From Methanoregulaceae archaeon (GTDB taxonomy: Archaea > Halobacteriota > Methanomicrobia > Methanomicrobiales > Methanospirillaceae), in contig JACTVG010000002.1 of the NCBI GenBank assembly GCA_015660965.1, positions 1 to 64,000 on the forward strand: 64,000 nucleotides of DNA. Direction: 5' to 3'. How positions within the stretch are numbered: position 1 is the stretch's first letter; each line of letters starts with the position of its first letter. A model generated the notes under the pieces. The model was not told the origin of the DNA and did not search any database. It was given only the letters and a program-made list of their open reading frames with translations. Shown here piece after piece: positions 1-64,000 of the stretch. Both the position numbers and the translations under genes were made by a program.

Positions 1-179
1 ATGCTCACTTCAGGCTGGCGCAGGTCAGTACCTCTCTCAATCGCACGGGAAGTTGCTTCTGGGGTATTTGCGAGAAACACAAGGACTTTTGCAACGTTTC
101 TCTTCGTACCTATTTCGATGAGAAGATTCGCGAACTCTTCCTCTTTTTCTGTGAAAAACATCACGTTTTCTTGTCTCAT
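1..179 (-). CDS. Predicted HTH transcriptional regulator (COG4738-like), partial
   Basis: The 5' part of a gene that runs off the left edge; about 59 codons are visible from an ATG at 179. The visible peptide begins MRQENVMFFTEKEEEF and continues through a segment reading LLIEIGTKRNVAKVLVFLAN. A short helical start followed by a winged-helix core with 'T..EATSRAIERGTDLRQPEVS' resembles the small archaeal ArsR/TrmB-like regulators grouped in COG4738. A Shine-Dalgarno stretch GGAAGTGA lies just upstream of the ATG and supports this start. The upstream region carries a TATA-like element and a palindrome (243-259) that could be its own operator. The C-terminal part is outside the window, so the family call is moderate. 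Confidence 0.6.
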   Translation of the reverse strand, partial: MRQENVMFFTEKEEEFANLLIEIGTKRNVAKVLVFLANTPEATSRAIERGTDLRQPEVS

Positions 180-242
180 AGTTCACTTCCTTTTATTTTC
201 CTTAAAAATTCTATATTATCAATATCTTGTTTGAGATATATA

Positions 243-259
243 TAACAATTTTATTGTTA
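243..259. promoter_or_regulatory. 17-bp palindrome over a putative promoter
   Basis: A perfect inverted repeat, TAACAAT-TTT-ATTGTTA, overlaps the upstream side of a TATA-like run (TTATATATA on the minus strand, about 235-244) some 60 bp upstream of the start of the partial HTH regulator. Placement over the promoter of a regulator gene suggests an autoregulatory operator. In AT-rich DNA a 7-bp-arm palindrome can occur by chance, so this stays a candidate. Confidence 0.35.
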
Positions 260-368
260 ATCAACAAGAAAATAATTTAAATATTAGTTCAATGATTGCA
301 AACAAACAAATGTCGATGTGGAATATACCGAATTAAATCTAGATTTCGTTAAAAATTCAATAAAAAAA

Positions 369-929
369 TTACATCAGACCAAGACTACGCAGGTCTGAAA
401 GAATTTTAATCACAGCCTTCTTTGCATCCTCAGGCTCTTTACCACCAGTGATAATTAATTTGCCCGACCCAAAGAGCAGAACAACAACTTTGGGGTTCTC
501 GAGTCGATAAACAAGACCAGGGAACTGTTCAGGTTCATACTCAATCCTGTCGAGATTGAATCCAACAGCAATTTTGTTAAGGTTGATTGCAGTTGCAAGA
601 TCAGCTGAAGTAACAATATTTTGGATTTTATAGGTGAGTTTCTTTGGGATGTTGATATCTAAACTGCGTAATTGTTTACCAAGAATATCAAGACCTTTGC
701 TTAGGCTATCGATGCTTTTTGCACCAGTAAGAACCACTTTTCCGGATCCAAATACAAGTGCGGCTATTTTTGGATTCTGCATCCGCAATACAACGCCAGG
801 AAAACGTTTCTTATTGTATTCCGCATCTTTGATCTGCGATGCAAGTGCTGGTAGATCCAGGTAATCGGTAACCTTTGCTGAGGCAACGATATTTTCAATC
901 TTCAGAGAATCTTCTGGTCTTACCTTCAT
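369..929 (-). CDS. tbp: TATA-box-binding protein (TBP)
   Basis: General transcription factor that binds promoter TATA elements and, with TFB, recruits archaeal RNA polymerase. The 186-residue protein is the usual archaeal TBP length and shows the diagnostic direct duplication of about 90 residues: FPGVVLRMQNPKIAALVFGS with GKVVLTGAKS in the first repeat, FPGLVYRLENPKVVVLLFGS with GKLIITGGKE in the second. The C terminus ends LRSLGLM with no acidic tail, unlike many archaeal TBPs. No Shine-Dalgarno is visible, and a TATA-like TTTTAAATAA sits about 26 nt before the ATG, which fits a leaderless mRNA. It is transcribed leftward, toward the partial HTH regulator. Confidence 0.97.
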   Translation of the reverse strand: MKVRPEDSLKIENIVASAKVTDYLDLPALASQIKDAEYNKKRFPGVVLRMQNPKIAALVFGSGKVVLTGAKSIDSLSKGLDILGKQLRSLDINIPKKLTYKIQNIVTSADLATAINLNKIAVGFNLDRIEYEPEQFPGLVYRLENPKVVVLLFGSGKLIITGGKEPEDAKKAVIKILSDLRSLGLM

Positions 930-950
930 GTTTATAAATTCAATAGGATA

Positions 951-960
951 TTATTTAAAA
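951..960 (-). promoter_or_regulatory. TATA box of tbp
   Basis: On the minus strand this reads TTTTAAATAA and is centred about 26 nt upstream of the tbp ATG. That is the spacing expected if transcription starts at or next to the start codon. Position and composition are the only evidence. Confidence 0.45.
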
Positions 961-1088
961 AGTTGGGTAGATCAAAATAATTTTACTTAACTTCATTCTC
1001 AGAATAAAAACACCAATCAATTATTCGAGCAGGAAAAAAAGAAAAAAATTAATCTAGCAGGTAAAACCAATCGGAGTCAGTCGAAAAT

Positions 1089-1544
1089 TTACCAGACTTC
1101 TGGGAATGCCATGTTAGTATAGATATCTTCCAAACGGCTTTTATGCCCCCTCTCCATATTCGCAAGGTTTTGGAATAGCCTCTTTTGTTCTGCATCCGTA
1201 TTAGCATTCGCCAGTTGTGTATACATCTGCATTGCTTCCAATTCTTTCTTAATTGCAACAACAAGTCCATCGAGAGGCTTCATATCTGGTGAAAGTGCTG
1301 GTGTTTTAAGTGAATCCCCAACTTTAAAGTCCTTACTTGAATCTATGTGGATAGTTTTGATATCTTTTGAGAGTAAATTCTGTAGGAATTCGCGGTGTTT
1401 GGTTTCATCACCGGCAAGTTCATTAAAGAGTTTTTTCAAATTAGGATCCTTAATTTTGTCAGAAACACCGCGATAAAAGGTATAGGATTCCACTTCACGG
1501 CTAATTGCCATCGAGATGATCTTTTTAAACTCCTCTGCATTCAT
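1089..1544 (-). CDS. Rubrerythrin/ferritin-like di-iron protein
   Basis: A 151-residue four-helix-bundle protein of the ferritin-like superfamily, probably involved in peroxide or iron handling in the cytoplasm. Helix 1 carries the Glu in ISREVESYTFYRGV, helix 2 an E..H pair in AGDETKHREFL, helix 3 Glu in IKKELEAMQMYTQLA, and helix 4 another E..H in ANMERGHKSRLEDIY, which is the expected set of di-iron ligands. There is no C-terminal rubredoxin domain, so it is not a classical rubrerythrin. I chose the ATG at 1544 over an in-frame GTG at 1556 because AGGAGTGGAG precedes the ATG at good spacing and the GTG lies inside it. Confidence 0.85.
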   Translation of the reverse strand: MNAEEFKKIISMAISREVESYTFYRGVSDKIKDPNLKKLFNELAGDETKHREFLQNLLSKDIKTIHIDSSKDFKVGDSLKTPALSPDMKPLDGLVVAIKKELEAMQMYTQLANANTDAEQKRLFQNLANMERGHKSRLEDIYTNMAFPEVW

Positions 1545-1585
1545 TGTTATCTCCACTCCTTTGTTTAAATTATTTACAGATACCC

Positions 1586-1593
1586 TATATAAT
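1586..1593 (-). promoter_or_regulatory. TATA box of the ferritin-like gene
   Basis: The minus strand reads GATTATATAGGG about 42-50 nt upstream of the ATG at 1544. It is a good archaeal TATA match followed by a short AT-rich leader and the Shine-Dalgarno. Confidence 0.4.
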
Positions 1594-2010
1594 CACATTG
1601 TTTTTACTCAAGTCTTCAAAAATAGTCTCAATGTGAACGAAGCTTACTTTTCTGCGATATCCAATAGAACCAAGCAGATAAAAAATTTCTATTTATCAAA
1701 AGGTATTGATTTTTGTAATTGAATTTCTCATCAACTTTAGTTAATCAAAATAAAAAATTAAGCCAATGTGATTAATAGATTTATAAAATGAAATAATATT
1801 TTTATCGTACTATGCTTGTGTTATAATCTGGCTCAATCGTTCATCATGTGAATTTCTTGAATTTTTTATTGATTGATCTGTCAATTGATTAGAAATTTTA
1901 ACCACTTGGCCGCGTTTTTATCCGTCTGCCATGCACACCTATTTGGCAAAAATACTTAATTTGACCTTTGAAATTCTGTTTCATCCCTGCAAAGGGAGGG
2001 GTGTAGGCAA
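1594..2010. other. AT-rich intergenic stretch
   Basis: About 420 bp with no convincing coding frame. It separates the leftward ferritin-like gene from the rightward HEAT-repeat gene and should hold both promoters. The only clear landmark is the Shine-Dalgarno GGGAGGGGTG just before the start at 2011. I see no RNA gene or repeat in it. Confidence 0.5.
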
Positions 2011-2412
2011 ATGGAAAAGACATTTCGTCAATTGAAGGATAAGAGTTGGCCAGACAGGTGGACCGCTGTCTATGCCCTTCAAAAATTCGGTATCCCTGCA
2101 ATCGACTACCTGCACAAAGCACTCGATGATGATGATAAGTGGGTGCGTTATGCGGCAGTAGATGCCTTAGGTGATATGCGTGACAAACGGTCCGTGGATT
2201 ATCTGACAAAACTGCTTCTTGACGAGGACCAGGACGTACGGTTTGCTTCGGCCTGGGCCCTTGGAGAGATTGGGGATCAAAAGGCTTCACATGCGCTGAT
2301 GCAGACCGTAAATAGTGATAACGGTTTTGTCAAGATCGCCGCAGAGGAGGCACTGGCCAAACTCGAAACAACTGGAAAGCAATCACCAGGCACAGCACAG
2401 ACCCAGATGTAG
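2011..2412 (+). CDS. HEAT-repeat protein
   Basis: A 133-residue protein built from about four helical HEAT/PBS-lyase-type repeats. Repeat cores are visible as WTAVYALQKFG, WVRYAAVDALGDM, DVRFASAWALGEIGD and VKIAAEEALAKLE, each about 31 residues apart. Such short HEAT proteins are common in methanogens and usually mediate protein contacts; nothing here points to a specific partner or to true phycocyanobilin lyase activity. Start is the ATG after a strong GGGAGGGGTG ribosome-binding site. The C terminus is a short Gln/Thr/Ser tail. It converges on the large PAS protein gene. Confidence 0.85.
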   Translation: MEKTFRQLKDKSWPDRWTAVYALQKFGIPAIDYLHKALDDDDKWVRYAAVDALGDMRDKRSVDYLTKLLLDEDQDVRFASAWALGEIGDQKASHALMQTVNSDNGFVKIAAEEALAKLETTGKQSPGTAQTQM

Positions 2413-2505
2413 ATACGGATATATCTACACTTTCGAAACTCTTTTTTCAGCATCGCATCTTGAAGAGACGGGCGGTTTTTTCAATAAACCTTATTATGAA
2501 GTCTC

Positions 2506-5500
2506 TTAACGCTGCCGCATGATCGCCATATAGCCGAGTAGCTTCCCCGAGTCATCGGATACAAGGGAAACACTCGCCTCAACTGGAACCCTGCCATGAG
2601 GGCTCATCAAAAAAAGCGGGAACGAAGCATGCCCATGTTTCCGTACTTCCAATAACCGGTCAAGAGTGGTCTTGCGGTGCTCTGAAGCAATATAGTGCGC
2701 CACACTCTTTCCCACAACCGCATCACTGCTCTCTGCTCCGAACATCGAGACCAGTGCATCGTTCGTCCAGATACACCGTGCTGAAAGGTCAAGGATTGTA
2801 ATGCCTTCCGCAGCATTCCGCAGTGCGTTGGAAAGGTAAATCAGACTGAGCAGTTCCGGGCTCTTACCTGCATGCGCACGGGCACCTGAAGTAAGTGAAG
2901 GAACCGAGAAAGGTCTTTTTTGGGTACCTGATTCCCGTTCACCTTCAGTAGTGGCCTGTCCCTTGAAGTGTCTGCTATCAGAAATATCGCGGATTGTCTC
3001 GATCGCCCCGAGCCGGTTACCCGCAGGATCAAAGAACGGGGATGCCTTTCCCCAGAGATAGGCTCCCTTCCATTCCTTCACTGCAGGAGCAAAGACTTCG
3101 GCTTCAAGAGTTGATCCGTTTCGCCGCACGTCAGAATAGTACTTCGCTACCTCCCCATCGGGGGCATCGATGAGATCAATCAGGATCGGACGTGACTCGC
3201 CGTAGAACGGAAACGCATAAGCATATCCACCTTTATTGAGGATCTCCTCTCGTTTTACGCCGGTCAACTGCTCGATAGCTGTATTCCATGCAACTACATT
3301 TTTGTTTGAATCGATGACAAAAGTCGGATCCGGGATGAATTCAACGATATCCAGAATCTCTTTGCGCATGACCTGCAGCTGGCTCTGTGCATCCCGATGG
3401 TCGCTGATATCCTCCACAATCCCTTTGATGCGGGCAATACCCCCCTTCTGGTTATATATTGCAAACGCCGTCACCATGACGCAGATCGTTTTCCCGTCTG
3501 GTCGTTTGAGCAGGGTCTCTTTATTCTTTACAAACCCGGTCTTCTGAAGCTCCTCAAGGAACCTCTTTCTGCCGTCCTGTTCTATGAAGAGTTCCGCAAC
3601 ATCAACGGATTTTAAGGCATCTATCGATTGGTATCCGAGGATCCGGACAAGGGATGAGTTAGCCCAGATGAACCGCCCCCTTGGGTCTCCGGTACTGCGG
3701 TATACTCCGATTACAATATTGTCCACGAGCTCGCGATAATTCCCCTCGCTCTCTTCTAGCTGTTTCTCTGCTTTTTTGAATGAGATGTCACGGCCGATCG
3801 TTGAAGCGCCGATCACGGTTCCGTCTTCATCGATAATGGGGGAGACTGTGACGGCGACTTCGATAACATTTCCGTCTTTTCTGACACGGACTGTTTCAAG
3901 GTTATTGACAGATTCCCTGTTTTTAATCCGCTTTAGGATTTCCTCCATCTCAGGCCGCTGTTTTGGCGGAATAATCAGGGAAATGTGACGGCCGATCATT
4001 TCTTCCTGCGTGTAACCGTACAAGCGCTCGGCGGCACGGTTCCAGCTGATAATGACCCCTTCAGGATTCTTTCCGATGATCGCATCATCCGTTGATTCAA
4101 TAATCGACGAAAGGAGTTTTCTTGTCTGCTGAGCCTGTATGTGGACAGTCACGTCCTCGTATACAATACATTGTTCCCCATCAGAGAGGGTGACTGGCCT
4201 GAAATAAACTTCCTTTTTCATTCCGTCTTTGCACCGTACGGAAAACAATCTCCCGCGCACCTTTCCGATATCTGAACTTTGGAGGTCGGATACCCATGTG
4301 GCGATAACATTTTTCCTGTATTCCGGATCAGGGAACGCGAGCAGGAACCATTCCCGGCCAGTCCTGAAATCCTTAAGATCGTATCCAAATGCCTGGATGA
4401 AATTGCGGTTAATGTAACGGTAAGTACCGTTAGGATCGATGATTGCCATGGGGAGAGGAGAATTTTCAGCAACATTTGAGAAGATCTCCTCGCTTTTTTT
4501 GAGGGAATTTTCTGCAATATGCCGCTGGAGGGAAATTGATGCCGCCCGAACATAGGTCTCGACAAGTTGGATATCGGGGATTGTTGCGCCTTTGTGGCAA
4601 AATATTGTTGCATTCCCGAAAACCATATCCCCCCAAACAAATCCGATCGCGTAAACATCGCCTATATTGATTGCTGCCTCGAGCTGTTCGCATGTCTCCT
4701 TTGGAATTACGCTAGAAACGATATCATAGAGTGAAAAAGGTATTTTCTGAAACCGTCCGGTACAGATAGATCTGATGAACATGGAATCGACTGGATACTC
4801 AATCGTCCTCGGGTCCTGACCCACACATCGTATCCAGGTGGCACGGTCATCATCACCAACAAAGGATCTGCACGAGAGGATCCCGGTTTCGTTATTGTAT
4901 GAATTAACACCAATCATCGAACATGGGATCAGGAATTTTAGGTCGGATGCAATTTTTTCATAGATATCGGTACTAATTGGTAGTTCAATGAATTCCTGTA
5001 GTTTCTGTGAGAAAAATTCCATCCGCAAAATATGTTCCTGCACCTTTTTCTCGGCTACACGCTGCTCGGTGATGTCACGGGCGATTCCCTCAACCCCGAG
5101 CACATTGCCGGATTCATCATAATAGAAATGGCTATTGATTGAGACATGGATTGGGGTCCCGTCCTTGTGTTTCAGGACCACTTCATAATTACTGACCGAG
5201 CCGGTCTTGGAGAGAACTTCCAGGAGCTCTTTTCGTTTTTCTGGTTCCATGTAGAATTTTTCAGCAATGTTCTTTCCGTAGAAATTATCGACTGAGCCAT
5301 ATCTAAGTAGGGGTGCCCAGCTCGGGCTTGCCATGATCAGGTTCCCATTGTGATCTGAACGGTAGAAGCAGTCCTGCATGTTGTCGATCACCGTCCGGTA
5401 CATCTTCTCGCTTTCTACAAGAGATCGTTCCGCAGTCTTCCGGCTCGTGATGTCTTCTATGAGGATGGTGATTCCTTCATTTCCGTCATCAAAGATGGTA

Positions 5501-5979
5501 GGTATCAACTTGTAACTGAGGTATATTTCGTGCTCGTTCTGGAGTAATTTTCTTTCCAGCGATTCGGTTTTGTAATCCTTTTCCGCTTTAAAAACAGCAT
5601 CAAGAGGAAGCCCAATGAGGAATTTGAGCCCGGTTTGATCAGCGGTCTGGCCGATGAGTTCCTCACGCGGCATACCCGTGAATTGGAGCAGTTGTTCGTT
5701 GACTTGTATGATCCGCTGGTTGGAATCCACCATCACAATTATATCTGAGGAAAAGTCCATCATCGCTGACAGCGGCATCCGTTGTGAGAGTGTGTAGACC
5801 TTTGAAGTCCCGTATATCTTTATTTCGACCTGTCCGGAGATAAGGAGGATCTCGAGATATTTTGCCACAGAGTTCCGGTTCATTTTGAGCTGCCGTGTAA
5901 TCTCCGAGATGCTCATGCCCTTTTTGGAGAATTTCAGGGCATTTTTAATCCGCCCAATCTTTTCCTGATCGAGAATCAT
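2506..5979 (-). CDS. Multi-PAS sensor protein with N-terminal HTH and no kinase domain
   Basis: A 1157-residue cytoplasmic signalling protein. Residues about 5-65 form a winged-helix/HTH domain (MSISEITRQLKMNRNSVAKY). Then follow roughly seven PAS modules, near residues 75-190, 195-315, 500-615, 620-745, 745-870, 875-1000 and 1045-1155, several with a PAC-type ending such as EGIARDITEQR, STIGRDISFKKAEK or ETIRDISDSR. A GAF-like segment lies about 320-495. No His-phosphoacceptor box and no HATPase motif are present, and the protein ends within the last PAS. The HTH-PAS architecture without kinase suggests a ligand- or redox-responsive DNA-binding protein. Start is the ATG at 5979, six bases inside a TTG. 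The gene is visibly GC-richer than its surroundings. Confidence 0.85.
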   Translation of the reverse strand: MILDQEKIGRIKNALKFSKKGMSISEITRQLKMNRNSVAKYLEILLISGQVEIKIYGTSKVYTLSQRMPLSAMMDFSSDIIVMVDSNQRIIQVNEQLLQFTGMPREELIGQTADQTGLKFLIGLPLDAVFKAEKDYKTESLERKLLQNEHEIYLSYKLIPTIFDDGNEGITILIEDITSRKTAERSLVESEKMYRTVIDNMQDCFYRSDHNGNLIMASPSWAPLLRYGSVDNFYGKNIAEKFYMEPEKRKELLEVLSKTGSVSNYEVVLKHKDGTPIHVSINSHFYYDESGNVLGVEGIARDITEQRVAEKKVQEHILRMEFFSQKLQEFIELPISTDIYEKIASDLKFLIPCSMIGVNSYNNETGILSCRSFVGDDDRATWIRCVGQDPRTIEYPVDSMFIRSICTGRFQKIPFSLYDIVSSVIPKETCEQLEAAINIGDVYAIGFVWGDMVFGNATIFCHKGATIPDIQLVETYVRAASISLQRHIAENSLKKSEEIFSNVAENSPLPMAIIDPNGTYRYINRNFIQAFGYDLKDFRTGREWFLLAFPDPEYRKNVIATWVSDLQSSDIGKVRGRLFSVRCKDGMKKEVYFRPVTLSDGEQCIVYEDVTVHIQAQQTRKLLSSIIESTDDAIIGKNPEGVIISWNRAAERLYGYTQEEMIGRHISLIIPPKQRPEMEEILKRIKNRESVNNLETVRVRKDGNVIEVAVTVSPIIDEDGTVIGASTIGRDISFKKAEKQLEESEGNYRELVDNIVIGVYRSTGDPRGRFIWANSSLVRILGYQSIDALKSVDVAELFIEQDGRKRFLEELQKTGFVKNKETLLKRPDGKTICVMVTAFAIYNQKGGIARIKGIVEDISDHRDAQSQLQVMRKEILDIVEFIPDPTFVIDSNKNVVAWNTAIEQLTGVKREEILNKGGYAYAFPFYGESRPILIDLIDAPDGEVAKYYSDVRRNGSTLEAEVFAPAVKEWKGAYLWGKASPFFDPAGNRLGAIETIRDISDSRHFKGQATTEGERESGTQKRPFSVPSLTSGARAHAGKSPELLSLIYLSNALRNAAEGITILDLSARCIWTNDALVSMFGAESSDAVVGKSVAHYIASEHRKTTLDRLLEVRKHGHASFPLFLMSPHGRVPVEASVSLVSDDSGKLLGYMAIMRQR

Positions 5980-6196
5980 ATTCAATCGATTTAATTAACT
6001 CATTTTCATATAATTCTTGCTAATTAAATGTTCCAATCAATCAGAAGTTGAATAGATACGAGGATAAATTACCGCAGCGTCATTTCATTTGGTTCCTCCA
6101 GAGCGGTTGCGCGATTCAGGCTGCTGACATTAATATGTGAGAAAGATTTTTTTATCAGTATTTGCAAGGCAGTGTTGCCATGCAAAAGGTGATGCA
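5980..6196. other. Intergenic, no gene seen
   Basis: Upstream region of the leftward PAS gene. No convincing open frame on either strand; it presumably contains the PAS promoter and the leader of the tiny ORF at 6197. Confidence 0.4.
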
Positions 6197-6271
6197 ATGA
6201 AGATAGCCTGTGCTATATGTGGTGAAAGACCTGTCTTGCATCAGATCGCGAACATCCCGATAGAAAGCTGA
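6197..6271 (+). CDS. Possible 24-residue CxxC peptide or gene remnant
   Basis: A 24-codon frame reading MKIACAICGERPVLHQIANI and ending PIES. It has a very good ribosome-binding site (AAGGTGATG, five bases before the ATG) and a CAIC zinc-knuckle-like pair. Half of a zinc ribbon is present and no second Cys pair follows, so this is either a genuine small protein or the surviving 5' end of a longer gene. No frame after the stop restores a ribbon. It lies in a degraded region, which favours a remnant. Confidence 0.3.
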   Translation: MKIACAICGERPVLHQIANIPIES

Positions 6272-6441
6272 ATTAAAGGCATTTTGCCAAAATAGCTGAT
6301 TTTAATCCATTTTTACAACCTACGGATTTTCGGCAATATCTTGTCATTGAATATTATTTCAGGAAAGAACAGGAAAAGAACCCCCCCCCTCCGATTTCCG
6401 TCGATCGCGGAATATGCTAGCATTGTAGATCACAAGAGCAC
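6272..6441. other. Non-coding stretch with a C9 tract
   Basis: No coding frame is supported here. It includes a run of nine C (6381-6389), the longest G/C homopolymer I noticed in the window, and a small hairpin-like GGCATTTTGCC near 6278. Confidence 0.35.
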
Positions 6442-6703
6442 TTAATTTAATGAAGGGCATAGAGCAACATTCACATATTGCTTACAGTTTGGGCATACCC
6501 ACCCGACAGGTTCCAGCTTCTGTTTATCCTCTTCGAGTTCCTTGTATAGAACCGTTAGAAGCAAATCCCAATAATATTGCGAGGAAACCTACTAAAAGAA
6601 TTATCAAACCAATAATTTTTATCCAATTACTAAAGGTAATGAGAAAAAGGAATCCAGTGATTATACCTGAAACACCAACACCAATTAAACCTAGATTAAC
6701 CAT
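6442..6703 (-). pseudogene. Small membrane protein with frameshifted zinc-ribbon tail
   Basis: From an ATG at 6703 a 59-codon frame encodes two hydrophobic helices (GVSGIITGFLFLITF and IIGLIILLVGFLAILLGF) and stops at 6524. In the next frame, without a start of its own, the sequence continues as YKELEEDKQKLEPVGWVCPN, then CKQY, then VNVALCPSLN to a stop at 6442. A membrane anchor, charged linker and C-terminal zinc ribbon is a familiar architecture for small archaeal proteins, so the two pieces look like one gene split by an indel near 6535-6550. The ribbon is itself incomplete: the second CxxC reads CPSL. No Shine-Dalgarno is seen. A short functional 59-residue membrane protein cannot be excluded. 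Confidence 0.5.
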
Positions 6704-6978
6704 TTTTTATTCACATTTTAATATAAAATTAATGGGAGCCTTGATTAATCTATTGATGAATAGAACCGCCAAATTTGATAGGATGGCGTTGATTTTTATA
6801 AAAGATAGATCGATTTAGTCTTTCTGAATCTGCCCACAATCTGGGCACCACATTTAGGATGAGGACATTGGATGAATTTTTGATTCCTAGGAAAGGGTAT
6901 TATTTTGAAAGATCAAAAAGGAATTGGACAAAGGATTAAAGAGATTTTTAAAATCGATTGTATAAATATGGTTATTAC
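6704..6978. other. Intergenic with a start-less zinc-ribbon fragment
   Basis: On the minus strand, about 6790-6910, a frame of about 39 codons reads FIQCPHPKCGAQIVGRF and then stops. It has a CPxxxC motif but no start codon. It may be a decayed ribbon fragment or coincidence. The rest is AT-rich sequence downstream of the TFS gene. Confidence 0.3.
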
Positions 6979-7290
6979 CTAGTCATATTGGCGCCAAGTA
7001 TGCTCGCATTCAGTGCAACGGAAAAATCTTACTTCACTCTCGTCGGCGGCTCTCAATTGGCGAAGCCACCAAACAGCAAGGTTATTATCGCACTTGGGGC
7101 ATCTAATTTGGATCGTCGGTAGAGTTTTCATCTTTCCCCCATCTTCGACAATGACAATCTCTTTATGTGTACGTTTCTTTTTCCTTGTCATCTGGTCAGC
7201 GCCATCGATGTTCCTAATGTATCCACATTTACGGCACTTGAGTTGACCTCCAGAAGAAATCATCATTGTTTTACATTCGGGACAGAACAT
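6979..7290 (-). CDS. tfs: Transcription factor S (TFIIS/RPB9-like)
   Basis: A 103-residue RNA polymerase cleavage factor that rescues backtracked polymerase by stimulating transcript cleavage. The N-terminal zinc ribbon is CPEC...CRKC, the C-terminal ribbon CPKC...CTEC. The acidic pair inserted into the polymerase active site is present in LRAADESEVRFFRC (Asp-Glu). Length matches the family. I start at the ATG directly before FCPECK because archaeal TFS proteins begin there; in-frame upstream codons would add up to 20 residues with no family support. No clear Shine-Dalgarno is seen. It is divergent from artA. Confidence 0.93.
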   Translation of the reverse strand: MFCPECKTMMISSGGQLKCRKCGYIRNIDGADQMTRKKKRTHKEIVIVEDGGKMKTLPTIQIRCPKCDNNLAVWWLRQLRAADESEVRFFRCTECEHTWRQYD

Positions 7291-7424
7291 TGCTACATTG
7301 ATGCGCATCCAGACAACATTAATTCTTGGATAATCCAAAAATGATACCAAAACGTATTTTGATTGTTCTTTTTGTCAGAGAATTGGGTGTTCTTTGAGAA
7401 TCCTTTTTTTGGTATGACGAGAAT

Positions 7425-8243
7425 ATGTGTTTAATGATCGAGTATCTGGTGCTGATTTCCTGTATAGGATTTTTAGCATTTCTGATACCCGGGCGGTTCA
7501 GGAAATATCCTGCAATCATCGGCTGGATATTTATCGTCGTTTTCTTATTTGCGGAGCTCCCGTATTACTTTTCCATCAACAACTTTCTTTATCCCGTAAT
7601 GGCGGCCCTTTCCGTTCCATTTCTGTACATCACCGTGAAATATTTACTTCGTGATGACACTCGTGTAATCAACCTTTCAAGAGCAGCAGCAGTTGCTTTC
7701 CTAATTTACGCGCCTTTTGAGTACGTCCCGTTTATTGGACATTGGTTAATTGGAGTTGTTGTCGATCAAGTGGTTTTTTTGCTTAATGTTCTCGGACACA
7801 CAGTAACGCTTGCAGATTGGAACATCATTACCCGGAATAGTCTCCGTGTGGAAATTATTCTCGCATGCACAGGTATCCAGAGTATCGCTATTATGTTAGG
7901 AGTTGCCGCTGCAGTTCCAACCACAAAACGACAGAAAATTTACACATTTTTCCTTGTTGCCCCTACTATTTACATTCTAAACATACTGCGCAACGTCTTT
8001 GTGATTATGGCATATACAGAACAGTGGTTCCCCTACTATCCAGATATTGCAAGTAATGGTGAGTTTGGGTATGAAAGTTTCTTCTGGGCACATAATGTGA
8101 TAGCCGAATTATTGGCACTGGTTCTGTTAGTTGCTATTGCATATGGCATGTTCATGATTATTCCCAAATTAGGCAACTTTGCTGATGACCTATATCAGCT
8201 ATATTACAATGAGGTCAAGGCAATTTTTTATAAAGGTAGATAA
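7425..8243 (+). CDS. artA: Archaeosortase A
   Basis: A 272-residue integral membrane transpeptidase with about eight transmembrane helices. The catalytic Cys lies in ILACTGIQSIAIM, the first conserved Arg in NILRNVFVIMAY, and a conserved His in FFWAHNVIAELLAL, matching the Cys/Arg/His arrangement of the exosortase/archaeosortase family. ArtA cuts PGF-CTERM tails of surface proteins such as the S-layer and couples them to a membrane lipid. No PGF-CTERM substrate is in the window. The 3' end overlaps by 29 nt the convergent CDP-alcohol phosphatidyltransferase gene. Start is the first ATG; a second ATG three codons later is equally possible because neither has a strong Shine-Dalgarno. Confidence 0.88.
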   Translation: MCLMIEYLVLISCIGFLAFLIPGRFRKYPAIIGWIFIVVFLFAELPYYFSINNFLYPVMAALSVPFLYITVKYLLRDDTRVINLSRAAAVAFLIYAPFEYVPFIGHWLIGVVVDQVVFLLNVLGHTVTLADWNIITRNSLRVEIILACTGIQSIAIMLGVAAAVPTTKRQKIYTFFLVAPTIYILNILRNVFVIMAYTEQWFPYYPDIASNGEFGYESFFWAHNVIAELLALVLLVAIAYGMFMIIPKLGNFADDLYQLYYNEVKAIFYKGR

Positions 8244-8847
8244 TTCGCTGGATGGCGGATAGGTTTGTACAAACCGCGATAATAATTATTGACACCCAAA
8301 TGTAACCAATAACACCAAAAACAATTAAACAAAGTAGGGTCTCTGGTCTCCCAAAAAATCCAACTCCCTCAAGAGGGTCATCGATCTTGCCTTCAATCTT
8401 TTCACGATACCCAATTTCCGCATATACAACGGGTTTGATGAACGTATTCATAAGTGACCCAATGATAGCAAATGCGACTATAGCGTAGTCAGCGATGGGC
8501 GAGATAGGGTAAATTCGGCTTACGATTGCAGTTCCAGATAATCCAACTCCGAGAATTGCTAAGGCATCAACGTACTTGTCTACAATCCAATCAAAAACTG
8601 CGCCAAAATTTGTATGTGCACGTGTCTTTCTAGCAACGATACCATCTACCAGATCCAAAATGGCTGAAATTAAAAGTGTTAAACTTCCCCAGATAAACGC
8701 ACCCTCATAATAAAAGAATGCACATAAAATCCCAGCAGCCAATGCAAGGATTGATATCTGGTTTGGTGTGATCCCGATTCTCACAAAGAGGTCAGCAACC
8801 GGCTCAAGGTAACCGATAAATTTAGGCCGGAGTGCCGTTATATTCAT
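8215..8847 (-). CDS. CDP-alcohol phosphatidyltransferase (archaetidylinositol phosphate synthase-like)
   Basis: A 210-residue membrane enzyme with the full CDP-alcohol phosphotransferase signature DGxxARx8GxxxDxxxD, seen as DGIVARKTRA followed by HTNFGAVFDWIVDKYVD. It transfers a polar head group, probably inositol phosphate, to CDP-archaeol to make ether phospholipids. About five hydrophobic helices follow the motif. Methanogen proteins of this length and opening (MNITALRPKF) are usually annotated as archaetidylinositol phosphate synthase; the head-group specificity is inferred, not seen. Its 3' end overlaps artA, and its start faces the riboflavin-pathway reductase across 140 bp. Confidence 0.85.
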   Translation of the reverse strand: MNITALRPKFIGYLEPVADLFVRIGITPNQISILALAAGILCAFFYYEGAFIWGSLTLLISAILDLVDGIVARKTRAHTNFGAVFDWIVDKYVDALAILGVGLSGTAIVSRIYPISPIADYAIVAFAIIGSLMNTFIKPVVYAEIGYREKIEGKIDDPLEGVGFFGRPETLLCLIVFGVIGYIWVSIIIIAVCTNLSAIQRIIYLYKKLP

Positions 8848-8902
8848 AGCTCAATTCATGGTAATTGAGGCCATTAATAGTTGTGGTAATTTTTTTTCGA
8901 TG

Positions 8903-8923
8903 ATAGAATATAATTAATTCTAT
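8903..8923. promoter_or_regulatory. Inverted repeat in a divergent promoter region
   Basis: ATAGAAT-ATAATTA-ATTCTAT: perfect 7-bp arms with a 7-base AT spacer, between the divergent phosphatidyltransferase and reductase genes. It overlaps a TATA-like element for the leftward gene, and a rightward TATA (TTTATATG) is near 8944. It could be an operator or simply overlapping TATA boxes. Confidence 0.3.
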
Positions 8924-8987
8924 AGGTTTACCATCGTCACCTTCTTTATATGCCCTAACCAATGCTACAAACGAGTGTAGAAAAGGC

Positions 8988-9674
8988 ATGTCAGAAAAAA
9001 TCAATCGTCCGCATGTCCTGATGATGTCAGAAATTACAGCAGATGGCAAACTTACGCTTAAGAAGGGTGCCTCAAGCAAGATTCTGATGAAATACATGGC
9101 ACCTGAGACTGAAATTCTCCTCCATCAGACCCGTGCGGTATATGATGCGATTATGGTCGGTGCAAATACAATACGGATTGATAATTCCTATTTAACAGTC
9201 CGTCTTATCCCTGGAAAAAGTCCCTTACGAGTCATTCCATGCAGTATGGCGGACATCCCTCTCGATGCTAATGTACTCGGAAAAGACGCCCCGACTGCTA
9301 TTGCTGTCTGTGAAAACGCTCCTCCCGATCGTGTTGCCGCAATTAAAAATAGGGGTGCTCACATAATTGTTGCTGGAAAAAACCACGTTGAGCTCCCGCT
9401 CCTTATGAAAATTCTTAAGGAGAAATTTAATGTCAACAAGCTCATGATAGAGGGGGGTCCCACATTGAACTGGCATATGCTCCACCATAAGCTTGTAGAT
9501 GAAATTCGGCTCATTCACTTACCTTTTATCGTCGGGGGTTCAGACACCCCTTCATTAGTTGGGGGAATGCACATCAATAGTGAAGATGAGATGATCCGGC
9601 TAAATCTTAAAAAATATTATATGTGCGGCAGCAACTTGGTGTCGGAGTTCGATGTTTTGTATCGTGAGGGATAA
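8988..9674 (+). CDS. arfC: 2,5-diamino-6-(ribosylamino)-pyrimidinone 5'-phosphate reductase
   Basis: A 228-residue NAD(P)H-dependent reductase of the RibD C-terminal (dihydrofolate-reductase-like) family. It reduces the ribose of the GTP-derived pyrimidine to the ribityl form, an early shared step toward riboflavin and the deazaflavin F420. Family motifs are MSEITADGKLTLKKG near the start, AIMVGANTIRIDNSYLTVR, and KLMIEGGPTLNWHMLHHKLV with VDEIRLIHLPFIVGG toward the end. No deaminase domain is attached, as expected in archaea. The gene is followed after 5 nt by sppA, whose ribosome-binding site lies in this gene's last codons. Confidence 0.92.
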   Translation: MSEKINRPHVLMMSEITADGKLTLKKGASSKILMKYMAPETEILLHQTRAVYDAIMVGANTIRIDNSYLTVRLIPGKSPLRVIPCSMADIPLDANVLGKDAPTAIAVCENAPPDRVAAIKNRGAHIIVAGKNHVELPLLMKILKEKFNVNKLMIEGGPTLNWHMLHHKLVDEIRLIHLPFIVGGSDTPSLVGGMHINSEDEMIRLNLKKYYMCGSNLVSEFDVLYREG

Positions 9675-9679
9675 CTATC

Positions 9680-10480
9680 ATGATTCCACTAGATGAAGGA
9701 ACGACTCCAACTTCGGTCCCGAACTCATCTGTTAAAACGTGGCTGTTTATCGTACTTTTAGGAATCATCATTGTTATTGGGTTTTTAATTGCGGTTTTCT
9801 ATCTCACAAATTCCGATAAAATGGGGGTAACTGTGGTACGGATGGAAGGCACCTTAGTCACTGGAGACACTTCTAGCGACACTATAGCAGCTAGTGAAGA
9901 GGTAGGCAAAGAGCTACGGAATGCTGCCAATGATCCAATGGTAGAAGCGATAGTGTTACGGGTGAATAGTCCTGGAGGTACTCCTGCTGCCGCTCAAGAG
10001 ATAATTGGGGATCTCGAATATGCAAAATCAAAAAAACCTGTCGTTGTGTCAATGGGTGACATGGCGACATCGGCTGCATATTACGTAAGTGCGCATGCCA
10101 CCAAAATCTATGCTGATCCTGATACCTTTACGGCTGGTATTGGGGTGATGTGGACGTTCCCAGATATTAGCCAGTGGATGAATAGAGAAGGTTACAATGT
10201 TAGTATCGTGAAATCTGGGAGTAAGAAAGATATGGGATCAACATCTCGACCTCTCAGTGAAGAAGAACGTGATTATGCACAGAAAATCGTGAATTCAAGC
10301 TTTGAGAACTTTATTTCAGATGTTTTGGCGCAACGTCAAATTGCTAGAAGCGATATTGAAGATGGTCGGGTTATTCGTGGAGCCGATGCGGTAAAGATTA
10401 ACATTGTTGACGAGATTGGTAATTTGAACGATGCAATAGATGGGGCAAAAAAGCTTGCGAGTCATTCATCGATACATTAA
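9680..10480 (+). CDS. sppA: Signal peptide peptidase SppA (S49 family)
   Basis: A 266-residue membrane-anchored serine protease that degrades cleaved signal peptides. Residues about 19-43 form a single N-terminal transmembrane helix. The S49 core includes VNSPGGTPAAAQEI, the nucleophile Ser in MGDMATSAAYYVSAHA, FTAGIGVMW, and the general-base Lys in VKSGSKKDMGS. Length fits the short archaeal and Gram-positive SppA form. Translation is probably coupled to the reductase upstream (5 nt gap; GAGGGAT Shine-Dalgarno). The 3' end overlaps truD by 4 nt in convergent orientation. Confidence 0.93.
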   Translation: MIPLDEGTTPTSVPNSSVKTWLFIVLLGIIIVIGFLIAVFYLTNSDKMGVTVVRMEGTLVTGDTSSDTIAASEEVGKELRNAANDPMVEAIVLRVNSPGGTPAAAQEIIGDLEYAKSKKPVVVSMGDMATSAAYYVSAHATKIYADPDTFTAGIGVMWTFPDISQWMNREGYNVSIVKSGSKKDMGSTSRPLSEEERDYAQKIVNSSFENFISDVLAQRQIARSDIEDGRVIRGADAVKINIVDEIGNLNDAIDGAKKLASHSSIH

Positions 10481-11748
10481 ATCATTTTTAGTGGATTGGT
10501 TTTCATAAATTCCCTAGCAATAGTGGTTGCATAATGCCCTGGAGGTAGTATAAATCGCAATCGCACATTAGATTCTTCAATTGAAACATCAATTGGAGCT
10601 TGCAATCCAATGGGCCGGAGTGCTCCTTCGAATTTTGTCCGAACAAATTCGGATGCTTTCCGGAAATTTTCCGATCCAATCCCGCGATCTTTCATAAGTT
10701 TGACTATGAAATGTTCGCTTTCAGATAATGGGACGAAAGGTTCCTTACCAGGCATAAAAATCGCTATGCCGCATCTTCTACGTTTGATAAGCTGCTCAGC
10801 TGTTCTGGCATTAGCTTGAGTAACAATATCTTGTTTTCCGTTTGAAAAAATGAGCCGATCACCAGGATATGGAAGATGTAATGGAATTTTTTTTTCAAGA
10901 CGATTACTGATTCCCTCGTTAAAGAGATATGATTGAAATGCCGATACAAACATCGATAGGAGCTTTGTGGGAAGTGATTGAAGAGCACCTGCATAATCAT
11001 CTGGATGGTTATGTAAGTGCTGGAGCATTGACCGTTCATAAGCCATCACTATTGGTAGTTCCCGAAGAGCGGTCTTTGGATCTCGCGTTTGATTGAATTC
11101 GTCTCTTACATTCCTTATCGATTCTGCTTCTTGAGGAAAAGCAAGTCCTATATAGGTGAGAACCGCTTTTTCATAGTCAGCAGTGAGAATATGTTCACCG
11201 ACACGGTGGGTAATTGGTCGTACACCTCCAAACCTCTGTATTCCGTAATAATTTGGGATCCCTTTTTCGATATCATCAGATATTTCGGTTAACCTTGTAG
11301 GAAGATTAGGACAAGTTACATCTCGAATTAAAATATCAAACCGGTTTCCAAGCAAGTCTCCAAATGAAAGGCGAGTGTTCTGTTGTCGTATAACTTCAAG
11401 AGAAATATCCTTTAGATTAACGTTTTCCAATGCTTCTGGAGATACATTATACAATGAAATGAGTTGTTTAGTTACAGCTCGGCGGTCTTTAGTTCCAGCC
11501 CAACTGATCCGGCGATAACTAATCCCAAGTCTTTTTGCGATCTCTTTTATCGCGTGTTGCTGTTCCCAATTCTTCTTTGTCAAACGGCAGAGAAGATAAG
11601 GTCCTATTCCGCCCGTATCCGGCAATGGAATTTCTTCGACAAGGAAATCTTCAGCCCTTGATCGAAGAGTACCCCCAATTCCATCGGAATTGCTCGCGTA
11701 AAAGCGCATGCCCAAGTCTTGCTCAAGAGAGTATGGGCTTTTTCTCAT
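10477..11748 (-). CDS. truD: tRNA pseudouridine synthase D (TruD)
   Basis: A 423-residue pseudouridine synthase that in this family modifies tRNA position 13. The catalytic Asp lies in the family motif SWAGTKDRRAVTKQL. Other landmarks are SFGDLLGNRFDILIRD, YGIQRFGGVRPITH and FVSAFQSYLFNEGIS. Length matches archaeal TruD, which carries a TRUD insertion domain. The start overlaps the pth2 stop (ATGA), so pth2 and truD form a leftward two-gene operon. The 3' end overlaps sppA. Confidence 0.95.
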   Translation of the reverse strand: MRKSPYSLEQDLGMRFYASNSDGIGGTLRSRAEDFLVEEIPLPDTGGIGPYLLCRLTKKNWEQQHAIKEIAKRLGISYRRISWAGTKDRRAVTKQLISLYNVSPEALENVNLKDISLEVIRQQNTRLSFGDLLGNRFDILIRDVTCPNLPTRLTEISDDIEKGIPNYYGIQRFGGVRPITHRVGEHILTADYEKAVLTYIGLAFPQEAESIRNVRDEFNQTRDPKTALRELPIVMAYERSMLQHLHNHPDDYAGALQSLPTKLLSMFVSAFQSYLFNEGISNRLEKKIPLHLPYPGDRLIFSNGKQDIVTQANARTAEQLIKRRRCGIAIFMPGKEPFVPLSESEHFIVKLMKDRGIGSENFRKASEFVRTKFEGALRPIGLQAPIDVSIEESNVRLRFILPPGHYATTIAREFMKTNPLKMI

Positions 11749-12107
11749 AAGAGAGGAAGATTGCCAGTTATCCGATCGAGATCTTCACTCTTTGCGGGAC
11801 CAAGACCGAGTGCTGTGATAGTTCCTGGAGGAATTTCGGTCATCCCGGCATCTTGTATCAATGATGTTGAAATACCAGCGTATTCTGCAATCACTTTTAA
11901 TTCGTAAAGTGTACGCTCATCATTGGCTTTAAGAACAACTTTTTTCTGCCCCTCGGATAACCAAGCTTTTTTTAGGATTTTGTTAGCATGTTCATACGCC
12001 CCGATAGATGCATGAGCTGCTTGGGCGCATTTTTTACCACAACTCATTTTGATGTCATTACGCAAAACTAGGCACTGTTTATATTTGAAGACGGGCTCTT
12101 CAACCAT
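11745..12107 (-). CDS. pth2: Peptidyl-tRNA hydrolase (Pth2 type)
   Basis: A 120-residue archaeal/eukaryotic-type peptidyl-tRNA hydrolase that recycles peptidyl-tRNA dropped from ribosomes. Family residues are visible in LVLRNDIKMSCGKKCAQAAH, in WLSEGQKKVVLK, in the segment ISTSLIQDAGMTEIPPGTIT, and in the terminal ALGLGPAKSEDLDRITGNL. I use the ATG at 12107; an in-frame TTG three codons upstream lacks support. Its stop overlaps the truD start by 4 nt. Confidence 0.94.
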   Translation of the reverse strand: MVEEPVFKYKQCLVLRNDIKMSCGKKCAQAAHASIGAYEHANKILKKAWLSEGQKKVVLKANDERTLYELKVIAEYAGISTSLIQDAGMTEIPPGTITALGLGPAKSEDLDRITGNLPLL

Positions 12108-12234
12108 TATATACAATTTAGGTGCTGCCTTGTCAAATAGGTATAGCAGATAATAAATGACATTTTTTCAAAACGATGCCACTATCGTGAGATTTACTAT
12201 ACATAATCATCTATGAAGATAAGAAGTGAACAGA

Positions 12235-12744
12235 ATGCCATCAACTCAAATTTTGCCATCAAATTCTAATCGTCAAAAAGCAACATTTGGCGCTGGCTAT
12301 TTTTGGGGTGTAGAAGCAGCATTTAGAAAAGTACCGGGAGTTGTGGATACTGCTGTAGGATACATGGGAGGGACATTACACGAACCGACCTACAGAGATG
12401 TTTGTACCAATATGACAGGGCATGCCGAAGTTGTCGCCCTAATCTTTGATCCTAGCCAGATTTCATATGGTAAACTTTTAGATGTATTTTGGAGTATCCA
12501 CGACCCCACAACACCAAACAGGCAAGGTGTGGATATTGGTACTCAATACCGCTCAGTTATTTTTTATCATTCAAAAGAACAAAAAAAATCAGCAGAAGAA
12601 TCCAAGGAACGAATTAGTAAATCGGATAGATTTAAACATCCAATCGTAACTGAGATTATACCAGCACAAACGTTCTGGCGTGCGGAGGAGTATCACCAAC
12701 GCTATCATGAAAAACATGGCGGGTCTGGATGTGCTATTTACTAA
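12235..12744 (+). CDS. msrA: Peptide methionine sulfoxide reductase A, catalytic Cys replaced by Tyr
   Basis: A 169-residue MsrA-fold protein. The family normally repairs methionine-S-sulfoxide with a Cys in the motif GCFWG; here the motif reads GAGYFWGVEAAF, with TAT at 12298-12300 (residue 22) in place of Cys. Everything else is conserved: GYMGGTLHEPTY, TGHAEVVAL, GTQYRSVIFYH, FWRAEEYHQRY and a C-terminal GSGC that could be the resolving Cys. A single G-to-A change would explain it. So the protein is either catalytically dead, repurposed, or this is a base error. The ATG at 12235 follows GAAGTGA and is preferred over a GTG at 12226. The gene is monocistronic. Confidence 0.9.
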   Translation: MPSTQILPSNSNRQKATFGAGYFWGVEAAFRKVPGVVDTAVGYMGGTLHEPTYRDVCTNMTGHAEVVALIFDPSQISYGKLLDVFWSIHDPTTPNRQGVDIGTQYRSVIFYHSKEQKKSAEESKERISKSDRFKHPIVTEIIPAQTFWRAEEYHQRYHEKHGGSGCAIY

Positions 12745-12787
12745 TCTATTGCTGAAATATAGTGAGATGAATTAAAGACCTATATCC

Positions 12788-13210
12788 CTATCCACTTAGA
12801 CGGTATGAATTTGGAGGGCACGTATTGAATGACCCTTCAAAAATTTGTGACGGGTCGATATCGTCTGGAGGAGAGTATGGTTTTGGCTTATACCCAAGAG
12901 CTTTGAGAATTTCTTTCCGAGTAGTGAAAGAGCGTTTCAAAATAATATTTTTTAATCTCACCTCAGGAACAGGAAGTTCATGAATATGTCTATGACACGA
13001 TTGACATACAATTATACAATTTCGTTCAATCAGTTTCGGAGAAAGCGGAACGTTTTGTCTCAATGTTGTCAGGAAGTGAAATTCTAAAAGAGAAATGGAT
13101 TGATACTCAAAGCAAAGTTCACATGTACTCTCAACCGCTCGTTTCATCTGTTCTTGTTGTTCAGGATTGATTATTTCACTTGGTGTTTCATCCTGAATGA
13201 TGGCACTCAT
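12788..13210 (-). CDS. Cys/His-rich HNH-like protein
   Basis: A 140-residue protein with a treble-clef-like Cys/His pattern: CELCFEYQSI, then LEFHFLTTL, then RNCIIVCQSCHRHIHELPVP. Two CxxC pairs and a His-rich second knuckle with Asn nearby recall HNH endonuclease domains, but the catalytic His/Asn spacing is not clearly canonical. A basic C-terminal part (LKRSFTTRKEILKALGYKPK) could bind nucleic acid. I start at the ATG at 13210 rather than an upstream TTG. It lies 68 nt downstream of the THEP1 gene on the same strand, so the two may be co-transcribed. Function unknown. Confidence 0.65.
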   Translation of the reverse strand: MSAIIQDETPSEIINPEQQEQMKRAVESTCELCFEYQSISLLEFHFLTTLRQNVPLSPKLIERNCIIVCQSCHRHIHELPVPEVRLKNIILKRSFTTRKEILKALGYKPKPYSPPDDIDPSQIFEGSFNTCPPNSYRLSG

Positions 13211-13278
13211 AATTAAAGGTCGTTTATTAAATGTGGACTTAATAAGTTTGTGTCGGGGCAAGTTTCAAAAAAAACTCA

Positions 13279-13815
13279 TTAATTTCGTTCATCAAGTATT
13301 TTATGGATTTTCTCGACAATCTGATTCGTAAGAGCCAAACGATTTTCGAATCTGAGTCTGAAAATCTCTACATCGGTTCTTTTTTTAATTTTTTCAATCC
13401 AATTATCACCTTTTAACGCAATTGTGGCGATACAGAGGTTATCAGAACTAAGAATTTCAAGGATCAAGTTCCGAAATTTATTAGAAAAACCTTCCATTTT
13501 TCCAATTTCGTCAATGATGATAAGTTGATGGTGAGCACTTTGAAAAGGTATCACAGAAAGAAATGCATCAAAACTTTCAATATCGACACCGTATTTGCCA
13601 ACTCTATTTGGCAATTTGATACTCACATGTGAGAGAAGGGCATGGTTGCCAGATAAGCTCACTAATTCAAATCCTTGTCGTTTTCCCTGAGATCGAATTT
13701 CGGCAGTATAAAACCCAAAAGGTTTATAGTTGTCAAAATTTTGTGCAATATTACGGATAAGTGTGGTTTTACCACTTCCAGGTAATCCAGTGATAAGAAT
13801 ATTTTTTGTATTCAT
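13279..13815 (-). CDS. THEP1-family nucleoside-triphosphatase
   Basis: A 178-residue P-loop NTPase of the THEP1/DUF265 (cancer-related NTPase) family. Walker A is ITGLPGSGKTTLIRN and Walker B LIIIDEIGKMEGF with the family-specific EIGKME. GFYTAEIRSQGKRQGFELV is the conserved second segment. The family hydrolyses ATP and GTP slowly and its biological role is unresolved, possibly in nucleic-acid metabolism. Here it sits between a receiver/coiled-coil protein upstream (60 nt gap) and the Cys/His-rich protein downstream, all leftward. Confidence 0.88.
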   Translation of the reverse strand: MNTKNILITGLPGSGKTTLIRNIAQNFDNYKPFGFYTAEIRSQGKRQGFELVSLSGNHALLSHVSIKLPNRVGKYGVDIESFDAFLSVIPFQSAHHQLIIIDEIGKMEGFSNKFRNLILEILSSDNLCIATIALKGDNWIEKIKKRTDVEIFRLRFENRLALTNQIVEKIHKILDERN

Positions 13816-13875
13816 ATCGGTCCAAAGTTATCTCATAACATCATTAGGACTCATTGTTGGTTCTAAAAATGGATA

Positions 13876-15426
13876 TTAATGGAAACGATATCCAAGATCT
13901 TGCATTTGAGCATAAATGGATCTGATAGATTCCTCTTGCCGGGTGGTAAGGTGTCTCCCTTTTTGTATTAACCTACTCATATGGACAAGGTTTCCAAGGA
14001 GTTCTTTTCTTTGATCTTCAGGAATTGTTGTATTGTGATGAACCCATTTGATCATGTCGAACCAACGATCGCGGGTAACTGTCCAATCAGTTGCCATTTT
14101 TTCTTGTTGTTGAGTTGTCGTTTTTACTTCCGATGAATCAATTGGTTCCGTATCATCGTGGACAACATTGGGTTCTGTGGGCTCTTTGACACTAGTATCC
14201 GGCTGAGTGGTTGTGGATTTAGATAAAGGAAGACTCGTTTCAGGTTCTGGAAGTTTCATTTGGACTGTTGAAGGTGGGGGAAGTAGGGGTTCAGGTTCGA
14301 TTGCTTCGAGTTGTTCAATCGGTTTTAGAGAACTAGAATTAGTGGGTTTTTTTGTTTGAATCTCAAAATTTTTTGAAATATCGTCCTCTTGTGCAATCGA
14401 ATCAATGCTCTGAACGGTATTTTTTTCCATATTTGGTTCATTTTGCAAAGAAGATTCTTTTTCGTTCTGAGTATCAATAATTGTCTCTTCTCTCTCTTTA
14501 TTGAGAAAAGTTGCATTCAAACGATCCTCAAGTATTTTCCTTTTCTCTCTCTCTTCAGATAGCGCGGAATTCAAAACACCAATATCTCGTGATGCACCGT
14601 CAAGAAATTGTTGAGCGTTTAGATATTGTTCACGGAGCGCTGCCAATTCGGTTTCTTTGATTATACGAAGATTATGTTCTTCTTCGAATTGTTGTTGAAT
14701 CTTTTTTAAATCATCTAGTGAATTTTCTATTTGCGTTTCCAGTAAAATTGTGTGTTGATCTTTTTCTTGTATAGAGGAATTCAACTTTCCTATCGTACGA
14801 TTGCGTTCCTCCAATTCATCGTGAAGGTTGCGGACAGTTGAATCTCGTTCAGCACTAAGCGTTGAAAGACGAGTATTGAGATCTTTAATTTCATTCTGCA
14901 TTTCAGATCGCATCTGCTCTAGATTATTGCGAATCCGAACCGCAGATTCAAATGAAGTAAGTAAAAACTCCAGCAGCTGACGACGATTTGCAACAACGGA
15001 ATAATTTTGTCCGTCCTCTGAGACCACAAAACGTGTTGTTACTCCGTGTGGAATTATCTCCTCGGTTCGAGCTCTTTGCAGGTCAGAAATTGTAGATATT
15101 AGGTTTTGGGGATCGTATGGTTTTGCAATAAATGCATCAGCAGTACAATCAAGGACTTTCAGCAATATGCTAACACTTGTTAGGTTGATAAGAATAAGGA
15201 CCGGAATTTGAGATAGTTTTTTATCAATTTTTAATGTTCGGCAAAGTTCAAATCCATTAAAGGATGAACTTTCTGAATCGATCAGAAATAGACTAGTAAG
15301 ATCTGAATTCGCTGTTTCAAGAGCTTTAGCTGCATTTGAAGCAACTGAAAATAAGAATTTTTTTTGTTTGAGGTGGGTACTTATATTCTCCACCTCGGCT
15401 ATGTCATCACTCACAATGATAATCAT
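13876..15426 (-). CDS. Receiver-domain protein with long coiled coil
   Basis: A 516-residue protein. Residues about 1-115 are a response-regulator receiver: acidic pair in IIIVSDDIAEVE, phospho-acceptor Asp in LFLIDSESSSFNGFEL, Lys in AFIAKPYDP. Residues about 150-325 form heptad-rich coiled coil. About 325-440 is a low-complexity linker rich in Glu, Pro, Ser and Thr, and the last 70 residues form a small helical domain starting WTVTRDRWFDMIKW that I do not recognise. No output DNA-binding or enzymatic domain is present, so it may be a scaffold in a chemosensory or cytoskeletal context. The start at 15426 follows an excellent GGAAGGTGA site; the open frame extends 22 codons further upstream without support. 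Confidence 0.8.
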   Translation of the reverse strand: MIIIVSDDIAEVENISTHLKQKKFLFSVASNAAKALETANSDLTSLFLIDSESSSFNGFELCRTLKIDKKLSQIPVLILINLTSVSILLKVLDCTADAFIAKPYDPQNLISTISDLQRARTEEIIPHGVTTRFVVSEDGQNYSVVANRRQLLEFLLTSFESAVRIRNNLEQMRSEMQNEIKDLNTRLSTLSAERDSTVRNLHDELEERNRTIGKLNSSIQEKDQHTILLETQIENSLDDLKKIQQQFEEEHNLRIIKETELAALREQYLNAQQFLDGASRDIGVLNSALSEEREKRKILEDRLNATFLNKEREETIIDTQNEKESSLQNEPNMEKNTVQSIDSIAQEDDISKNFEIQTKKPTNSSSLKPIEQLEAIEPEPLLPPPSTVQMKLPEPETSLPLSKSTTTQPDTSVKEPTEPNVVHDDTEPIDSSEVKTTTQQQEKMATDWTVTRDRWFDMIKWVHHNTTIPEDQRKELLGNLVHMSRLIQKGRHLTTRQEESIRSIYAQMQDLGYRFH

Positions 15427-15587
15427 ATTTTCACCTTCCTGCAAACGCAACAAAGAGTGTTCATGCAAATGACCTATAGAAGAAAAATACACCGTAATCT
15501 TTTATATTCCTGTTCCTAGAAAAATCAAGAAATGATGATAGGAAGTTTTCCTAATTTATTTCTTTTTGATTTATTATTGAACAATAA

Positions 15588-16346
15588 TCATTCGTCCTGA
15601 AACGCACCCTGATACAACCAGCGGTGGTTCAATTCGTCGCGTTCTCTTCCTTCGGTATGTCGTTCACGAACAACCTCCGCGGGAATACCTGCAACAACTT
15701 GATTTGGCGGAACATCCTTTGTCACAACAGATCCAGCAGCAACAATTGCTTGATCACCAATTTTGATTCCGAATAAGATTGTAGCACCCGAATAAATCTT
15801 GACGTAGTCTCCGATGACTACACGACCATATGTCCGCTCCATATGGTTTGACTCAGAATGTGTATGTGTGAGTATCCGTACATATTCCGCAATGTCCACG
15901 GAATTGCCAATTTTAACACCGCCTTTACTGTCAATAAAAGTGTCCGCGCTCAAAAAAACATTATCTCCTACTTCAATGAACTGGCCAAAATTAAATCTGA
16001 CACCATTTTCACAACAAAAATTACTCCCACATTTTTTGAATAGTTTCTTTGCGATCATACGCCGGAACGGAAATGTAAAGTTTGTTGCAAGACAGAGAGG
16101 TGATTTTTCCATGGCTTCCCATAAAAAGTGTAAGTATCGCTGATCCTGTGTGAAGGGGTATTCGTGTGCAAGTGGGAGGTATTCGCTATACAATCTTATT
16201 TCAGAAAGTAGTGATTCTTCAGGTACAGGACAACCCATTAGATACAGGATGGAGGCAGTTTTTCCTACATCAAGTCCTCTATTAATAATTTCTTGGATAT
16301 CTTCCAGTAACTTAGGTATTTCTTTGGGTTCGTTTCGATCTGTCAT
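15588..16346 (-). CDS. Hexapeptide-repeat acyltransferase
   Basis: A 252-residue left-handed beta-helix acyltransferase of the maltose/galactoside O-acetyltransferase (LbetaH) type. The hexapeptide region runs about residues 105-225 with IEVGDNVFLSADTFID, VKIGNSVDIAEYV, VVIGDYVKIYSGATI, IKIGDQAIVAAGSVVTKDV and the typical ending VVAGIPAEVVRER. A probable catalytic His is in RILTHTHSESNHME. The N-terminal 100 residues are an unusual helical extension. The acceptor substrate cannot be told from sequence; cell-surface sugar or cofactor acetylation are options. Confidence 0.85.
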   Translation of the reverse strand: MTDRNEPKEIPKLLEDIQEIINRGLDVGKTASILYLMGCPVPEESLLSEIRLYSEYLPLAHEYPFTQDQRYLHFLWEAMEKSPLCLATNFTFPFRRMIAKKLFKKCGSNFCCENGVRFNFGQFIEVGDNVFLSADTFIDSKGGVKIGNSVDIAEYVRILTHTHSESNHMERTYGRVVIGDYVKIYSGATILFGIKIGDQAIVAAGSVVTKDVPPNQVVAGIPAEVVRERHTEGRERDELNHRWLYQGAFQDE

Positions 16347-16448
16347 ACAGTGTGATTATACCCAAAGGTGATGAGCATTGTGCTCAAGGTATTTCAAAAA
16401 CGGCGTTATTGATTCAAGTCTTATTAGTCATTGGGTCGATACTTATGC

Positions 16449-16688
16449 ATGGTAGTTGAAAAAATTAAAAAATGGTTGATGTTTTTTTGTGGAATCTTAA
16501 CAGCGATTATCATTGCTAATTGGATCTCTAATAACATTGTCAATATTATAGGAATTAGTGGCTGGAGTAGATTTTTATTGAGTTTTATTCTCTATGCATT
16601 TCTCTTTTTCACTATACTATATGCGTTAGAACGAATTTTTAAAGTCAATTTTTTTGGTTTGAATAAAGACGGGCCATTTTATCGATGA
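16449..16688 (+). CDS. Small two-helix membrane protein
   Basis: A 79-residue hypothetical protein with two hydrophobic segments (MFFCGILTAIIIANWI and FLLSFILYAFLFFTILYALE), a basic N terminus and a polar end NKDGPFYR. I recognise no family. I use the ATG at 16449 because the longer frame begins with an unsupported TTG. No Shine-Dalgarno is evident. Codon use and the balanced helix pattern favour a real gene. Confidence 0.5.
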   Translation: MVVEKIKKWLMFFCGILTAIIIANWISNNIVNIIGISGWSRFLLSFILYAFLFFTILYALERIFKVNFFGLNKDGPFYR

Positions 16689-16880
16689 CATCTAAAAATA
16701 AATTCGTGTCCGTGCACCGGTTTTCATGTTTCATCGATGTTATTTTGCACAAAAAGTATCCGGATCTTTGAATGCCACTTAATCAAGTTTGGGTATATTT
16801 TAAAATAGAATATTGGGATCTTACATTAATAGATAAAGATTAATCCCGAACTGCAGACAAAGAATGAATGTGAGTAGCGT
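16689..16880. other. Intergenic, no gene seen
   Basis: About 190 bp of AT-rich sequence between two membrane-protein genes on the same strand. It presumably carries the promoter of the HdeD-like gene; no RNA or strong repeat is visible. Confidence 0.4.
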
Positions 16881-17420
16881 ATGGATACGAAGCTGTCATT
16901 TATTATCCGAGGATTAATTGGGGTAATTTTTGGGCTGCTTACACTTTTCTTTCCCGATATTACACGTGGAACGTTTATTACCATTTTTGGGGTTCTTGTT
17001 ATTGGAGGGATTCTCCTATCCCTTTTTCTTGCCACAACCTCATCGAGTGAGGAAACGATGTTTTGGTTTGGAGTGTCTGTTCTCCTTCTCGTAATCGGTA
17101 TTGTAGCCTTCTTTATTCACAACATAATTGAAATCATCTTTATCCTTATTATTGCCGGCTGGGCATTTTATATCGCTTTTACAGGAATATCGTTTGCTAT
17201 CTCGCAACCAAGAACGAAATACTCTATTATCATCGGGATGTTTGTCATATGTGCCATCATTCAAATCTTAATTTACATATACGCTCCAATCCTCTTAAAA
17301 GATCCAATACTTATGGTTCTCGGGATATTCGCTATGGTATTTGGGTTATTCTCTCTCTTGATGGGTTGGTATATTCATGAGGAATCCATTAAAGGACATG
17401 TAAACATAAACAAGGAGTAA
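16881..17420 (+). CDS. HdeD/DUF308-like membrane protein
   Basis: A 179-residue protein with six transmembrane helices arranged as three hairpins: RGLIGVIFGLLTLFFPDITR, then TFITIFGVLVIGGILLSLFL, VSVLLLVIGIVAFFI, IIEIIFILIIAGWAFYIAF, and two more. The repeated 'G...G..LLxFP' pattern is typical of the HdeD (DUF308) family, associated with acid resistance in enterobacteria and of unknown role in archaea. The start ATG follows a weak GTGAG. Confidence 0.75.
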   Translation: MDTKLSFIIRGLIGVIFGLLTLFFPDITRGTFITIFGVLVIGGILLSLFLATTSSSEETMFWFGVSVLLLVIGIVAFFIHNIIEIIFILIIAGWAFYIAFTGISFAISQPRTKYSIIIGMFVICAIIQILIYIYAPILLKDPILMVLGIFAMVFGLFSLLMGWYIHEESIKGHVNINKE

Positions 17421-17502
17421 AATGTTTTTTAAAAGAGGGATACTCTTCACCTTACTTTTCCTTCCTTTATTTGATGAGGCATACTTTCGGTGAATCGTCG
17501 AA

Positions 17503-18669
17503 ATGATCTATGATGTTGTCGTTGTTGGTGCAGGTCCAGCTGGTTGCGCAGCCGCACAATCGTGTGCAAAGAAGGGTCTTTCGACACTTTGCATAGAAGA
17601 ACATGGAACGATTGGTTACCCCATCCAATGTGCGGGACTGCTTTCTGTAGCCGCATTCGACGAGTGTCGAGTTTCCCAACACTCTGTTCTCAATACCGTG
17701 AACGGAGCACGTCTGATCTCAAGTAAAGATAATGCTCTTCACTTTGATGCAAAAAAAACAAAAGCCTTTGTTGTAGACCGCGGTGTTTTAGACAAAGAAA
17801 TGGCAATAGCAGCTGCTGATGCAGGTGCAGAATTCCTAACAAAAACTGCCCTTTTTGATCTTAATAGCACATCTGTACGAACTCAAGGAATTCACGGGAA
17901 GAGGGAATTTAATTATCATATTCTAATTGCTGCTGACGGTCCAAGGAGCACGGTTGCTCGATTAATGCAAATGAAAAGGTCCAATATCTATCTTGCCGGT
18001 ATTCAGGCAGACATGAAATTTGACATGGATCTGCGTTTTGTTGAAATCTACCCTGATGCTTCGCCAGAATTTTTTGGTTATGCGATCCCGATAGGGATAG
18101 ACAGAGTACGAATTGGGTTATGTGGTCAGACAAACGTTATGGAACGATTCAATGCATTCCGGAAAAAATTCGGTGATGTTTTTACCAATCTTGTGACAGG
18201 AACCATCCCCTTGGGTGTTATGCCTAAAACATACGGAAATCGCACACTATTTGTGGGTGATGCGGCAGGTTTTGTAAAACCAACATCCGGTGGTGGAGTC
18301 TATACTGGCGTAAGATCTGCTCGCCATGCTGCCTCTGTAGCTGTCGCAGCTTGTTCGCAGGATAGATTTGATGATAATTTTCTTGCCCAATATGAACATC
18401 GATGGCAGGCAGACTTTGGTGATATGCTGATATCAGGGCTTCGATTTTTCAAGCTGCGACAACAGTTGAACTCTGAAGATATCGATCGTCTAATCTGTGC
18501 AATGAATGATCCGGATATAATCGAGGCCATCATCAAATATGGAGATATGGATAATCCCGTTCCTCTTATCAAAAAGTTGATGCGCAACCCTTCGATATTT
18601 ACTGTAATGAGCACTTTGATGCGGTCTAGGTTTAGGTCAATCTTTAAAGAACAAATAAAATCTGTGTAA
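17503..18669 (+). CDS. Geranylgeranyl reductase family FAD-dependent oxidoreductase
   Basis: A 388-residue flavoprotein. The N-terminal dinucleotide fold is YDVVVVGAGPAGCAAAQSCA, followed by the family motif YPIQCAGLLS, and the second FAD motif TLFVGDAAGFVKPTSGGGVY. Members reduce geranylgeranyl chains; in archaea the best-known role is saturation of digeranylgeranylglycerophospholipids of the membrane. Substrate is inferred from family, and paralogues with other roles exist. Two further Cys in the C-terminal half are not in an obvious cluster. The gene appears monocistronic and converges on the first ECF operon. Confidence 0.87.
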   Translation: MIYDVVVVGAGPAGCAAAQSCAKKGLSTLCIEEHGTIGYPIQCAGLLSVAAFDECRVSQHSVLNTVNGARLISSKDNALHFDAKKTKAFVVDRGVLDKEMAIAAADAGAEFLTKTALFDLNSTSVRTQGIHGKREFNYHILIAADGPRSTVARLMQMKRSNIYLAGIQADMKFDMDLRFVEIYPDASPEFFGYAIPIGIDRVRIGLCGQTNVMERFNAFRKKFGDVFTNLVTGTIPLGVMPKTYGNRTLFVGDAAGFVKPTSGGGVYTGVRSARHAASVAVAACSQDRFDDNFLAQYEHRWQADFGDMLISGLRFFKLRQQLNSEDIDRLICAMNDPDIIEAIIKYGDMDNPVPLIKKLMRNPSIFTVMSTLMRSRFRSIFKEQIKSV

Positions 18670-18731
18670 TTTTTTTAGAATCTTTTTTATATTGAATTAA
18701 GGTCTCTCACGTCTCAGAAAGGTGTTTTATT

Positions 18732-19001
18732 TTATATTTTGAGATATTTGTATGATACAAAACTGGCAACTATAAGTACTGCCAGTATTATCCCGTAAAG
18801 AAGGGTATTTCCCTCAATGGAAAATCCAAACCAGTTGTTTCCGTGATCTTCCTGATTTATTGGGAGTCCAAGAGCATGATTAAATCTCTCTTCGATACCC
18901 ATTGGGCCAGTCATACTGTACGCAGTCAAGGCTACGATAACAATGATGACAACAATTACTCCAAAAATAATGATCCCTTTCTTATCTTTGAATAGTGTCA
19001 T
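18732..19001 (-). CDS. cbiN: CbiN/PDGLE-like component of ECF metal transporter
   Basis: An 89-residue protein with an N-terminal and a C-terminal transmembrane helix flanking an extracellular loop that contains GPMGIEERFNHALG, a divergent form of the PDGLE motif. In cobalt/nickel ECF transporters this auxiliary subunit helps load the metal into the M (substrate-binding) subunit. Its start overlaps the cbiM stop by 4 nt (ATGA). It is the last gene of the leftward cbiQ-cbiO-cbiM-cbiN operon. The gene symbol follows domain order rather than proven cobalt specificity. Confidence 0.75.
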   Translation of the reverse strand: MTLFKDKKGIIIFGVIVVIIVIVALTAYSMTGPMGIEERFNHALGLPINQEDHGNNWFGFSIEGNTLLYGIILAVLIVASFVSYKYLKI

Positions 19002-19648
19002 GAAACAGTACCTTCGAGTATATCAGGTCGTACCTTTCCGATATATGCAACAATCAGACCGGTAATAAAAGCCTCGATAACCGCAACACCCATATTCACA
19101 GCAGCGAGTAATGAAAGCCCTGTAAGAATTTGAAGTGTGCTCTGGGTGATACCTTGGATACCAGATATAAGGATGATTGCAATCATCACAATATTACCGC
19201 ATATTAAACCTACAAAGGTTGCAATTCCTGCACGGAAAAATAGACTGGAAGTCACTTTTTTCAATCCTCTATAAGAGAGATATGCGACAATTACTTCGGA
19301 GAAATTAACTAATACATTTGCTCCAATTAATCCCCATCCCCCATGACCTATTGCTGCAGACATGATATTGACAATAAAAACAATAAGAGTACCAAAAACT
19401 GGTCCTGCAAGAATACCAATGAGCGGTGTGAGATTCAGATGGACACCACCAAAAATAGGTATTTGTACTTGGAATATAGCAAAAGAGGCGGCTGTTACAA
19501 ATGCAGCCATTGTAATTTTTTTAACATCTTTCGTTTTCTTTATACGCAGTAGAAAAAGTGCAGATCCAATGAGTACAAGTGCGCATAACCACCACACTAT
19601 AACCCAAAACAAGGTAAACGAACCATCTTCAAGGTGAATATGTGCCAT
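18998..19648 (-). CDS. cbiM: CbiM-family S component (Ni/Co ECF transporter)
   Basis: A 216-residue substrate-binding membrane subunit with about six helices. The mature N terminus normally supplies metal ligands; here it reads MAHIHLEDGSF instead of the usual MHIPDG, so the His pattern is shifted (His3, His5). The CbiM core is visible in FGGVHLNLTPLIGILAGPVF and IGHGGWGLIGANVLVNFSEV. Metal specificity (Co or Ni) is not readable. It is flanked by cbiO (5 nt upstream) and cbiN (overlap). Confidence 0.82.
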   Translation of the reverse strand: MAHIHLEDGSFTLFWVIVWWLCALVLIGSALFLLRIKKTKDVKKITMAAFVTAASFAIFQVQIPIFGGVHLNLTPLIGILAGPVFGTLIVFIVNIMSAAIGHGGWGLIGANVLVNFSEVIVAYLSYRGLKKVTSSLFFRAGIATFVGLICGNIVMIAIILISGIQGITQSTLQILTGLSLLAAVNMGVAVIEAFITGLIVAYIGKVRPDILEGTVS

Positions 19649-19653
19649 TGTAT

Positions 19654-20547
19654 TTACTCAACGATTTTTTTACTAGTCACTTCTACTAACTGTTGAATTG
19701 TCAAAGGACGTTCAGTAGCAGATATGCCTTTTTCTATACACATTGCTCTATAGAGTTGAACGACAGTAGGTGGTTGCAATCCTGCACCATTTATTAACCG
19801 GTCATTATAAAACATGTCTGCTGGAGATCCCTCAGCACAAATAGAACCTCTTCTTACAAGACATACTCTGTCGGCTATTCGTGCAGCAAAATCGAGATCA
19901 TGCGTTGCAATGACGACGCTGATAGTAAATTTGTTTTTAAGTTCAAGGATTAACCGCTCAATAATATCGCTATGTAGTGGATCGAGATCAGAAGTGGGTT
20001 CATCTAATGCAATAATTTTAGGCTTCATTGCAAGGATGCCAGCGATTGAGATCAGTCTTTTTTGCCCACCACTTAAGAAATTCGGTAATTTATGAACTAG
20101 ATCCGAAGCCCCGACCGCTTTAAGTGCTGAAAGTGCAGCAGATTTTGCATTAGCATATGGTATTCCCATGTTGATTGGGCCGAACATCACATCATCAAGT
20201 ACTGTCGGAGCAAAGAGCTGATCATCAGAGCGTTGAAAGACTATCCCAACATCTTTCCAAAGATCTGCTGCCTCTTTACTGCCAATCAATCTCCCTCGAA
20301 CAACAATTTTTCCTTCAGATGGAGTCAATAGGCCATTTAAATGTTCGATAAGGGTAGATTTCCCGGAACCATTTGGACCACAAAGTGCAACAATCTCAGA
20401 TTCAAATACTCGAAAACACATCTGGTGAATACCGATAGTACCATCTGGATAAACATGACTTGCGCAATCAACATGGATCAACTCTTTTAAAGCAGTTGGG
20501 GGTTGAAAGCAGAGCTGATCTGGGGTTGGTGTTTTTAGAGAAGTCAT
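19654..20547 (-). CDS. cbiO: ECF transporter ATPase CbiO
   Basis: A 297-residue ABC ATPase energising the leftward metal ECF transporter. Walker A ALCGPNGSGKSTLIEHLNG, Q-loop VFQRSDDQLFAPTV (the QxxDDQLF form typical of ECF ATPases), signature LSGGQKRLISIAGILA, Walker B IIALDEPTSDLDPLHSD and the H-switch IATHDLDFA are all intact. The ATG at 20547 overlaps the cbiQ stop as ATGA; a GTG 18 nt further upstream is the alternative start. A C-terminal extension of about 50 residues follows the ATPase core. Confidence 0.93.
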   Translation of the reverse strand: MTSLKTPTPDQLCFQPPTALKELIHVDCASHVYPDGTIGIHQMCFRVFESEIVALCGPNGSGKSTLIEHLNGLLTPSEGKIVVRGRLIGSKEAADLWKDVGIVFQRSDDQLFAPTVLDDVMFGPINMGIPYANAKSAALSALKAVGASDLVHKLPNFLSGGQKRLISIAGILAMKPKIIALDEPTSDLDPLHSDIIERLILELKNKFTISVVIATHDLDFAARIADRVCLVRRGSICAEGSPADMFYNDRLINGAGLQPPTVVQLYRAMCIEKGISATERPLTIQQLVEVTSKKIVE

Positions 20548-21380
20548 AGAATATTCAATCCCCACTTTAGTTGAGAAGCAATCAAGATTGCAATTACAAT
20601 AATTGAAAAAATAACAATACTGATCATACCATATTGCGAAGGGGCAGGAACCTCGTTATTCATTGAAAAATGACCTTTGTAGCCCCGCGCTATCATTGCT
20701 TTATGTACACGTTCTGCCCTGTCAAATGATCTAATAAAAACAAGTGCAAAAACTTCTGCAAAAATTTTCCCTTGCATGCGAATACTATAGATGACTCCAC
20801 CACCACGGGAGCACACTGCTTTGAGCATTGCTGCTGTCATTGAAATTGTAAGAAATAGGAATCGGTATGAAAGCAAAAAGATCTGGTCGAGTGGTGCAGG
20901 AAAAATCCGTTCGATTACAGTCGCAAGATATGAGTACCGTGTTGTCATGAGAATGAAAAGAGAGAATGTGACCATAGTAAGTGCTTTTATTAAAAGTGAA
21001 ATGGCTATAAGAACTCCTTTATCAGTCAAAATCGCAGTGAGCCCAAATATTTTAAGTGAAATAAGTGGAAATCCTGGCTCACCCCATACAAGAATTCCAA
21101 TAAGCGAGAAAACAAATAAGATTGGAAGTGTATACCACAATATTAATTTTTTTGCAGGTAATCCTGCTATCAAATAAATGCAGATAACCGCCACGTAAAT
21201 TGATATCAACAAAATTATTGAATGAAGGACTGTAACAAGAACTACAAGTAATGTAAGGATAGCGAATTTTGTCCAAGGGCTCATAAATGCAAATACCGAT
21301 TTGTTATTTTCTGCGTACCATGTAATCAGATCGAGATCTGGGATATGTTCGGAAAATGTCGTTGTTGGCACAGTACTCAC
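20544..21380 (-). CDS. cbiQ: ECF transporter T component CbiQ
   Basis: A 278-residue transmembrane coupling subunit that links the ATPase to the CbiM subunit. Several hydrophobic helices are followed by the coupling helices, with the characteristic Ala-Arg-Gly in KAVCSRGGGVIYS and KAMIARGYKGHF. Start is a GTG at 21380; no ATG is available nearby in frame. First gene of the leftward operon, reading away from a 261-bp region shared with the second ECF operon. Confidence 0.88.
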   Translation of the reverse strand: MSTVPTTTFSEHIPDLDLITWYAENNKSVFAFMSPWTKFAILTLLVVLVTVLHSIILLISIYVAVICIYLIAGLPAKKLILWYTLPILFVFSLIGILVWGEPGFPLISLKIFGLTAILTDKGVLIAISLLIKALTMVTFSLFILMTTRYSYLATVIERIFPAPLDQIFLLSYRFLFLTISMTAAMLKAVCSRGGGVIYSIRMQGKIFAEVFALVFIRSFDRAERVHKAMIARGYKGHFSMNNEVPAPSQYGMISIVIFSIIVIAILIASQLKWGLNIL

Positions 21381-21548
21381 ATCATTTTTTCGTCAAATTA
21401 TTGTTCATTCTATCTCTGTCTTCTTTGTTTTCTTCGCTGATGGCATGAAGATTTGGTGTAATCTCTGCTTTTATAGTCTTGGTAATGAACGATTGATTCA
21501 ATGATATCCAATAATAAAATATAATCACAACATTATTATGAAAAAAAT

Positions 21549-21590
21549 TAACATTTTTTAAACTGAATATTAAATCATAACATTTTTTAA
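21549..21590. repeat. Two 13-bp direct repeats in the divergent ECF promoter region
   Basis: TAACATTTTTTAA occurs at 21549-21561 and again at 21578-21590, start to start 29 bp (just under three helical turns). They lie upstream of the NikR-like box and the rightward cbiM. They may be activator sites or two TATA-like elements; AT-richness raises the chance of coincidence. Confidence 0.4.
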
Positions 21591-21597
21591 CTACTCA

Positions 21598-21625
21598 GTG
21601 TTACATAATTTAAGAAAAGTAATAA
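21598..21625. promoter_or_regulatory. Candidate NikR operator
   Basis: The sequence is GTGTTAC, then 14 bases, then GTAATAA. The NikR consensus reported for many archaea and deltaproteobacteria is GTGTTAC-N13/14-GTAACAC. The left half matches fully, the right half 5 of 7, and the spacer is correct. It lies 17 bp before the rightward cbiM start, where binding would block transcription start or elongation. This favours nickel as the metal of the rightward transporter. No NikR gene is in the window. Confidence 0.55.
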
Positions 21626-21641
21626 CTTATAGGTTCACATC

Positions 21642-22643
21642 ATGCACATCCCCGACGGCTTCCTCCCAATCTCACAGGCTATCGGTTACTGGATCATCGC
21701 ACTTGTCTTCATTGTGCTTTCGCTACGCTGGGCAAAACGTGAGATGAGCGAGGAAAAAGTGCCGCTTGTTGCGGTGCTTGCCGCTGGTATCTTCGCTATC
21801 CAGACACTGAATATGGCGCTCCCGATCTCTGTTATCCCCGGTGGCGTAAGCGGGCATGTTGTGGGAGCCGCGCTTGCTGCTATCGTGCTTGGTTCACCCT
21901 TTGCCGCTGTGTTTATTCTTACGCTCGTCCTTGTGCTTCAGGGCATTTTCTTTGGTGATGGAGGGATTACTTCAATGGGGGCTAATATCATCAATATGGG
22001 TGTTCTGGCGGGATTTTTCGGGTTTTACACGTACCGATCCATCAACACAGTCTTCCACAACCGGTTTTATGCGGCGTTTATAGCAGGCTGGATATCGGTG
22101 TTTATTCCATCGATTGTCTGTGCGGTTGAGCTTGCTGTTGCAGGCACCGTGCCGGCTGCCTTTGCCCTTGTCAGTATGGGCGTTTACCATGCCGTCATCG
22201 GGATTATTGAAGGTGGTGTCACTGCATTTGCTCTCTCACTCATCATCCTTGCACGCCCAGATATTGTTGGTTGCGAAAGTCCCGCGAAAACAGGTAAGGC
22301 AAAGGATATGATCATCGTTGCAGGTATTACCGTAGCACTAGCAATTGCGATCTTTGCACCGTATTATGCATCCACGTATCCTGACGCATTGGACAGCACG
22401 TTCCTTTCCGCATACGGGGTAAAAGACACAAATATCGTCCATATTGACCAATCAAAGGCAGTTTTGGCAGAAGTGGCCGTCGCAGAAAAGACCGGCAACA
22501 CATTCTCATGGGCTGCACCGCTTCCTGACTATACCCTACCGGGACTGGACAAACCGGGAAAAGTGCTTGCAATAATCTTTGGTGTGCTTGTGCTCTTCAT
22601 TCTTGGTTTTGGTATCAGCCGGGTCATTACCAGAAAAAATTGA
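21642..22643 (+). CDS. CbiM-PDGLE fusion, S component of a second Ni/Co ECF transporter
   Basis: A 333-residue protein. Residues 1-215 are a canonical CbiM/NikM subunit starting MHIPDGFLPISQAIGYW, with the N-terminal Met-His-...-His metal site (His2) and GGVSGHVVGAALAAIVLGS and GGITSMGANIINMGV in the core. Residues about 225-333 are a fused PDGLE/CbiN-like module: a helix, the loop YPDALDSTFLSAYGV, and a C-terminal helix. The fusion replaces the separate CbiN of the leftward operon. Its DNA is clearly GC-richer than that operon. A NikR-like box directly upstream suggests Ni. Weak Shine-Dalgarno AGGT. Confidence 0.88.
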   Translation: MHIPDGFLPISQAIGYWIIALVFIVLSLRWAKREMSEEKVPLVAVLAAGIFAIQTLNMALPISVIPGGVSGHVVGAALAAIVLGSPFAAVFILTLVLVLQGIFFGDGGITSMGANIINMGVLAGFFGFYTYRSINTVFHNRFYAAFIAGWISVFIPSIVCAVELAVAGTVPAAFALVSMGVYHAVIGIIEGGVTAFALSLIILARPDIVGCESPAKTGKAKDMIIVAGITVALAIAIFAPYYASTYPDALDSTFLSAYGVKDTNIVHIDQSKAVLAEVAVAEKTGNTFSWAAPLPDYTLPGLDKPGKVLAIIFGVLVLFILGFGISRVITRKN

Positions 22644-22688
22644 GAGGATTTTTTTTGTAAAAAAATCCAATACTAATCGGATTTCCTC

Positions 22689-23537
22689 ATGCACCTCATC
22701 GAGACCCGCAATCTCACCTACATCTATCCCGGCAACGTAACGGCATTACACTCTGTAAACTTCGTCGCTCCTCGCAATGCCCGTATAGCTGTCATCGGAT
22801 CAAACGGCGCCGGCAAGAGTACGCTCTTTAAATGTTTCAACGGGATATTCAAACCGACCTCAGGTTCGGTCTTGATCCGTGGCGAACCAATCACTCAGGA
22901 TAATATCCGTGAGGTGCGGAAGTTTGTAGGGATCATATTCCAGAACGCCGATGACCAAATCTTTTCACCGACTGTAGAACAGGATGTCGCGTTCGGCCCC
23001 ACCAACCTTGGACTCGACGAGGAAACAATCCACCACCGAGTGCATGAAGCGCTCAAGCTCGTTGGGATCGAAGACCTTGCCCACCGGGTGCCACACCATC
23101 TAAGTGGTGGTGAGAAGAAACGGGTCGCAATCGCAGGCGTGATTGCGATGGAGCCTGAAGTCCTCGTGCTTGATGAACCCACCGCCGGTCTTGACCCCAG
23201 GGGCGTTCATGACCTTATCACGTTCATCAACTCCCTTTCAAAACAGTACGGTATGACGGTAATCTTTTCCACTCATGATGTTTCGATGGTTGCTGAGGTT
23301 GCAGATTACGTATATGTCATGAACAAGGGGCTTTTTGTCGCAGAGGGTAGCGTAGAAGACATCTTCTTACAGCCTGACATGCTCAAATCCATACGTCTTG
23401 ATGTCCCGGTTCTGCCAAAGCTTATCCGTTCGCTCCAGAAAAATGGTGTTCCTATACCCATGGCATACACCTATGAGGATGCTGAACAGGCGCTGATACG
23501 TGCATACAAGGGTCCCCAGAAAGATACTCCCCAGTAA
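22689..23537 (+). CDS. ECF transporter ATPase (second system)
   Basis: A 282-residue CbiO-type ATPase. Walker A IGSNGAGKSTLFKCFNG, Q-loop IFQNADDQIFSPTVEQDV, signature LSGGEKKRVAIAGVIA, Walker B VLVLDEPTAGLDPRG and H-switch FSTHDVSMVAEVADYVYV are complete. It lies 45 nt after the CbiM fusion and its stop overlaps the start of the following CbiQ gene by 1 nt. It differs throughout from the leftward CbiO, so the two systems are not a recent duplication. Confidence 0.93.
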   Translation: MHLIETRNLTYIYPGNVTALHSVNFVAPRNARIAVIGSNGAGKSTLFKCFNGIFKPTSGSVLIRGEPITQDNIREVRKFVGIIFQNADDQIFSPTVEQDVAFGPTNLGLDEETIHHRVHEALKLVGIEDLAHRVPHHLSGGEKKRVAIAGVIAMEPEVLVLDEPTAGLDPRGVHDLITFINSLSKQYGMTVIFSTHDVSMVAEVADYVYVMNKGLFVAEGSVEDIFLQPDMLKSIRLDVPVLPKLIRSLQKNGVPIPMAYTYEDAEQALIRAYKGPQKDTPQ

Positions 23538-24364
23538 TGATCGAAGAACTCTTTTACATTGAAAAAACGGCGTATAAAAACAGTGTTATCCATCGGCTTG
23601 ATGCACGCGTGAAGATCGTAAGCATGCTTGCGCTGATCATTGCGATGGTTGCACTTCCATATACGCCTGTTGTCTTTACCGTTGGTTTGATATTTTTTGC
23701 CTTTTTTGCAATTCTCTGGACTCTCTCCTTGCTTCCTGTGCCCGTCTATGCAAAGCGCTTGCTGATGGTGCTCCCGTTCGGGCTCTTTATCATCCTCTTC
23801 CAGATCTTTTTTACCAATCGATATTATCCAGTATTTCACGTAATCGCAAATCTTCCCTTTGGGATCCACATATATGCCGAATCAATCGAGTTTGCTGCTA
23901 TTCTGTTGGTGAAGTTTATAGTCTGTGTCTCGGCAATCATTCTGCTCTCATCTACGACAAAGCTCCATGATATGCTCGAAGGTGCTGGGCGCATGGGTTT
24001 GCCTCCAGAGTTTGCTCTCACGCTTGGCATGATGATCCGTTATCTCTTTGTATTCGGCTATATGTACCGGAAGATCAATGAATCGCTTGCCACACGGTGT
24101 TTTGATCCGTTCAACTCTGCACTGTCATATCGCTACCGGATAAAACAGCTCGGTTATACCGTTGGCACCATCTTCATTCGGTCGTACCAGCAGGGTGAAC
24201 GCGTCTACACAAGCATGCTCTGCCGGGGGTATGGGAAAGAAAGCCATATCTTCATTCTAAAAAAACCGCTCCGTGCGATTGACTGGACGTTTCTTGTGAT
24301 CTGTCTTGCTTTTTTCATAACCGTCCCATTCGTTATATGGCTGACCACAGTCCGTCTCTATTAG
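23537..24364 (+). CDS. ECF transporter T component CbiQ (second system)
   Basis: A 275-residue transmembrane coupling subunit. The CbiQ/NikQ opening IEKTAYKNSVIHRLDARVKI and the coupling motif YTSMLCRGYGKES identify it. Four to five hydrophobic helices are visible. Together with the two preceding genes it makes a complete rightward M(PDGLE)-O-Q transporter. A small gene of unknown function follows after 38 nt. Confidence 0.88.
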   Translation: MIEELFYIEKTAYKNSVIHRLDARVKIVSMLALIIAMVALPYTPVVFTVGLIFFAFFAILWTLSLLPVPVYAKRLLMVLPFGLFIILFQIFFTNRYYPVFHVIANLPFGIHIYAESIEFAAILLVKFIVCVSAIILLSSTTKLHDMLEGAGRMGLPPEFALTLGMMIRYLFVFGYMYRKINESLATRCFDPFNSALSYRYRIKQLGYTVGTIFIRSYQQGERVYTSMLCRGYGKESHIFILKKPLRAIDWTFLVICLAFFITVPFVIWLTTVRLY

Positions 24365-24402
24365 ACCATCCCTTTTTTATATTCCTGCCCCATCATCTCT
24401 TC

Positions 24403-24711
24403 ATGGCAAATTCATTCGGACATGGGTTTATCACCAGCATCATGCTGATTGCAAAACACTTTGCATTCCCGCCGGAACAAGCATGGTTTGGCGCTGCCGA
24501 TCACCTTGAAGGACTTGTTGTACCAGATCAGTTCAAAGACACGGAAGTGGATCAATTGGTAACTGTATTGCGTAAGAAGGTTATCTGGCACCAACCTGGT
24601 ACAATGGATAAGGAAGATGCACATGATGTAATTGTTGCACTCAATAATCTTGTTCTTGCGATTGACCGAGCTCTAGGAATTAAAGACCCTGATATTGGGA
24701 CATATCATTAA
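24403..24711 (+). CDS. Conserved-looking protein of unknown function linked to the second ECF operon
   Basis: A 102-residue soluble protein beginning MANSFGHGFITSIMLIAKHF and containing FGAADHLEGLVVPDQFKDTE and a C-terminal helical part VIVALNNLVLAIDRALGIKD. I do not recognise a family. His residues are frequent in the first half (four of the first 45 residues). Spacing (38 nt) and GC-rich opening suggest co-transcription with the transporter, hence a possible metal-related role, but this is inference. The longer frame from 24337 overlaps cbiQ and is not preferred. Confidence 0.65.
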   Translation: MANSFGHGFITSIMLIAKHFAFPPEQAWFGAADHLEGLVVPDQFKDTEVDQLVTVLRKKVIWHQPGTMDKEDAHDVIVALNNLVLAIDRALGIKDPDIGTYH

Positions 24712-24800
24712 GCTATAACCTAAAAATTCGCAAATTGAAGTGTATCCAATTCGCTAATTTTTTGTTAAATTTTTGTGTAAATGCCATGTCATAAACATTA

Positions 24801-29510
<4,710 letters not shown>

Positions 29511-29612
29511 TACTTTTTCAGTTTAACTAAGTTTGGAACCAAATAATTCCACCACCCCTAGGATGGAATTGTTTTTTTTCTTTCAAGATGAGATCAAATA
29601 AAGGTGATTCTA

Positions 29613-30029
29613 ATGTTTCGAAAGAAGTTTTATGTCACTTCTCAACGTGAAGGTGATATCATAGATCTAACTTCTCATATAAAGAAGATTGTAGCAGAGA
29701 GTAAAGTAAAAGATGGACTTATTCATCTTTTTGTCCAACATTCTACAGCGGCACTCACAACCATTGAATTTGAGCCCGGAGTACTTTCGGATCTTAAACG
29801 GGCACTTGCCGTTATAGCACCTGAAAACGCTGATTATGCTCATAACTCACGCTGGGGCGATGGTAATGGGAGGTCACACGTAAAGGCGGCTATTGTAGGA
29901 CCTTCGATAACCGTCCCGCTGGAGGGCGGAAATCTGGCATGTGGTACTTGGCAACAAATAGTGTTACTCGAACTGGATGTAAATGCAGGACGTGAACGGA
30001 CTGTACTTTGTACAGTGATTGGAGAGTAA
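29613..30029 (+). CDS. YjbQ/UPF0047 family protein
   Basis: A 138-residue protein of the UPF0047 (YjbQ) family, small trimeric enzymes reported to have weak thiamine-phosphate synthase activity. Family motifs: VQHSTAALTTIEFEPGVLSD, HNSRWGDGNGRSHVKAAIVG and VPLEGGNLACGTWQQIVLLE. The conserved His and Asp residues expected around a metal or phosphate site are present. Start ATG at 29613 is placed after AAAGGTGAT; the GTG in that site is the frame's first start codon but is part of the Shine-Dalgarno. Confidence 0.92.
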   Translation: MFRKKFYVTSQREGDIIDLTSHIKKIVAESKVKDGLIHLFVQHSTAALTTIEFEPGVLSDLKRALAVIAPENADYAHNSRWGDGNGRSHVKAAIVGPSITVPLEGGNLACGTWQQIVLLELDVNAGRERTVLCTVIGE

Positions 30030-30072
30030 ATTCTTGCGAAGGCACAGAGTCTTTATCAGCAATATTTCACTC

Positions 30073-30333
30073 CTATTTTGTCAAAGTGTCTGGTCCGGTT
30101 GGTGTCTTTAAAATTCGAATTGCACCGGTTATCTCCATCTCTTTAAGAAGATCTACAAGGACTACAAATATTGCGGCGTCTAATGGGTCTTCAAATGGTA
30201 CTAGGTTTACGGAATAATTACGCCGCAAAAGCTCTACGAGCTTATGTCCGTAAAGTTGGTCATCTTTTCTTAGCGCGTAAGTTCCTCGTGCCCAACGATC
30301 TGCGATCTTTTTCAATGCACTTTTCTCAATCAT
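30073..30333 (-). CDS. Hypothetical protein
   Basis: An 86-residue soluble, mostly helical protein beginning MIEKSALKKIADRWARGTYA and ending with ILKTPTGPDTLTK. No domain recognised. The amphipathic, charged composition and clean start (ATG at 30333 with GGAAG upstream) support a real gene. It converges on the YjbQ gene. Confidence 0.55.
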   Translation of the reverse strand: MIEKSALKKIADRWARGTYALRKDDQLYGHKLVELLRRNYSVNLVPFEDPLDAAIFVVLVDLLKEMEITGAIRILKTPTGPDTLTK

Positions 30334-30492
30334 AATAGATCTTCCGTAACGGATCAGGCTGGGTAGGAACACATTATAACATCACATCCACGTGTGGTGT
30401 GAAAGTAGGAAGCTAGTCTTTCTAGGAATGCAAGATTAATATAAAAATTTTTGAAGAATTACCCTTCTAATTAATGTTTTGTTGCTCGTTCT

Positions 30493-30606
30493 TCATGCCC
30501 ACGCATCCAAGAACATCACTCCAGCTATTACCATAAGTGCTATTGACGCGTAAAGTGCGGCATCAATCCCAGCGACCAATTTAACCGCATCAGATTCAAT
30601 TGTCAT
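30493..30606 (-). CDS. Possible 37-residue single-helix membrane protein
   Basis: A short frame reading MTIESDAVKLVAGIDAALYA, then SIALMVIAGVMFLDAWA. A charged N terminus is followed by one clean hydrophobic helix, like many small membrane-subunit or regulatory proteins. No Shine-Dalgarno is clear and the length makes chance possible, but codon choice and amino-acid pattern look coding. It lies just downstream of the peroxiredoxin gene on the same strand. Confidence 0.45.
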   Translation of the reverse strand: MTIESDAVKLVAGIDAALYASIALMVIAGVMFLDAWA

Positions 30607-30645
30607 GATCTATTTTTCGATGTGGAATGAAAAAAAATGTTCTTA

Positions 30646-31122
30646 TTAATTTTTAAGATTTTTTAAGAAATTAATTACTTCTTGAATATCCGGTACGCTA
30701 TGAATTGGATAGATTTTAACAAACACAACCTTCTGCTTTTCATCAATAATGATATTTGCTCTTTCGCAGAACCCATTTGCATCTCTGAAAATACCATAAC
30801 TCTGAGCTATCTTTCCATGAGGCCAAAAATCACAGAGTAAAGGAGTATTCTCGATCCTAAGGCTTTTAGCCCACGCTTTTTTGCACGGAATAGAATCGAC
30901 ACTAATCCCTACTGCAACGGTATTTAGTGATTCGAGGACTTTCAGGTTTTTTTCAAGCGATACCATCTGCGCAGCGCAATACTCAGTCCATGCAAGAGGG
31001 TGAAAAGAGAGGAGAATTCTCTTACCTATGTTCTCAAAAAGATCAAAAGTTTTGTCATTCTCATCTTTCAGTGAAAAATTTTTTGCTAAATCTCCGATTT
31101 TAACCATCCGTGATTGTTTCAT
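30646..31122 (-). CDS. Peroxiredoxin (AhpC/TSA family)
   Basis: A 158-residue thiol peroxidase. The peroxidatic motif PxxxTxxC is seen as FHPLAWTEYCAAQM, and the thioredoxin fold continues with VAVGISVDSIPCKKAWAKSL and RANIIIDEKQKVVFVKIYPI. The Cys in SIPCKKAW is a possible resolving residue. It reduces peroxides with electrons from thioredoxin-like proteins. I use the ATG at 31122; ATGs at 31137 and 31107 are also in frame. It is adjacent to a flavin reductase on the same strand, suggesting an oxidative-stress pair. Confidence 0.85.
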   Translation of the reverse strand: MKQSRMVKIGDLAKNFSLKDENDKTFDLFENIGKRILLSFHPLAWTEYCAAQMVSLEKNLKVLESLNTVAVGISVDSIPCKKAWAKSLRIENTPLLCDFWPHGKIAQSYGIFRDANGFCERANIIIDEKQKVVFVKIYPIHSVPDIQEVINFLKNLKN

Positions 31123-31156
31123 TTTATAACCCCGCATCTACACATAAAAAAGTAAA

Positions 31157-31729
31157 TTATCGGATATATTTCCTTCCTGAGGCAAATGCTTTCCCTATAC
31201 TTGGCCCCATAGCAAAATATTCAGAACGCACAACATCAAAACCAAAAGGTTTAATTCTTACAAGATCGGGATTCCCATCAGAACCGAGTACTGATTCATC
31301 GATCTTAACATCAAGTATTTCACCAATGAATTGAACATGCGCTTTGATATCGACCTTATTGATAACTCGACATTCAAGAATAACAGGGAACTCTTTGATA
31401 AAAGGTGCATCGATAATCGTCGATCGGACGGGTGTCAGACCCGATTGAGCAAATTTGTCTTTATCCTCTCCTGAAGCGATCCCAAAATAGTCGGTTTCTG
31501 CCATATAATCTACTGATGGAATATTGATTGTGAACTCTCGCTTTTCCATTAGATTCCTGTAGGTATATCGAGTTGGGCGGATAGAAACAGAGATACTCGG
31601 CGGATCTGAGGAACATATACCTCCCCATGCAGCTACCATAGCATTTGGTTTCCCAGTATGATCATAAGTTCCGATAACAAAGACTGGTAAAGGATATGCA
31701 ATTGTGCGTGCGCCAAATGATTGTTTCAT
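31157..31729 (-). CDS. Flavin reductase-like (flavoredoxin) protein
   Basis: A 190-residue FMN-binding split-barrel protein. PVFVIGTYDHTGKPNAMVAA is the opening strand-turn, followed by GICSSDPPSISVSIRPTRYT with the flavin-contacting Ser/Arg, and FTINIPSVDYMAETDYFG. This is the flavoredoxin group common in anaerobes, which passes electrons through bound FMN. The precise partner is unknown. Start ATG is placed two codons inside a TTG. It lies 34 nt upstream of the peroxiredoxin gene. Confidence 0.87.
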   Translation of the reverse strand: MKQSFGARTIAYPLPVFVIGTYDHTGKPNAMVAAWGGICSSDPPSISVSIRPTRYTYRNLMEKREFTINIPSVDYMAETDYFGIASGEDKDKFAQSGLTPVRSTIIDAPFIKEFPVILECRVINKVDIKAHVQFIGEILDVKIDESVLGSDGNPDLVRIKPFGFDVVRSEYFAMGPSIGKAFASGRKYIR

Positions 31730-31798
31730 GACCAATTCGTTACCGTTCAGTAAATTAATACCTTATTGCATCACAAAAAAGAATTTTGAATTTGAGAT

Positions 31799-32167
31799 TT
31801 AGTTCTGATTAAGGGCGCAACGGACAACTTCACATAATTGTGCACGTCGTATTGGTTTCATTAAATAATCATAAAATAGATTGCCATAAATTTCACAATC
31901 TTGTTCTTCTAAAGGTTTTCCAGTGACCATAACCACTGGAATCGATGAAGTGTGAGGATTCTCTTTTATTTTTGAAAGAATTTCCCATCCATCCATAGGT
32001 TCCATCATAATATCAAGAAGTATCACATCAGGTTTGTTTTTCGCTAACATTTCAAAGCAATCTTTTCCATTTGATGCAGTTATCGCTTTGTGTCCATCAT
32101 TGGTGAGGAAAATCTGAAATATGTCGGTTATGTTTGGATCATCATCAACAATCAAGACTGTTGCCAT
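31799..32167 (-). CDS. Single-domain response regulator (CheY-like)
   Basis: A 122-residue stand-alone receiver. Acidic pocket VLIVDDDPNI, phospho-acceptor Asp in VILLDIMMEPMDGWEIL, Thr in VVMVTGKPLE and Lys in YLMKPIRRA are all present. No output domain. Its kinase partner is not adjacent; the nearest histidine kinase in the window is near 61 kb. Confidence 0.92.
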   Translation of the reverse strand: MATVLIVDDDPNITDIFQIFLTNDGHKAITASNGKDCFEMLAKNKPDVILLDIMMEPMDGWEILSKIKENPHTSSIPVVMVTGKPLEEQDCEIYGNLFYDYLMKPIRRAQLCEVVRCALNQN

Positions 32168-32309
32168 CAAAATACCTGTGTATATTAATTATGGGACGAT
32201 TATTGCGAAACCGCAATGTTATTTTACATTTGAATGGTTTATTCATGACGATAAATACCTAATGGAATCCTTATAATTCAAAATATTTTGTTAATAATCA
32301 ACCTTTAAA

Positions 32310-33077
32310 TCACGTATTAAATTTTTTATACAGTCTATTTGCAACGAACTGGAAGATCAGGATGAAGATCAGCAGCGCCAGGATATCCAGAAGCGGCGAA
32401 AAGAGCGACGTCCCGGTATACGCATATTCGATCATGTCGTTTCCATAAGTGAGCGGGGAGAAAAATGCGATCTCTTGGCCGATCTGTGGCATGGCTGATA
32501 TCGGGATAAAGACACCGGAGATAAAGATAAGCGGCAGCCTGACTGTGTTGAGCATCGACATCACTTCTCCAACATTTTCTGTTGGATAAGCGGCAAAAAG
32601 TGTGCCTAACGTTGCAAAACAGAACGCGGTTAGCGCCATGGCAACCACCAAAGTCAGAGCATAGACAATTGATGTGCTGAACAGGATGACGCCGATCACG
32701 AGCGGAAGACACGCGATGCCAAGACTGTAGAGAAAACCGCTCAGGCTCTCGCCGAAGACCAATGAATGGAGCGAAATCGGTGCCGAGAGCAGCCGGTCGA
32801 ACGTCTTTACCCGCCGCTCGATGGGGATCGATACCGGCTCGATTGAGGAGGCAGAGAAGAGGAGGGTGATCGCGATCAGCCCTGGAATCAGGGTGCCGGG
32901 CGGGGCGTTCTTCCCGATGGCAAAGGCAAGGAACATGAAGAGCGGGAAGAGGATGCCGGAAACGATGATGTTTGGCTTGAGGTAATAGGTTCGCATATCT
33001 TTTCTGGCAATTGCCCAAGCAGCGGAAAGTTCTCTTAATACACGTTCAATTCCGAAGTTTTGACTAATCACTGACAT
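32310..33077 (-). CDS. ABC-2 type exporter permease
   Basis: A 255-residue membrane protein with about six helices of the ABC-2 (DrrB-like) family: LKPNIIVSGILFPLFMFLAF, PIERRVKTFDRLLSAPISLH and LPLIFISGVFIPISAMPQIG are typical. Its start overlaps the ATPase gene by 14 nt, making a two-gene exporter of unknown substrate. Most of the gene is markedly GC-richer than the ATPase gene and the flanks, so it may have come from elsewhere. Confidence 0.9.
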   Translation of the reverse strand: MSVISQNFGIERVLRELSAAWAIARKDMRTYYLKPNIIVSGILFPLFMFLAFAIGKNAPPGTLIPGLIAITLLFSASSIEPVSIPIERRVKTFDRLLSAPISLHSLVFGESLSGFLYSLGIACLPLVIGVILFSTSIVYALTLVVAMALTAFCFATLGTLFAAYPTENVGEVMSMLNTVRLPLIFISGVFIPISAMPQIGQEIAFFSPLTYGNDMIEYAYTGTSLFSPLLDILALLIFILIFQFVANRLYKKFNT

Positions 33078-34020
33078 ACGCTGCTCCTACTCTCGCTTTC
33101 AGTCCTGTCAGTTTGATAAATACATCTTCAAGGCTTGGACCGAGTGTACTGATACTGATAATTTTCAAATTTTTTTGTTTAGCATACGTCATTACTTCTT
33201 CAATGATTGCAGATGGGTCTTCAGTATAGAGTTTGATTTTATCGCCTTCTTTCCGTGCTTCGTTGACGAAGGGGAGCTTACGAAGTTCATCCATTTGTTC
33301 CAGCCCGCGTTTATCAAATGCCACCTCCACAGATTGGACGCTTTCGATAGTCTTTTTCAATTGTTCTGGTGCATCGATGGCAGCAATCTGTCCTTTGTTG
33401 ATGATGGCAACCCGATCACACATTACATTTGCTTCCTCGATATTGTGAGTCGTTAGAAAAACAGTTACGCCCTTTTGGGTAAGATCAGCAACAACGTCAC
33501 GAATTATGAGATTACTCTGAACATCAAGTCCTGAAGTGGGTTCATCAAGGAATAAAAGCTTAGGGCTGTTGACAAGCCCCATTGCTAGTGTCAACCGTCG
33601 TTTCATACCTTTAGAAAATTCATGTGCCTTGTTATCTTTTCGTTCAAATAATCCAAATATTTCGAGAAGTTCTTTAGATTTTTTTTCACGTTCCGCTTTA
33701 TTAACATGGTAAAGTTCAGCAGTAAAAATCATATTTTGCCAAGCAGTAAGGTCATCGTAGACATTGGAAGTTTCATGAACAATTCCTATCGATTGTCGTG
33801 CAGATATTATTTCATTCTGGATATCATACCCGAAAATTTTTGCTGTCCCTGATGTCGGTTGAGTTATACCGGTCAGGATTCTGATAGTAGTAGTCTTCCC
33901 GGCACCATTAGGACCTAAAAACCCAAAAGTCTCGCCTTCATTCACACTAAAATTTAGTTTATTAATAGCGACAAGAGTGCCGAAAATTTTTGTTAAGTCA
34001 TTCACTTCAATAGCAAACAT
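33064..34020 (-). CDS. ABC transporter ATP-binding protein (DrrA-like)
   Basis: A 318-residue ATPase of the drug/antibiotic exporter type. Walker A GFLGPNGAGKTTTIRILTG, signature EFSKGMKRRLTLAMGL (the SKGMKRR variant), Walker B LLFLDEPTSGLDVQSN and H-switch LTTHNIEEANVM are complete. A C-terminal domain of about 90 residues ends GPSLEDVFIKLTG, characteristic of DrrA-type proteins. I start at the ATG at 34020; the longer frame adds 26 residues without homology. Pairs with the overlapping permease. Confidence 0.92.
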   Translation of the reverse strand: MFAIEVNDLTKIFGTLVAINKLNFSVNEGETFGFLGPNGAGKTTTIRILTGITQPTSGTAKIFGYDIQNEIISARQSIGIVHETSNVYDDLTAWQNMIFTAELYHVNKAEREKKSKELLEIFGLFERKDNKAHEFSKGMKRRLTLAMGLVNSPKLLFLDEPTSGLDVQSNLIIRDVVADLTQKGVTVFLTTHNIEEANVMCDRVAIINKGQIAAIDAPEQLKKTIESVQSVEVAFDKRGLEQMDELRKLPFVNEARKEGDKIKLYTEDPSAIIEEVMTYAKQKNLKIISISTLGPSLEDVFIKLTGLKARVGAAYVSD

Positions 34021-34145
34021 GGATAGACTATCAAAGATCGGATGTATTCCCTTATATGCCCTACTTTTAACACAAATATCATCTGCCTGAAAAAACAATA
34101 GAAAAAGTTAACAATCCGTTGGTTTGTTGATAAATGATTGAAATG

Positions 34146-34409
34146 TTAATCCAAGGGAATGGTCTCCAACTGTGAGACTAGTTCCCAGATTCTTGTTCTC
34201 GCATGGACCGGCATGTTCGGGTCATTTGAGATTTCATCAATTTTGGATATTGCTTCTGCCGCACGCAAACCAAGCTCTTTATTATCATTCATGAGCAGCT
34301 GGCGGGTTTCGTCCGCCACACGTCTTATATTCCTCGGAATAGTACTGTCCTCCGTGATGTGCTGCAACATCAGAATACAGTTTTCGATTGTCTTCTGTGG
34401 GTTCGGCAT
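34146..34409 (-). CDS. UPF0147 family protein
   Basis: An 87-residue all-helical archaeal protein of UPF0147. [38 protein letters not shown] and [20 protein letters not shown] are the conserved blocks. Function unknown; the family is widespread in archaea. Start ATG at 34409. Divergent from the UPF0148 gene across 77 bp. Confidence 0.9.
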
Positions 34410-34486
34410 ATTGCCACACTTCGTACCTGTAGTTAATACGTAGAACCTCCTTATATAGTTTAAATATTGATGCGACGGTGACAAGG

Positions 34487-34861
34487 ATGGCACAAAAAAA
34501 GGAAGATGAGATTATGGCTGAGTATCTCCTAAAAGGGGGAAAAATGCTAGAGAAGACATGCAAGACATGTGGTTGCCCGATGTTTGAATATAAAGGGAAG
34601 ACATTTTGCGTGGTTTGTTCGGAACGTGAACAAGAGACTATCGGAACGAATAAGCAAAAAATTGATATAAAAACTCACTCTTCTTCAAAAGCTAGTGTTC
34701 CATCTACGATTGATACTGTTACACTTGCTGAGGAATTAACAGCAACAATCAATGAACTATGCACACGAATACGAAATGAAGACGATCCAGAACGGTGTCT
34801 AAAGCTAATGGATTCAGTAAAAATTGGAAGCGAGGCACTCCAGATCCTTCATCAATTATAA
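34487..34861 (+). CDS. UPF0148 / autoantigen p27-like zinc-ribbon protein
   Basis: A 124-residue protein. An N-terminal helix [20 protein letters not shown] is followed by a zinc ribbon CKTCGCPMF...FCVVC, a polar linker and a C-terminal helical segment [20 protein letters not shown]. This is the Sjogren/scleroderma autoantigen-1 (UPF0148) archaeal family, function unknown. The ATG at 34487 follows GGTGA. The 3' end overlaps hef by 10 nt in convergent orientation. Confidence 0.88.
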
Positions 34862-37089
34862 GTTCTGTGACAAAGATCAAAGATCTTTTGCGCTGTCTTT
34901 TCTCCTATCCCTTTTACAGCAAGCAGTTCAGGAATCTCCGCATTTGTAATCGCCTTTAACGACCCGAAGTTTGCAAGGAGAATGCGTGCATTCTTCATAC
35001 CGATGTCTGGGAATGCAGACACAACGTATTCTTGCTCATCTTTAAGAGAGCGATGAGATTTGTGTGGATGCACCTTTCGCTCACCTCGCTCCCCCTCCTC
35101 TCGATTTGCAAGGACAAAGAGCATTTGAGCAGTATCTTGTTCGTCTTTTGTGAAAAGTATCGATACACCCATATCAACCGTTAGGGCAGCCAATACACCT
35201 TTGATCGCATTAGGATGGATATCACGCTGTAAATAGAGATCTCTCCCTTCAATAATCAGGACGGGACGTGGTACAGCTTCAGCCATCAACTTAACCTGCC
35301 CTAATAGATCGCGGTTGATCAAGGTGTCGACAAAGTCCCTTGCTGTTTTACGCTCAACAAGAATACGATCTCCGATTGCATAATCACCATATAAAAGACG
35401 TTCAAGCCGAATCGCGGCACCCATGCTGCTTAAGACTTCGACCACCTTTGAAGAAGTCTCTCGATCATCAATAATTATCTTCGGACCCTGTGGGGTGAAT
35501 TTATCTATGCCAACCTGTTCAAATCCAGTAGGTTTTTGAGGAAAAGACTTCATACTACCCATCTTTCGCATGCTCTTATGCATCATCTTCTCTTTTGCCT
35601 GGCTCACAAATCGATACACTTCATCTGACGTGCCGTGCGAAACAAGGACGACAACCCTTCCAGCGGCGGATCTTCCTGTTCTTCCTTTACGTTGAATAGA
35701 GCGGATTTCCGAAGGAACGGCTTCATAGAAAATCACCATGTCAGTGGATGGTACATCTAACCCTTCTTCACCAACTGATGTGGCAATAAGGACTTTGAAT
35801 TCGCCATCACGGAATCGATTGAGTGCAGCAATTTGCTTTTTCTGCGAGAGTCCCTTTTCTGAATCTTTTATTGCCTGACCTACGAAACGCTCACATGAAA
35901 TACCATTTTTGTTTAGATAATCAACAAGTAACTGAACGGTGTCTCGATACGTCGCAAAGATAATTATCCGACTGTTAGGATGTTCTTGAAGCTGTTGACG
36001 AACAAGTGAGAGTGAGATTTCAGGTTTAGGGTGTAGTTCGTGTGTCCATTCTATTGAACGATCAAACAATTCACGGAAAATAGGATCTTTAGCCAACCGT
36101 TGGCTAGCTTTGCTTCCACCACCACTAACACCTTCAGAAACAAGTTTCGCAATGTAGCTTTTCAGTACCTCACTACCCTGAGATTCACCGAGAGTTATCG
36201 CATGACGTAGCTTCATCAATTCAGCATACAGTGATGCCGCGGAATAGGCGGTTTTATCGCGTTCTTGGATACGTTGCTGGATTTGGGCGTTTAGCAGAAA
36301 AAGTGTCTTCATCGATAGTTTCTCTCGCTTCGGAACATCAAAGCGTAATGATGAAAGCAAAGCTAGACGGTCATCAATCAAACGCTGAAGAGCGGATATA
36401 GCAGTGGCGAGTTCTTGAGGAAGATCAATTGTTATTATCTCGATATCACGATTATAGACATATGGGCGAACATCAGAATCTTCCTCAGTTCGTGTCTCAA
36501 CATGGACAATTCCCAGATTTGCACAAACTTCCTGCACTTTCTCATTAATGCTACCAGGTGAAGCGGTCATAGCGAGAACAAGTGGTTTGTCCGAAGTACC
36601 GAGATACCGTTGTGCACAGAAAACATATGCATAATTACCAACAGCTCGATGGCACTCGTCAACGATCATTAAAGTGACATCCTTCAAATTATATCGTTCT
36701 GCGATTAGATCGTTTTTCACGACTTGTGGTGTGGCAAAACAGAACTTTGCACGATTCCATTCGGCTGTGCGTTCGAGAGGAGGAGCTTCTCCTGTAAACA
36801 TAACAAATGGCGATTTCGTAGGATCCGAAGGTCGTTCTATTGCGAGAAATCGTTCAAAAAAATGTAAATGTTGATCTACAAGCGGTTTTGTTGGGGCGAG
36901 CATGAGCACTTTACCCCCCTCATTGTATATCCGCGAGGCAGCGACAAGAAGTGCAACAGCAGTTTTACCCAATCCCGTCGGGAGAATAACCATTGTATTC
37001 GCATCTAACGCTTTCATTGCGATAGCGAGTTGGTAATCCCTCGATTCTATACTGTTTTCGCGTATGAGAGGATGGGTAATAAAGCTCAT
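34852..37089 (-). CDS. hef: Hef-type helicase/nuclease (XPF/ERCC4 family)
   Basis: A 745-residue archaeal Hef. The N-terminal superfamily-2 helicase has Walker A VILPTGLGKTAVALLVA, DECH box LMIVDECHRAVGNYA, and motif VI RSIQRKGRTGRSAAGR. The C-terminal XPF nuclease has IIIDDRETSSKVVEVL and GDYAIGDRILVERKTARDF, the intact GDYx9ERKxxxD active site, followed by two helix-hairpin-helix motifs (KNARILLANFGSLKAITN and LAVKGIGEKTAQKIFDL). Hef processes stalled replication forks. It starts 3 nt after the glyS stop, so the two form an operon. Confidence 0.96.
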   Translation of the reverse strand: MSFITHPLIRENSIESRDYQLAIAMKALDANTMVILPTGLGKTAVALLVAASRIYNEGGKVLMLAPTKPLVDQHLHFFERFLAIERPSDPTKSPFVMFTGEAPPLERTAEWNRAKFCFATPQVVKNDLIAERYNLKDVTLMIVDECHRAVGNYAYVFCAQRYLGTSDKPLVLAMTASPGSINEKVQEVCANLGIVHVETRTEEDSDVRPYVYNRDIEIITIDLPQELATAISALQRLIDDRLALLSSLRFDVPKREKLSMKTLFLLNAQIQQRIQERDKTAYSAASLYAELMKLRHAITLGESQGSEVLKSYIAKLVSEGVSGGGSKASQRLAKDPIFRELFDRSIEWTHELHPKPEISLSLVRQQLQEHPNSRIIIFATYRDTVQLLVDYLNKNGISCERFVGQAIKDSEKGLSQKKQIAALNRFRDGEFKVLIATSVGEEGLDVPSTDMVIFYEAVPSEIRSIQRKGRTGRSAAGRVVVLVSHGTSDEVYRFVSQAKEKMMHKSMRKMGSMKSFPQKPTGFEQVGIDKFTPQGPKIIIDDRETSSKVVEVLSSMGAAIRLERLLYGDYAIGDRILVERKTARDFVDTLINRDLLGQVKLMAEAVPRPVLIIEGRDLYLQRDIHPNAIKGVLAALTVDMGVSILFTKDEQDTAQMLFVLANREEGERGERKVHPHKSHRSLKDEQEYVVSAFPDIGMKNARILLANFGSLKAITNAEIPELLAVKGIGEKTAQKIFDLCHRTYN

Positions 37090-37092
37090 GTT

Positions 37093-38808
37093 TTATAGAG
37101 AGGAAAAATGGATAGTTCCATTTAATAATGTGCTGATTAATTCCGGAATACGATCAATATTAACACGTATCTGTTTCATACTATCCCGGTCCCTAACAGT
37201 GACAGTGTGATCTTCTTTTGTTTGGTAATCAATAGTGATTGCAAATGGCGTTCCTATCTCATCCTGTCGACGATATCGTCTTCCAATAGCCCCCGAGTCA
37301 TCATACTCAGCTAGAATCCTTTGTTTTTGAAGTGCGTGAGTAATATCCCTCGCAATAGTGTCCAGACCATCGCGATTCATCAAGGGAAAAACTGCGACTT
37401 GGACCGGTGCAATGGTAGGTGAAAATCGTAGGACCGTTCGAGTCTCTCCATCAGCAATATCCTCATCATATGCTTGCTCGAGAACTGCATAACACATACG
37501 ATCGATGCCATATGAAGGTTCAATGACATGGGGAACGATATCTTCGCCCCGAACCTCGATAACTTCGTCCCTTACTTCAAAGAGATTTATCGGAATGTGG
37601 ATCTTTTCACCGTCCACTTCAATTTCTGCTCCATCCACGTCGGGTGTTGCATTTGAGAGAGCATCAAAAACAGCTTTTGCTTTTGTGCGATACTGCTTGC
37701 CAAGAACACTCATATTGGGAATGATTCGGCGACGCTGAATTTTTTTCGGCTCCTCATATTGAATAAAGACAGTCATTGGCGTTCCACTATGCTGTGCATG
37801 AGCGGTAAGGTCATAGTCTGTACGGTCAGCAATACCAACTGTCTCTACCCAACCGAATCTGCTGGAGTAGATCTCTGCGTCCCAACAGTCAGATGCGTAA
37901 TGTGCCCTTTCAGTACAGAGGTGTTGACGGAATCGGAGTCGTTCAGTTTTGATACCGATCTTTACCAACATATCGTGTGTAAGCGCAAGATAATATGCAA
38001 TGTATTCATTAGCGATAAGACCCTGTTTTACTGCTTCCTTCATCGTAATGGTTATCGGTTGTTCGTTTTTTTCCTGCTGTATAGCAGTAAAAAGGGGCAT
38101 TTTATAATTTGCATATCTGGAAAAATTGGGGTGGTCTTTTTTATCAGGATGTACGAAGATCTCTGCTTCTGCATGCGTAAACTCTCGAAGACGAATCATT
38201 CCCTGTCTGGGAGAGATCTCGTTCCTATATGATTTACCGATCTGCACTACACCGAACGGAAGGTGATCTCGATAGAATCTAAGCAAGCGTGTGAAATCAA
38301 CAAACATTCCCTGTGCAGTTTCAGGGCGTAGATAACCGGTTCTTTGGGAACCAGGGCCGATAGAGGTTTTAAACATAAGGTTGAAGTTAAAAACCTCAAC
38401 CTTACCGAGAACTTCACCGCAGGAGAGACATTTACAGGATGCAATTGCAGCAGAGAGTTCCTCATTGCTCATCGTTGCTCCACCTGCGATACCTCCTCCC
38501 TCAGCGACATGGTCTGCCCTTAAAAATTCGTTACAATGTGGGCACTGACACATCTTATCGGAAAATCCTTTCAAATGTCCAGAAGCGATAAAGACGGCCT
38601 CTTGCGCAATCGTGGGGCACTCAATCTCATAATAACCTTCCTGAATTACGTAAAAATAACGCCAAATATCTTCCAGTCGACGCTTCATCATTGCGCCAAG
38701 TGGGCCATAATCAATGAAACCCGCAACCGAACCATAGCATTCAGATGTGGGCCAAATAAATCCCCGCCGCTTTGCGAGTTCCATCACTTTTTCATAGACA
38801 TCGTTCAT
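37093..38808 (-). CDS. glyS: Glycyl-tRNA synthetase (archaeal type)
   Basis: A 571-residue class II alpha2 glycyl-tRNA synthetase. Class II motif 2 appears in SYRNEISPRQGMIRLREFTH, with GYLRPETAQGMFVDF before it, and motif 3 in IEPSYGIDRMCYAVLEQAYD; the C-terminal anticodon-binding domain begins near PVQVAVFPLMN. A zinc-finger-like insertion has CQCPHC and CKCLSC. I use the ATG at 38808, preceded by GTGAT; an in-frame GTG three codons upstream is part of that site. Upstream gene of the glyS-hef operon. Confidence 0.96.
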   Translation of the reverse strand: MNDVYEKVMELAKRRGFIWPTSECYGSVAGFIDYGPLGAMMKRRLEDIWRYFYVIQEGYYEIECPTIAQEAVFIASGHLKGFSDKMCQCPHCNEFLRADHVAEGGGIAGGATMSNEELSAAIASCKCLSCGEVLGKVEVFNFNLMFKTSIGPGSQRTGYLRPETAQGMFVDFTRLLRFYRDHLPFGVVQIGKSYRNEISPRQGMIRLREFTHAEAEIFVHPDKKDHPNFSRYANYKMPLFTAIQQEKNEQPITITMKEAVKQGLIANEYIAYYLALTHDMLVKIGIKTERLRFRQHLCTERAHYASDCWDAEIYSSRFGWVETVGIADRTDYDLTAHAQHSGTPMTVFIQYEEPKKIQRRRIIPNMSVLGKQYRTKAKAVFDALSNATPDVDGAEIEVDGEKIHIPINLFEVRDEVIEVRGEDIVPHVIEPSYGIDRMCYAVLEQAYDEDIADGETRTVLRFSPTIAPVQVAVFPLMNRDGLDTIARDITHALQKQRILAEYDDSGAIGRRYRRQDEIGTPFAITIDYQTKEDHTVTVRDRDSMKQIRVNIDRIPELISTLLNGTIHFSSL

Positions 38809-39060
38809 GTCAATCACAATATTTATCGGTACTTGTCCATTATAGTTCGGTGACTATGACAAAAAGGATACCGAAAGTTAAGGTTTTTATTAACATTTTT
38901 TTTAGAATGGATTATCATTCACATTTTCTATAATAAAACGTAAAAATTTAATATTTAATTGCGCAGTAATTTAAAGAGTTTTTGGTCAAAGGGCCAATTA
39001 AGATAGAATTAAATAGTCGGCCCAATATTGTATATCCTAATCCCAATAACGGGGTTTGCA
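38809..39060. other. AT-rich divergent promoter region
   Basis: About 250 bp between leftward glyS and a rightward HTH gene. No open frame or RNA is supported. TATA-like runs (TTTAATATTTAATT around 38945-38960 and AATTAAATAG around 39008) could serve either gene. Confidence 0.4.
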
Positions 39061-39669
39061 ATGACGGAAGACAAAAAGAAAGCACAGCTTCTAAAACTGT
39101 TCAGCACGATGTCAGGTAAGACAAAGATCATCGAGCCGATGAAGAACATTCACGGTACGCTTAGGGATAGCGATGCGATCGAACGCGAAGTCGCACTAGT
39201 GATGCGTGAAATTACCGAACAGGGGATCTTTAAGACTTCTTTGAAACCGATCCAGCTTGCAAAACTTGTCACCATGTTCTACGCAGGAAAGAATGACACC
39301 GAAATAGCCCGTGAGCTTGGCGATGAAAAATTGAGTAAGACCGTTGCACGAGCTCGAGTTCGACTCAAGCTATTTCGTGAGCTTGATTTCAAGATGCCAT
39401 TTGACCGCGAAAAGATGGAAAAGCACATTAATTCAGGCCTGACCATGAAACAAGTGAGCGAGAAATTGGGGATTAGCCCCTCGACATTACGTGAGTACCG
39501 GCATGTGATCGAAGAACAAGAAGACCCAACTATCGATCCTTATATTGCTCGGATTCGTGATGTTATGGAAGATCGTGATCTTTCAGAACAAATGACTCAT
39601 AGTGTGAATGTTGATGGATTTGGCGAATCGATTGACATCACCGAAGCTGAACTAATAGATGTGACTTAA
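39061..39669 (+). CDS. Double HTH DNA-binding protein
   Basis: A 202-residue soluble protein. Two helix-turn-helix segments are visible: FYAGKNDTEIARELGDEKLS (residues about 82-101) and INSGLTMKQVSEKLGISPST with LREYRHVIEEQ (about 124-155). The layout resembles the haloarchaeal 'conditioned medium-induced protein 4' group, an assignment I hold loosely. The C terminus is acidic. Start ATG at 39061 follows GGGGT. Probably a transcriptional regulator; targets unknown. Confidence 0.72.
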   Translation: MTEDKKKAQLLKLFSTMSGKTKIIEPMKNIHGTLRDSDAIEREVALVMREITEQGIFKTSLKPIQLAKLVTMFYAGKNDTEIARELGDEKLSKTVARARVRLKLFRELDFKMPFDREKMEKHINSGLTMKQVSEKLGISPSTLREYRHVIEEQEDPTIDPYIARIRDVMEDRDLSEQMTHSVNVDGFGESIDITEAELIDVT

Positions 39670-39764
39670 AGGGTTACACTGGCGTGCCTCAAAACGTCCA
39701 GTAATCTTTTTTTAGTCTAGACTCACACTTCACCCAAAAAAGGAACATAATTTTGGATGATTTA

Positions 39765-39986
39765 TCAAAATAATTTATTGTAAAGTTCCTCTCCGAGACA
39801 CTCTTTTGCATGTTTGCACCATTGTGCGCAGGACTCAATATCGTTATAGACAATAAAACCGCATTTACTACATTTTACCGAAATATCGTTAGAAAAAAAT
39901 TCTACCTCTTCACCGCATTGGGGACATTTCTTGATGGCAAGTGTAGGGGTCTGAAAATTGGCTGCACCGGGGCATTTATCTAACAT
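39765..39986 (-). CDS. Small zinc-ribbon protein
   Basis: A 73-residue protein with a clean ribbon CPQCGEEVEFF...VKCSKCGFIVYN and a second Cys-rich part CAQWCKHAKECLGEELYNKL. An ATG at 39986 and a GAGAG stretch just before support the start. Resembles small archaeal metal-binding proteins without assigned function. Confidence 0.75.
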   Translation of the reverse strand: MLDKCPGAANFQTPTLAIKKCPQCGEEVEFFSNDISVKCSKCGFIVYNDIESCAQWCKHAKECLGEELYNKLF

Positions 39987-40109
39987 ATTTTTTTCTCTCT
40001 TGTATCAAAAAATAGATTTTACAATTTAAGAGTCTGTTGTTACTACCCTTCTTTCAATTATTATCTGATCTCGCAAAACGTTCATGCTTATGGAATACCA
40101 TTTGCAATT

Positions 40110-40772
40110 ATGTATCTTACGTGGTTTGGGCATTCTTGTGTTCTGTTGTCGGGCACAAAAAAGATACTAATCGATCCGTTTATTGAAGGTGGACGCCTTT
40201 CCCATACAAAGCCAGATTTTGTGGTGGTCACTCACGGGCATGCCGATCATATGGGTGAAGCAGTTACCCTAAAACGAAAAACTGTCGCTATTACGGAGAT
40301 TGCAAAATTCTTAAAAGCAAAGGGTGTGCCAGCTGAAAGCCTCAATATTGGTGGGACAATTGAGTTACAAGGGGTTACATTCACAATGACACCTGCGATG
40401 CACTCTGGACGGATTGAAGAGGCGGGTAGAGGTTATGGAGGAGGGACTGCTGCAGGTTTTGTTATTGGAATGGATGGGGTTTCGGTATACCATGCAGGTG
40501 ACACGGGGCTATTTTCTGATATGAAACTGATTGGGGAACTCTACCACCCCAATGTCGCACTTCTTCCGATTGGAGGTCGTTTTACGATGGGACCAAATGA
40601 GGCAATGATAGCGGCAAATTATGTTGGTGCAAAACTCGTAATTCCAATCCACTATAACACATGGGATAAGATCGTACAAGATCCGCTGAAATTCAAAAAT
40701 GCAGTTGAGAGAACAACTGATATTGAAGTAAAAATTCTAAAACCCGGTGAAAAAATCGAGATCAATGCTTAA
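40110..40772 (+). CDS. UPF0173 metal-dependent hydrolase
   Basis: A 220-residue metallo-beta-lactamase-fold hydrolase. Metal motif HxHxDH is seen as VVTHGHADHMGEAV, with further ligands in TPAMHSGRI, VYHAGDTGLFSDMKL and VIPIHYNTWDK. The opening MYLTWFGHSCVLLSGTKKIL is typical of UPF0173. Substrate unknown. No Shine-Dalgarno is evident, so the start may be leaderless. Transcribed alone and convergent with fae-hps. Confidence 0.92.
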   Translation: MYLTWFGHSCVLLSGTKKILIDPFIEGGRLSHTKPDFVVVTHGHADHMGEAVTLKRKTVAITEIAKFLKAKGVPAESLNIGGTIELQGVTFTMTPAMHSGRIEEAGRGYGGGTAAGFVIGMDGVSVYHAGDTGLFSDMKLIGELYHPNVALLPIGGRFTMGPNEAMIAANYVGAKLVIPIHYNTWDKIVQDPLKFKNAVERTTDIEVKILKPGEKIEINA

Positions 40773-40888
40773 AATAAAAATTTTCAATAAAATACTCTAT
40801 TTTGATTGTCTCTTTCTCAAAATTTTTCAAATTCACGATTTCTAAATAATAAAAAATTTGAGTTGTAAAAAAACGTTCGACGAATATA

Positions 40889-42076
40889 TTAAAAATCAGT
40901 CATAACTCTGAATTGATCGATCTCTTCGCGATCGAGTTCTTCTATGAATGCTTCAGCGGCGTGATTTATATCCTTACTTGCTGTGATCGCTCGTCCTACA
41001 ACAAGGATATCAGCACCTGCTTTTAGAGCGTCTTTTACCACATTGACGCGTATTCCACCAGCGGTCGCTACTAATAATTTGCCACCAGCTGCTTTCTTGA
41101 GTGCAGGAATATCTCCCCAGGCATGGGCAGCATCATCCGTATCAATAGCCCGATGGAGTTCCACGATGTCAGGCTTAACTTTTAATTTATCAATTATCTT
41201 CACAGGGTTCTGAACATTAAGCATATCAATAATTGAATAGATCCCAACTTTGCGGGATTCAGAAATCGCCTTTTCAATTGTTGATGTTGGAGCTAGACCC
41301 GATATAACCACGGCGTCAGCAGATGCATCAGCCGCCAAACGGGCTTCGAGATTGCCAGTATCGAGAATCTTGAGATCTGCAATAATAAACGCATTGGGGC
41401 GGATCTTGCGGAACTCAGAAATAACACCGAGTCCGAATTTCTTGATAAGTGGGGTTCCAGCTTCGATAATGACGTGGTCGTTTTGGGGGACTTCTGTTAA
41501 TACTGAAGCAACTTTTCCCATATCAACAAGGTCAATTGCAACTTGTAAGTATGGTGGATCCCAGAGACGTTGTACTTTAAAGCCCATGATGACATGAGCG
41601 GCCCGGTCCTTCTCGAAAACAAGTGTCTTAGAATCGGGGAATTTATCGAATGCACGATTGATAGCAAGTTTTGTTGCCCCATAGTTGAAGCGGTAAATCT
41701 TGTTGTAGTCCTTTGCATCGGGGTGAAGGAATGCAGATGCAAGGATTACAATATTTTCCACATCTACCTTTGCGTTGTCGAAAACTTTCTCTTCAACACA
41801 ATCTGCAACTGCTTTAGCAACTGCAGCTTGCACTGGACCGAACATTTGATTTACCTGCGTAATATTTTTTAACGTCACCTTGGGGATCACCAGGGTGACC
41901 GGCTTAGTAAGTAAATTCGGGCGTACAACGGCAAGTAATGGTGTATGTCCTATCGAAAGTTGGGATAGGGCGTTAGCAAAAGCTGCACCAACTGGTCCAT
42001 CTTTATCCCCAATCATCAAATCAACATGAGCGAGCTCGGCACCATCACCAAGAAGGGCTTCACCTACAAGATACAT
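40889..42076 (-). CDS. fae-hps: Bifunctional formaldehyde-activating enzyme / 3-hexulose-6-phosphate synthase
   Basis: A 395-residue fusion found in methanogens. Residues 1-160 are Fae, which condenses formaldehyde with tetrahydromethanopterin; the catalytic His is in GDGAELAHVDLMIGDKDGPV. Residues about 175-395 are Hps, with VAIDLVDMGKVASVLTE, FIIADLKILDTGNLEARLAA and LLVATAGGIRVNVVKDALK, which releases formaldehyde from hexulose phosphate and in archaea supplies ribulose 5-phosphate. The combination links pentose synthesis to the C1 pool. Start MYLVGEALLG is universal for Fae. Upstream DNA has AAGGAG 13 bases before the ATG. Confidence 0.97.
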   Translation of the reverse strand: MYLVGEALLGDGAELAHVDLMIGDKDGPVGAAFANALSQLSIGHTPLLAVVRPNLLTKPVTLVIPKVTLKNITQVNQMFGPVQAAVAKAVADCVEEKVFDNAKVDVENIVILASAFLHPDAKDYNKIYRFNYGATKLAINRAFDKFPDSKTLVFEKDRAAHVIMGFKVQRLWDPPYLQVAIDLVDMGKVASVLTEVPQNDHVIIEAGTPLIKKFGLGVISEFRKIRPNAFIIADLKILDTGNLEARLAADASADAVVISGLAPTSTIEKAISESRKVGIYSIIDMLNVQNPVKIIDKLKVKPDIVELHRAIDTDDAAHAWGDIPALKKAAGGKLLVATAGGIRVNVVKDALKAGADILVVGRAITASKDINHAAEAFIEELDREEIDQFRVMTDF

Positions 42077-42157
42077 GGAACTCTCATTTCTCCTTATACT
42101 AATGTGATTATCGGATATGATAAAGATATCAAATTAAAATAAAAATGCAAGAAAAAA

Positions 42158-42324
42158 TGGGGTCGGTGAGATTTGAACTCACGATCGACGGGTCTCTCCG
42201 ACATGCATCAGTGCTCCAACGGGTCATCACCAATTTCATCAGACGACCCATTGCTCTTCATTTGCAGCACAGGAACGCAAAGACCGCTGGAGCCCGTTGC
42301 CATTCCGGACTAGGCCACGACCCC
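42158..42324 (-). tRNA. tRNA-Trp (CCA anticodon) with intron
   Basis: Minus strand. Acceptor GGGGTCG pairs with CGACCCC, discriminator A at 42158, CCA not encoded. D arm GCC/GGC, anticodon stem ACGGG/CCCGT, T arm GTGAG-TTCAAAT-CTCAC. Exon 1 is 42287-42324 (ends CTCCAG, positions 32-37), exon 2 is 42158-42193, and a 93-nt intron lies between positions 37 and 38. The splice sites form a canonical bulge-helix-bulge: bulges AG|C and AG|A around a central helix CUCC/GGAG. Mature length is 74 nt. The intron contains a C/D-box RNA (separate entry). Confidence 0.95.
42194..42286 (-). ncRNA. C/D-box guide sRNA inside the tRNA-Trp intron
   Basis: Within the intron, in transcript order: a C-like box AATGAAG (about 42256-42262), D' box CTGA (42239-42242), C' box TGATGA (42224-42229) and D box CTGA (42208-42211). 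The 11 bases before D, CCGTTGGAGCA, pair with GCUCCAGCGG of the pre-tRNA; the fifth base upstream of D faces C34. The bases before D', AATGGGTCGT, pair with GACCCGU at the 3' splice site; the fifth base faces residue 39. This matches the known euryarchaeal tRNA-Trp intron that guides 2'-O-methylation of 34 and 39. Residue 39 here is C, not U. Confidence 0.85.
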
Positions 42325-42500
42325 ATCTGTCATGCAGAGGATTTCCCCAGCTGACTATACAAGGTCACAGTAAACAAATAAATCATTTTCCCCATAAAAA
42401 GAATTGGGTATTTAAGAAGTTTCAAAATTTGAGACTGTACAATTTTTTTTTTATTTAATTAAAAACAGATCCAGCAGATCAAAAAATTATTGATATCAAT
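42325..42500. other. Intergenic, promoter of tRNA-Trp
   Basis: AT-rich stretch between the end of the small Cys-rich gene and tRNA-Trp, both leftward. It holds a T-run of about ten bases near 42447 (plus strand) and should contain the tRNA promoter. No gene seen. Confidence 0.35.
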
Positions 42501-42689
42501 TCAAAGCAACCCAAACCAAACCACAAATGAGACAATAATCATCGTGATAAACATCATGATAAGAATTTTATAGAAACACCCTTCACAAATGAAAAGGTGA
42601 TGGGATTTGCAGGAATTACAATACGGTTCTAAACAGATTTTGCAGGTCTGGCTTGTTTTATGTTCGGGATGTTTTTTGCAATGCGTCAT
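42501..42689 (-). CDS. Small B-box-like zinc-finger membrane protein
   Basis: A 62-residue protein: MTHCKKHPEHKTSQTCKICL, EPYCNSCKSHHLFICEGCF and a C-terminal transmembrane helix ILIMMFITMIIVSFVVWFGLL. The C..H..C..C..C..C..H pattern resembles a B-box zinc finger, followed directly by the membrane anchor. Such proteins are scattered in methanogens with no assigned function. The longer frame from a GTG at 42746 would overlap the deaminase gene by 17 nt and adds unlike sequence, so I prefer the ATG at 42689. Confidence 0.65.
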   Translation of the reverse strand: MTHCKKHPEHKTSQTCKICLEPYCNSCKSHHLFICEGCFYKILIMMFITMIIVSFVVWFGLL

Positions 42690-42729
42690 TAGGAAAGGTA
42701 AAACTTTATCATTAAAAACAATTTGGTAA

Positions 42730-44040
42730 TCAAGATTGATTAGCACGGTTCACAAGATCGAATGCTACCTTTCCTGCACCAGTGAGTATCTCCTGTTCAC
42801 CTTGAACTTCACGCTCTAACATGAGAACTTTTCCATCACAGAGCACTGTTTCAACAGATGCTCCGTTACAGGAGTATACAATATTGGATATGGGATTATG
42901 CATCGGAACGTTTTCTGAACTTCGGGTAGTAACGAGCACAATATCAGCAGGTGAGCCAACTGCAAGAATTCCGGTTGGCAATCCAAGCGCCCGAGCGCCC
43001 GCTAAAGTGGCCATATGGAGAGCTTCCGGAGCTGTTAACAACGTCGGATCATTCCAGAAAAATTTTTGGATTAATGAAGCTGTTTTCATCTCCTCAAACA
43101 TATCGAGATTATTGTTTGATGAACATCCATCCGTGCCTAAAGAAATATTTGTATTAGCCGCTTTCAACCAGTGGTACGGCATCGCTCGATGGGTTGCAAG
43201 CTTCATGTTACTCACTGGATTATGTGACGCACTCACTCCCCGTTTCCCGAACAATTGACACTCAGCTTCATCGAGCCAGCAACAGTGAGCAGCAACAGTT
43301 CGCGGTGTTAAAATTCCGCATTCGTCAAGTACCGCAACAGGACCTTTTCCGTGCTGTGAAAGACAATCATTTACTTCTTTCTCGGTCTCGCTCACATGAA
43401 TATGGATACCAATCTTATGCTCCGCCGCACACTCAGCACACCAAGAGAGCCCCTCTTTGGAAACCGTATAAGGTGCATGGGGGCCAACAGCAGAACGAAT
43501 TTTTGGGTTATTGAGGGACCTAATATGGTTGACCAGTTTCTCTGTTGCTTTACATTCCAATTCGCGTTTATCTGGATTTGCAAGGTCTATGAATCCATGA
43601 GATAATACCGCACGTATTCCCATCTCATTGACAGCCCGTGCAGTATCTTCCATAAAAAAGTACATGTCGTTAAAGGCTGTTGTCCCTGATTTAATCATCT
43701 CTAGGCAAGCGAGTTTAGTCCCCCAGTAAACATCGTCACCCGTAAGTTTTGCTTCGAGAGGCCAGATCTTTTGGGATAGCCAATCATGAAGAAACATATC
43801 ATCGGCGTACCCCCGAAGCAGTGTCATTGCTGAGTGGGTGTGCGTATTAACCAAACCAGGTAGTGCAATTGCACCGTCTGCATCAATGATAAACTCGGCT
43901 TTTCCTTTGTGGACCTTTCGTATATTTTCTCCAATATCTCTGATTACTCCTGTTTCATCTATAAAAATATCAGCGGGATTCCCGTTAACTTTAACATTAG
44001 TGATTAGTAGCGAGTAATTTTTCTGAAAAATTTCATCCAT
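42730..44040 (-). CDS. dadD: 5'-deoxyadenosine / methylthioadenosine / SAH deaminase
   Basis: A 436-residue amidohydrolase. Metal ligands HxH in GLVNTHTHSAMTLLRGY, His in VGPHAPYTVS, His in IGIHIHVSETEKEV and Asp in SLGTDGCSSNNNLDM are all present. The family deaminates the adenine ring of methylthioadenosine, S-adenosylhomocysteine and 5'-deoxyadenosine. The ATG at 44040 follows GAGGGTGGAT; the frame extends 13 codons further to overlap the phosphorylase gene. The neighbouring phosphorylase takes the inosine product, so the two form a salvage operon. Confidence 0.9.
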   Translation of the reverse strand: MDEIFQKNYSLLITNVKVNGNPADIFIDETGVIRDIGENIRKVHKGKAEFIIDADGAIALPGLVNTHTHSAMTLLRGYADDMFLHDWLSQKIWPLEAKLTGDDVYWGTKLACLEMIKSGTTAFNDMYFFMEDTARAVNEMGIRAVLSHGFIDLANPDKRELECKATEKLVNHIRSLNNPKIRSAVGPHAPYTVSKEGLSWCAECAAEHKIGIHIHVSETEKEVNDCLSQHGKGPVAVLDECGILTPRTVAAHCCWLDEAECQLFGKRGVSASHNPVSNMKLATHRAMPYHWLKAANTNISLGTDGCSSNNNLDMFEEMKTASLIQKFFWNDPTLLTAPEALHMATLAGARALGLPTGILAVGSPADIVLVTTRSSENVPMHNPISNIVYSCNGASVETVLCDGKVLMLEREVQGEQEILTGAGKVAFDLVNRANQS

Positions 44041-44075
44041 TACATATCCACCCTCATTTTTCTCTGGTACCATAT

Positions 44076-44750
44076 TCAACCCAATTTTTTTATTATTGCA
44101 GACACTATCTGTTCCGTTCGGTATCGATTCGAACGAGACGTGGCAAGGATATGTTCGTATGTGAGTACAACTTCACCTAAGCCGTTTGCATAATTGTCAA
44201 CTGTACAGAGGGCTGCAAATTCCATATCAAGTTCGCATGCAAGAGTTGCTTCGCTTGCGACAGTCATACCGACAATATCGGCAAATTTCGCAAGCGCTTG
44301 TACTTCCGCTATTGTCTCGATTCTCGGGCCAGGTGTCTGAACATATATCCCACCATACTTTGCTTCTGGAACGATATGAGAGAGTTTTTTACTTAGATGT
44401 TGTGAGAGTTCGGGACGGATATGCTCAATTTTATGATCATGGATGGAGGGGATATCAGAAATAGACATATAATCTGTTGGGATTACGATGGAACCGAGTG
44501 TAATTTTCGGCTTTAAGGATCCAGAGGAACCAATTGAAACTATTTTATCAACTCCAACAAGTGCCAGAGCAGATAAGTTGGCACGGAAATTAATTCGGTG
44601 AGGGGGTAAGTCTTTTTGGTGACGCATTAACATCACTACATCACCGCACAAAAGCTCTGCATTACCAAACGGTGTGTATATACAACGCTTTTCGAACGTT
44701 GGAAGATCTGAAAAGAGGAGGCTTGTACCACCTATAATTCCCAGAGTCAT
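44076..44750 (-). CDS. S-methyl-5'-thioinosine phosphorylase (MTIP/MTAP family)
   Basis: A 224-residue purine nucleoside phosphorylase of the MTAP family. GIIGGTSLLFSDLPTFEKR, MLMRHQKDLPPHRINFRANL, IGSSGSLKPKITLGSIVIPT, YVQTPGPRIETIAEVQAL and MTVASEATLACELDMEFAAL are the family blocks. It phosphorolyses methylthioinosine to hypoxanthine and methylthioribose-1-phosphate. The size and pairing with the downstream deaminase point to thioinosine rather than thioadenosine as substrate; this is inference from the methanogen pathway. It is 35 nt upstream of dadD. Confidence 0.85.
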   Translation of the reverse strand: MTLGIIGGTSLLFSDLPTFEKRCIYTPFGNAELLCGDVVMLMRHQKDLPPHRINFRANLSALALVGVDKIVSIGSSGSLKPKITLGSIVIPTDYMSISDIPSIHDHKIEHIRPELSQHLSKKLSHIVPEAKYGGIYVQTPGPRIETIAEVQALAKFADIVGMTVASEATLACELDMEFAALCTVDNYANGLGEVVLTYEHILATSRSNRYRTEQIVSAIIKKLG

Positions 44751-44910
44751 ACAACTCCCACTATGGATATTCTTATCCCGCAGTAATCCATGATAACCTC
44801 TATCAGTCAGTTGTTGGACGTGTGATTTCTAATAATTAGCGCGTCTGCTGCTAGTACAACAATACTTGTAAAACCTTAATTAGAGTAATTCAATAACATG
44901 TGGTATTGAT

Positions 44911-45504
44911 ATGGAACTCACACAACCTGAATCAACGCAGCCGCCTCGATTGCCGCTAGAACCGCAGAATCCCGTACCTTCTATTGGTGTTCCTGGAGTG
45001 CGCTGGGTGCTGGTCCGGGCGGCACTATTAAGTTTATTAATTGTTATTTTCCTTGTTGGTGTGGTTTGGTTAGTTGGTATTTCACTATTTTCTGGAACTA
45101 ATATCCCAGTTGGTATCGGTTCAACACCGCAAACAACCATCTTTCCATCTCCAACTGTAACGAATCCTACTGCATCGATAACAATTACTCCAACCGAGTC
45201 CACCGATGTATTACCTAGAAATCAAGAATTATACTTCTATTTCGGGTTAAAGGATACGGCTGGTCATCTAACTGTGATCTTTGATGGTGGCCCAGGTAAA
45301 GCGATGGTAAAAGAAATTAATGTGAGACTTACACGACCCGATAATACTGTTGATACCAGGATAATGCCAATTCAAAACGAATTTCCAGAAGTTACTCTAC
45401 AGGGTTCAAAGAATACCGATCGTCTTGAAGTGTTTGTCACTTTCTTATCCGGAAAAACTTACAAAATCGTTGATGAACAAGTGCCATATCGGCAATCTAT
45501 TTAA
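44911..45504 (+). CDS. Membrane-anchored extracytoplasmic protein
   Basis: A 197-residue hypothetical protein. A Pro/Gln-rich cytoplasmic N terminus (about 1-30) is followed by a single transmembrane helix (RAALLSLLIVIFLVGVVWLV), a Thr/Pro/Ser-rich linker (TIFPSPTVTNPTASITITPT) and a beta-rich domain ending QVPYRQSI that contains LYFYFGLKDTAGHLTVIFDG and VKEINVRLTRPDN. The layout is typical of Methanomicrobiales surface proteins; I know no function. It lies 160 bp from the divergent phosphorylase gene. Confidence 0.7.
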   Translation: MELTQPESTQPPRLPLEPQNPVPSIGVPGVRWVLVRAALLSLLIVIFLVGVVWLVGISLFSGTNIPVGIGSTPQTTIFPSPTVTNPTASITITPTESTDVLPRNQELYFYFGLKDTAGHLTVIFDGGPGKAMVKEINVRLTRPDNTVDTRIMPIQNEFPEVTLQGSKNTDRLEVFVTFLSGKTYKIVDEQVPYRQSI

Positions 45505-45592
45505 TAATCTACAAATTCTTTTTTTCGAAAAATCATACAACAATATTTCCAAAACAATTCTTTTAACTAATTACGTTCAATAGGATAAGAGC

Positions 45593-45664
45593 GGGCCGAT
45601 AGATCAGGGGTAGATCGCTACCTTGGCATGGTAGAGGCCGCGGGTTCAATTCCCGCTCGGTCCA
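45593..45664 (+). tRNA. tRNA-Ala (GGC anticodon)
   Basis: Acceptor GGGCCGA pairs with TCGGTCC and includes the alanine identity pair G3-U70. Anticodon stem-loop CTACC-TTGGCAT-GGTAG gives anticodon GGC. T arm is GCGGG-TTCAATT-CCCGC; discriminator A at 45664; CCA is not encoded; no intron. 72 nt. Confidence 0.96.
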
Positions 45665-45730
45665 TCTATTTTACAGAAACTAAACGTACATTTTTTAGTT
45701 TTCATGCACAGGTTAGTTGGGGGAACGACA

Positions 45731-46360
45731 ATGCGTGTTCGTGATCTGATTCTTCCTGAAGATAAAGTATTTTTTACGCTATTCAAGGACATGGGGTCTG
45801 CAATTAGTGAAGCTGCGAAGGTTTTAAACGAAATAACACATGAACTTCCACAAGGCACTGAAAAAGCTCATAGGGTTCGTCAATTAGAGCATCAAGGAGA
45901 CGAAATAACCCGCCATGTTTACGAACAATTGAATGAATCGCTGATTACTCCCCTTGAACCTGAGGAAATTTCTCGGTTGGCTCCTGATATGGATGATGTA
46001 ATGGATCGTATTGATCGGGTTACGCAACAGATATGTAATTACGGGCTGACTGAATCTAATGAAACTCTCAAGGAATTCTCTTACTTAATCTTACTCGCGA
46101 CAACCGAGATCTCACAAGCCATTGACAGTCTGAAATTATTAACACATTCAGAAAATGTCAAGAATCATACGAGCGAAATTAACCGGCTCTATAATCTTTC
46201 AATTGAACTTCAGTCCCGTGCAGTACTTGAGCTCTTTAAAACTAAGGATCTTCTACTCATAATAAAACTCAAAGATATTTATGAAGGGCTCGGGCGAGTC
46301 TTGGAAAAATGCAATGATGTGGGACATGCACTTAATGATATCAGTATGAATCATTCCTGA
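45731..46360 (+). CDS. DUF47 (PhoU-like) phosphate transport accessory protein, copy 1
   Basis: A 209-residue helical protein of the DUF47/PhoU-like family: MRVRDLILPEDKVFFTLFKD, VRQLEHQGDEITRHVYEQLN, ITPLEPEEISRLAPDMDDVM and LLIIKLKDIYEGLGRVLEKC. The EHQGDE and E/D pattern is the metal-cluster signature of PhoU folds. It is encoded 5 nt before a PiT transporter and presumably gates it. The open frame begins nine codons earlier, but the ATG at 45731 follows GGGGGAACGA and is preferred. Confidence 0.92.
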   Translation: MRVRDLILPEDKVFFTLFKDMGSAISEAAKVLNEITHELPQGTEKAHRVRQLEHQGDEITRHVYEQLNESLITPLEPEEISRLAPDMDDVMDRIDRVTQQICNYGLTESNETLKEFSYLILLATTEISQAIDSLKLLTHSENVKNHTSEINRLYNLSIELQSRAVLELFKTKDLLLIIKLKDIYEGLGRVLEKCNDVGHALNDISMNHS

Positions 46361-46365
46361 TAGGT

Positions 46366-47550
46366 ATGGATCCCCTTATCCTTTTCGGTATCATTTTTGC
46401 TCTTGCATTAAACTTTGTGAATGGGTTAAATGATGCATCACATTCGATTGCTACAGTAGTTGCTACAAAAGCACTTTCACCGAGTAAGGCAGTCTTTCTC
46501 ACTGCAATCTGTAACATGTTCGGACCATTTATATTTTCAACAGCTGTCGCTGCAACAATTGGAACGGCAATCGTACACCCCAATGCTCTTACTCCCTTAT
46601 CGATTATAGTGGCGATGGGTGCTGCTATTATTCTGGTTTTTGTTGCTACCCGAGCTGGAATCCCTATTTCAAGCAGCCATGCAATGGTGGGAGCCCTATT
46701 AGGTGCAGGTCTTGCAGTATATGGACTATCGGCCATTATTGTTCCAGATTGGAACATTCTTGTGCAACTTGCTATTTCCGGTATGATAGGTGCAATCGCT
46801 GGTGGTATCATGCTTGGTTTATTCATGGCATCGTTGGGAGAGGATACACGTTTTGGTATCCTTGTCGGGTCCATATGTGGTTTAGCTATCACAATAACCG
46901 TTCTCATGATTTTCGGCGCGATTAAACTCACAGGTCTACTTGGAATCGTGCTCTTTATTTTTCTCTCTCCAATAATCGGTATGGTGGTTGCTTTTCTTTT
47001 TGATGTCCTCATTTCCCATATGTTCCGGAACTCCAAACAGAATCGAATGAAACGCATTTTCCAACCACTTCATGTTGTTGCGAGTCTATTCCAAGCAGCA
47101 GGTCATGGTGCAAATGATGGTCAACATGCGGTCGGCTTAATTACTGCCCTATTGGTTTCTGCCGGCATTCTCTCCTCATTTGTAGTGCCTATCTGGGCGA
47201 TTCTTGTATCTGCCGTTGCTATTGGTCTTGGTACCTGTTTCGGTGGGTGGGCGGTTGTAGATAAAATGGCAAAAAAGATAACTAAGATTCGGCCATATCA
47301 GGGTTTTTCAGCTGCAACTGCGGGTAGTGTTACCCTTGCTCTAGTCACATCTTATGGTGTACCTGTATCTTCTACTCACGTGATAAGTGGTGCAATTATT
47401 GGAGTTGGTTCAACACGCGGGAAAAATGCGGTACAGTGGGATGTTGTGCGAGAGATGATGATCGCATGGGTTGTTACAATTCCCCTAGCTCTCGTAATTG
47501 CCTTTGGTGGATATTATTTGGTTGCCACGATCGTCCCTCATCTCGTCTGA
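46366..47550 (+). CDS. pit: PiT-family inorganic phosphate transporter, copy 1
   Basis: A 394-residue low-affinity phosphate permease with about ten helices. The two PiT signatures are inverted halves: FVNGLNDASHSIATVVATKA near the start and QAAGHGANDGQHAVGLI in the second half. SRAxGIPISSSHAMVGALLG and YGVPVSSTHVISGAIIGVG flank them. A central loop of about 60 residues is cytoplasmic. Co-transcribed with the DUF47 gene 5 nt upstream. Confidence 0.94.
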   Translation: MDPLILFGIIFALALNFVNGLNDASHSIATVVATKALSPSKAVFLTAICNMFGPFIFSTAVAATIGTAIVHPNALTPLSIIVAMGAAIILVFVATRAGIPISSSHAMVGALLGAGLAVYGLSAIIVPDWNILVQLAISGMIGAIAGGIMLGLFMASLGEDTRFGILVGSICGLAITITVLMIFGAIKLTGLLGIVLFIFLSPIIGMVVAFLFDVLISHMFRNSKQNRMKRIFQPLHVVASLFQAAGHGANDGQHAVGLITALLVSAGILSSFVVPIWAILVSAVAIGLGTCFGGWAVVDKMAKKITKIRPYQGFSAATAGSVTLALVTSYGVPVSSTHVISGAIIGVGSTRGKNAVQWDVVREMMIAWVVTIPLALVIAFGGYYLVATIVPHLV

Positions 47551-47604
47551 AGTAAAAATCGCCACATTTTTTATCTGATCTATCCGATTATCAGACAGGT
47601 AATT

Positions 47605-48234
47605 ATGGGCTTAAGGGAATGGCTGATACCGCAAGATTATATTTTTTTTGATCTTTTTGATAAACAAACAAAGATTGTAACTGATGCGGCGCAAAAACTC
47701 GTTGTTCTCACAGAAGATTTTACAAATGTGAAAGAAAAGCAACATGAAATTGTACTGCTTGAACATCAAGGTGACGAGGTCACGCATGAAATCTATGAGC
47801 AGCTGAATCGTACATTCATAACACCCCTTGAACCTGAGGAGATTTCACGCCTTGCTTCAGGTCTTGACGAGGTTCTAGATTTTATAGATGGAACGACGGA
47901 GATGATGCTCTATTATAGTATAGAATCAACAGATTCGGCGATGATTGAATTAGCTAAACTCATTCATATGCAATGTACTCAGATTGAAGGGGCAGTCCAT
48001 GGTATCCGTTCAATCAAAAATCCAAAATATATTGAAGAATGCTGCATTGAAGTAAATCGAATTGAAAATCTAGCTGATGATATCCTTGCCCATGCGATTA
48101 CCGACCTCTTCCAAACCAAGGATGCGATGACCATCATCAAGCTCAAAGATATATACGAGCATTTGGAGTCAGCAACCGATTATTGCGAAGATGTAGCAAA
48201 CGTGCTTTCAGATATCGCAATTCGACACTCATGA
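47605..48234 (+). CDS. DUF47 (PhoU-like) phosphate transport accessory protein, copy 2
   Basis: A 209-residue paralogue of the protein at 45731 with the same length and motifs (EIVLLEHQGDEVTHEIYEQL, TPLEPEEISRLASGLDEVLD, TIIKLKDIYEHLESATDYCE). Begins the second of two tandem phosphate modules, 54 nt after the first transporter, so a single four-gene transcript is likely. Confidence 0.93.
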   Translation: MGLREWLIPQDYIFFDLFDKQTKIVTDAAQKLVVLTEDFTNVKEKQHEIVLLEHQGDEVTHEIYEQLNRTFITPLEPEEISRLASGLDEVLDFIDGTTEMMLYYSIESTDSAMIELAKLIHMQCTQIEGAVHGIRSIKNPKYIEECCIEVNRIENLADDILAHAITDLFQTKDAMTIIKLKDIYEHLESATDYCEDVANVLSDIAIRHS

Positions 48235-48262
48235 AGAATATAGCATTCATCGTTGATAGGAT

Positions 48263-49291
48263 ATGCTGACCCTTACAGTCATCCTTGTTATCTTTATAAT
48301 ATTCATCGCCTTGATCTTCGATTTTACGAACGGATTCCATGATTCAGCAAATGCTATATCCACTGTTGTTTCTACTAAAGTACTCTCGCCAAAACAAGCG
48401 GTGGCTTTCGCTGCATTCTTCAATTTCGTTGCAGCATTTACGTTCGGTGTCGCGGTTGCAAGTACTATCAGCAAGATTGTCAAACTGGATTATGTGCCCT
48501 TTGGATCCATTCCATTCATACACCTTGCAGCGCTCATTGGAGCGATTAGCTGGAATATAACTACTTGGTATTTGGGTCTCCCTACATCTTCTTCTCATTC
48601 AATCATTGGCGGATTGGTAGGTGCCGGGATTGCATCATCTGGGTTACTTGCAATACAGTTATCGACAATTGTGTTCGTTGTAATATTCATGATTTTATCA
48701 CCAATGATTGGTTTACTATGCGGTTTTCTTTTCATGGTCATTGTTCTTCGAATTGCTAAGGATACTCATCGTTCGATGGTGGATGTTCATTTCAGAAGAC
48801 TTCAGCTTTTTTCGGCAGGTGCCTACAGTTTTAGTCATGGATCTAACGATGCACAAAAGACTATGGGGATAATCACACCTCTTCTATTCTCTATTGGCTA
48901 TTACGGGGTGGGGGTCGATCCAAACTACCTACCTGTGCCAATATGGGTAATATTATGTGCACATACAGCAATCGCACTCGGTACGCTCTCTGGAGGATGG
49001 CGAATCGTAAAAACGATGGGCTACAAGATTACAAGACTACGCCCGGTTGATGGATTTTCCGCGGAAACTGCAAGTGCAGCCACAATCATCAGTGCATCGG
49101 CAGTAGGAATTCCGGTAAGCACGACACATATTATCACATCATCTATAATGGGAGTTGGAGTGACTCGGGGAACAAGCGCCGTGAAATGGGGGATGGCTAG
49201 GAGCATAATCTGGGCATGGATTCTTACTATTCCCGTAAGTGCTTTGATAGGATTCGTATCATTTTCAGTTATCCGGGTTTTTATCGGATAA
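48263..49291 (+). CDS. pit: PiT-family inorganic phosphate transporter, copy 2
   Basis: A 342-residue PiT permease, shorter than copy 1 through a smaller central loop. Signatures FTNGFHDSANAISTVVSTKV and SFSHGSNDAQKTMGIITPLL are closer to the classic GxxD pattern than those of copy 1. LGLPTSSSHSIIGGLVGAGI and VGIPVSTTHIITSSIMGVGV repeat the inverted-half symmetry. The divergence between the two copies suggests old duplication and possibly different affinity or cation. Confidence 0.94.
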   Translation: MLTLTVILVIFIIFIALIFDFTNGFHDSANAISTVVSTKVLSPKQAVAFAAFFNFVAAFTFGVAVASTISKIVKLDYVPFGSIPFIHLAALIGAISWNITTWYLGLPTSSSHSIIGGLVGAGIASSGLLAIQLSTIVFVVIFMILSPMIGLLCGFLFMVIVLRIAKDTHRSMVDVHFRRLQLFSAGAYSFSHGSNDAQKTMGIITPLLFSIGYYGVGVDPNYLPVPIWVILCAHTAIALGTLSGGWRIVKTMGYKITRLRPVDGFSAETASAATIISASAVGIPVSTTHIITSSIMGVGVTRGTSAVKWGMARSIIWAWILTIPVSALIGFVSFSVIRVFIG

Positions 49292-49317
49292 CAAAAAAAG
49301 GTTTAAAAATTCGTAAA

Positions 49318-49977
49318 TTATTGTATTATTTTTTTACGGAGATCTTGAAAATACCGGCAATGTGTATTAATGGGACAGATTTTACACTGCGGTTTTTTTG
49401 CTGTGCAGCAAGCACGCCCATGGGCAATCAAAACATCAGTAAGATCTCCCCATTGATTTTGAGGAAAGATTGCCATCAAATCTCGCTCGATTATAGAGAT
49501 ATTGTTGGTATTTGAGAATCCAATCCGCTTAGCAAGCCTTCTTACATGTGTATCTACTGCAATGCCCACATTTTTTTCGAGTGCTTGGTAAAGCACAATA
49601 TTTGCAGTTTTACGTCCAACACCGGGAATTGTAAGTAGTCCCTCCATTGTTTGGGGAATACCACCATCAAAATCTTTAATGAGCATCTGCGCTGCTGAAA
49701 TAATGTGACGGGCTTTTGCATGGTAAAACCCGAGACTGTGGATAATTTTTTCTACATCTGCAATTTTTGCCTTTGCAAGCGCTATAGGTGTCGGATATTT
49801 TGAGAAGAGTGGTTTTTTTATTGCGAGAACTGCTTTATCCGTGGTCTGCGCGGAAAGGATGGTAATGATGAGTATCTCAAATGCTGTTCCTCTACTAACT
49901 GTTGTAGGTGAATCTAGAGCATCTGGGTAATGTTCTAAAAGAAGAGAATAAATTCTTTGGGCATCTTTTTTTCTCAT
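49318..49977 (-). CDS. nth: Endonuclease III
   Basis: A 219-residue bifunctional DNA glycosylase/AP lyase for oxidised pyrimidines. The helix-hairpin-helix with catalytic Lys is LLTIPGVGRKTANIVLYQAL; the catalytic Asp lies in VDTHVRRLAKRIGF; the [4Fe-4S] cluster is CTAKKPQCKICPINTHC (Cx6Cx2Cx5C). Complete and normal in length. Its start lies directly beside tRNA-Pro. Confidence 0.96.
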   Translation of the reverse strand: MRKKDAQRIYSLLLEHYPDALDSPTTVSRGTAFEILIITILSAQTTDKAVLAIKKPLFSKYPTPIALAKAKIADVEKIIHSLGFYHAKARHIISAAQMLIKDFDGGIPQTMEGLLTIPGVGRKTANIVLYQALEKNVGIAVDTHVRRLAKRIGFSNTNNISIIERDLMAIFPQNQWGDLTDVLIAHGRACCTAKKPQCKICPINTHCRYFQDLRKKIIQ

Positions 49978-49984
49978 ACACAGA

Positions 49985-50059
49985 TGGGGTAGGGCGGATT
50001 CGAACCGCCGTCAAAGCGTCCCAAACGCTCTAGGATGGACCAGGCTACCCTACTACCCC
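49985..50059 (-). tRNA. tRNA-Pro (TGG anticodon)
   Basis: Minus strand. Acceptor GGGGTAG/CTACCCC, anticodon stem-loop GAGCG-TTTGGGA-CGCTT (anticodon TGG), T arm GGCGG-TTCGAAT-CCGCC, discriminator A at 49985, CCA not encoded. 75 nt, no intron. The D arm carries a G-T pair. Confidence 0.95.
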
Positions 50060-50111
50060 GTACCCCTACAGTATTGCGATGGGCGTTAAAAATAGCTGTC
50101 GTTTTAATTAG

Positions 50112-50816
50112 TTAAATTGGGAGAGGCTGGATCTTTTTATTACTCACGATCGTTCCTTTGTAATTTCCGTTTAAGATAGCAGACCTGAGATTTTTTGGAT
50201 CAGTACCGTCAAGAACAACTAGGGGAATACCGCTGCGTTCAACAACACGAGCTGCGACAATATCTAGTACAGTGTTTAGACCTGCAACGAGCTGAACATT
50301 TCCGACAATTTCAAGAAGTTGCCTAGGTGTCAAGTAGTCATACCGTTTAGCTTTTTTATCTTTTTTCGGATCCGTGTTATAAATACCATCAACGGAAGTC
50401 ACGTTGATAAAGACGCTGGCATGTACGCGTTCGGCAAGGATTGCGGCAACCGCATCCGTTGTTTGACCGGGGGTTATCCCGCCCATGATAACACACTTTT
50501 TGTGTTCGGCAAATTTCTTAGCCTCAGCATGGCTCTCCGCTACCCGGGGATATGCATCATCACCCATAGCAGCGACAAGCATTGTGGCGTTTAGCCGTGT
50601 GATCAGGATTCCGATCTCATCTGCTGTTCCTTCATCAATACCCAAATCGCGCGCTGTTTTTATATACCGTCTGGCTTCTCCACCACCGCCAACCACCACA
50701 AAAAGTTGATACTGTAAAGCAATTTCCTTGAGAACTGGCACATAATTCTGGACTCTGTTTTGTTCAAGCGAGGGAAAAAGAATAGATCCGCCGAGTGAGA
50801 TGACAATCTTCTTCAT
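50112..50816 (-). CDS. pyrH: Uridylate kinase (archaeal PyrH)
   Basis: A 234-residue amino-acid-kinase-fold UMP kinase. KKIVISLGGSILFPSLEQNR, FVVVGGGGEARRYIKTARDL, VIMGGITPGQTTDAVAAILA and INVTSVDGIYNTDPKKDKKA are the substrate and ATP blocks. It makes UDP in pyrimidine biosynthesis. Start ATG at 50816; the longer frame to 50861 runs into the divergent gene's 5' end. Divergent from a zinc-ribbon gene across 43 bp. Confidence 0.95.
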   Translation of the reverse strand: MKKIVISLGGSILFPSLEQNRVQNYVPVLKEIALQYQLFVVVGGGGEARRYIKTARDLGIDEGTADEIGILITRLNATMLVAAMGDDAYPRVAESHAEAKKFAEHKKCVIMGGITPGQTTDAVAAILAERVHASVFINVTSVDGIYNTDPKKDKKAKRYDYLTPRQLLEIVGNVQLVAGLNTVLDIVAARVVERSGIPLVVLDGTDPKNLRSAILNGNYKGTIVSNKKIQPLPI

Positions 50817-50859
50817 TGCACTATTTTTTGTGCCGAATGCGCATATAGAGTTGTTGTAC

Positions 50860-51009
50860 ATGATTTACTGCCCTATCTGTAAGAGTCGCGAAATATTCCC
50901 CGTTGTTGGAGGATATATTGGACAGGTCTATCTCTGCAAGAACTGTAAATACCGGGGATCTTTCGTTCTTGAAGCAGATGAAGAAAACGACGAACTCAAA
51001 AAAGCCTGA
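50860..51009 (+). CDS. 49-residue zinc-ribbon protein
   Basis: MIYCPICKSREIFPVVGGYI followed by GQVYLCKNCKYRGSFVLEAD and an acidic tail. Two CxxC pairs, 23 residues apart, form a rubredoxin-like ribbon. It precedes amrS by 27 nt on the same strand. Conserved small archaeal proteins of this type have no assigned role. Confidence 0.75.
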   Translation: MIYCPICKSREIFPVVGGYIGQVYLCKNCKYRGSFVLEADEENDELKKA

Positions 51010-51036
51010 TTAACCACTTAAGTTCCGACGAACGGT

Positions 51037-52086
51037 ATGGCGGCTTTCGACTCTAAAAAAAATGTGACCGCGATGCATGAAGCGCTCCAGTACGCAAAGC
51101 AGGACAATAGTGCGGTAAAGTGCTCGCTTTGCAACCATCGCTGCACCATAAAAGAAGGGGGGCATGGTATTTGTGGTGTTCGTATTAATAAACATGGAAC
51201 CCTTTATGCCGCGACCTATGGAAAGACAAGCGGCGAAGCGGTTGATCCGATAGAAAAAAAACCTCTTTTCCATTTCCTACCGGGCACACTTTCATACTCA
51301 CTTGGCGGGATTGGGTGCAATTTTCATTGTCAGCACTGTCAGAACTGGCACATCTCTCGTGCAACGCTTAATAGTGTTTCACTACATTCTCTTTCCCCTG
51401 AAGAAGGCGTGAAACGAGCAATTGCTAGCGCGAGTGCAAGTATATCATGGACCTACAATGAACCAACAATTTGGCATGAATATGCGCTCGATATGGGACG
51501 ACTTGCTCGTGCTAATGGTTTAGGAACTATCTATGTTACAAATGGTTACATAACCGAAGAAGCGTTGCGTGAACTTGCACCGATGCTTGCAGCCTATCGT
51601 GTCGATATCAAGGCTTTTACTGATGATTTCTACCGCACAGTTTGCGGTGCCCATCTTCAACCAGTGCTCGATTCCGCAGTGATTGCAAAGGAACTTGGTT
51701 TGCATGTAGAAACGGTCACCTTGGTTATCCCAGGATTAAACGACAGTATGGAAGAAATGGAATCTCTCATTAGGTGGGCAATTGAAAACCTCGGTGTAGA
51801 TACTCCGATGCATTTCTCCCGATTCCATCCTGACTACAAGATGCTCGATCGACATGCAACATCGGTTACAACACTAGAAAAAATCTATAAAAAAGCGCGG
51901 GAATTAGGACTCAGGTTCCCTTATCTCGGGAATGTGTTTGACCATCCTTACGAGAACACATATTGTCCAAAATGTAACGCTCTTTTAATTGAGCGGCAAG
52001 GATTTTCGACTCGGTTGCGTGATTTGGATCGACAAAAGTGCAAACAGTGCGGAGAAATAATCGAGGTTATTCGAAATGTATCTTAG
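51037..52086 (+). CDS. amrS: AmmeMemoRadiSam system radical SAM enzyme
   Basis: A 349-residue radical SAM protein. The cluster motif CxxxCxxC is GCNFHCQHCQNWHIS; the N-terminal CSLCNHRCTIKEGGHGICGV and EKKPLFHFLPGTLSYSLGGI are family blocks of AmrS. A C-terminal zinc ribbon CPKCNALLIE...KCKQCGE is present. In archaea it is linked with AMMECR1 and MEMO proteins (absent here); the reaction is unknown. Its 3' end overlaps the Mut7-C gene by 11 nt. Confidence 0.92.
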   Translation: MAAFDSKKNVTAMHEALQYAKQDNSAVKCSLCNHRCTIKEGGHGICGVRINKHGTLYAATYGKTSGEAVDPIEKKPLFHFLPGTLSYSLGGIGCNFHCQHCQNWHISRATLNSVSLHSLSPEEGVKRAIASASASISWTYNEPTIWHEYALDMGRLARANGLGTIYVTNGYITEEALRELAPMLAAYRVDIKAFTDDFYRTVCGAHLQPVLDSAVIAKELGLHVETVTLVIPGLNDSMEEMESLIRWAIENLGVDTPMHFSRFHPDYKMLDRHATSVTTLEKIYKKARELGLRFPYLGNVFDHPYENTYCPKCNALLIERQGFSTRLRDLDRQKCKQCGEIIEVIRNVS

Positions 52087-52585
52087 TCCAAACGATAGAA
52101 AACAGTTCGTTGCCGACCGAATGCTTGGGACTCTGTGCCGTTATCTTCGGTTTATGGGATATGATACCATCAGTGCGAATAGCTTGTCCCAAGGAAATAC
52201 TCTTGAAGATACAATTCTGCTGCAAATATCAAAAAGTGAAAGACGTATCCTCCTGACACGAGATCGTGAGCTTGCAAATCGTGCTGGAGTGACAGGTATT
52301 CTAATTAGTTCTGATGATGTGATCGAGCAGGTGAAGCAACTTGTAAATCTCGAGCTTATCGATCCTGAGTTAAGAATGACACGATGCTCTTTGTGTAATA
52401 CGGAACTACAAGAGGCTACAACTCAGGATATTATGGATGCGGATTATGCACCGAAAGAAAAAACAGGTCTTACATTCTATTCTTGTCATAACTGCCACAA
52501 ATTATATTGGAACGGTTCGCACGGAAAACATCTCGCTGATAGAATCGAAAAAAATCTCAGTATTTTTGGTATAAGTGGAAAGTAA
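52076..52585 (+). CDS. Mut7-C PIN-fold RNase domain protein
   Basis: A 169-residue protein. Residues 1-95 form the PIN-like domain of Mut7-C (DUF82): VADRMLGTLCRYLRFMGYDT and RILLTRDRELANRAG with conserved acidic residues. Residues about 100-150 form a zinc ribbon CSLCNTELQE...FYSCHNCHKLYWNGSH. Predicted ribonuclease, target unknown. Translationally coupled with amrS (overlap). Confidence 0.9.
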   Translation: MYLSPNDRKQFVADRMLGTLCRYLRFMGYDTISANSLSQGNTLEDTILLQISKSERRILLTRDRELANRAGVTGILISSDDVIEQVKQLVNLELIDPELRMTRCSLCNTELQEATTQDIMDADYAPKEKTGLTFYSCHNCHKLYWNGSHGKHLADRIEKNLSIFGISGK

Positions 52586-52740
52586 AAAATTACTATCACG
52601 TTTTTATCAAAATCTTTACGTTCTTATTGCACGGGATGGACTATTTCGAAAGATTAATTGATCTATATTACAAGTCAAAATTGAAGCATTAGCATTGTTT
52701 TCGAATGCAATGTAAAAATTATTCAAAAGTAGGTGTTTCA

Positions 52741-53322
52741 ATGATTGACCAATTATTATCGGGAAATGAACATTTTAGAAAAAATGTTTTTAAGGATAAT
52801 ATCCAGCGTTATCATGAGCTTGCGAAAGGGCAGAATCCCTCGGTTCTATGGATAGGGTGTTCTGATTCAAGGATCCAAACCGGTCATATAACTAATGCAC
52901 CGCCCGGTGTTTTATTTATTCAGCGTAACATTGGAAACATCGCACCGATTCATGATTGGAATTTTGCAACTGTACTTGAATACGCAATCAAACACTTAAA
53001 AGTTCAATACATTGTTATTTGTGGGCACTCTGATTGCGGAGCTATCAAAGCTTTGGATAAAGAGTTAGATGATGTTTACATCCCTCTTTGGTTGAACAAC
53101 GCAACTGAAGCTAAACAGCGTGTGGATTCTAAAATAAAAAAACCTACAACACCTGAAGAGAAAAAAGAACGATCGCGGATGATAGAGCAGGAAAATGTTA
53201 GACTCCAAATCGAACATCTCAAGAGATATCCGCTAGTAAAAGATGCTCTTGAAAAAAAACAAATACAAGTTCAAGGGTTCTATTATGATTTAGAGAATGG
53301 CGCTCTATCAAAAATTGTTTAA
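52741..53322 (+). CDS. Beta-class carbonic anhydrase
   Basis: A 193-residue enzyme that interconverts CO2 and bicarbonate. Zinc ligands are Cys40 (WIGCSDSRI, with the Asp/Arg dyad), His96 and Cys99 (VICGHSDCGAIKAL). PPGVLFIQRNIGNIAP is the conserved middle block. Plausibly supplies bicarbonate or CO2 for carboxylases, including carbamoyl-phosphate synthase encoded nearby. Start ATG at 52741 follows AGTAGGTG. The stop directly abuts the stop of the convergent Trx-like gene. Confidence 0.95.
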   Translation: MIDQLLSGNEHFRKNVFKDNIQRYHELAKGQNPSVLWIGCSDSRIQTGHITNAPPGVLFIQRNIGNIAPIHDWNFATVLEYAIKHLKVQYIVICGHSDCGAIKALDKELDDVYIPLWLNNATEAKQRVDSKIKKPTTPEEKKERSRMIEQENVRLQIEHLKRYPLVKDALEKKQIQVQGFYYDLENGALSKIV

Positions 53323-53661
53323 TTAAAGAAATTTTTCAATTTCATTTTTAATTCGATCTAAAGCGATACGTCCAATAGGGGTGACCTTGCTGTTGACAAT
53401 TACCATTGGCAGTGCAGGATATTGAATCTCAATTATCTTTTTGATATAATCAGGAGTGCCATTATCAAGGAGTGTAAGTTTGATGGTTATGCGATTACCG
53501 TATAACTGCTCAAGGACTTTTTTTAAGGAATCAAATGCCATAGTCAACTTTCCCGTTGGGTAACAGTCTGTAAGTCCGCAAGTTCTTTCATCATTACAGG
53601 GAAATGGAGAGCACTCCGCATTTTCAAACCCGACAATCTCGATTTGGATCGGCTCTGCCAT
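53323..53661 (-). CDS. Thioredoxin-fold-like Cys-rich protein
   Basis: A 112-residue protein opening IQIEIVGFENAECSPFPCND, then ERTCGLTDCYPTGKL, an alpha helix FDSLKKVLEQLYG, a beta strand ITIKLTLLDN and the cis-Pro-like loop YPALPMVIVNSKVTPIGRI. The four N-terminal Cys (C-x4-C, C-x4-C) are not the standard CxxC. Position, 90 nt downstream of the FTR-rubredoxin gene, suggests a redox partner, but I recognise no named family. Confidence 0.7.
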   Translation of the reverse strand: MAEPIQIEIVGFENAECSPFPCNDERTCGLTDCYPTGKLTMAFDSLKKVLEQLYGNRITIKLTLLDNGTPDYIKKIIEIQYPALPMVIVNSKVTPIGRIALDRIKNEIEKFL

Positions 53662-53751
53662 ATCTTATTGGTTAGTGAAGTCGGTATTTTAGACTTATGA
53701 CGTTTGCAAAGGTAAAAAATTAGTTGAAAAAAAGTATAAAGAACCGAGGGT

Positions 53752-54267
53752 TCAAATGAATCGTTCAAACCGATCTTTTGTTGCTTTACAAATCGGGCAA
53801 ATTCCAGGTGGTTGTTCACGAGCGCAGAGATATCCACAGACCTTACAGCGCCAAACTGGGAATGGGAGTGAAGAACCCACGAGACCCGTAACTTGCCTTT
53901 CTACCATTCCTTTTTTTCGATCTCCGCGTGAGGGTCTCCGTTCTGGAATCGGTGATAGTGTCTGATTTTCAGCTGCAACCTTTTCTGAAACATACAGAGC
54001 GCAGTAACAGGTACCAAAATCTTCAAGGTCTGGATCTCTGTAATCACAAGGGCAAATAATATCCAAGTCTTCATCACGTTTCCCGCTTGAGAGGCGGCAT
54101 GGGCATGATTGATAACCATATCGTTGTTCATTTTTCAAAAGTCCTCGAACTAGATTTTTTGTGAATTCTACATTGGGGTTAAATCGATACCCTCCTTCTT
54201 CTGCCTCTTTTTTAAGTTTCAGGTACGTTGAATCGATTAGAGGATCGGAAATAACAGAATGTATCAT
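53752..54267 (-). CDS. Ferredoxin:thioredoxin reductase catalytic-type domain fused to rubredoxin
   Basis: A 171-residue fusion. Residues about 1-105 are FTR-beta: SCPCRLSSGKRDED, IICPCDYRD and FGTCYCALYV, i.e. CPC-x14-CPC-x12-CYC, supplying a [4Fe-4S] cluster and a redox disulfide. The plant-type CHC motif reads CYC, with Tyr for the His next to the catalytic Cys. Residues about 135-171 are a rubredoxin-like domain CKVCGYLCAREQPPGICPIC. Start ATG overlaps the glutaredoxin stop (ATGA). Electrons from ferredoxin or rubredoxin would be passed to glutaredoxin/thioredoxin-type partners next door. Confidence 0.88.
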   Translation of the reverse strand: MIHSVISDPLIDSTYLKLKKEAEEGGYRFNPNVEFTKNLVRGLLKNEQRYGYQSCPCRLSSGKRDEDLDIICPCDYRDPDLEDFGTCYCALYVSEKVAAENQTLSPIPERRPSRGDRKKGMVERQVTGLVGSSLPFPVWRCKVCGYLCAREQPPGICPICKATKDRFERFI

Positions 54268-54545
54268 ATTCTAAACGCCCCTCGAATTTCGTCCTCACGG
54301 AAACCAACAATACACCGTTTATTGCCTATAACAAGTGTCGGGAACGATCCTCTCGGGTTCCACTTTTCCATTGCATCAAGCGCATCCGACTGTTCGTTAT
54401 CTTCAAGTAAATCTACATATACATAATCAAAGTCAATGCCCAAATCTTTGAGGAGTTGTTTTGTCTTGTTGCACCACTGACAAGTACTAAGTGCATAAAG
54501 CATTACGGACCCAACTTTTCTTCCATTGACATGTTCAATTGTCAT
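54264..54545 (-). CDS. Glutaredoxin-like protein
   Basis: A 93-residue thiol-disulfide oxidoreductase. Active site CQWC in LYALSTCQWCNKTKQLLKDL, cis-Pro in GSFPTLVIGNKRCIVGFRED. Translationally coupled to the downstream FTR-rubredoxin gene (4 nt overlap), which is the best hint to its electron donor. The start ATG at 54545 follows AAAGGAAC; an ATG seven codons upstream lacks such a site. Confidence 0.92.
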   Translation of the reverse strand: MTIEHVNGRKVGSVMLYALSTCQWCNKTKQLLKDLGIDFDYVYVDLLEDNEQSDALDAMEKWNPRGSFPTLVIGNKRCIVGFREDEIRGAFRI

Positions 54546-54630
54546 AGAGGTTCCTTTCAATGCCATAACGTTAACAGAATGAATATATAAAAATGGGGTT
54601 AGGTATGACAGAAAAGAAAAAAAGTAGATT

Positions 54631-55128
54631 TTACTTGTTTTTCATCATCACTTCAATATCTTCAAGCAATGCCTGGAGATCTTCCTCGTGCTCGACTTCC
54701 ATCTGGAGGATACCAAGAAGGATATTATAAGTGACTGGATCCTTATCCCTGGTCTTCTTCATGAGGTTGTTATAAGTTTTAATTGCACACTGTTCCCCTT
54801 TGATATTCTGCTCGAGTACTTTGATGACATAGGGGTCATCTGGTGCTTCGTATCCACAGTTGGTCAGTTTATACCAATCCTGCGGTTTGGTAACGGGTGT
54901 TCCGCCAAGTTGGATGATGCGGGTAGTGAGTAACGTGGCATGCCCTAATTCTTCTGTCGCATGTAGCGTGAGTTCAGCAATAACCGCTTCCTTATTTGGT
55001 CCTCGGACAATCTTTGACCCGATCCAATACTGATAGTATGCGAGCCATTCATCACTATATGCTTTATTAAGCTGTTTAACTAGTTCTGCAACGTTGGTAT
55101 CAACAATCTTTCGTCCTAACGTTCCCAT
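54631..55128 (-). CDS. Ferritin-like (bacterioferritin/Dps-type) protein
   Basis: A 165-residue four-helix protein. Di-iron ligands: SDEWLAYYQYWIGSKIV, ELTLHATEELGHATLLTTRI (E..H), EQNIKGEQCAIKTYNNLMKK and LLGILQMEVEHEEDLQALLE. Probable iron storage or peroxide detoxification. Start ATG follows AAAGGTGAATTAC; a GTG three codons upstream is inside that site. It lies 85 nt upstream of the glutaredoxin-FTR operon and reads the same way, so the whole set could form an oxidative-stress unit. Confidence 0.88.
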   Translation of the reverse strand: MGTLGRKIVDTNVAELVKQLNKAYSDEWLAYYQYWIGSKIVRGPNKEAVIAELTLHATEELGHATLLTTRIIQLGGTPVTKPQDWYKLTNCGYEAPDDPYVIKVLEQNIKGEQCAIKTYNNLMKKTRDKDPVTYNILLGILQMEVEHEEDLQALLEDIEVMMKNK

Positions 55129-55248
55129 GTAATTCACCTTTTTTGACTAAATTATGGTATGTTTATATCGCCCCTCAATCTTTTTATGCGTATCCCTGAT
55201 GGCAATTGCATTATCGTTAATAACCTACCTGACACATTGAATATGGAA

Positions 55249-56307
55249 ATGATGAAAGCGGTTCTGGGTCTTGAAGATGGCCAATACGTTGTTGGGGAGG
55301 GATTTGGTGTTGAAGGGGAATGTGCCGGTGAATTGGTTTTTAATACCCAAATGACCGGGTACATGGAATCTCTTACAGATCCGAGCTATTTTGGTCAAAT
55401 TCTAATGTTTACCTTTCCTCTCATAGGGAATTATGGTGTAGATAGAAAAAATTTCCAGAACCCGCATGTTTGTGCAATGGGGTGTATTACAAAGGAGATC
55501 TGTGAAAAACCTGCTTCAACCCCCTCTATTCGTTCTTTTTTTGAAGAAGAAAGACTTCTTGGTTTAACGGGGATTGATACCCGTGCATTGACAATTAAAA
55601 TACGTGTCCATGGTACAATGCGAGCTTCCCTTGTGGTTGGAAGTGATGATGGGATGTATGCAGTTAATATGGCAAAAAAGGCTCCAGATATTTCTGACAT
55701 AACACCTATCCCTCAAGTATCCTGTAAAAAACACTACCATATCCAAGGGAAAGGAAAGCGGATCGCTATAATCGATCTCGGCATTAAAAAGAATATGGTT
55801 GTCAGTCTTTCACGTCGCGGTGGAGACCTACACATTTTTCCTCATAATGTAACTTCTAAAAAAATTCTTGCGTGTAAACCCGATGCATTATTTATTAGCA
55901 ACGGTCCCGGTGACCCAAAACAGGCAAAATCAGCAATTCGTTGCGTCAAAGATTTACTTGGTGAGTTGCCAATTTTCGGTATCTGTATGGGTAACCAGAT
56001 TTCCGCTCTTGCACTTGGTGGTGATACGTACAAACTTAAGTTCGGACATCGAGGGGCAAACCAACCAGTCCGATATAAGAATGGTCAAATTTTCATCACA
56101 ACTCAAAACCACGGTTTTGCTGTTGATGGCGAATCGCTTCCCGAAGGATGCAAAATTTCGTACACAAATGTGAATGATGGCACAGTAGAAGGTTTTGATA
56201 ACGATGATCTCAATCTAACTTGCGTTCAGTTCCATCCAGAAGCCCACGGAGGACCAAGGGATACTGAAGCACATTTCTTTGATTCTCTTTATCGGAGTAT
56301 TTCCTGA
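55249..56307 (+). CDS. carA: Carbamoyl-phosphate synthase small subunit
   Basis: A 352-residue glutamine amidotransferase subunit. KAVLGLEDGQYVVGEGFGVE and FNTQMTGYMESLTDPSYFGQ form the N-terminal domain; the class I amidotransferase has catalytic Cys in FGICMGNQISALALGG and His/Glu in VQFHPEAHGGPRDTEAHF. The residue after GICMG is Asn where His is more usual, outside the catalytic triad. It releases ammonia for carB. I start at the ATG two codons before KAVLG; the frame continues 30 codons upstream without support. Overlaps carB by 1 nt. Confidence 0.95.
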   Translation: MMKAVLGLEDGQYVVGEGFGVEGECAGELVFNTQMTGYMESLTDPSYFGQILMFTFPLIGNYGVDRKNFQNPHVCAMGCITKEICEKPASTPSIRSFFEEERLLGLTGIDTRALTIKIRVHGTMRASLVVGSDDGMYAVNMAKKAPDISDITPIPQVSCKKHYHIQGKGKRIAIIDLGIKKNMVVSLSRRGGDLHIFPHNVTSKKILACKPDALFISNGPGDPKQAKSAIRCVKDLLGELPIFGICMGNQISALALGGDTYKLKFGHRGANQPVRYKNGQIFITTQNHGFAVDGESLPEGCKISYTNVNDGTVEGFDNDDLNLTCVQFHPEAHGGPRDTEAHFFDSLYRSIS

Positions 56308-59300
56308 TGCCCAAAAAGACCCATATTAAAAAAGTACTCTTAATTGGTTCCGGGCCGATCCAGATTGGGCAGGCGGCTGAATTTGACTTTTCTGGATCTC
56401 AAGCATGTCGTGCGATGCGTGAAGAAGGTGTGAATGTTGTTCTTGTTAATTCCAACCCAGCAACAATCCAAACAGACCCCGAGATGGCTGATGAAATTTA
56501 TATTGAACCTCTGAAAGCGGACATTATTGCAAAGATCATCGACAAAGAAAAACCAGATGGGATCCTGTCTGGTATGGGTGGGCAGACCGGTCTTAACCTC
56601 ACTGCAGAACTTGCGGAGATGGGAGCTTTAAAAGATGTTGAAATCCTGGGGACACCTCTCGAGGCAATTTACAAAGGAGAAGACCGTGAGAAGTTTCGCG
56701 ATTTGATGAAAGAGATTGGAGAACCCGTTCCCCAAAGTACTATCCTCAATAATTTAACCCAGATTGATAATGCAATTAAAGAAATAGGGTTACCTGCTGT
56801 AGTGCGTCCTGCATATACACTGGGTGGTGCTGGCGGGGGTATTGCACGGACTCGCGAAGAACTTATTAGAATCGCTGAAATGGGTCTTTCCCGATCGCGT
56901 ATTCATCAAGTACTCATTGAAGAAAGTGTTTTGGGATGGAAAGAGGTTGAGTTCGAGGTGATGCGCGATTCGGAGGATATCTGTATCATTGTTTGCGGTA
57001 TGGAGAATGTCGATCCAATGGGGATCCACACAGGGGAAAGTGTAGTTGTTGCGCCAATTCTCACACTTCGTGACGATGAATTTCAAATGTTGCGCACTGC
57101 AGCTATCAAAATTATTCGTGCTCTCGATGTACAAGGAGGCTGTAATATACAGTTTGCATTTAAAGAAGGAGAATATCGAGTCATCGAAGTGAATCCTCGC
57201 GTCTCAAGATCATCAGCACTCGCCTCGAAAGCTACAGGATATCCGATTGCTCGTGTTGCTGCAAAGATTGCCATCGGATTGCGCCTCGACGAAATTATAA
57301 ACACAGTAACAGGTTGTACTCCTGCATCATTTGAACCAACAATCGATTATATTGTTGTTAAGGTCCCACGCTGGCCCTTTGACAAATTTAAGGGAGCAGA
57401 TAGGACACTGTCGACTTCCATGAAGAGTACTGGTGAGGTTATGGCGATTGGAAGAACGCTTGAAGAGGCTTTTTTAAAGGCTAAACGTTCGCTTGATACT
57501 GATGTAACAGTGCACACCAACCCAAGTGAAATACGCATGATCCTTTCACGCCCAACTGATGAACGGTTTCATTGCCTCTTTGATGCGTTTAGGAAAGGAT
57601 TCAATATCGATGAGATTGTTAAACTAACTTCAATAACACCTTTCTTTCTAGAGAAGATCAAAAACATTGTTGAAATGGAAAACCATCTTGTGAATTTCCA
57701 CGAACCTTCTGATATTCATACAGCAAAAAAATTTGGACTCTCAAATACTGAAATTGCTAAAATCACCGGTCTTTCTATTGAAAAAATTGAAAATATTACC
57801 GAAGATCCAGCGTATAAAATGGTTGATACATGTGCCGCAGAATTTCCAGCGAGTACACCATACTTTTATTCAACTCAAGAACCGGTCTGTGAAATCGTTC
57901 CGAACGCGAAACAAAAGATTCTCATACTTGGTTCAGGACCTATCCGTATCGGACAAGGAATTGAATTTGATTATTGTACTGTGCATGCGGTAAAAGCACT
58001 TCGAGAAGAAGGGGTTGAAGTTCATATTGTCAATAACAATCCAGAAACCGTTTCCACCGATTTTGACACTTCAGATCGTCTTTTCTTCGAACCGATGCAG
58101 CTTGAGGACGTTTCAAACATTCTAAAAAAGGACAAGTATGATGGCGTGATGGTGCAATTCGGGGGACAAAATGCGGTAAATCTTGCTGTTCCTCTTGAAC
58201 AGGAAATAAAAAGGCTGAAACTCACAACAAAAATACTTGGGACAAGTCCGGATTCGATGGACATCGCAGAAGATCGCGATCGATTTAGTGTCTTACTAGA
58301 CCATCTCAAGATACCCTCACCACCGAATTCTTCTGCATATTCTGAAGCAGAAGCAAAGAAAAAAGCCGAAAAAATCGGGTATCCCGTGCTTGTACGTCCA
58401 TCATATGTCCTTGGTGGCCGAGCGATGGAGATAGTTCATGATTCAAGCGAACTTGAACAGTATATGAAAGAAGCTGTTCGTGTAAGCCGGAACCATCCGG
58501 TGTTGATCGATTCCTACTTACAGAATGCTATAGAACTTGACGTTGATGCGGTATGCGATGGCGAGGATGTACTAATCGGGGGCATCATGGAACATATTGA
58601 ACAAGCGGGAATACATTCTGGCGATTCTGCTTGTGTAATACCTACTCAGTCCCTCCTTCCCTCAATTGTTGAACGAGTTCGAGAATATACACGAAAGATC
58701 GCACTTGGGCTAGGTGTTATTGGACTTGTCAATATCCAACTTGCAGTAAAAGGTGAAGTTGTGTACGTACTTGAAGCAAACCCGCGTGCGAGCCGGACAG
58801 TACCTTTTGTTAGCAAAGCGACAGGAATCCCGATTGCGAAGATCGCCGCGAAAGTTATGATTGGAAAAAAGCTTCGCGATCTCGAATATCACGAACGGGA
58901 CATCAAGCATGTTGCAGTTAAAGAAGTATTGCTTCCGTTCAACAAACTCTCTGGTGTTGATACGATGCTGGGTCCTGAAATGAAAAGTACTGGTGAGGTA
59001 ATGGGGATTGATTACGATTTTGGTCTCGCTTTTTATAAAGCATGTATTTCAGCGGACAACGAACTTCCACTCAAGGGAAACGTCTTCATCTCGGTTAACA
59101 TGGAGCAAAAAGATGACGTCATCCCAATTGCACAAAAGTTGCGTGATCTCGGTTTGATCCTTTACGGAACCGAAGGTACTGTTGAGTACCTTCACAAAGC
59201 AGGTGTCGAAGCGCATCTTGTGCGCAAAGTGCAGGAGGGCTCACCAAATGTTATCGATATGCTAAGACACGGGGAAATACGTCTTATTATCAATACGCCG

Positions 59301-59468
59301 ACTGACAAACAATCAAGGTTGGATCATTACCAGATTATGCGTTCAGCCGTTGATTTCAGTATTCCTTATATAACAACAATCCAAGCAGCACGTGCTGCCA
59401 CGCTCGCAATCGACGCAATTAAGCGTGAAAAAATGACTCTTGAGCCGATTGGACATTATATAGGATAA
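56307..59468 (+). CDS. carB: Carbamoyl-phosphate synthase large subunit
   Basis: A 1053-residue enzyme of two homologous halves. The first begins GSGPIQIGQAAEFDFSGSQA with ATP-grasp blocks PAYTLGGAGGGIAR and QGGCNIQFAFKEGEYRVIEV; the second repeats GSGPIRIGQGIEFDYCTVHA, PSYVLGGRAMEIV and VNIQLAVKGEVVYVLEANPR. The C-terminal domain from about 930 is the MGS-like allosteric region (VFISVNMEQKDDVIPIAQKL). Makes carbamoyl phosphate for arginine and pyrimidines. Start ATG overlaps the carA stop by 1 nt with GGAG in the carA end. Confidence 0.97.
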   Translation: MPKKTHIKKVLLIGSGPIQIGQAAEFDFSGSQACRAMREEGVNVVLVNSNPATIQTDPEMADEIYIEPLKADIIAKIIDKEKPDGILSGMGGQTGLNLTAELAEMGALKDVEILGTPLEAIYKGEDREKFRDLMKEIGEPVPQSTILNNLTQIDNAIKEIGLPAVVRPAYTLGGAGGGIARTREELIRIAEMGLSRSRIHQVLIEESVLGWKEVEFEVMRDSEDICIIVCGMENVDPMGIHTGESVVVAPILTLRDDEFQMLRTAAIKIIRALDVQGGCNIQFAFKEGEYRVIEVNPRVSRSSALASKATGYPIARVAAKIAIGLRLDEIINTVTGCTPASFEPTIDYIVVKVPRWPFDKFKGADRTLSTSMKSTGEVMAIGRTLEEAFLKAKRSLDTDVTVHTNPSEIRMILSRPTDERFHCLFDAFRKGFNIDEIVKLTSITPFFLEKIKNIVEMENHLVNFHEPSDIHTAKKFGLSNTEIAKITGLSIEKIENITEDPAYKMVDTCAAEFPASTPYFYSTQEPVCEIVPNAKQKILILGSGPIRIGQGIEFDYCTVHAVKALREEGVEVHIVNNNPETVSTDFDTSDRLFFEPMQLEDVSNILKKDKYDGVMVQFGGQNAVNLAVPLEQEIKRLKLTTKILGTSPDSMDIAEDRDRFSVLLDHLKIPSPPNSSAYSEAEAKKKAEKIGYPVLVRPSYVLGGRAMEIVHDSSELEQYMKEAVRVSRNHPVLIDSYLQNAIELDVDAVCDGEDVLIGGIMEHIEQAGIHSGDSACVIPTQSLLPSIVERVREYTRKIALGLGVIGLVNIQLAVKGEVVYVLEANPRASRTVPFVSKATGIPIAKIAAKVMIGKKLRDLEYHERDIKHVAVKEVLLPFNKLSGVDTMLGPEMKSTGEVMGIDYDFGLAFYKACISADNELPLKGNVFISVNMEQKDDVIPIAQKLRDLGLILYGTEGTVEYLHKAGVEAHLVRKVQEGSPNVIDMLRHGEIRLIINTPTDKQSRLDHYQIMRSAVDFSIPYITTIQAARAATLAIDAIKREKMTLEPIGHYIG

Positions 59469-59582
59469 AAATTGTAAGCAATAAGATTAATTTATTTTCT
59501 TAACGCATTTAAAAATTTTAGAAATGCGTTAAAATTTTGGTGATAAATATTAGAACTATCTAATAAAAAAAATAAAATAAAT

Positions 59583-59968
59583 TTAAACGTAAGTATCAAG
59601 AACTACCTGTTGGCTTCCATCATTGAATGTTGCTGATACAGTAACGTGATTCTGGGATCCGGAGGTTGCTGGGAAGGTCGTTCCATTACCCACATTCGGG
59701 GGAGCATTGTTCAATTGCGGGGTTGTCGGATTGTTAATAGACACATTTAACTAGTGACTTGTCCATTGTCCTGTCCCCCTTGCCAAGTGACAGTAATTGT
59801 GGATCCTTGGGTAGATGCAGTTGCTGCAACAACTCTTGTTTTTTGGATATTCCCCGCCATACCAAACACAAACGCAGCAATAACCGCTGCGAGAATGACA
59901 GTGATGGCGACCAGGAGGATGACCCCAATAACGGGCGATACAGCATCTCCATTTTTTGTAAATTTCAT
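59583..59968 (-). pseudogene. Archaeal type IV pilin (DUF1628) interrupted by a frameshift
   Basis: From an ATG at 59968 with the strong site GAGGTGG, the frame encodes an archaeal type IV pilin N terminus: MKFTKNGDAVSPVIGVILLV, then AITVILAAVIAAFVFGMAGN and a Thr/Gln-rich start of the globular domain, stopping at 59747. In the next frame the sequence continues immediately as LNVSINNPTTPQLNNAPPNV, then GNGTTFPATSGSQNHVTVSA and ends LDTYV at 59583. Restoring one T in the run ACTAGTTAAATG (making GTTTAAATG) fuses them into a normal pilin of about 127 residues. The cleavage site would be KNG|DAVSP. Either a real frameshift or a base-calling error in a T run. Confidence 0.85.
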
Positions 59969-59999
59969 TTAACCACCTCAATAAAATAGTCTTAAAAGG

Positions 60000-60293
60000 G
60001 TATGACAATATATATTAGTTTGTTGCTTATTTTACTATATATATCATTTGAAATCTTTAACCAAAGAATATAGTCTAATAATAGAATTAACTTGATTTCT
60101 GAAACATATTCAAATAAAATATCACAATTTTTAATATTTATGTCTTATTAATATTGTGAAAATTTAATATTTATTTTGAGTGCACAAAGCTATTTTGTAA
60201 AGTATGAATTAATTAAAAAGCTTGCATTATTGTCTCTGTTGAACTTCCTATTTCAGAAGAAAGAAAATAGTATAATATTAGCCAAAAAATCTG
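60000..60293. other. AT-rich leader/promoter region of the pilin gene
   Basis: About 290 bp without coding potential between the pilin start and the hairpin. It contains long A/T runs (for example TATATATCATTTGAAATC near 60045) suitable for the pilin promoter. No other structure seen. Confidence 0.4.
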
Positions 60294-60351
60294 AGGTATA
60301 GCGTCTCCTTACCATTTTGTGCACACATTATGGTAAGGAGACACCGTACCT
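60294..60351. repeat. 58-nt near-perfect hairpin
   Basis: Arms GTCTCCTTACCAT (60303-60315) and ATGGTAAGGAGAC (60330-60342) are perfectly complementary, 13 bp. An outer helix AGGTAT/GTACCT (60294-60299 with 60346-60351, one T-G pair) extends it past a 3-base internal loop on each side, and the 14-base loop contains the palindrome TGTGCACA. It lies between the histidine kinase stop and the pilin promoter. It could be a transcription terminator, a mobile-element scar or a structured RNA. There is no other copy that I noticed. Confidence 0.75.
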
Positions 60352-60421
60352 TTGATCTTTCGGTCAGTTGATATCTTTTTTTTAATTAGGTTTTCAACGG
60401 AGCCGTATTATTTCTCCCTCT

Positions 60422-61867
60422 TTAATTTGTAAATCTGAAAAATTCTAGTGGAATACTGATTTTAAACCGAGCTCCATGATTAAATTCACCAGTTTCTTTT
60501 ATTGAAAGTCCTGTGATGCTTAAAATCTCAGTAACGAGAAACAACCCATATCCGGTATTACGGTAATATTCCCGTTTGAAAATTTTCTCTTTTACATTGG
60601 GGGGAATACCAATACCATTATCTTCGCAGATAAGGATACCTCCAGAATCGTTGTGCTCAAAGTAAAATTTGATCTTCGTAACCTTTTCACCGTGACGAAG
60701 TGTATTTTCAACAAGGTTATAGAAAACTTTTTCGAGCAACATATCGGCATAAATTTCAAGATTATCAACATCAACATCTAGCGCAACACTACCAAGGTGG
60801 AGGTCTGAAATGGCATTATCTATACTTAACTGTACATTTTGCCACATTGGAGCGTTAGTGCCAATATTTTGGTAATCGCGAGTGAAACGGATCTGCTTCT
60901 GGATTAGCTCGGTGATTTTTTCAATTTTATCGAGATGATCGCGCAATATAGGTTCATTAACAATTTCCTGAGCAAGAGAAAGGTACATAATCAGAGCTGT
61001 AATCTGATTGAGGATGTCGTGACGTGTGATGCTTGAGAGAGTGTTTAGCTTTCTATTGGCAAGCTGAATTGCTTCTTCAAACCGTTTCCGTTCTTGAATT
61101 TCAGCTTTGAGCACTTCGTTTGCCCTCAGGAGTTCTTCTGTACGCTCTTTGACTCGAATTTCGAGTTCTTCTTTCGCTTTTTGAATTACCTTTTCTGCAA
61201 GTTTTCTTTCAGTAATATCTATCGCTGAACATACCGCAATATAATTTGGAACAATTGTCGTTGTCACAAGAAACTGACGTTCCCCCCCCTCACTGGTATG
61301 AAAAATAAGCTCTACTTCTCCTGTGATTGCTGCCTTTCTGACGTTAAAGATAAACCTGTCTTGATTGATTGAATTAGGGAGTATAACCGATAGATCCCGA
61401 GCGATAAGGTCATCCCTCTCATATTTTAGCATTTGGGCACATTTTTCATTAATTTCTTTTATTTGCAACGTTTTACAATCAAACGTAAAAATGCCTGCTT
61501 GAGAATTTTCAAAGATCCTTTGATATTTCCGTTCTTCGGCTCGAAGACTTTCAGCAAATGAAGATGTAACAACACCAAACGTAACAAAGATGACAAACCA
61601 CGCTGTGGATACAGCAATCAGTTTGGGATCAGAAAACCCATAATAATAAACAAGGGAGATGTATATGATGCTCAGTAAAAGGGAGAACATGACTCCTCTA
61701 TGAGGATAAAAATAGACAAAGAGGATTATTGGTAGGAAATACAGGAAGGGGAAAACATCAACAATACCCCGGATTAAGGAAAAAATTGTCAAATAAATTG
61801 CGCATATGCTAGTAAGTATAATTAAACCATTCCAGAAGACTTGGCGATGCTGGGTTTTAATCCTCAT
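60422..61867 (-). CDS. Membrane sensor histidine kinase
   Basis: A 481-residue kinase. Residues about 10-105 hold four to five transmembrane helices (VFPFLYFLPIILFVYFYPHR is one), 115-225 a PAS domain (IFENSQAGIFTFDCKTLQIK), 230-275 coiled coil, 278-345 the His phosphoacceptor (LSSITRHDILNQITALIMYL), and about 370-481 HATPase with N box FYNLVENTLRHG, G1 EDNGIGIPP and G2 GYGLFLVTEIL. The start ATG overlaps the stop of the upstream paralogue as ATGA and has GGAGG ten bases before it. The signal is unknown. Confidence 0.9.
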   Translation of the reverse strand: MRIKTQHRQVFWNGLIILTSICAIYLTIFSLIRGIVDVFPFLYFLPIILFVYFYPHRGVMFSLLLSIIYISLVYYYGFSDPKLIAVSTAWFVIFVTFGVVTSSFAESLRAEERKYQRIFENSQAGIFTFDCKTLQIKEINEKCAQMLKYERDDLIARDLSVILPNSINQDRFIFNVRKAAITGEVELIFHTSEGGERQFLVTTTIVPNYIAVCSAIDITERKLAEKVIQKAKEELEIRVKERTEELLRANEVLKAEIQERKRFEEAIQLANRKLNTLSSITRHDILNQITALIMYLSLAQEIVNEPILRDHLDKIEKITELIQKQIRFTRDYQNIGTNAPMWQNVQLSIDNAISDLHLGSVALDVDVDNLEIYADMLLEKVFYNLVENTLRHGEKVTKIKFYFEHNDSGGILICEDNGIGIPPNVKEKIFKREYYRNTGYGLFLVTEILSITGLSIKETGEFNHGARFKISIPLEFFRFTN

Positions 61868-62715
61868 CGCCAATTTTCCTCCGATCTACTAAAGTTATTT
61901 TTTCTTGGTATAAACTGGTTCTCGAACTTCCGATATTCGAAAATCTCAGCTTTGAGTTTTTCATTGGCGTTCTGTAGATGAACCGTCCTTTCTCTTACTT
62001 GACGTTCAATATCATCTAATGTATGACGTATTTCATCTTCGGAGATTTTCTGCTTGTTAATGTCAATGGTAGAACAGAAAACCATATTGTTTGTGATGAG
62101 AATAGCGGATACCAAACAAATGTGGGGTTTTCCGTCTTTTGAAATGAATAAAACTTCGTTCTTGCAAGGCGTTTTGCCTTCTTTGATACACGATATAAAC
62201 TGATCTCGTTCAATCTCACTCATCCAGATCTTTGACAATTCTTTTCCAATTAGATCTTCGCGATTATAATTTAGCATCCGAGCGCATGAAGGGTTAGCAT
62301 CGTGTAGCAGTAATGTATCTATGTTAAAACAGAATATTCCATCTTGAGTATTTTCAAAGAGATTTTTTATTTTCCTCTCCTCATTATGCAACTGATTTGC
62401 ATAAGAGGATGCAATAATACCGATAACAATAAAGATTGCAAACCATGCTGTCGAAATAGCAATTTGAATCGAGTTAGGCGAACCAAAAAAATAGACAAGA
62501 GCAACATATACAATGCTTATTCCAAGTGAATACATCGCGCCATATCTAGAATAAAAATAAACGGCAAAAATAATAGCGAAGATATATAAAAATGGGAATA
62601 CTTCAAAGATGCCGCGGGTAAGGGAAAAAATCGATAAGATAATTGCCCCGACAGTGGTAATGATAACAATAAATAACTGAATTAGATTTGATATAACATC
62701 ACTGCGGATTTTCAT
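61864..62715 (-). CDS. Membrane PAS sensor lacking a kinase, truncated paralogue of the next gene
   Basis: A 283-residue protein that aligns with the first 250 residues of the following kinase: membrane region (FEVFPFLYIFAIIFAVYFYS), PAS (LFENTQDGIFCFNIDTLLLH) and coiled coil (VRERTVHLQNANEKLKAEIF). It then ends in an unrelated tail KNNFSRSEENWR instead of the His-box. Loss of the catalytic part, with the full-length copy immediately downstream and overlapping, suggests a tandem duplication followed by deletion. It may now act as a receptor-only subunit forming heterodimers with the kinase. Start ATG follows GAGGAAGC. Confidence 0.87.
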   Translation of the reverse strand: MKIRSDVISNLIQLFIVIITTVGAIILSIFSLTRGIFEVFPFLYIFAIIFAVYFYSRYGAMYSLGISIVYVALVYFFGSPNSIQIAISTAWFAIFIVIGIIASSYANQLHNEERKIKNLFENTQDGIFCFNIDTLLLHDANPSCARMLNYNREDLIGKELSKIWMSEIERDQFISCIKEGKTPCKNEVLFISKDGKPHICLVSAILITNNMVFCSTIDINKQKISEDEIRHTLDDIERQVRERTVHLQNANEKLKAEIFEYRKFENQFIPRKNNFSRSEENWR

Positions 62716-62897
62716 TTGCTTCCTCTTAATGGATTTCTAGTGTTTATAAAAATCTCGACCTTATTTGTTATTTTAGTATGATGGTTGATTAAAGCTACTA
62801 ATTTTGTTTAATAATACCATACAACTTCTTCATACAAATACACTAAAAAATCCCTCATTTTACCGATAATAACAGTTTTTGGAAAATAAATCCACTT
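62716..62897. other. Intergenic, no gene seen
   Basis: AT-rich stretch of 182 bp containing the promoter for the sensor operon; mobA ends at its right edge. Nothing else stands out. Confidence 0.4.
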
Positions 62898-63491
62898 TTA
62901 TTCTTTGCTGCTAACAAATTTATTTAATTCATCAAGGTGGTTGATATTCGTGAATGTCTTAAGCAATTGATCGTATTTTCGTAAATCCTCAACAGGGACG
63001 TATTTTACTTTTAAATTTTTTATCATATCACGTAGAGATTTTGATTCGTCTTTATTGAGATATGAAATCAGAGCAGAACGGCGATAGACAGCGTGGAGGG
63101 GTTCGTACATATCCTTGTTCCAACAAGGGACAATTGCGTCATATTCTCCTATGTTATCAAAAAGATATGATACCACTTCTTGATTGATGCAGGGCATATC
63201 ACATGCAACAGCGAACACAAAATCTCCCTTAGCAGCTTGGATACCTGCATGAAGACCCCCAATAGGTCCAGCACCTTTTTTGATATCAGTGATGCAAATG
63301 ACACCAGAAAGGTTTGAAAACCTTTTACATTGCGTTGGATCTCGGGCAACTAAAATGATTTCATCAGTGACATTCTTGAGACTAGATGAAAGGTGTTCGA
63401 TGAATGTCTTGCCTTCATACAAAAAAAAGTATTTTTCATTTCCTTGTGCACGTTTTGCTTCTCCACCAACAAGCACTAATGCAGATCTCAT
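62898..63491 (-). CDS. mobA: Molybdenum cofactor guanylyltransferase (MobA)
   Basis: A 197-residue nucleotidyltransferase that attaches GMP to molybdopterin for Mo/W enzymes such as formylmethanofuran dehydrogenase. The nucleotide loop reads LVLVGGEAKRAQGNEKYFFL (a GG..xR..G.K pattern); IKKGAGPIGGLHAGIQAAKG and VACDMPCINQEVVSYL are the metal and guanine blocks. Start ATG at 63491 follows GAGAGCTG. Adjacent to ogt, 52 nt downstream on the same strand. Confidence 0.9.
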   Translation of the reverse strand: MRSALVLVGGEAKRAQGNEKYFFLYEGKTFIEHLSSSLKNVTDEIILVARDPTQCKRFSNLSGVICITDIKKGAGPIGGLHAGIQAAKGDFVFAVACDMPCINQEVVSYLFDNIGEYDAIVPCWNKDMYEPLHAVYRRSALISYLNKDESKSLRDMIKNLKVKYVPVEDLRKYDQLLKTFTNINHLDELNKFVSSKE

Positions 63492-63543
63492 TACAGCTCT
63501 CGTAATTGAAAGATATTCCTTAAAATCTTTGTTATACGTCTGG

Positions 63544-63996
63544 TTAAGATTTCCCTTTCCGATTCAATCGGTGTATTTCTTGTTGTTCCATCGCAAGCAA
63601 AGTCTTTTTAATCTCAATTGAGAATGAGAATCCCCCAATATTGTGTGCTCCAATTATCCTATGGCAAGGTATAATAATTGGAGTAGGATTGCGAGACATT
63701 GCTTGACCCACGACACGTGGAGACGTTTGGACTTGTCGTGCGATTTCTCCATAGGTTGTAGTTGCTCCATAGGGTATCTCGCGTACTCGTTGGAAAATTT
63801 TACTGTACATAGAATCAGTCGAGGTCGCAATACTGTTTAATGGTGTAAGATCTACGTAGTGCCCAAAGCAGTATTTTTGAATTAATAAGGGTACTTGACC
63901 TAAAACGCCGATAGTTGAAAATTTTAAGTGAAATACTGTATCATCACTCCAATTAACATTCACAAACCAAAGCCCAAAATGGCAGGATCCGCTCAC
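63544..63996 (-). CDS. ogt: O6-methylguanine-DNA methyltransferase
   Basis: A 150-residue DNA repair methyltransferase. The acceptor Cys lies in PIIIPCHRIIGAHNIGGFSF, with VREIPYGATTTYGEIARQVQ and SPRVVGQAMSRNPTP before it (HTH and Arg finger). A short N-terminal domain begins SGSCHFGLWFVNVNWSDDTV. The start is taken as GTG at 63996, four bases from the window edge; because the upstream frame stays open to the edge, a slightly longer N terminus cannot be excluded. Confidence 0.93.
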   Translation of the reverse strand: MSGSCHFGLWFVNVNWSDDTVFHLKFSTIGVLGQVPLLIQKYCFGHYVDLTPLNSIATSTDSMYSKIFQRVREIPYGATTTYGEIARQVQTSPRVVGQAMSRNPTPIIIPCHRIIGAHNIGGFSFSIEIKKTLLAMEQQEIHRLNRKGKS

Positions 63997-64000
63997 AATC

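Follow-up and report, generated by a model that had tools for sequence, protein, structure and literature searches.

Does the intron of an archaeal tRNA-Trp gene still direct 2'-O-methylation of the tRNA in which it resides, as the box C/D guide RNA written into it would suggest? The gene lies in a stretch of 64,000 nucleotides from a Methanoregulaceae archaeon (contig JACTVG010000002.1 of assembly GCA_015660965.1), hereafter the window, in which cmscan reports a tRNA with a long intron at positions 42158–42324 of the minus strand (48.0 bits); ARAGORN with default settings missed this gene in the window. Read from 42324 to 42158, the tRNA-Trp(CCA) gene comprises a 38-nt exon 1 (42287–42324, minus strand; RF00005 match, with C34 at 42290, G31 at 42293 and A26 at 42298), a 93-nt intron at position 37/38 (42194–42286, minus strand) and a 36-nt exon 2 delimited by cmscan and sequence (42158–42193, minus strand; A38 at 42193, C39 at 42192). 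The anticodon stem, ACGGG/CCCGT, yields the pair G31–C39. The splice sites, which the original prediction had described as a perfect bulge-helix-bulge (BHB), are canonical in their core when the sequence is read directly, as two 3-nt bulges flank a 4-bp central helix of CUCC on the exon side (42289–42292, minus strand) and GGAG on the intron side (42196–42199, minus strand). Folding the intron ends freely also produced a paired structure resembling a BHB. However, the outer helix is weak, consisting of G-C, G.U and U.G only, so that 'perfect' is too strong a word. A splicing endonuclease gene is present in the window's genome (PF01974 matched twice, in one 336-aa frame); thus both the 3-4-3 architecture and the enzyme expected for an archaeal BHB-spliced tRNA intron are in place.

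The guide RNA itself was located by cmscan as a match to the sR3 family (RF01133) at 42206–42265 of the minus strand, scoring 48.7 bits (gathering score 41; E 9.4e-11) and covering model positions 1–55 in full; in a whole-genome search with other settings, the same site reached 35.9 bits, under the cut-off. All elements lie on the minus strand and follow the order C box (AUGAAGA, 42255–42261), 12-nt D' guide (GCAAUGGGUCGU, 42243–42254), D' box (CUGA, 42239–42242), 9 nt, C' box (UGAUGA, 42224–42229), 12-nt D guide (CCCGUUGGAGCA, 42212–42223) and D box (CUGA, 42208–42211). Measured against the consensus (RUGAUGA/CUGA), the D, D' and C' boxes are exact, and the C box has one mismatch, an A in place of U at position 5 where all congeners have AUGAUGA, which bears out the earlier remark that it is weak. 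The fifth base (N5) is G in both guides, facing C39 in the D' guide (42247) and C34 in the D guide (42216); the latter pairs with residues 31–37 and intron bases 1–3. When every register was scored against the mature tRNA, the best one placed N5 at residue 39 for the first guide and at residue 34 for the second. When the intron was dinucleotide-shuffled 20,000 times, 14 shuffles attained the pairing score observed for residue 39, 22 did so for residue 34 and none for both. By its gathering score, its place at 37/38 of a tRNA-Trp(CCA) intron and its N+5 targets, the intron is a genuine sR3-family member, and the prediction of a two-guide C/D RNA built for C34 and C39 of its host tRNA is upheld at the level of sequence. 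It departs from the Rfam family, with which it shares both guides, in the C box, in the changed end of the D' guide and in a spacer that is 5 nt longer.

The guide had been thought unusual in facing C39 instead of U39. The guide in the Haloferax volcanii pre-tRNA-Trp (Cm34, Um39) is built alike, with an intron at 37/38, a BHB and two guides spanning the splice junctions (D to C34, D' to residue 39), but its target is U39. RF01133 matched 55 of 61 genomes in our search of relatives and 229 of 393 across the phylum. Since this model contains the guides, we added a search with the tRNA exons, which yielded 138 distinct parsed tRNA-Trp genes (in 127 the intron measures at least 50 nt) and a covariation sample of 125 guides. 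In this sample, N5 of the D' guide and residue 39 form GC in 98 cases, AT in 23 and GT in 4, and the 98 non-halobacterial guides compared all face C39. The tRNA-Trp genes with U39 all share the anticodon stem CTGA/TCAG, and on the basis of this stem and of the published H. volcanii target we take their families to be Halobacteria. Judging from this sampling, G31–C39 with a matching guide G is the common state, and Halobacteria are the lineage that differs. The proposed coevolution of guide and target is borne out by base covariation across the phylum. A C39-specific guide newly arisen with the G31–C39 pair in the window's genome, for which only the presence of G at N5, C39 and G31 in this gene would speak, has next to no probability given the same combination in 98 of 98 non-halobacterial guides and the published record: a 2018 review tabulates 'Cm34 and Um39 (or Cm39)' for the tRNA-Trp intron guide (PMC6313347), and C34 and C39 were predicted as targets in Pyrococcus furiosus (PMC7668247). 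The survey and the literature thus rule out C39 as a novelty of this lineage. The Pyrococcus intron guide, likewise predicted to address C39 through its D' guide (PMC7668247, PMC6313347), differs from the present one in that its C/D machinery is known; methylation of C39 was not detected in P. furiosus (PMC7668247). One gene (L086; genome G174, family f25) bridges the C39 and U39 types, having C39, A41 and an A as intron base 1, and both of its guides match these changes.

Both guides also pair with intron bases, which suggests that they read the unspliced precursor. N9 of the D guide and intron base 1 form GC in 97, TA in 27 and GT in one of the 125 cases, and N10 pairs with the second intron base in all 125. 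In the window gene, the pairing energy of the D guide amounts to -20.4 kcal/mol on exon 1 joined to the intron, as compared to -11.5 kcal/mol on the mature tRNA. For the D' guide we also considered a reading of the spliced junction, as one congener's guide showed marginally stronger pairing with the mature tRNA, yet across the phylum it is the last intron base that N3 follows (paired in 122 of 125 guides, as against 94 for G37), and precursor reading is preferred for this guide as well.

A C/D RNA of this kind requires Nop5 and an intact fibrillarin, and neither was found in the window's genome, in contrast to the H. volcanii control genome, in which both genes were recovered. The window's genome is a draft of 99.88% completeness and 3.6% contamination. 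A profile search with PF01798 found no Nop5 in it, and the Nop5 and fibrillarin proteins of a congener, used as query, matched only Cbf5 and a scrap of fibrillarin. PF01798 is present in 58 of the 61 genomes of the relatives search, all seven congeners included, the exceptions being the window's genome, G016 (96% complete) and G035 (64% complete). Fibrillarin (PF01269) persists as a fragment (profile positions 159–224 of 227) within a 92-aa frame that contains the last 69 fibrillarin codons and is open, with no stop. In congeners, the gene order is Cbf5(-), HemD(-), TctA(+), nop5(+), fib(+), DUF1614(+), tRNA-Gln(-) and a thymidylate-synthase-like gene(-). The corresponding locus of the window's genome (L190; G000:C5:72000-88000) reads Cbf5, HemD, the 92-aa fibrillarin frame, DUF1614, tRNA-Gln and the thymidylate-synthase-like gene; that is, TctA, nop5 and the 5' part of fib are deleted from a locus that is otherwise collinear with congeners over ~14 kb. 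DNA alignment with one congener (G004) sizes the deletion at ~2.5 kb and places its junctions just upstream of TctA and inside fib. The remnant is 60–69% identical to four congeners, which are 60–80% identical among themselves over that part; because its frame is open and its identity so near to theirs, the loss looks recent. We also considered contamination, with the window contig and the nop5 locus stemming from different organisms, and rejected it, as both are congener-like and agree in GC content (0.41 in the window, 0.43 in the C5 region and 0.43 in a third contig), which supports their belonging to one genome. With Nop5 absent and just the last third of fibrillarin retained, the function of the guide in this genome is, on these sequence grounds, doubtful.

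The guide has changed as well. Four congener species share one form of its 45-nt core (C box, D' guide, D' box, C' box, D guide and D box), from which two more differ at two sites. The core in the window departs from this form at three, namely the U5-to-A change in the C box and N1 and N2 of the D' guide, whose final two bases are GU where most congeners have UG. A G at N2 occurs in one other of the 125 guides (L143, from genome G328, which is 64% complete and in which fibrillarin was not found). Pairing of the D' guide falls to 7 bp, down from 8–9; the D guide has been preserved intact, as have the D, D' and C' boxes. Thus the conservation of the C box and D' guide, to which the original prediction had pointed as a check, is high among relatives but broken in the very genome at issue. 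We presume that the change in the C box would turn the U.U pair of the kink-turn into A-U, which L7Ae binding may survive.

These changes also weigh on the possibility that nop5 and fibrillarin were missed or mis-assembled and that the guide is fully functional, with C34 and C39 methylated as in relatives. An sR3 score over the gathering threshold, the integrity of both guides, of three of the four boxes and of the 12-nt spacing, and the occurrence of the same U-to-A change in the C' boxes (UGAAGA) of three other genomes would all fit it, as would an assembly error, for which 3.6% contamination and 170 contigs leave room: the two genes may sit on unassembled DNA, and a mis-join or a strain variant is possible in draft assemblies. 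Assembly quality is the main uncertainty, both key genomes being drafts (170 contigs here and ~130 in G016). Nevertheless, we regard a functional guide as unlikely, since Nop5 escaped two different queries, the scar, clean and N-free, lies mid-contig within an otherwise collinear locus, both C box and D' guide are altered, and the guide is erased in G016, which has suffered the same gene loss.

We consider it probable instead that the element is an sR3 guide recently orphaned by the nop5-fib deletion and no longer directing Cm34 or Cm39. In the ancestral state, the C/D and C'/D' boxes would have carried a complex of L7Ae, Nop5 and fibrillarin. Base-pairing of the D guide to residues 31–37 and the first intron bases would have brought C34 to N+5, and that of the D' guide to residues 38–43 and the final intron bases would have done the same for C39, both targets being read on the precursor ahead of BHB cleavage by the splicing endonuclease. 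Since the deletion took nop5 and the first ~131 fibrillarin codons, the RNP could presumably no longer form or methylate. The intron would persist because it is still spliced and not yet lost, while the C box and D' guide are beginning to decay. In this account, it is the loss of methylation and the order of events that we infer.

A later stage of the same process may be seen in G016 (AlinenSediments_bin-4035, Methanomicrobiales), a member of the same family. There, Cbf5, HemD and TctA are followed directly by tRNA-Gln, and nop5, fib and DUF1614 are gone. This loss appears to be independent of that in the window's genome, since G016 groups with G013 and G014 in a five-protein tree and the breakpoints differ. 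Its tRNA-Trp exons are those of the window's genome and its 96-nt intron retains the BHB, but both guides and the D box have disappeared, and no sR3 match was obtained in this intron even at E up to 5. Decay everywhere between the splice elements suggests that the intron interior becomes dispensable once nop5-fib is gone. It speaks against a role for the intron other than methylation, be it as an L7Ae-bound or circular RNA or as an antisense chaperone holding the precursor open. Such a role, which would account for the still perfect D guide and D box and for the strong pairing of the D guide to the precursor, and for which the abundant circularisation of Thermococcus Trp introns offers a parallel (PMC9014305), strikes us as very improbable, the more so as the youth of the deletion explains the conservation that remains.

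Orphaning can be set against the wider sample. Of the 49 genomes of the relatives search that are at least 90% complete, 46 possess Nop5 together with an sR3 match, and in the two that lack Nop5 the guide is damaged or erased; in the last one, G014, Nop5 is present, no sR3 match was found and the tRNA-Trp gene was not found either. G035, without Nop5 but with an intact guide, was treated as missing data given its 64% completeness, and the 30-nt intron of G378, which contains an assembly gap (NN), was excluded from the guide losses. In family f10, protein searches of three genomes (92–98% complete) found Cbf5 without Nop5 or fibrillarin, and all eight tRNA-Trp genes read are intronless. In family f12 (L117, L118), introns of 23 and 31 nt carry no guides and nop5 and fib are kept; an intron guide can thus vanish while the machinery stays, and its disappearance is in itself no proof that the machinery has gone. 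In G328 (L237; G328:C120:1989-2864, family f34), Nop5 is intact, no fibrillarin gene is adjacent and the D box of the tRNA-Trp intron is CUAA; at 64% completeness, this genome is only a possible fourth case.

On balance, these comparisons favour the view of at least three outright losses of box C/D methylation among the relatives (window's genome, G016 and f10), which the tRNA-Trp intron would track in stages. The stages that we propose lead from an intact guide with its machinery to a slightly damaged guide after recent loss, a spliced intron without guide and, finally, no intron. If so, the whole C/D system would be dispensable in some archaea, guide function would largely be what keeps the tRNA-Trp intron, and the intron could serve to tell archaea that still practise C/D methylation from those that do not. 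Both fibrillarin and Nop5 generally count as near-universal among archaea, and 2'-O-methylation of rRNA has been called essential in eukaryotes and archaea (PMC7089733). One survey detected fibrillarin in 140 archaeal species out of 148, leaving losses and annotation errors undistinguished in the rest (PMC7608942); with a scar that can be located, another deletion whose breakpoints differ and corresponding decay of a guide encoded in cis, genuine loss becomes testable. That the system should vanish completely at low temperature is plausible, since the mesophile M. maripaludis has only 7 C/D sRNAs (PMC4644070). The sR3-type intron guide and its Cm39 variant were already known; the new result, which lies outside the window, is its probable orphaning by a nop5-fib deletion, and our literature search found no description of such a deletion with guide decay.

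Two further features emerged from the comparison. Between the D' and C' boxes, the introns L056, L057, L059 and L060 (G001, G002, G004 and G005) carry 62–65 nt with two hairpins and L058 (G003) carries 120 nt with about four; the insert is absent from G006 and from the window's genome, where the two boxes lie 11 and 9 nt apart, respectively. The inserts contain a recurring motif of the type GAGAAACTCATCAGAGTTTC and do not represent a dispersed repeat, as the only hit elsewhere in 41 genomes was weak and partial (25 bases in G051, E 8e-4).

The second feature concerns the tRNA body. Position 26 is G in 128 of the 138 tRNA-Trp genes, and the combination of A26 with C44 is confined to the window's genome, G016, most of family f10 and G328 (besides the window, loci L119, L135-L138, L140, L141 and L143), lineages that all lack Nop5 and/or detectable fibrillarin; one further gene with A26 has G44. 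AT-biased mutation may account for A26, the GC content being 0.41–0.43 in the window's genome as compared to 0.51–0.56 in congeners.
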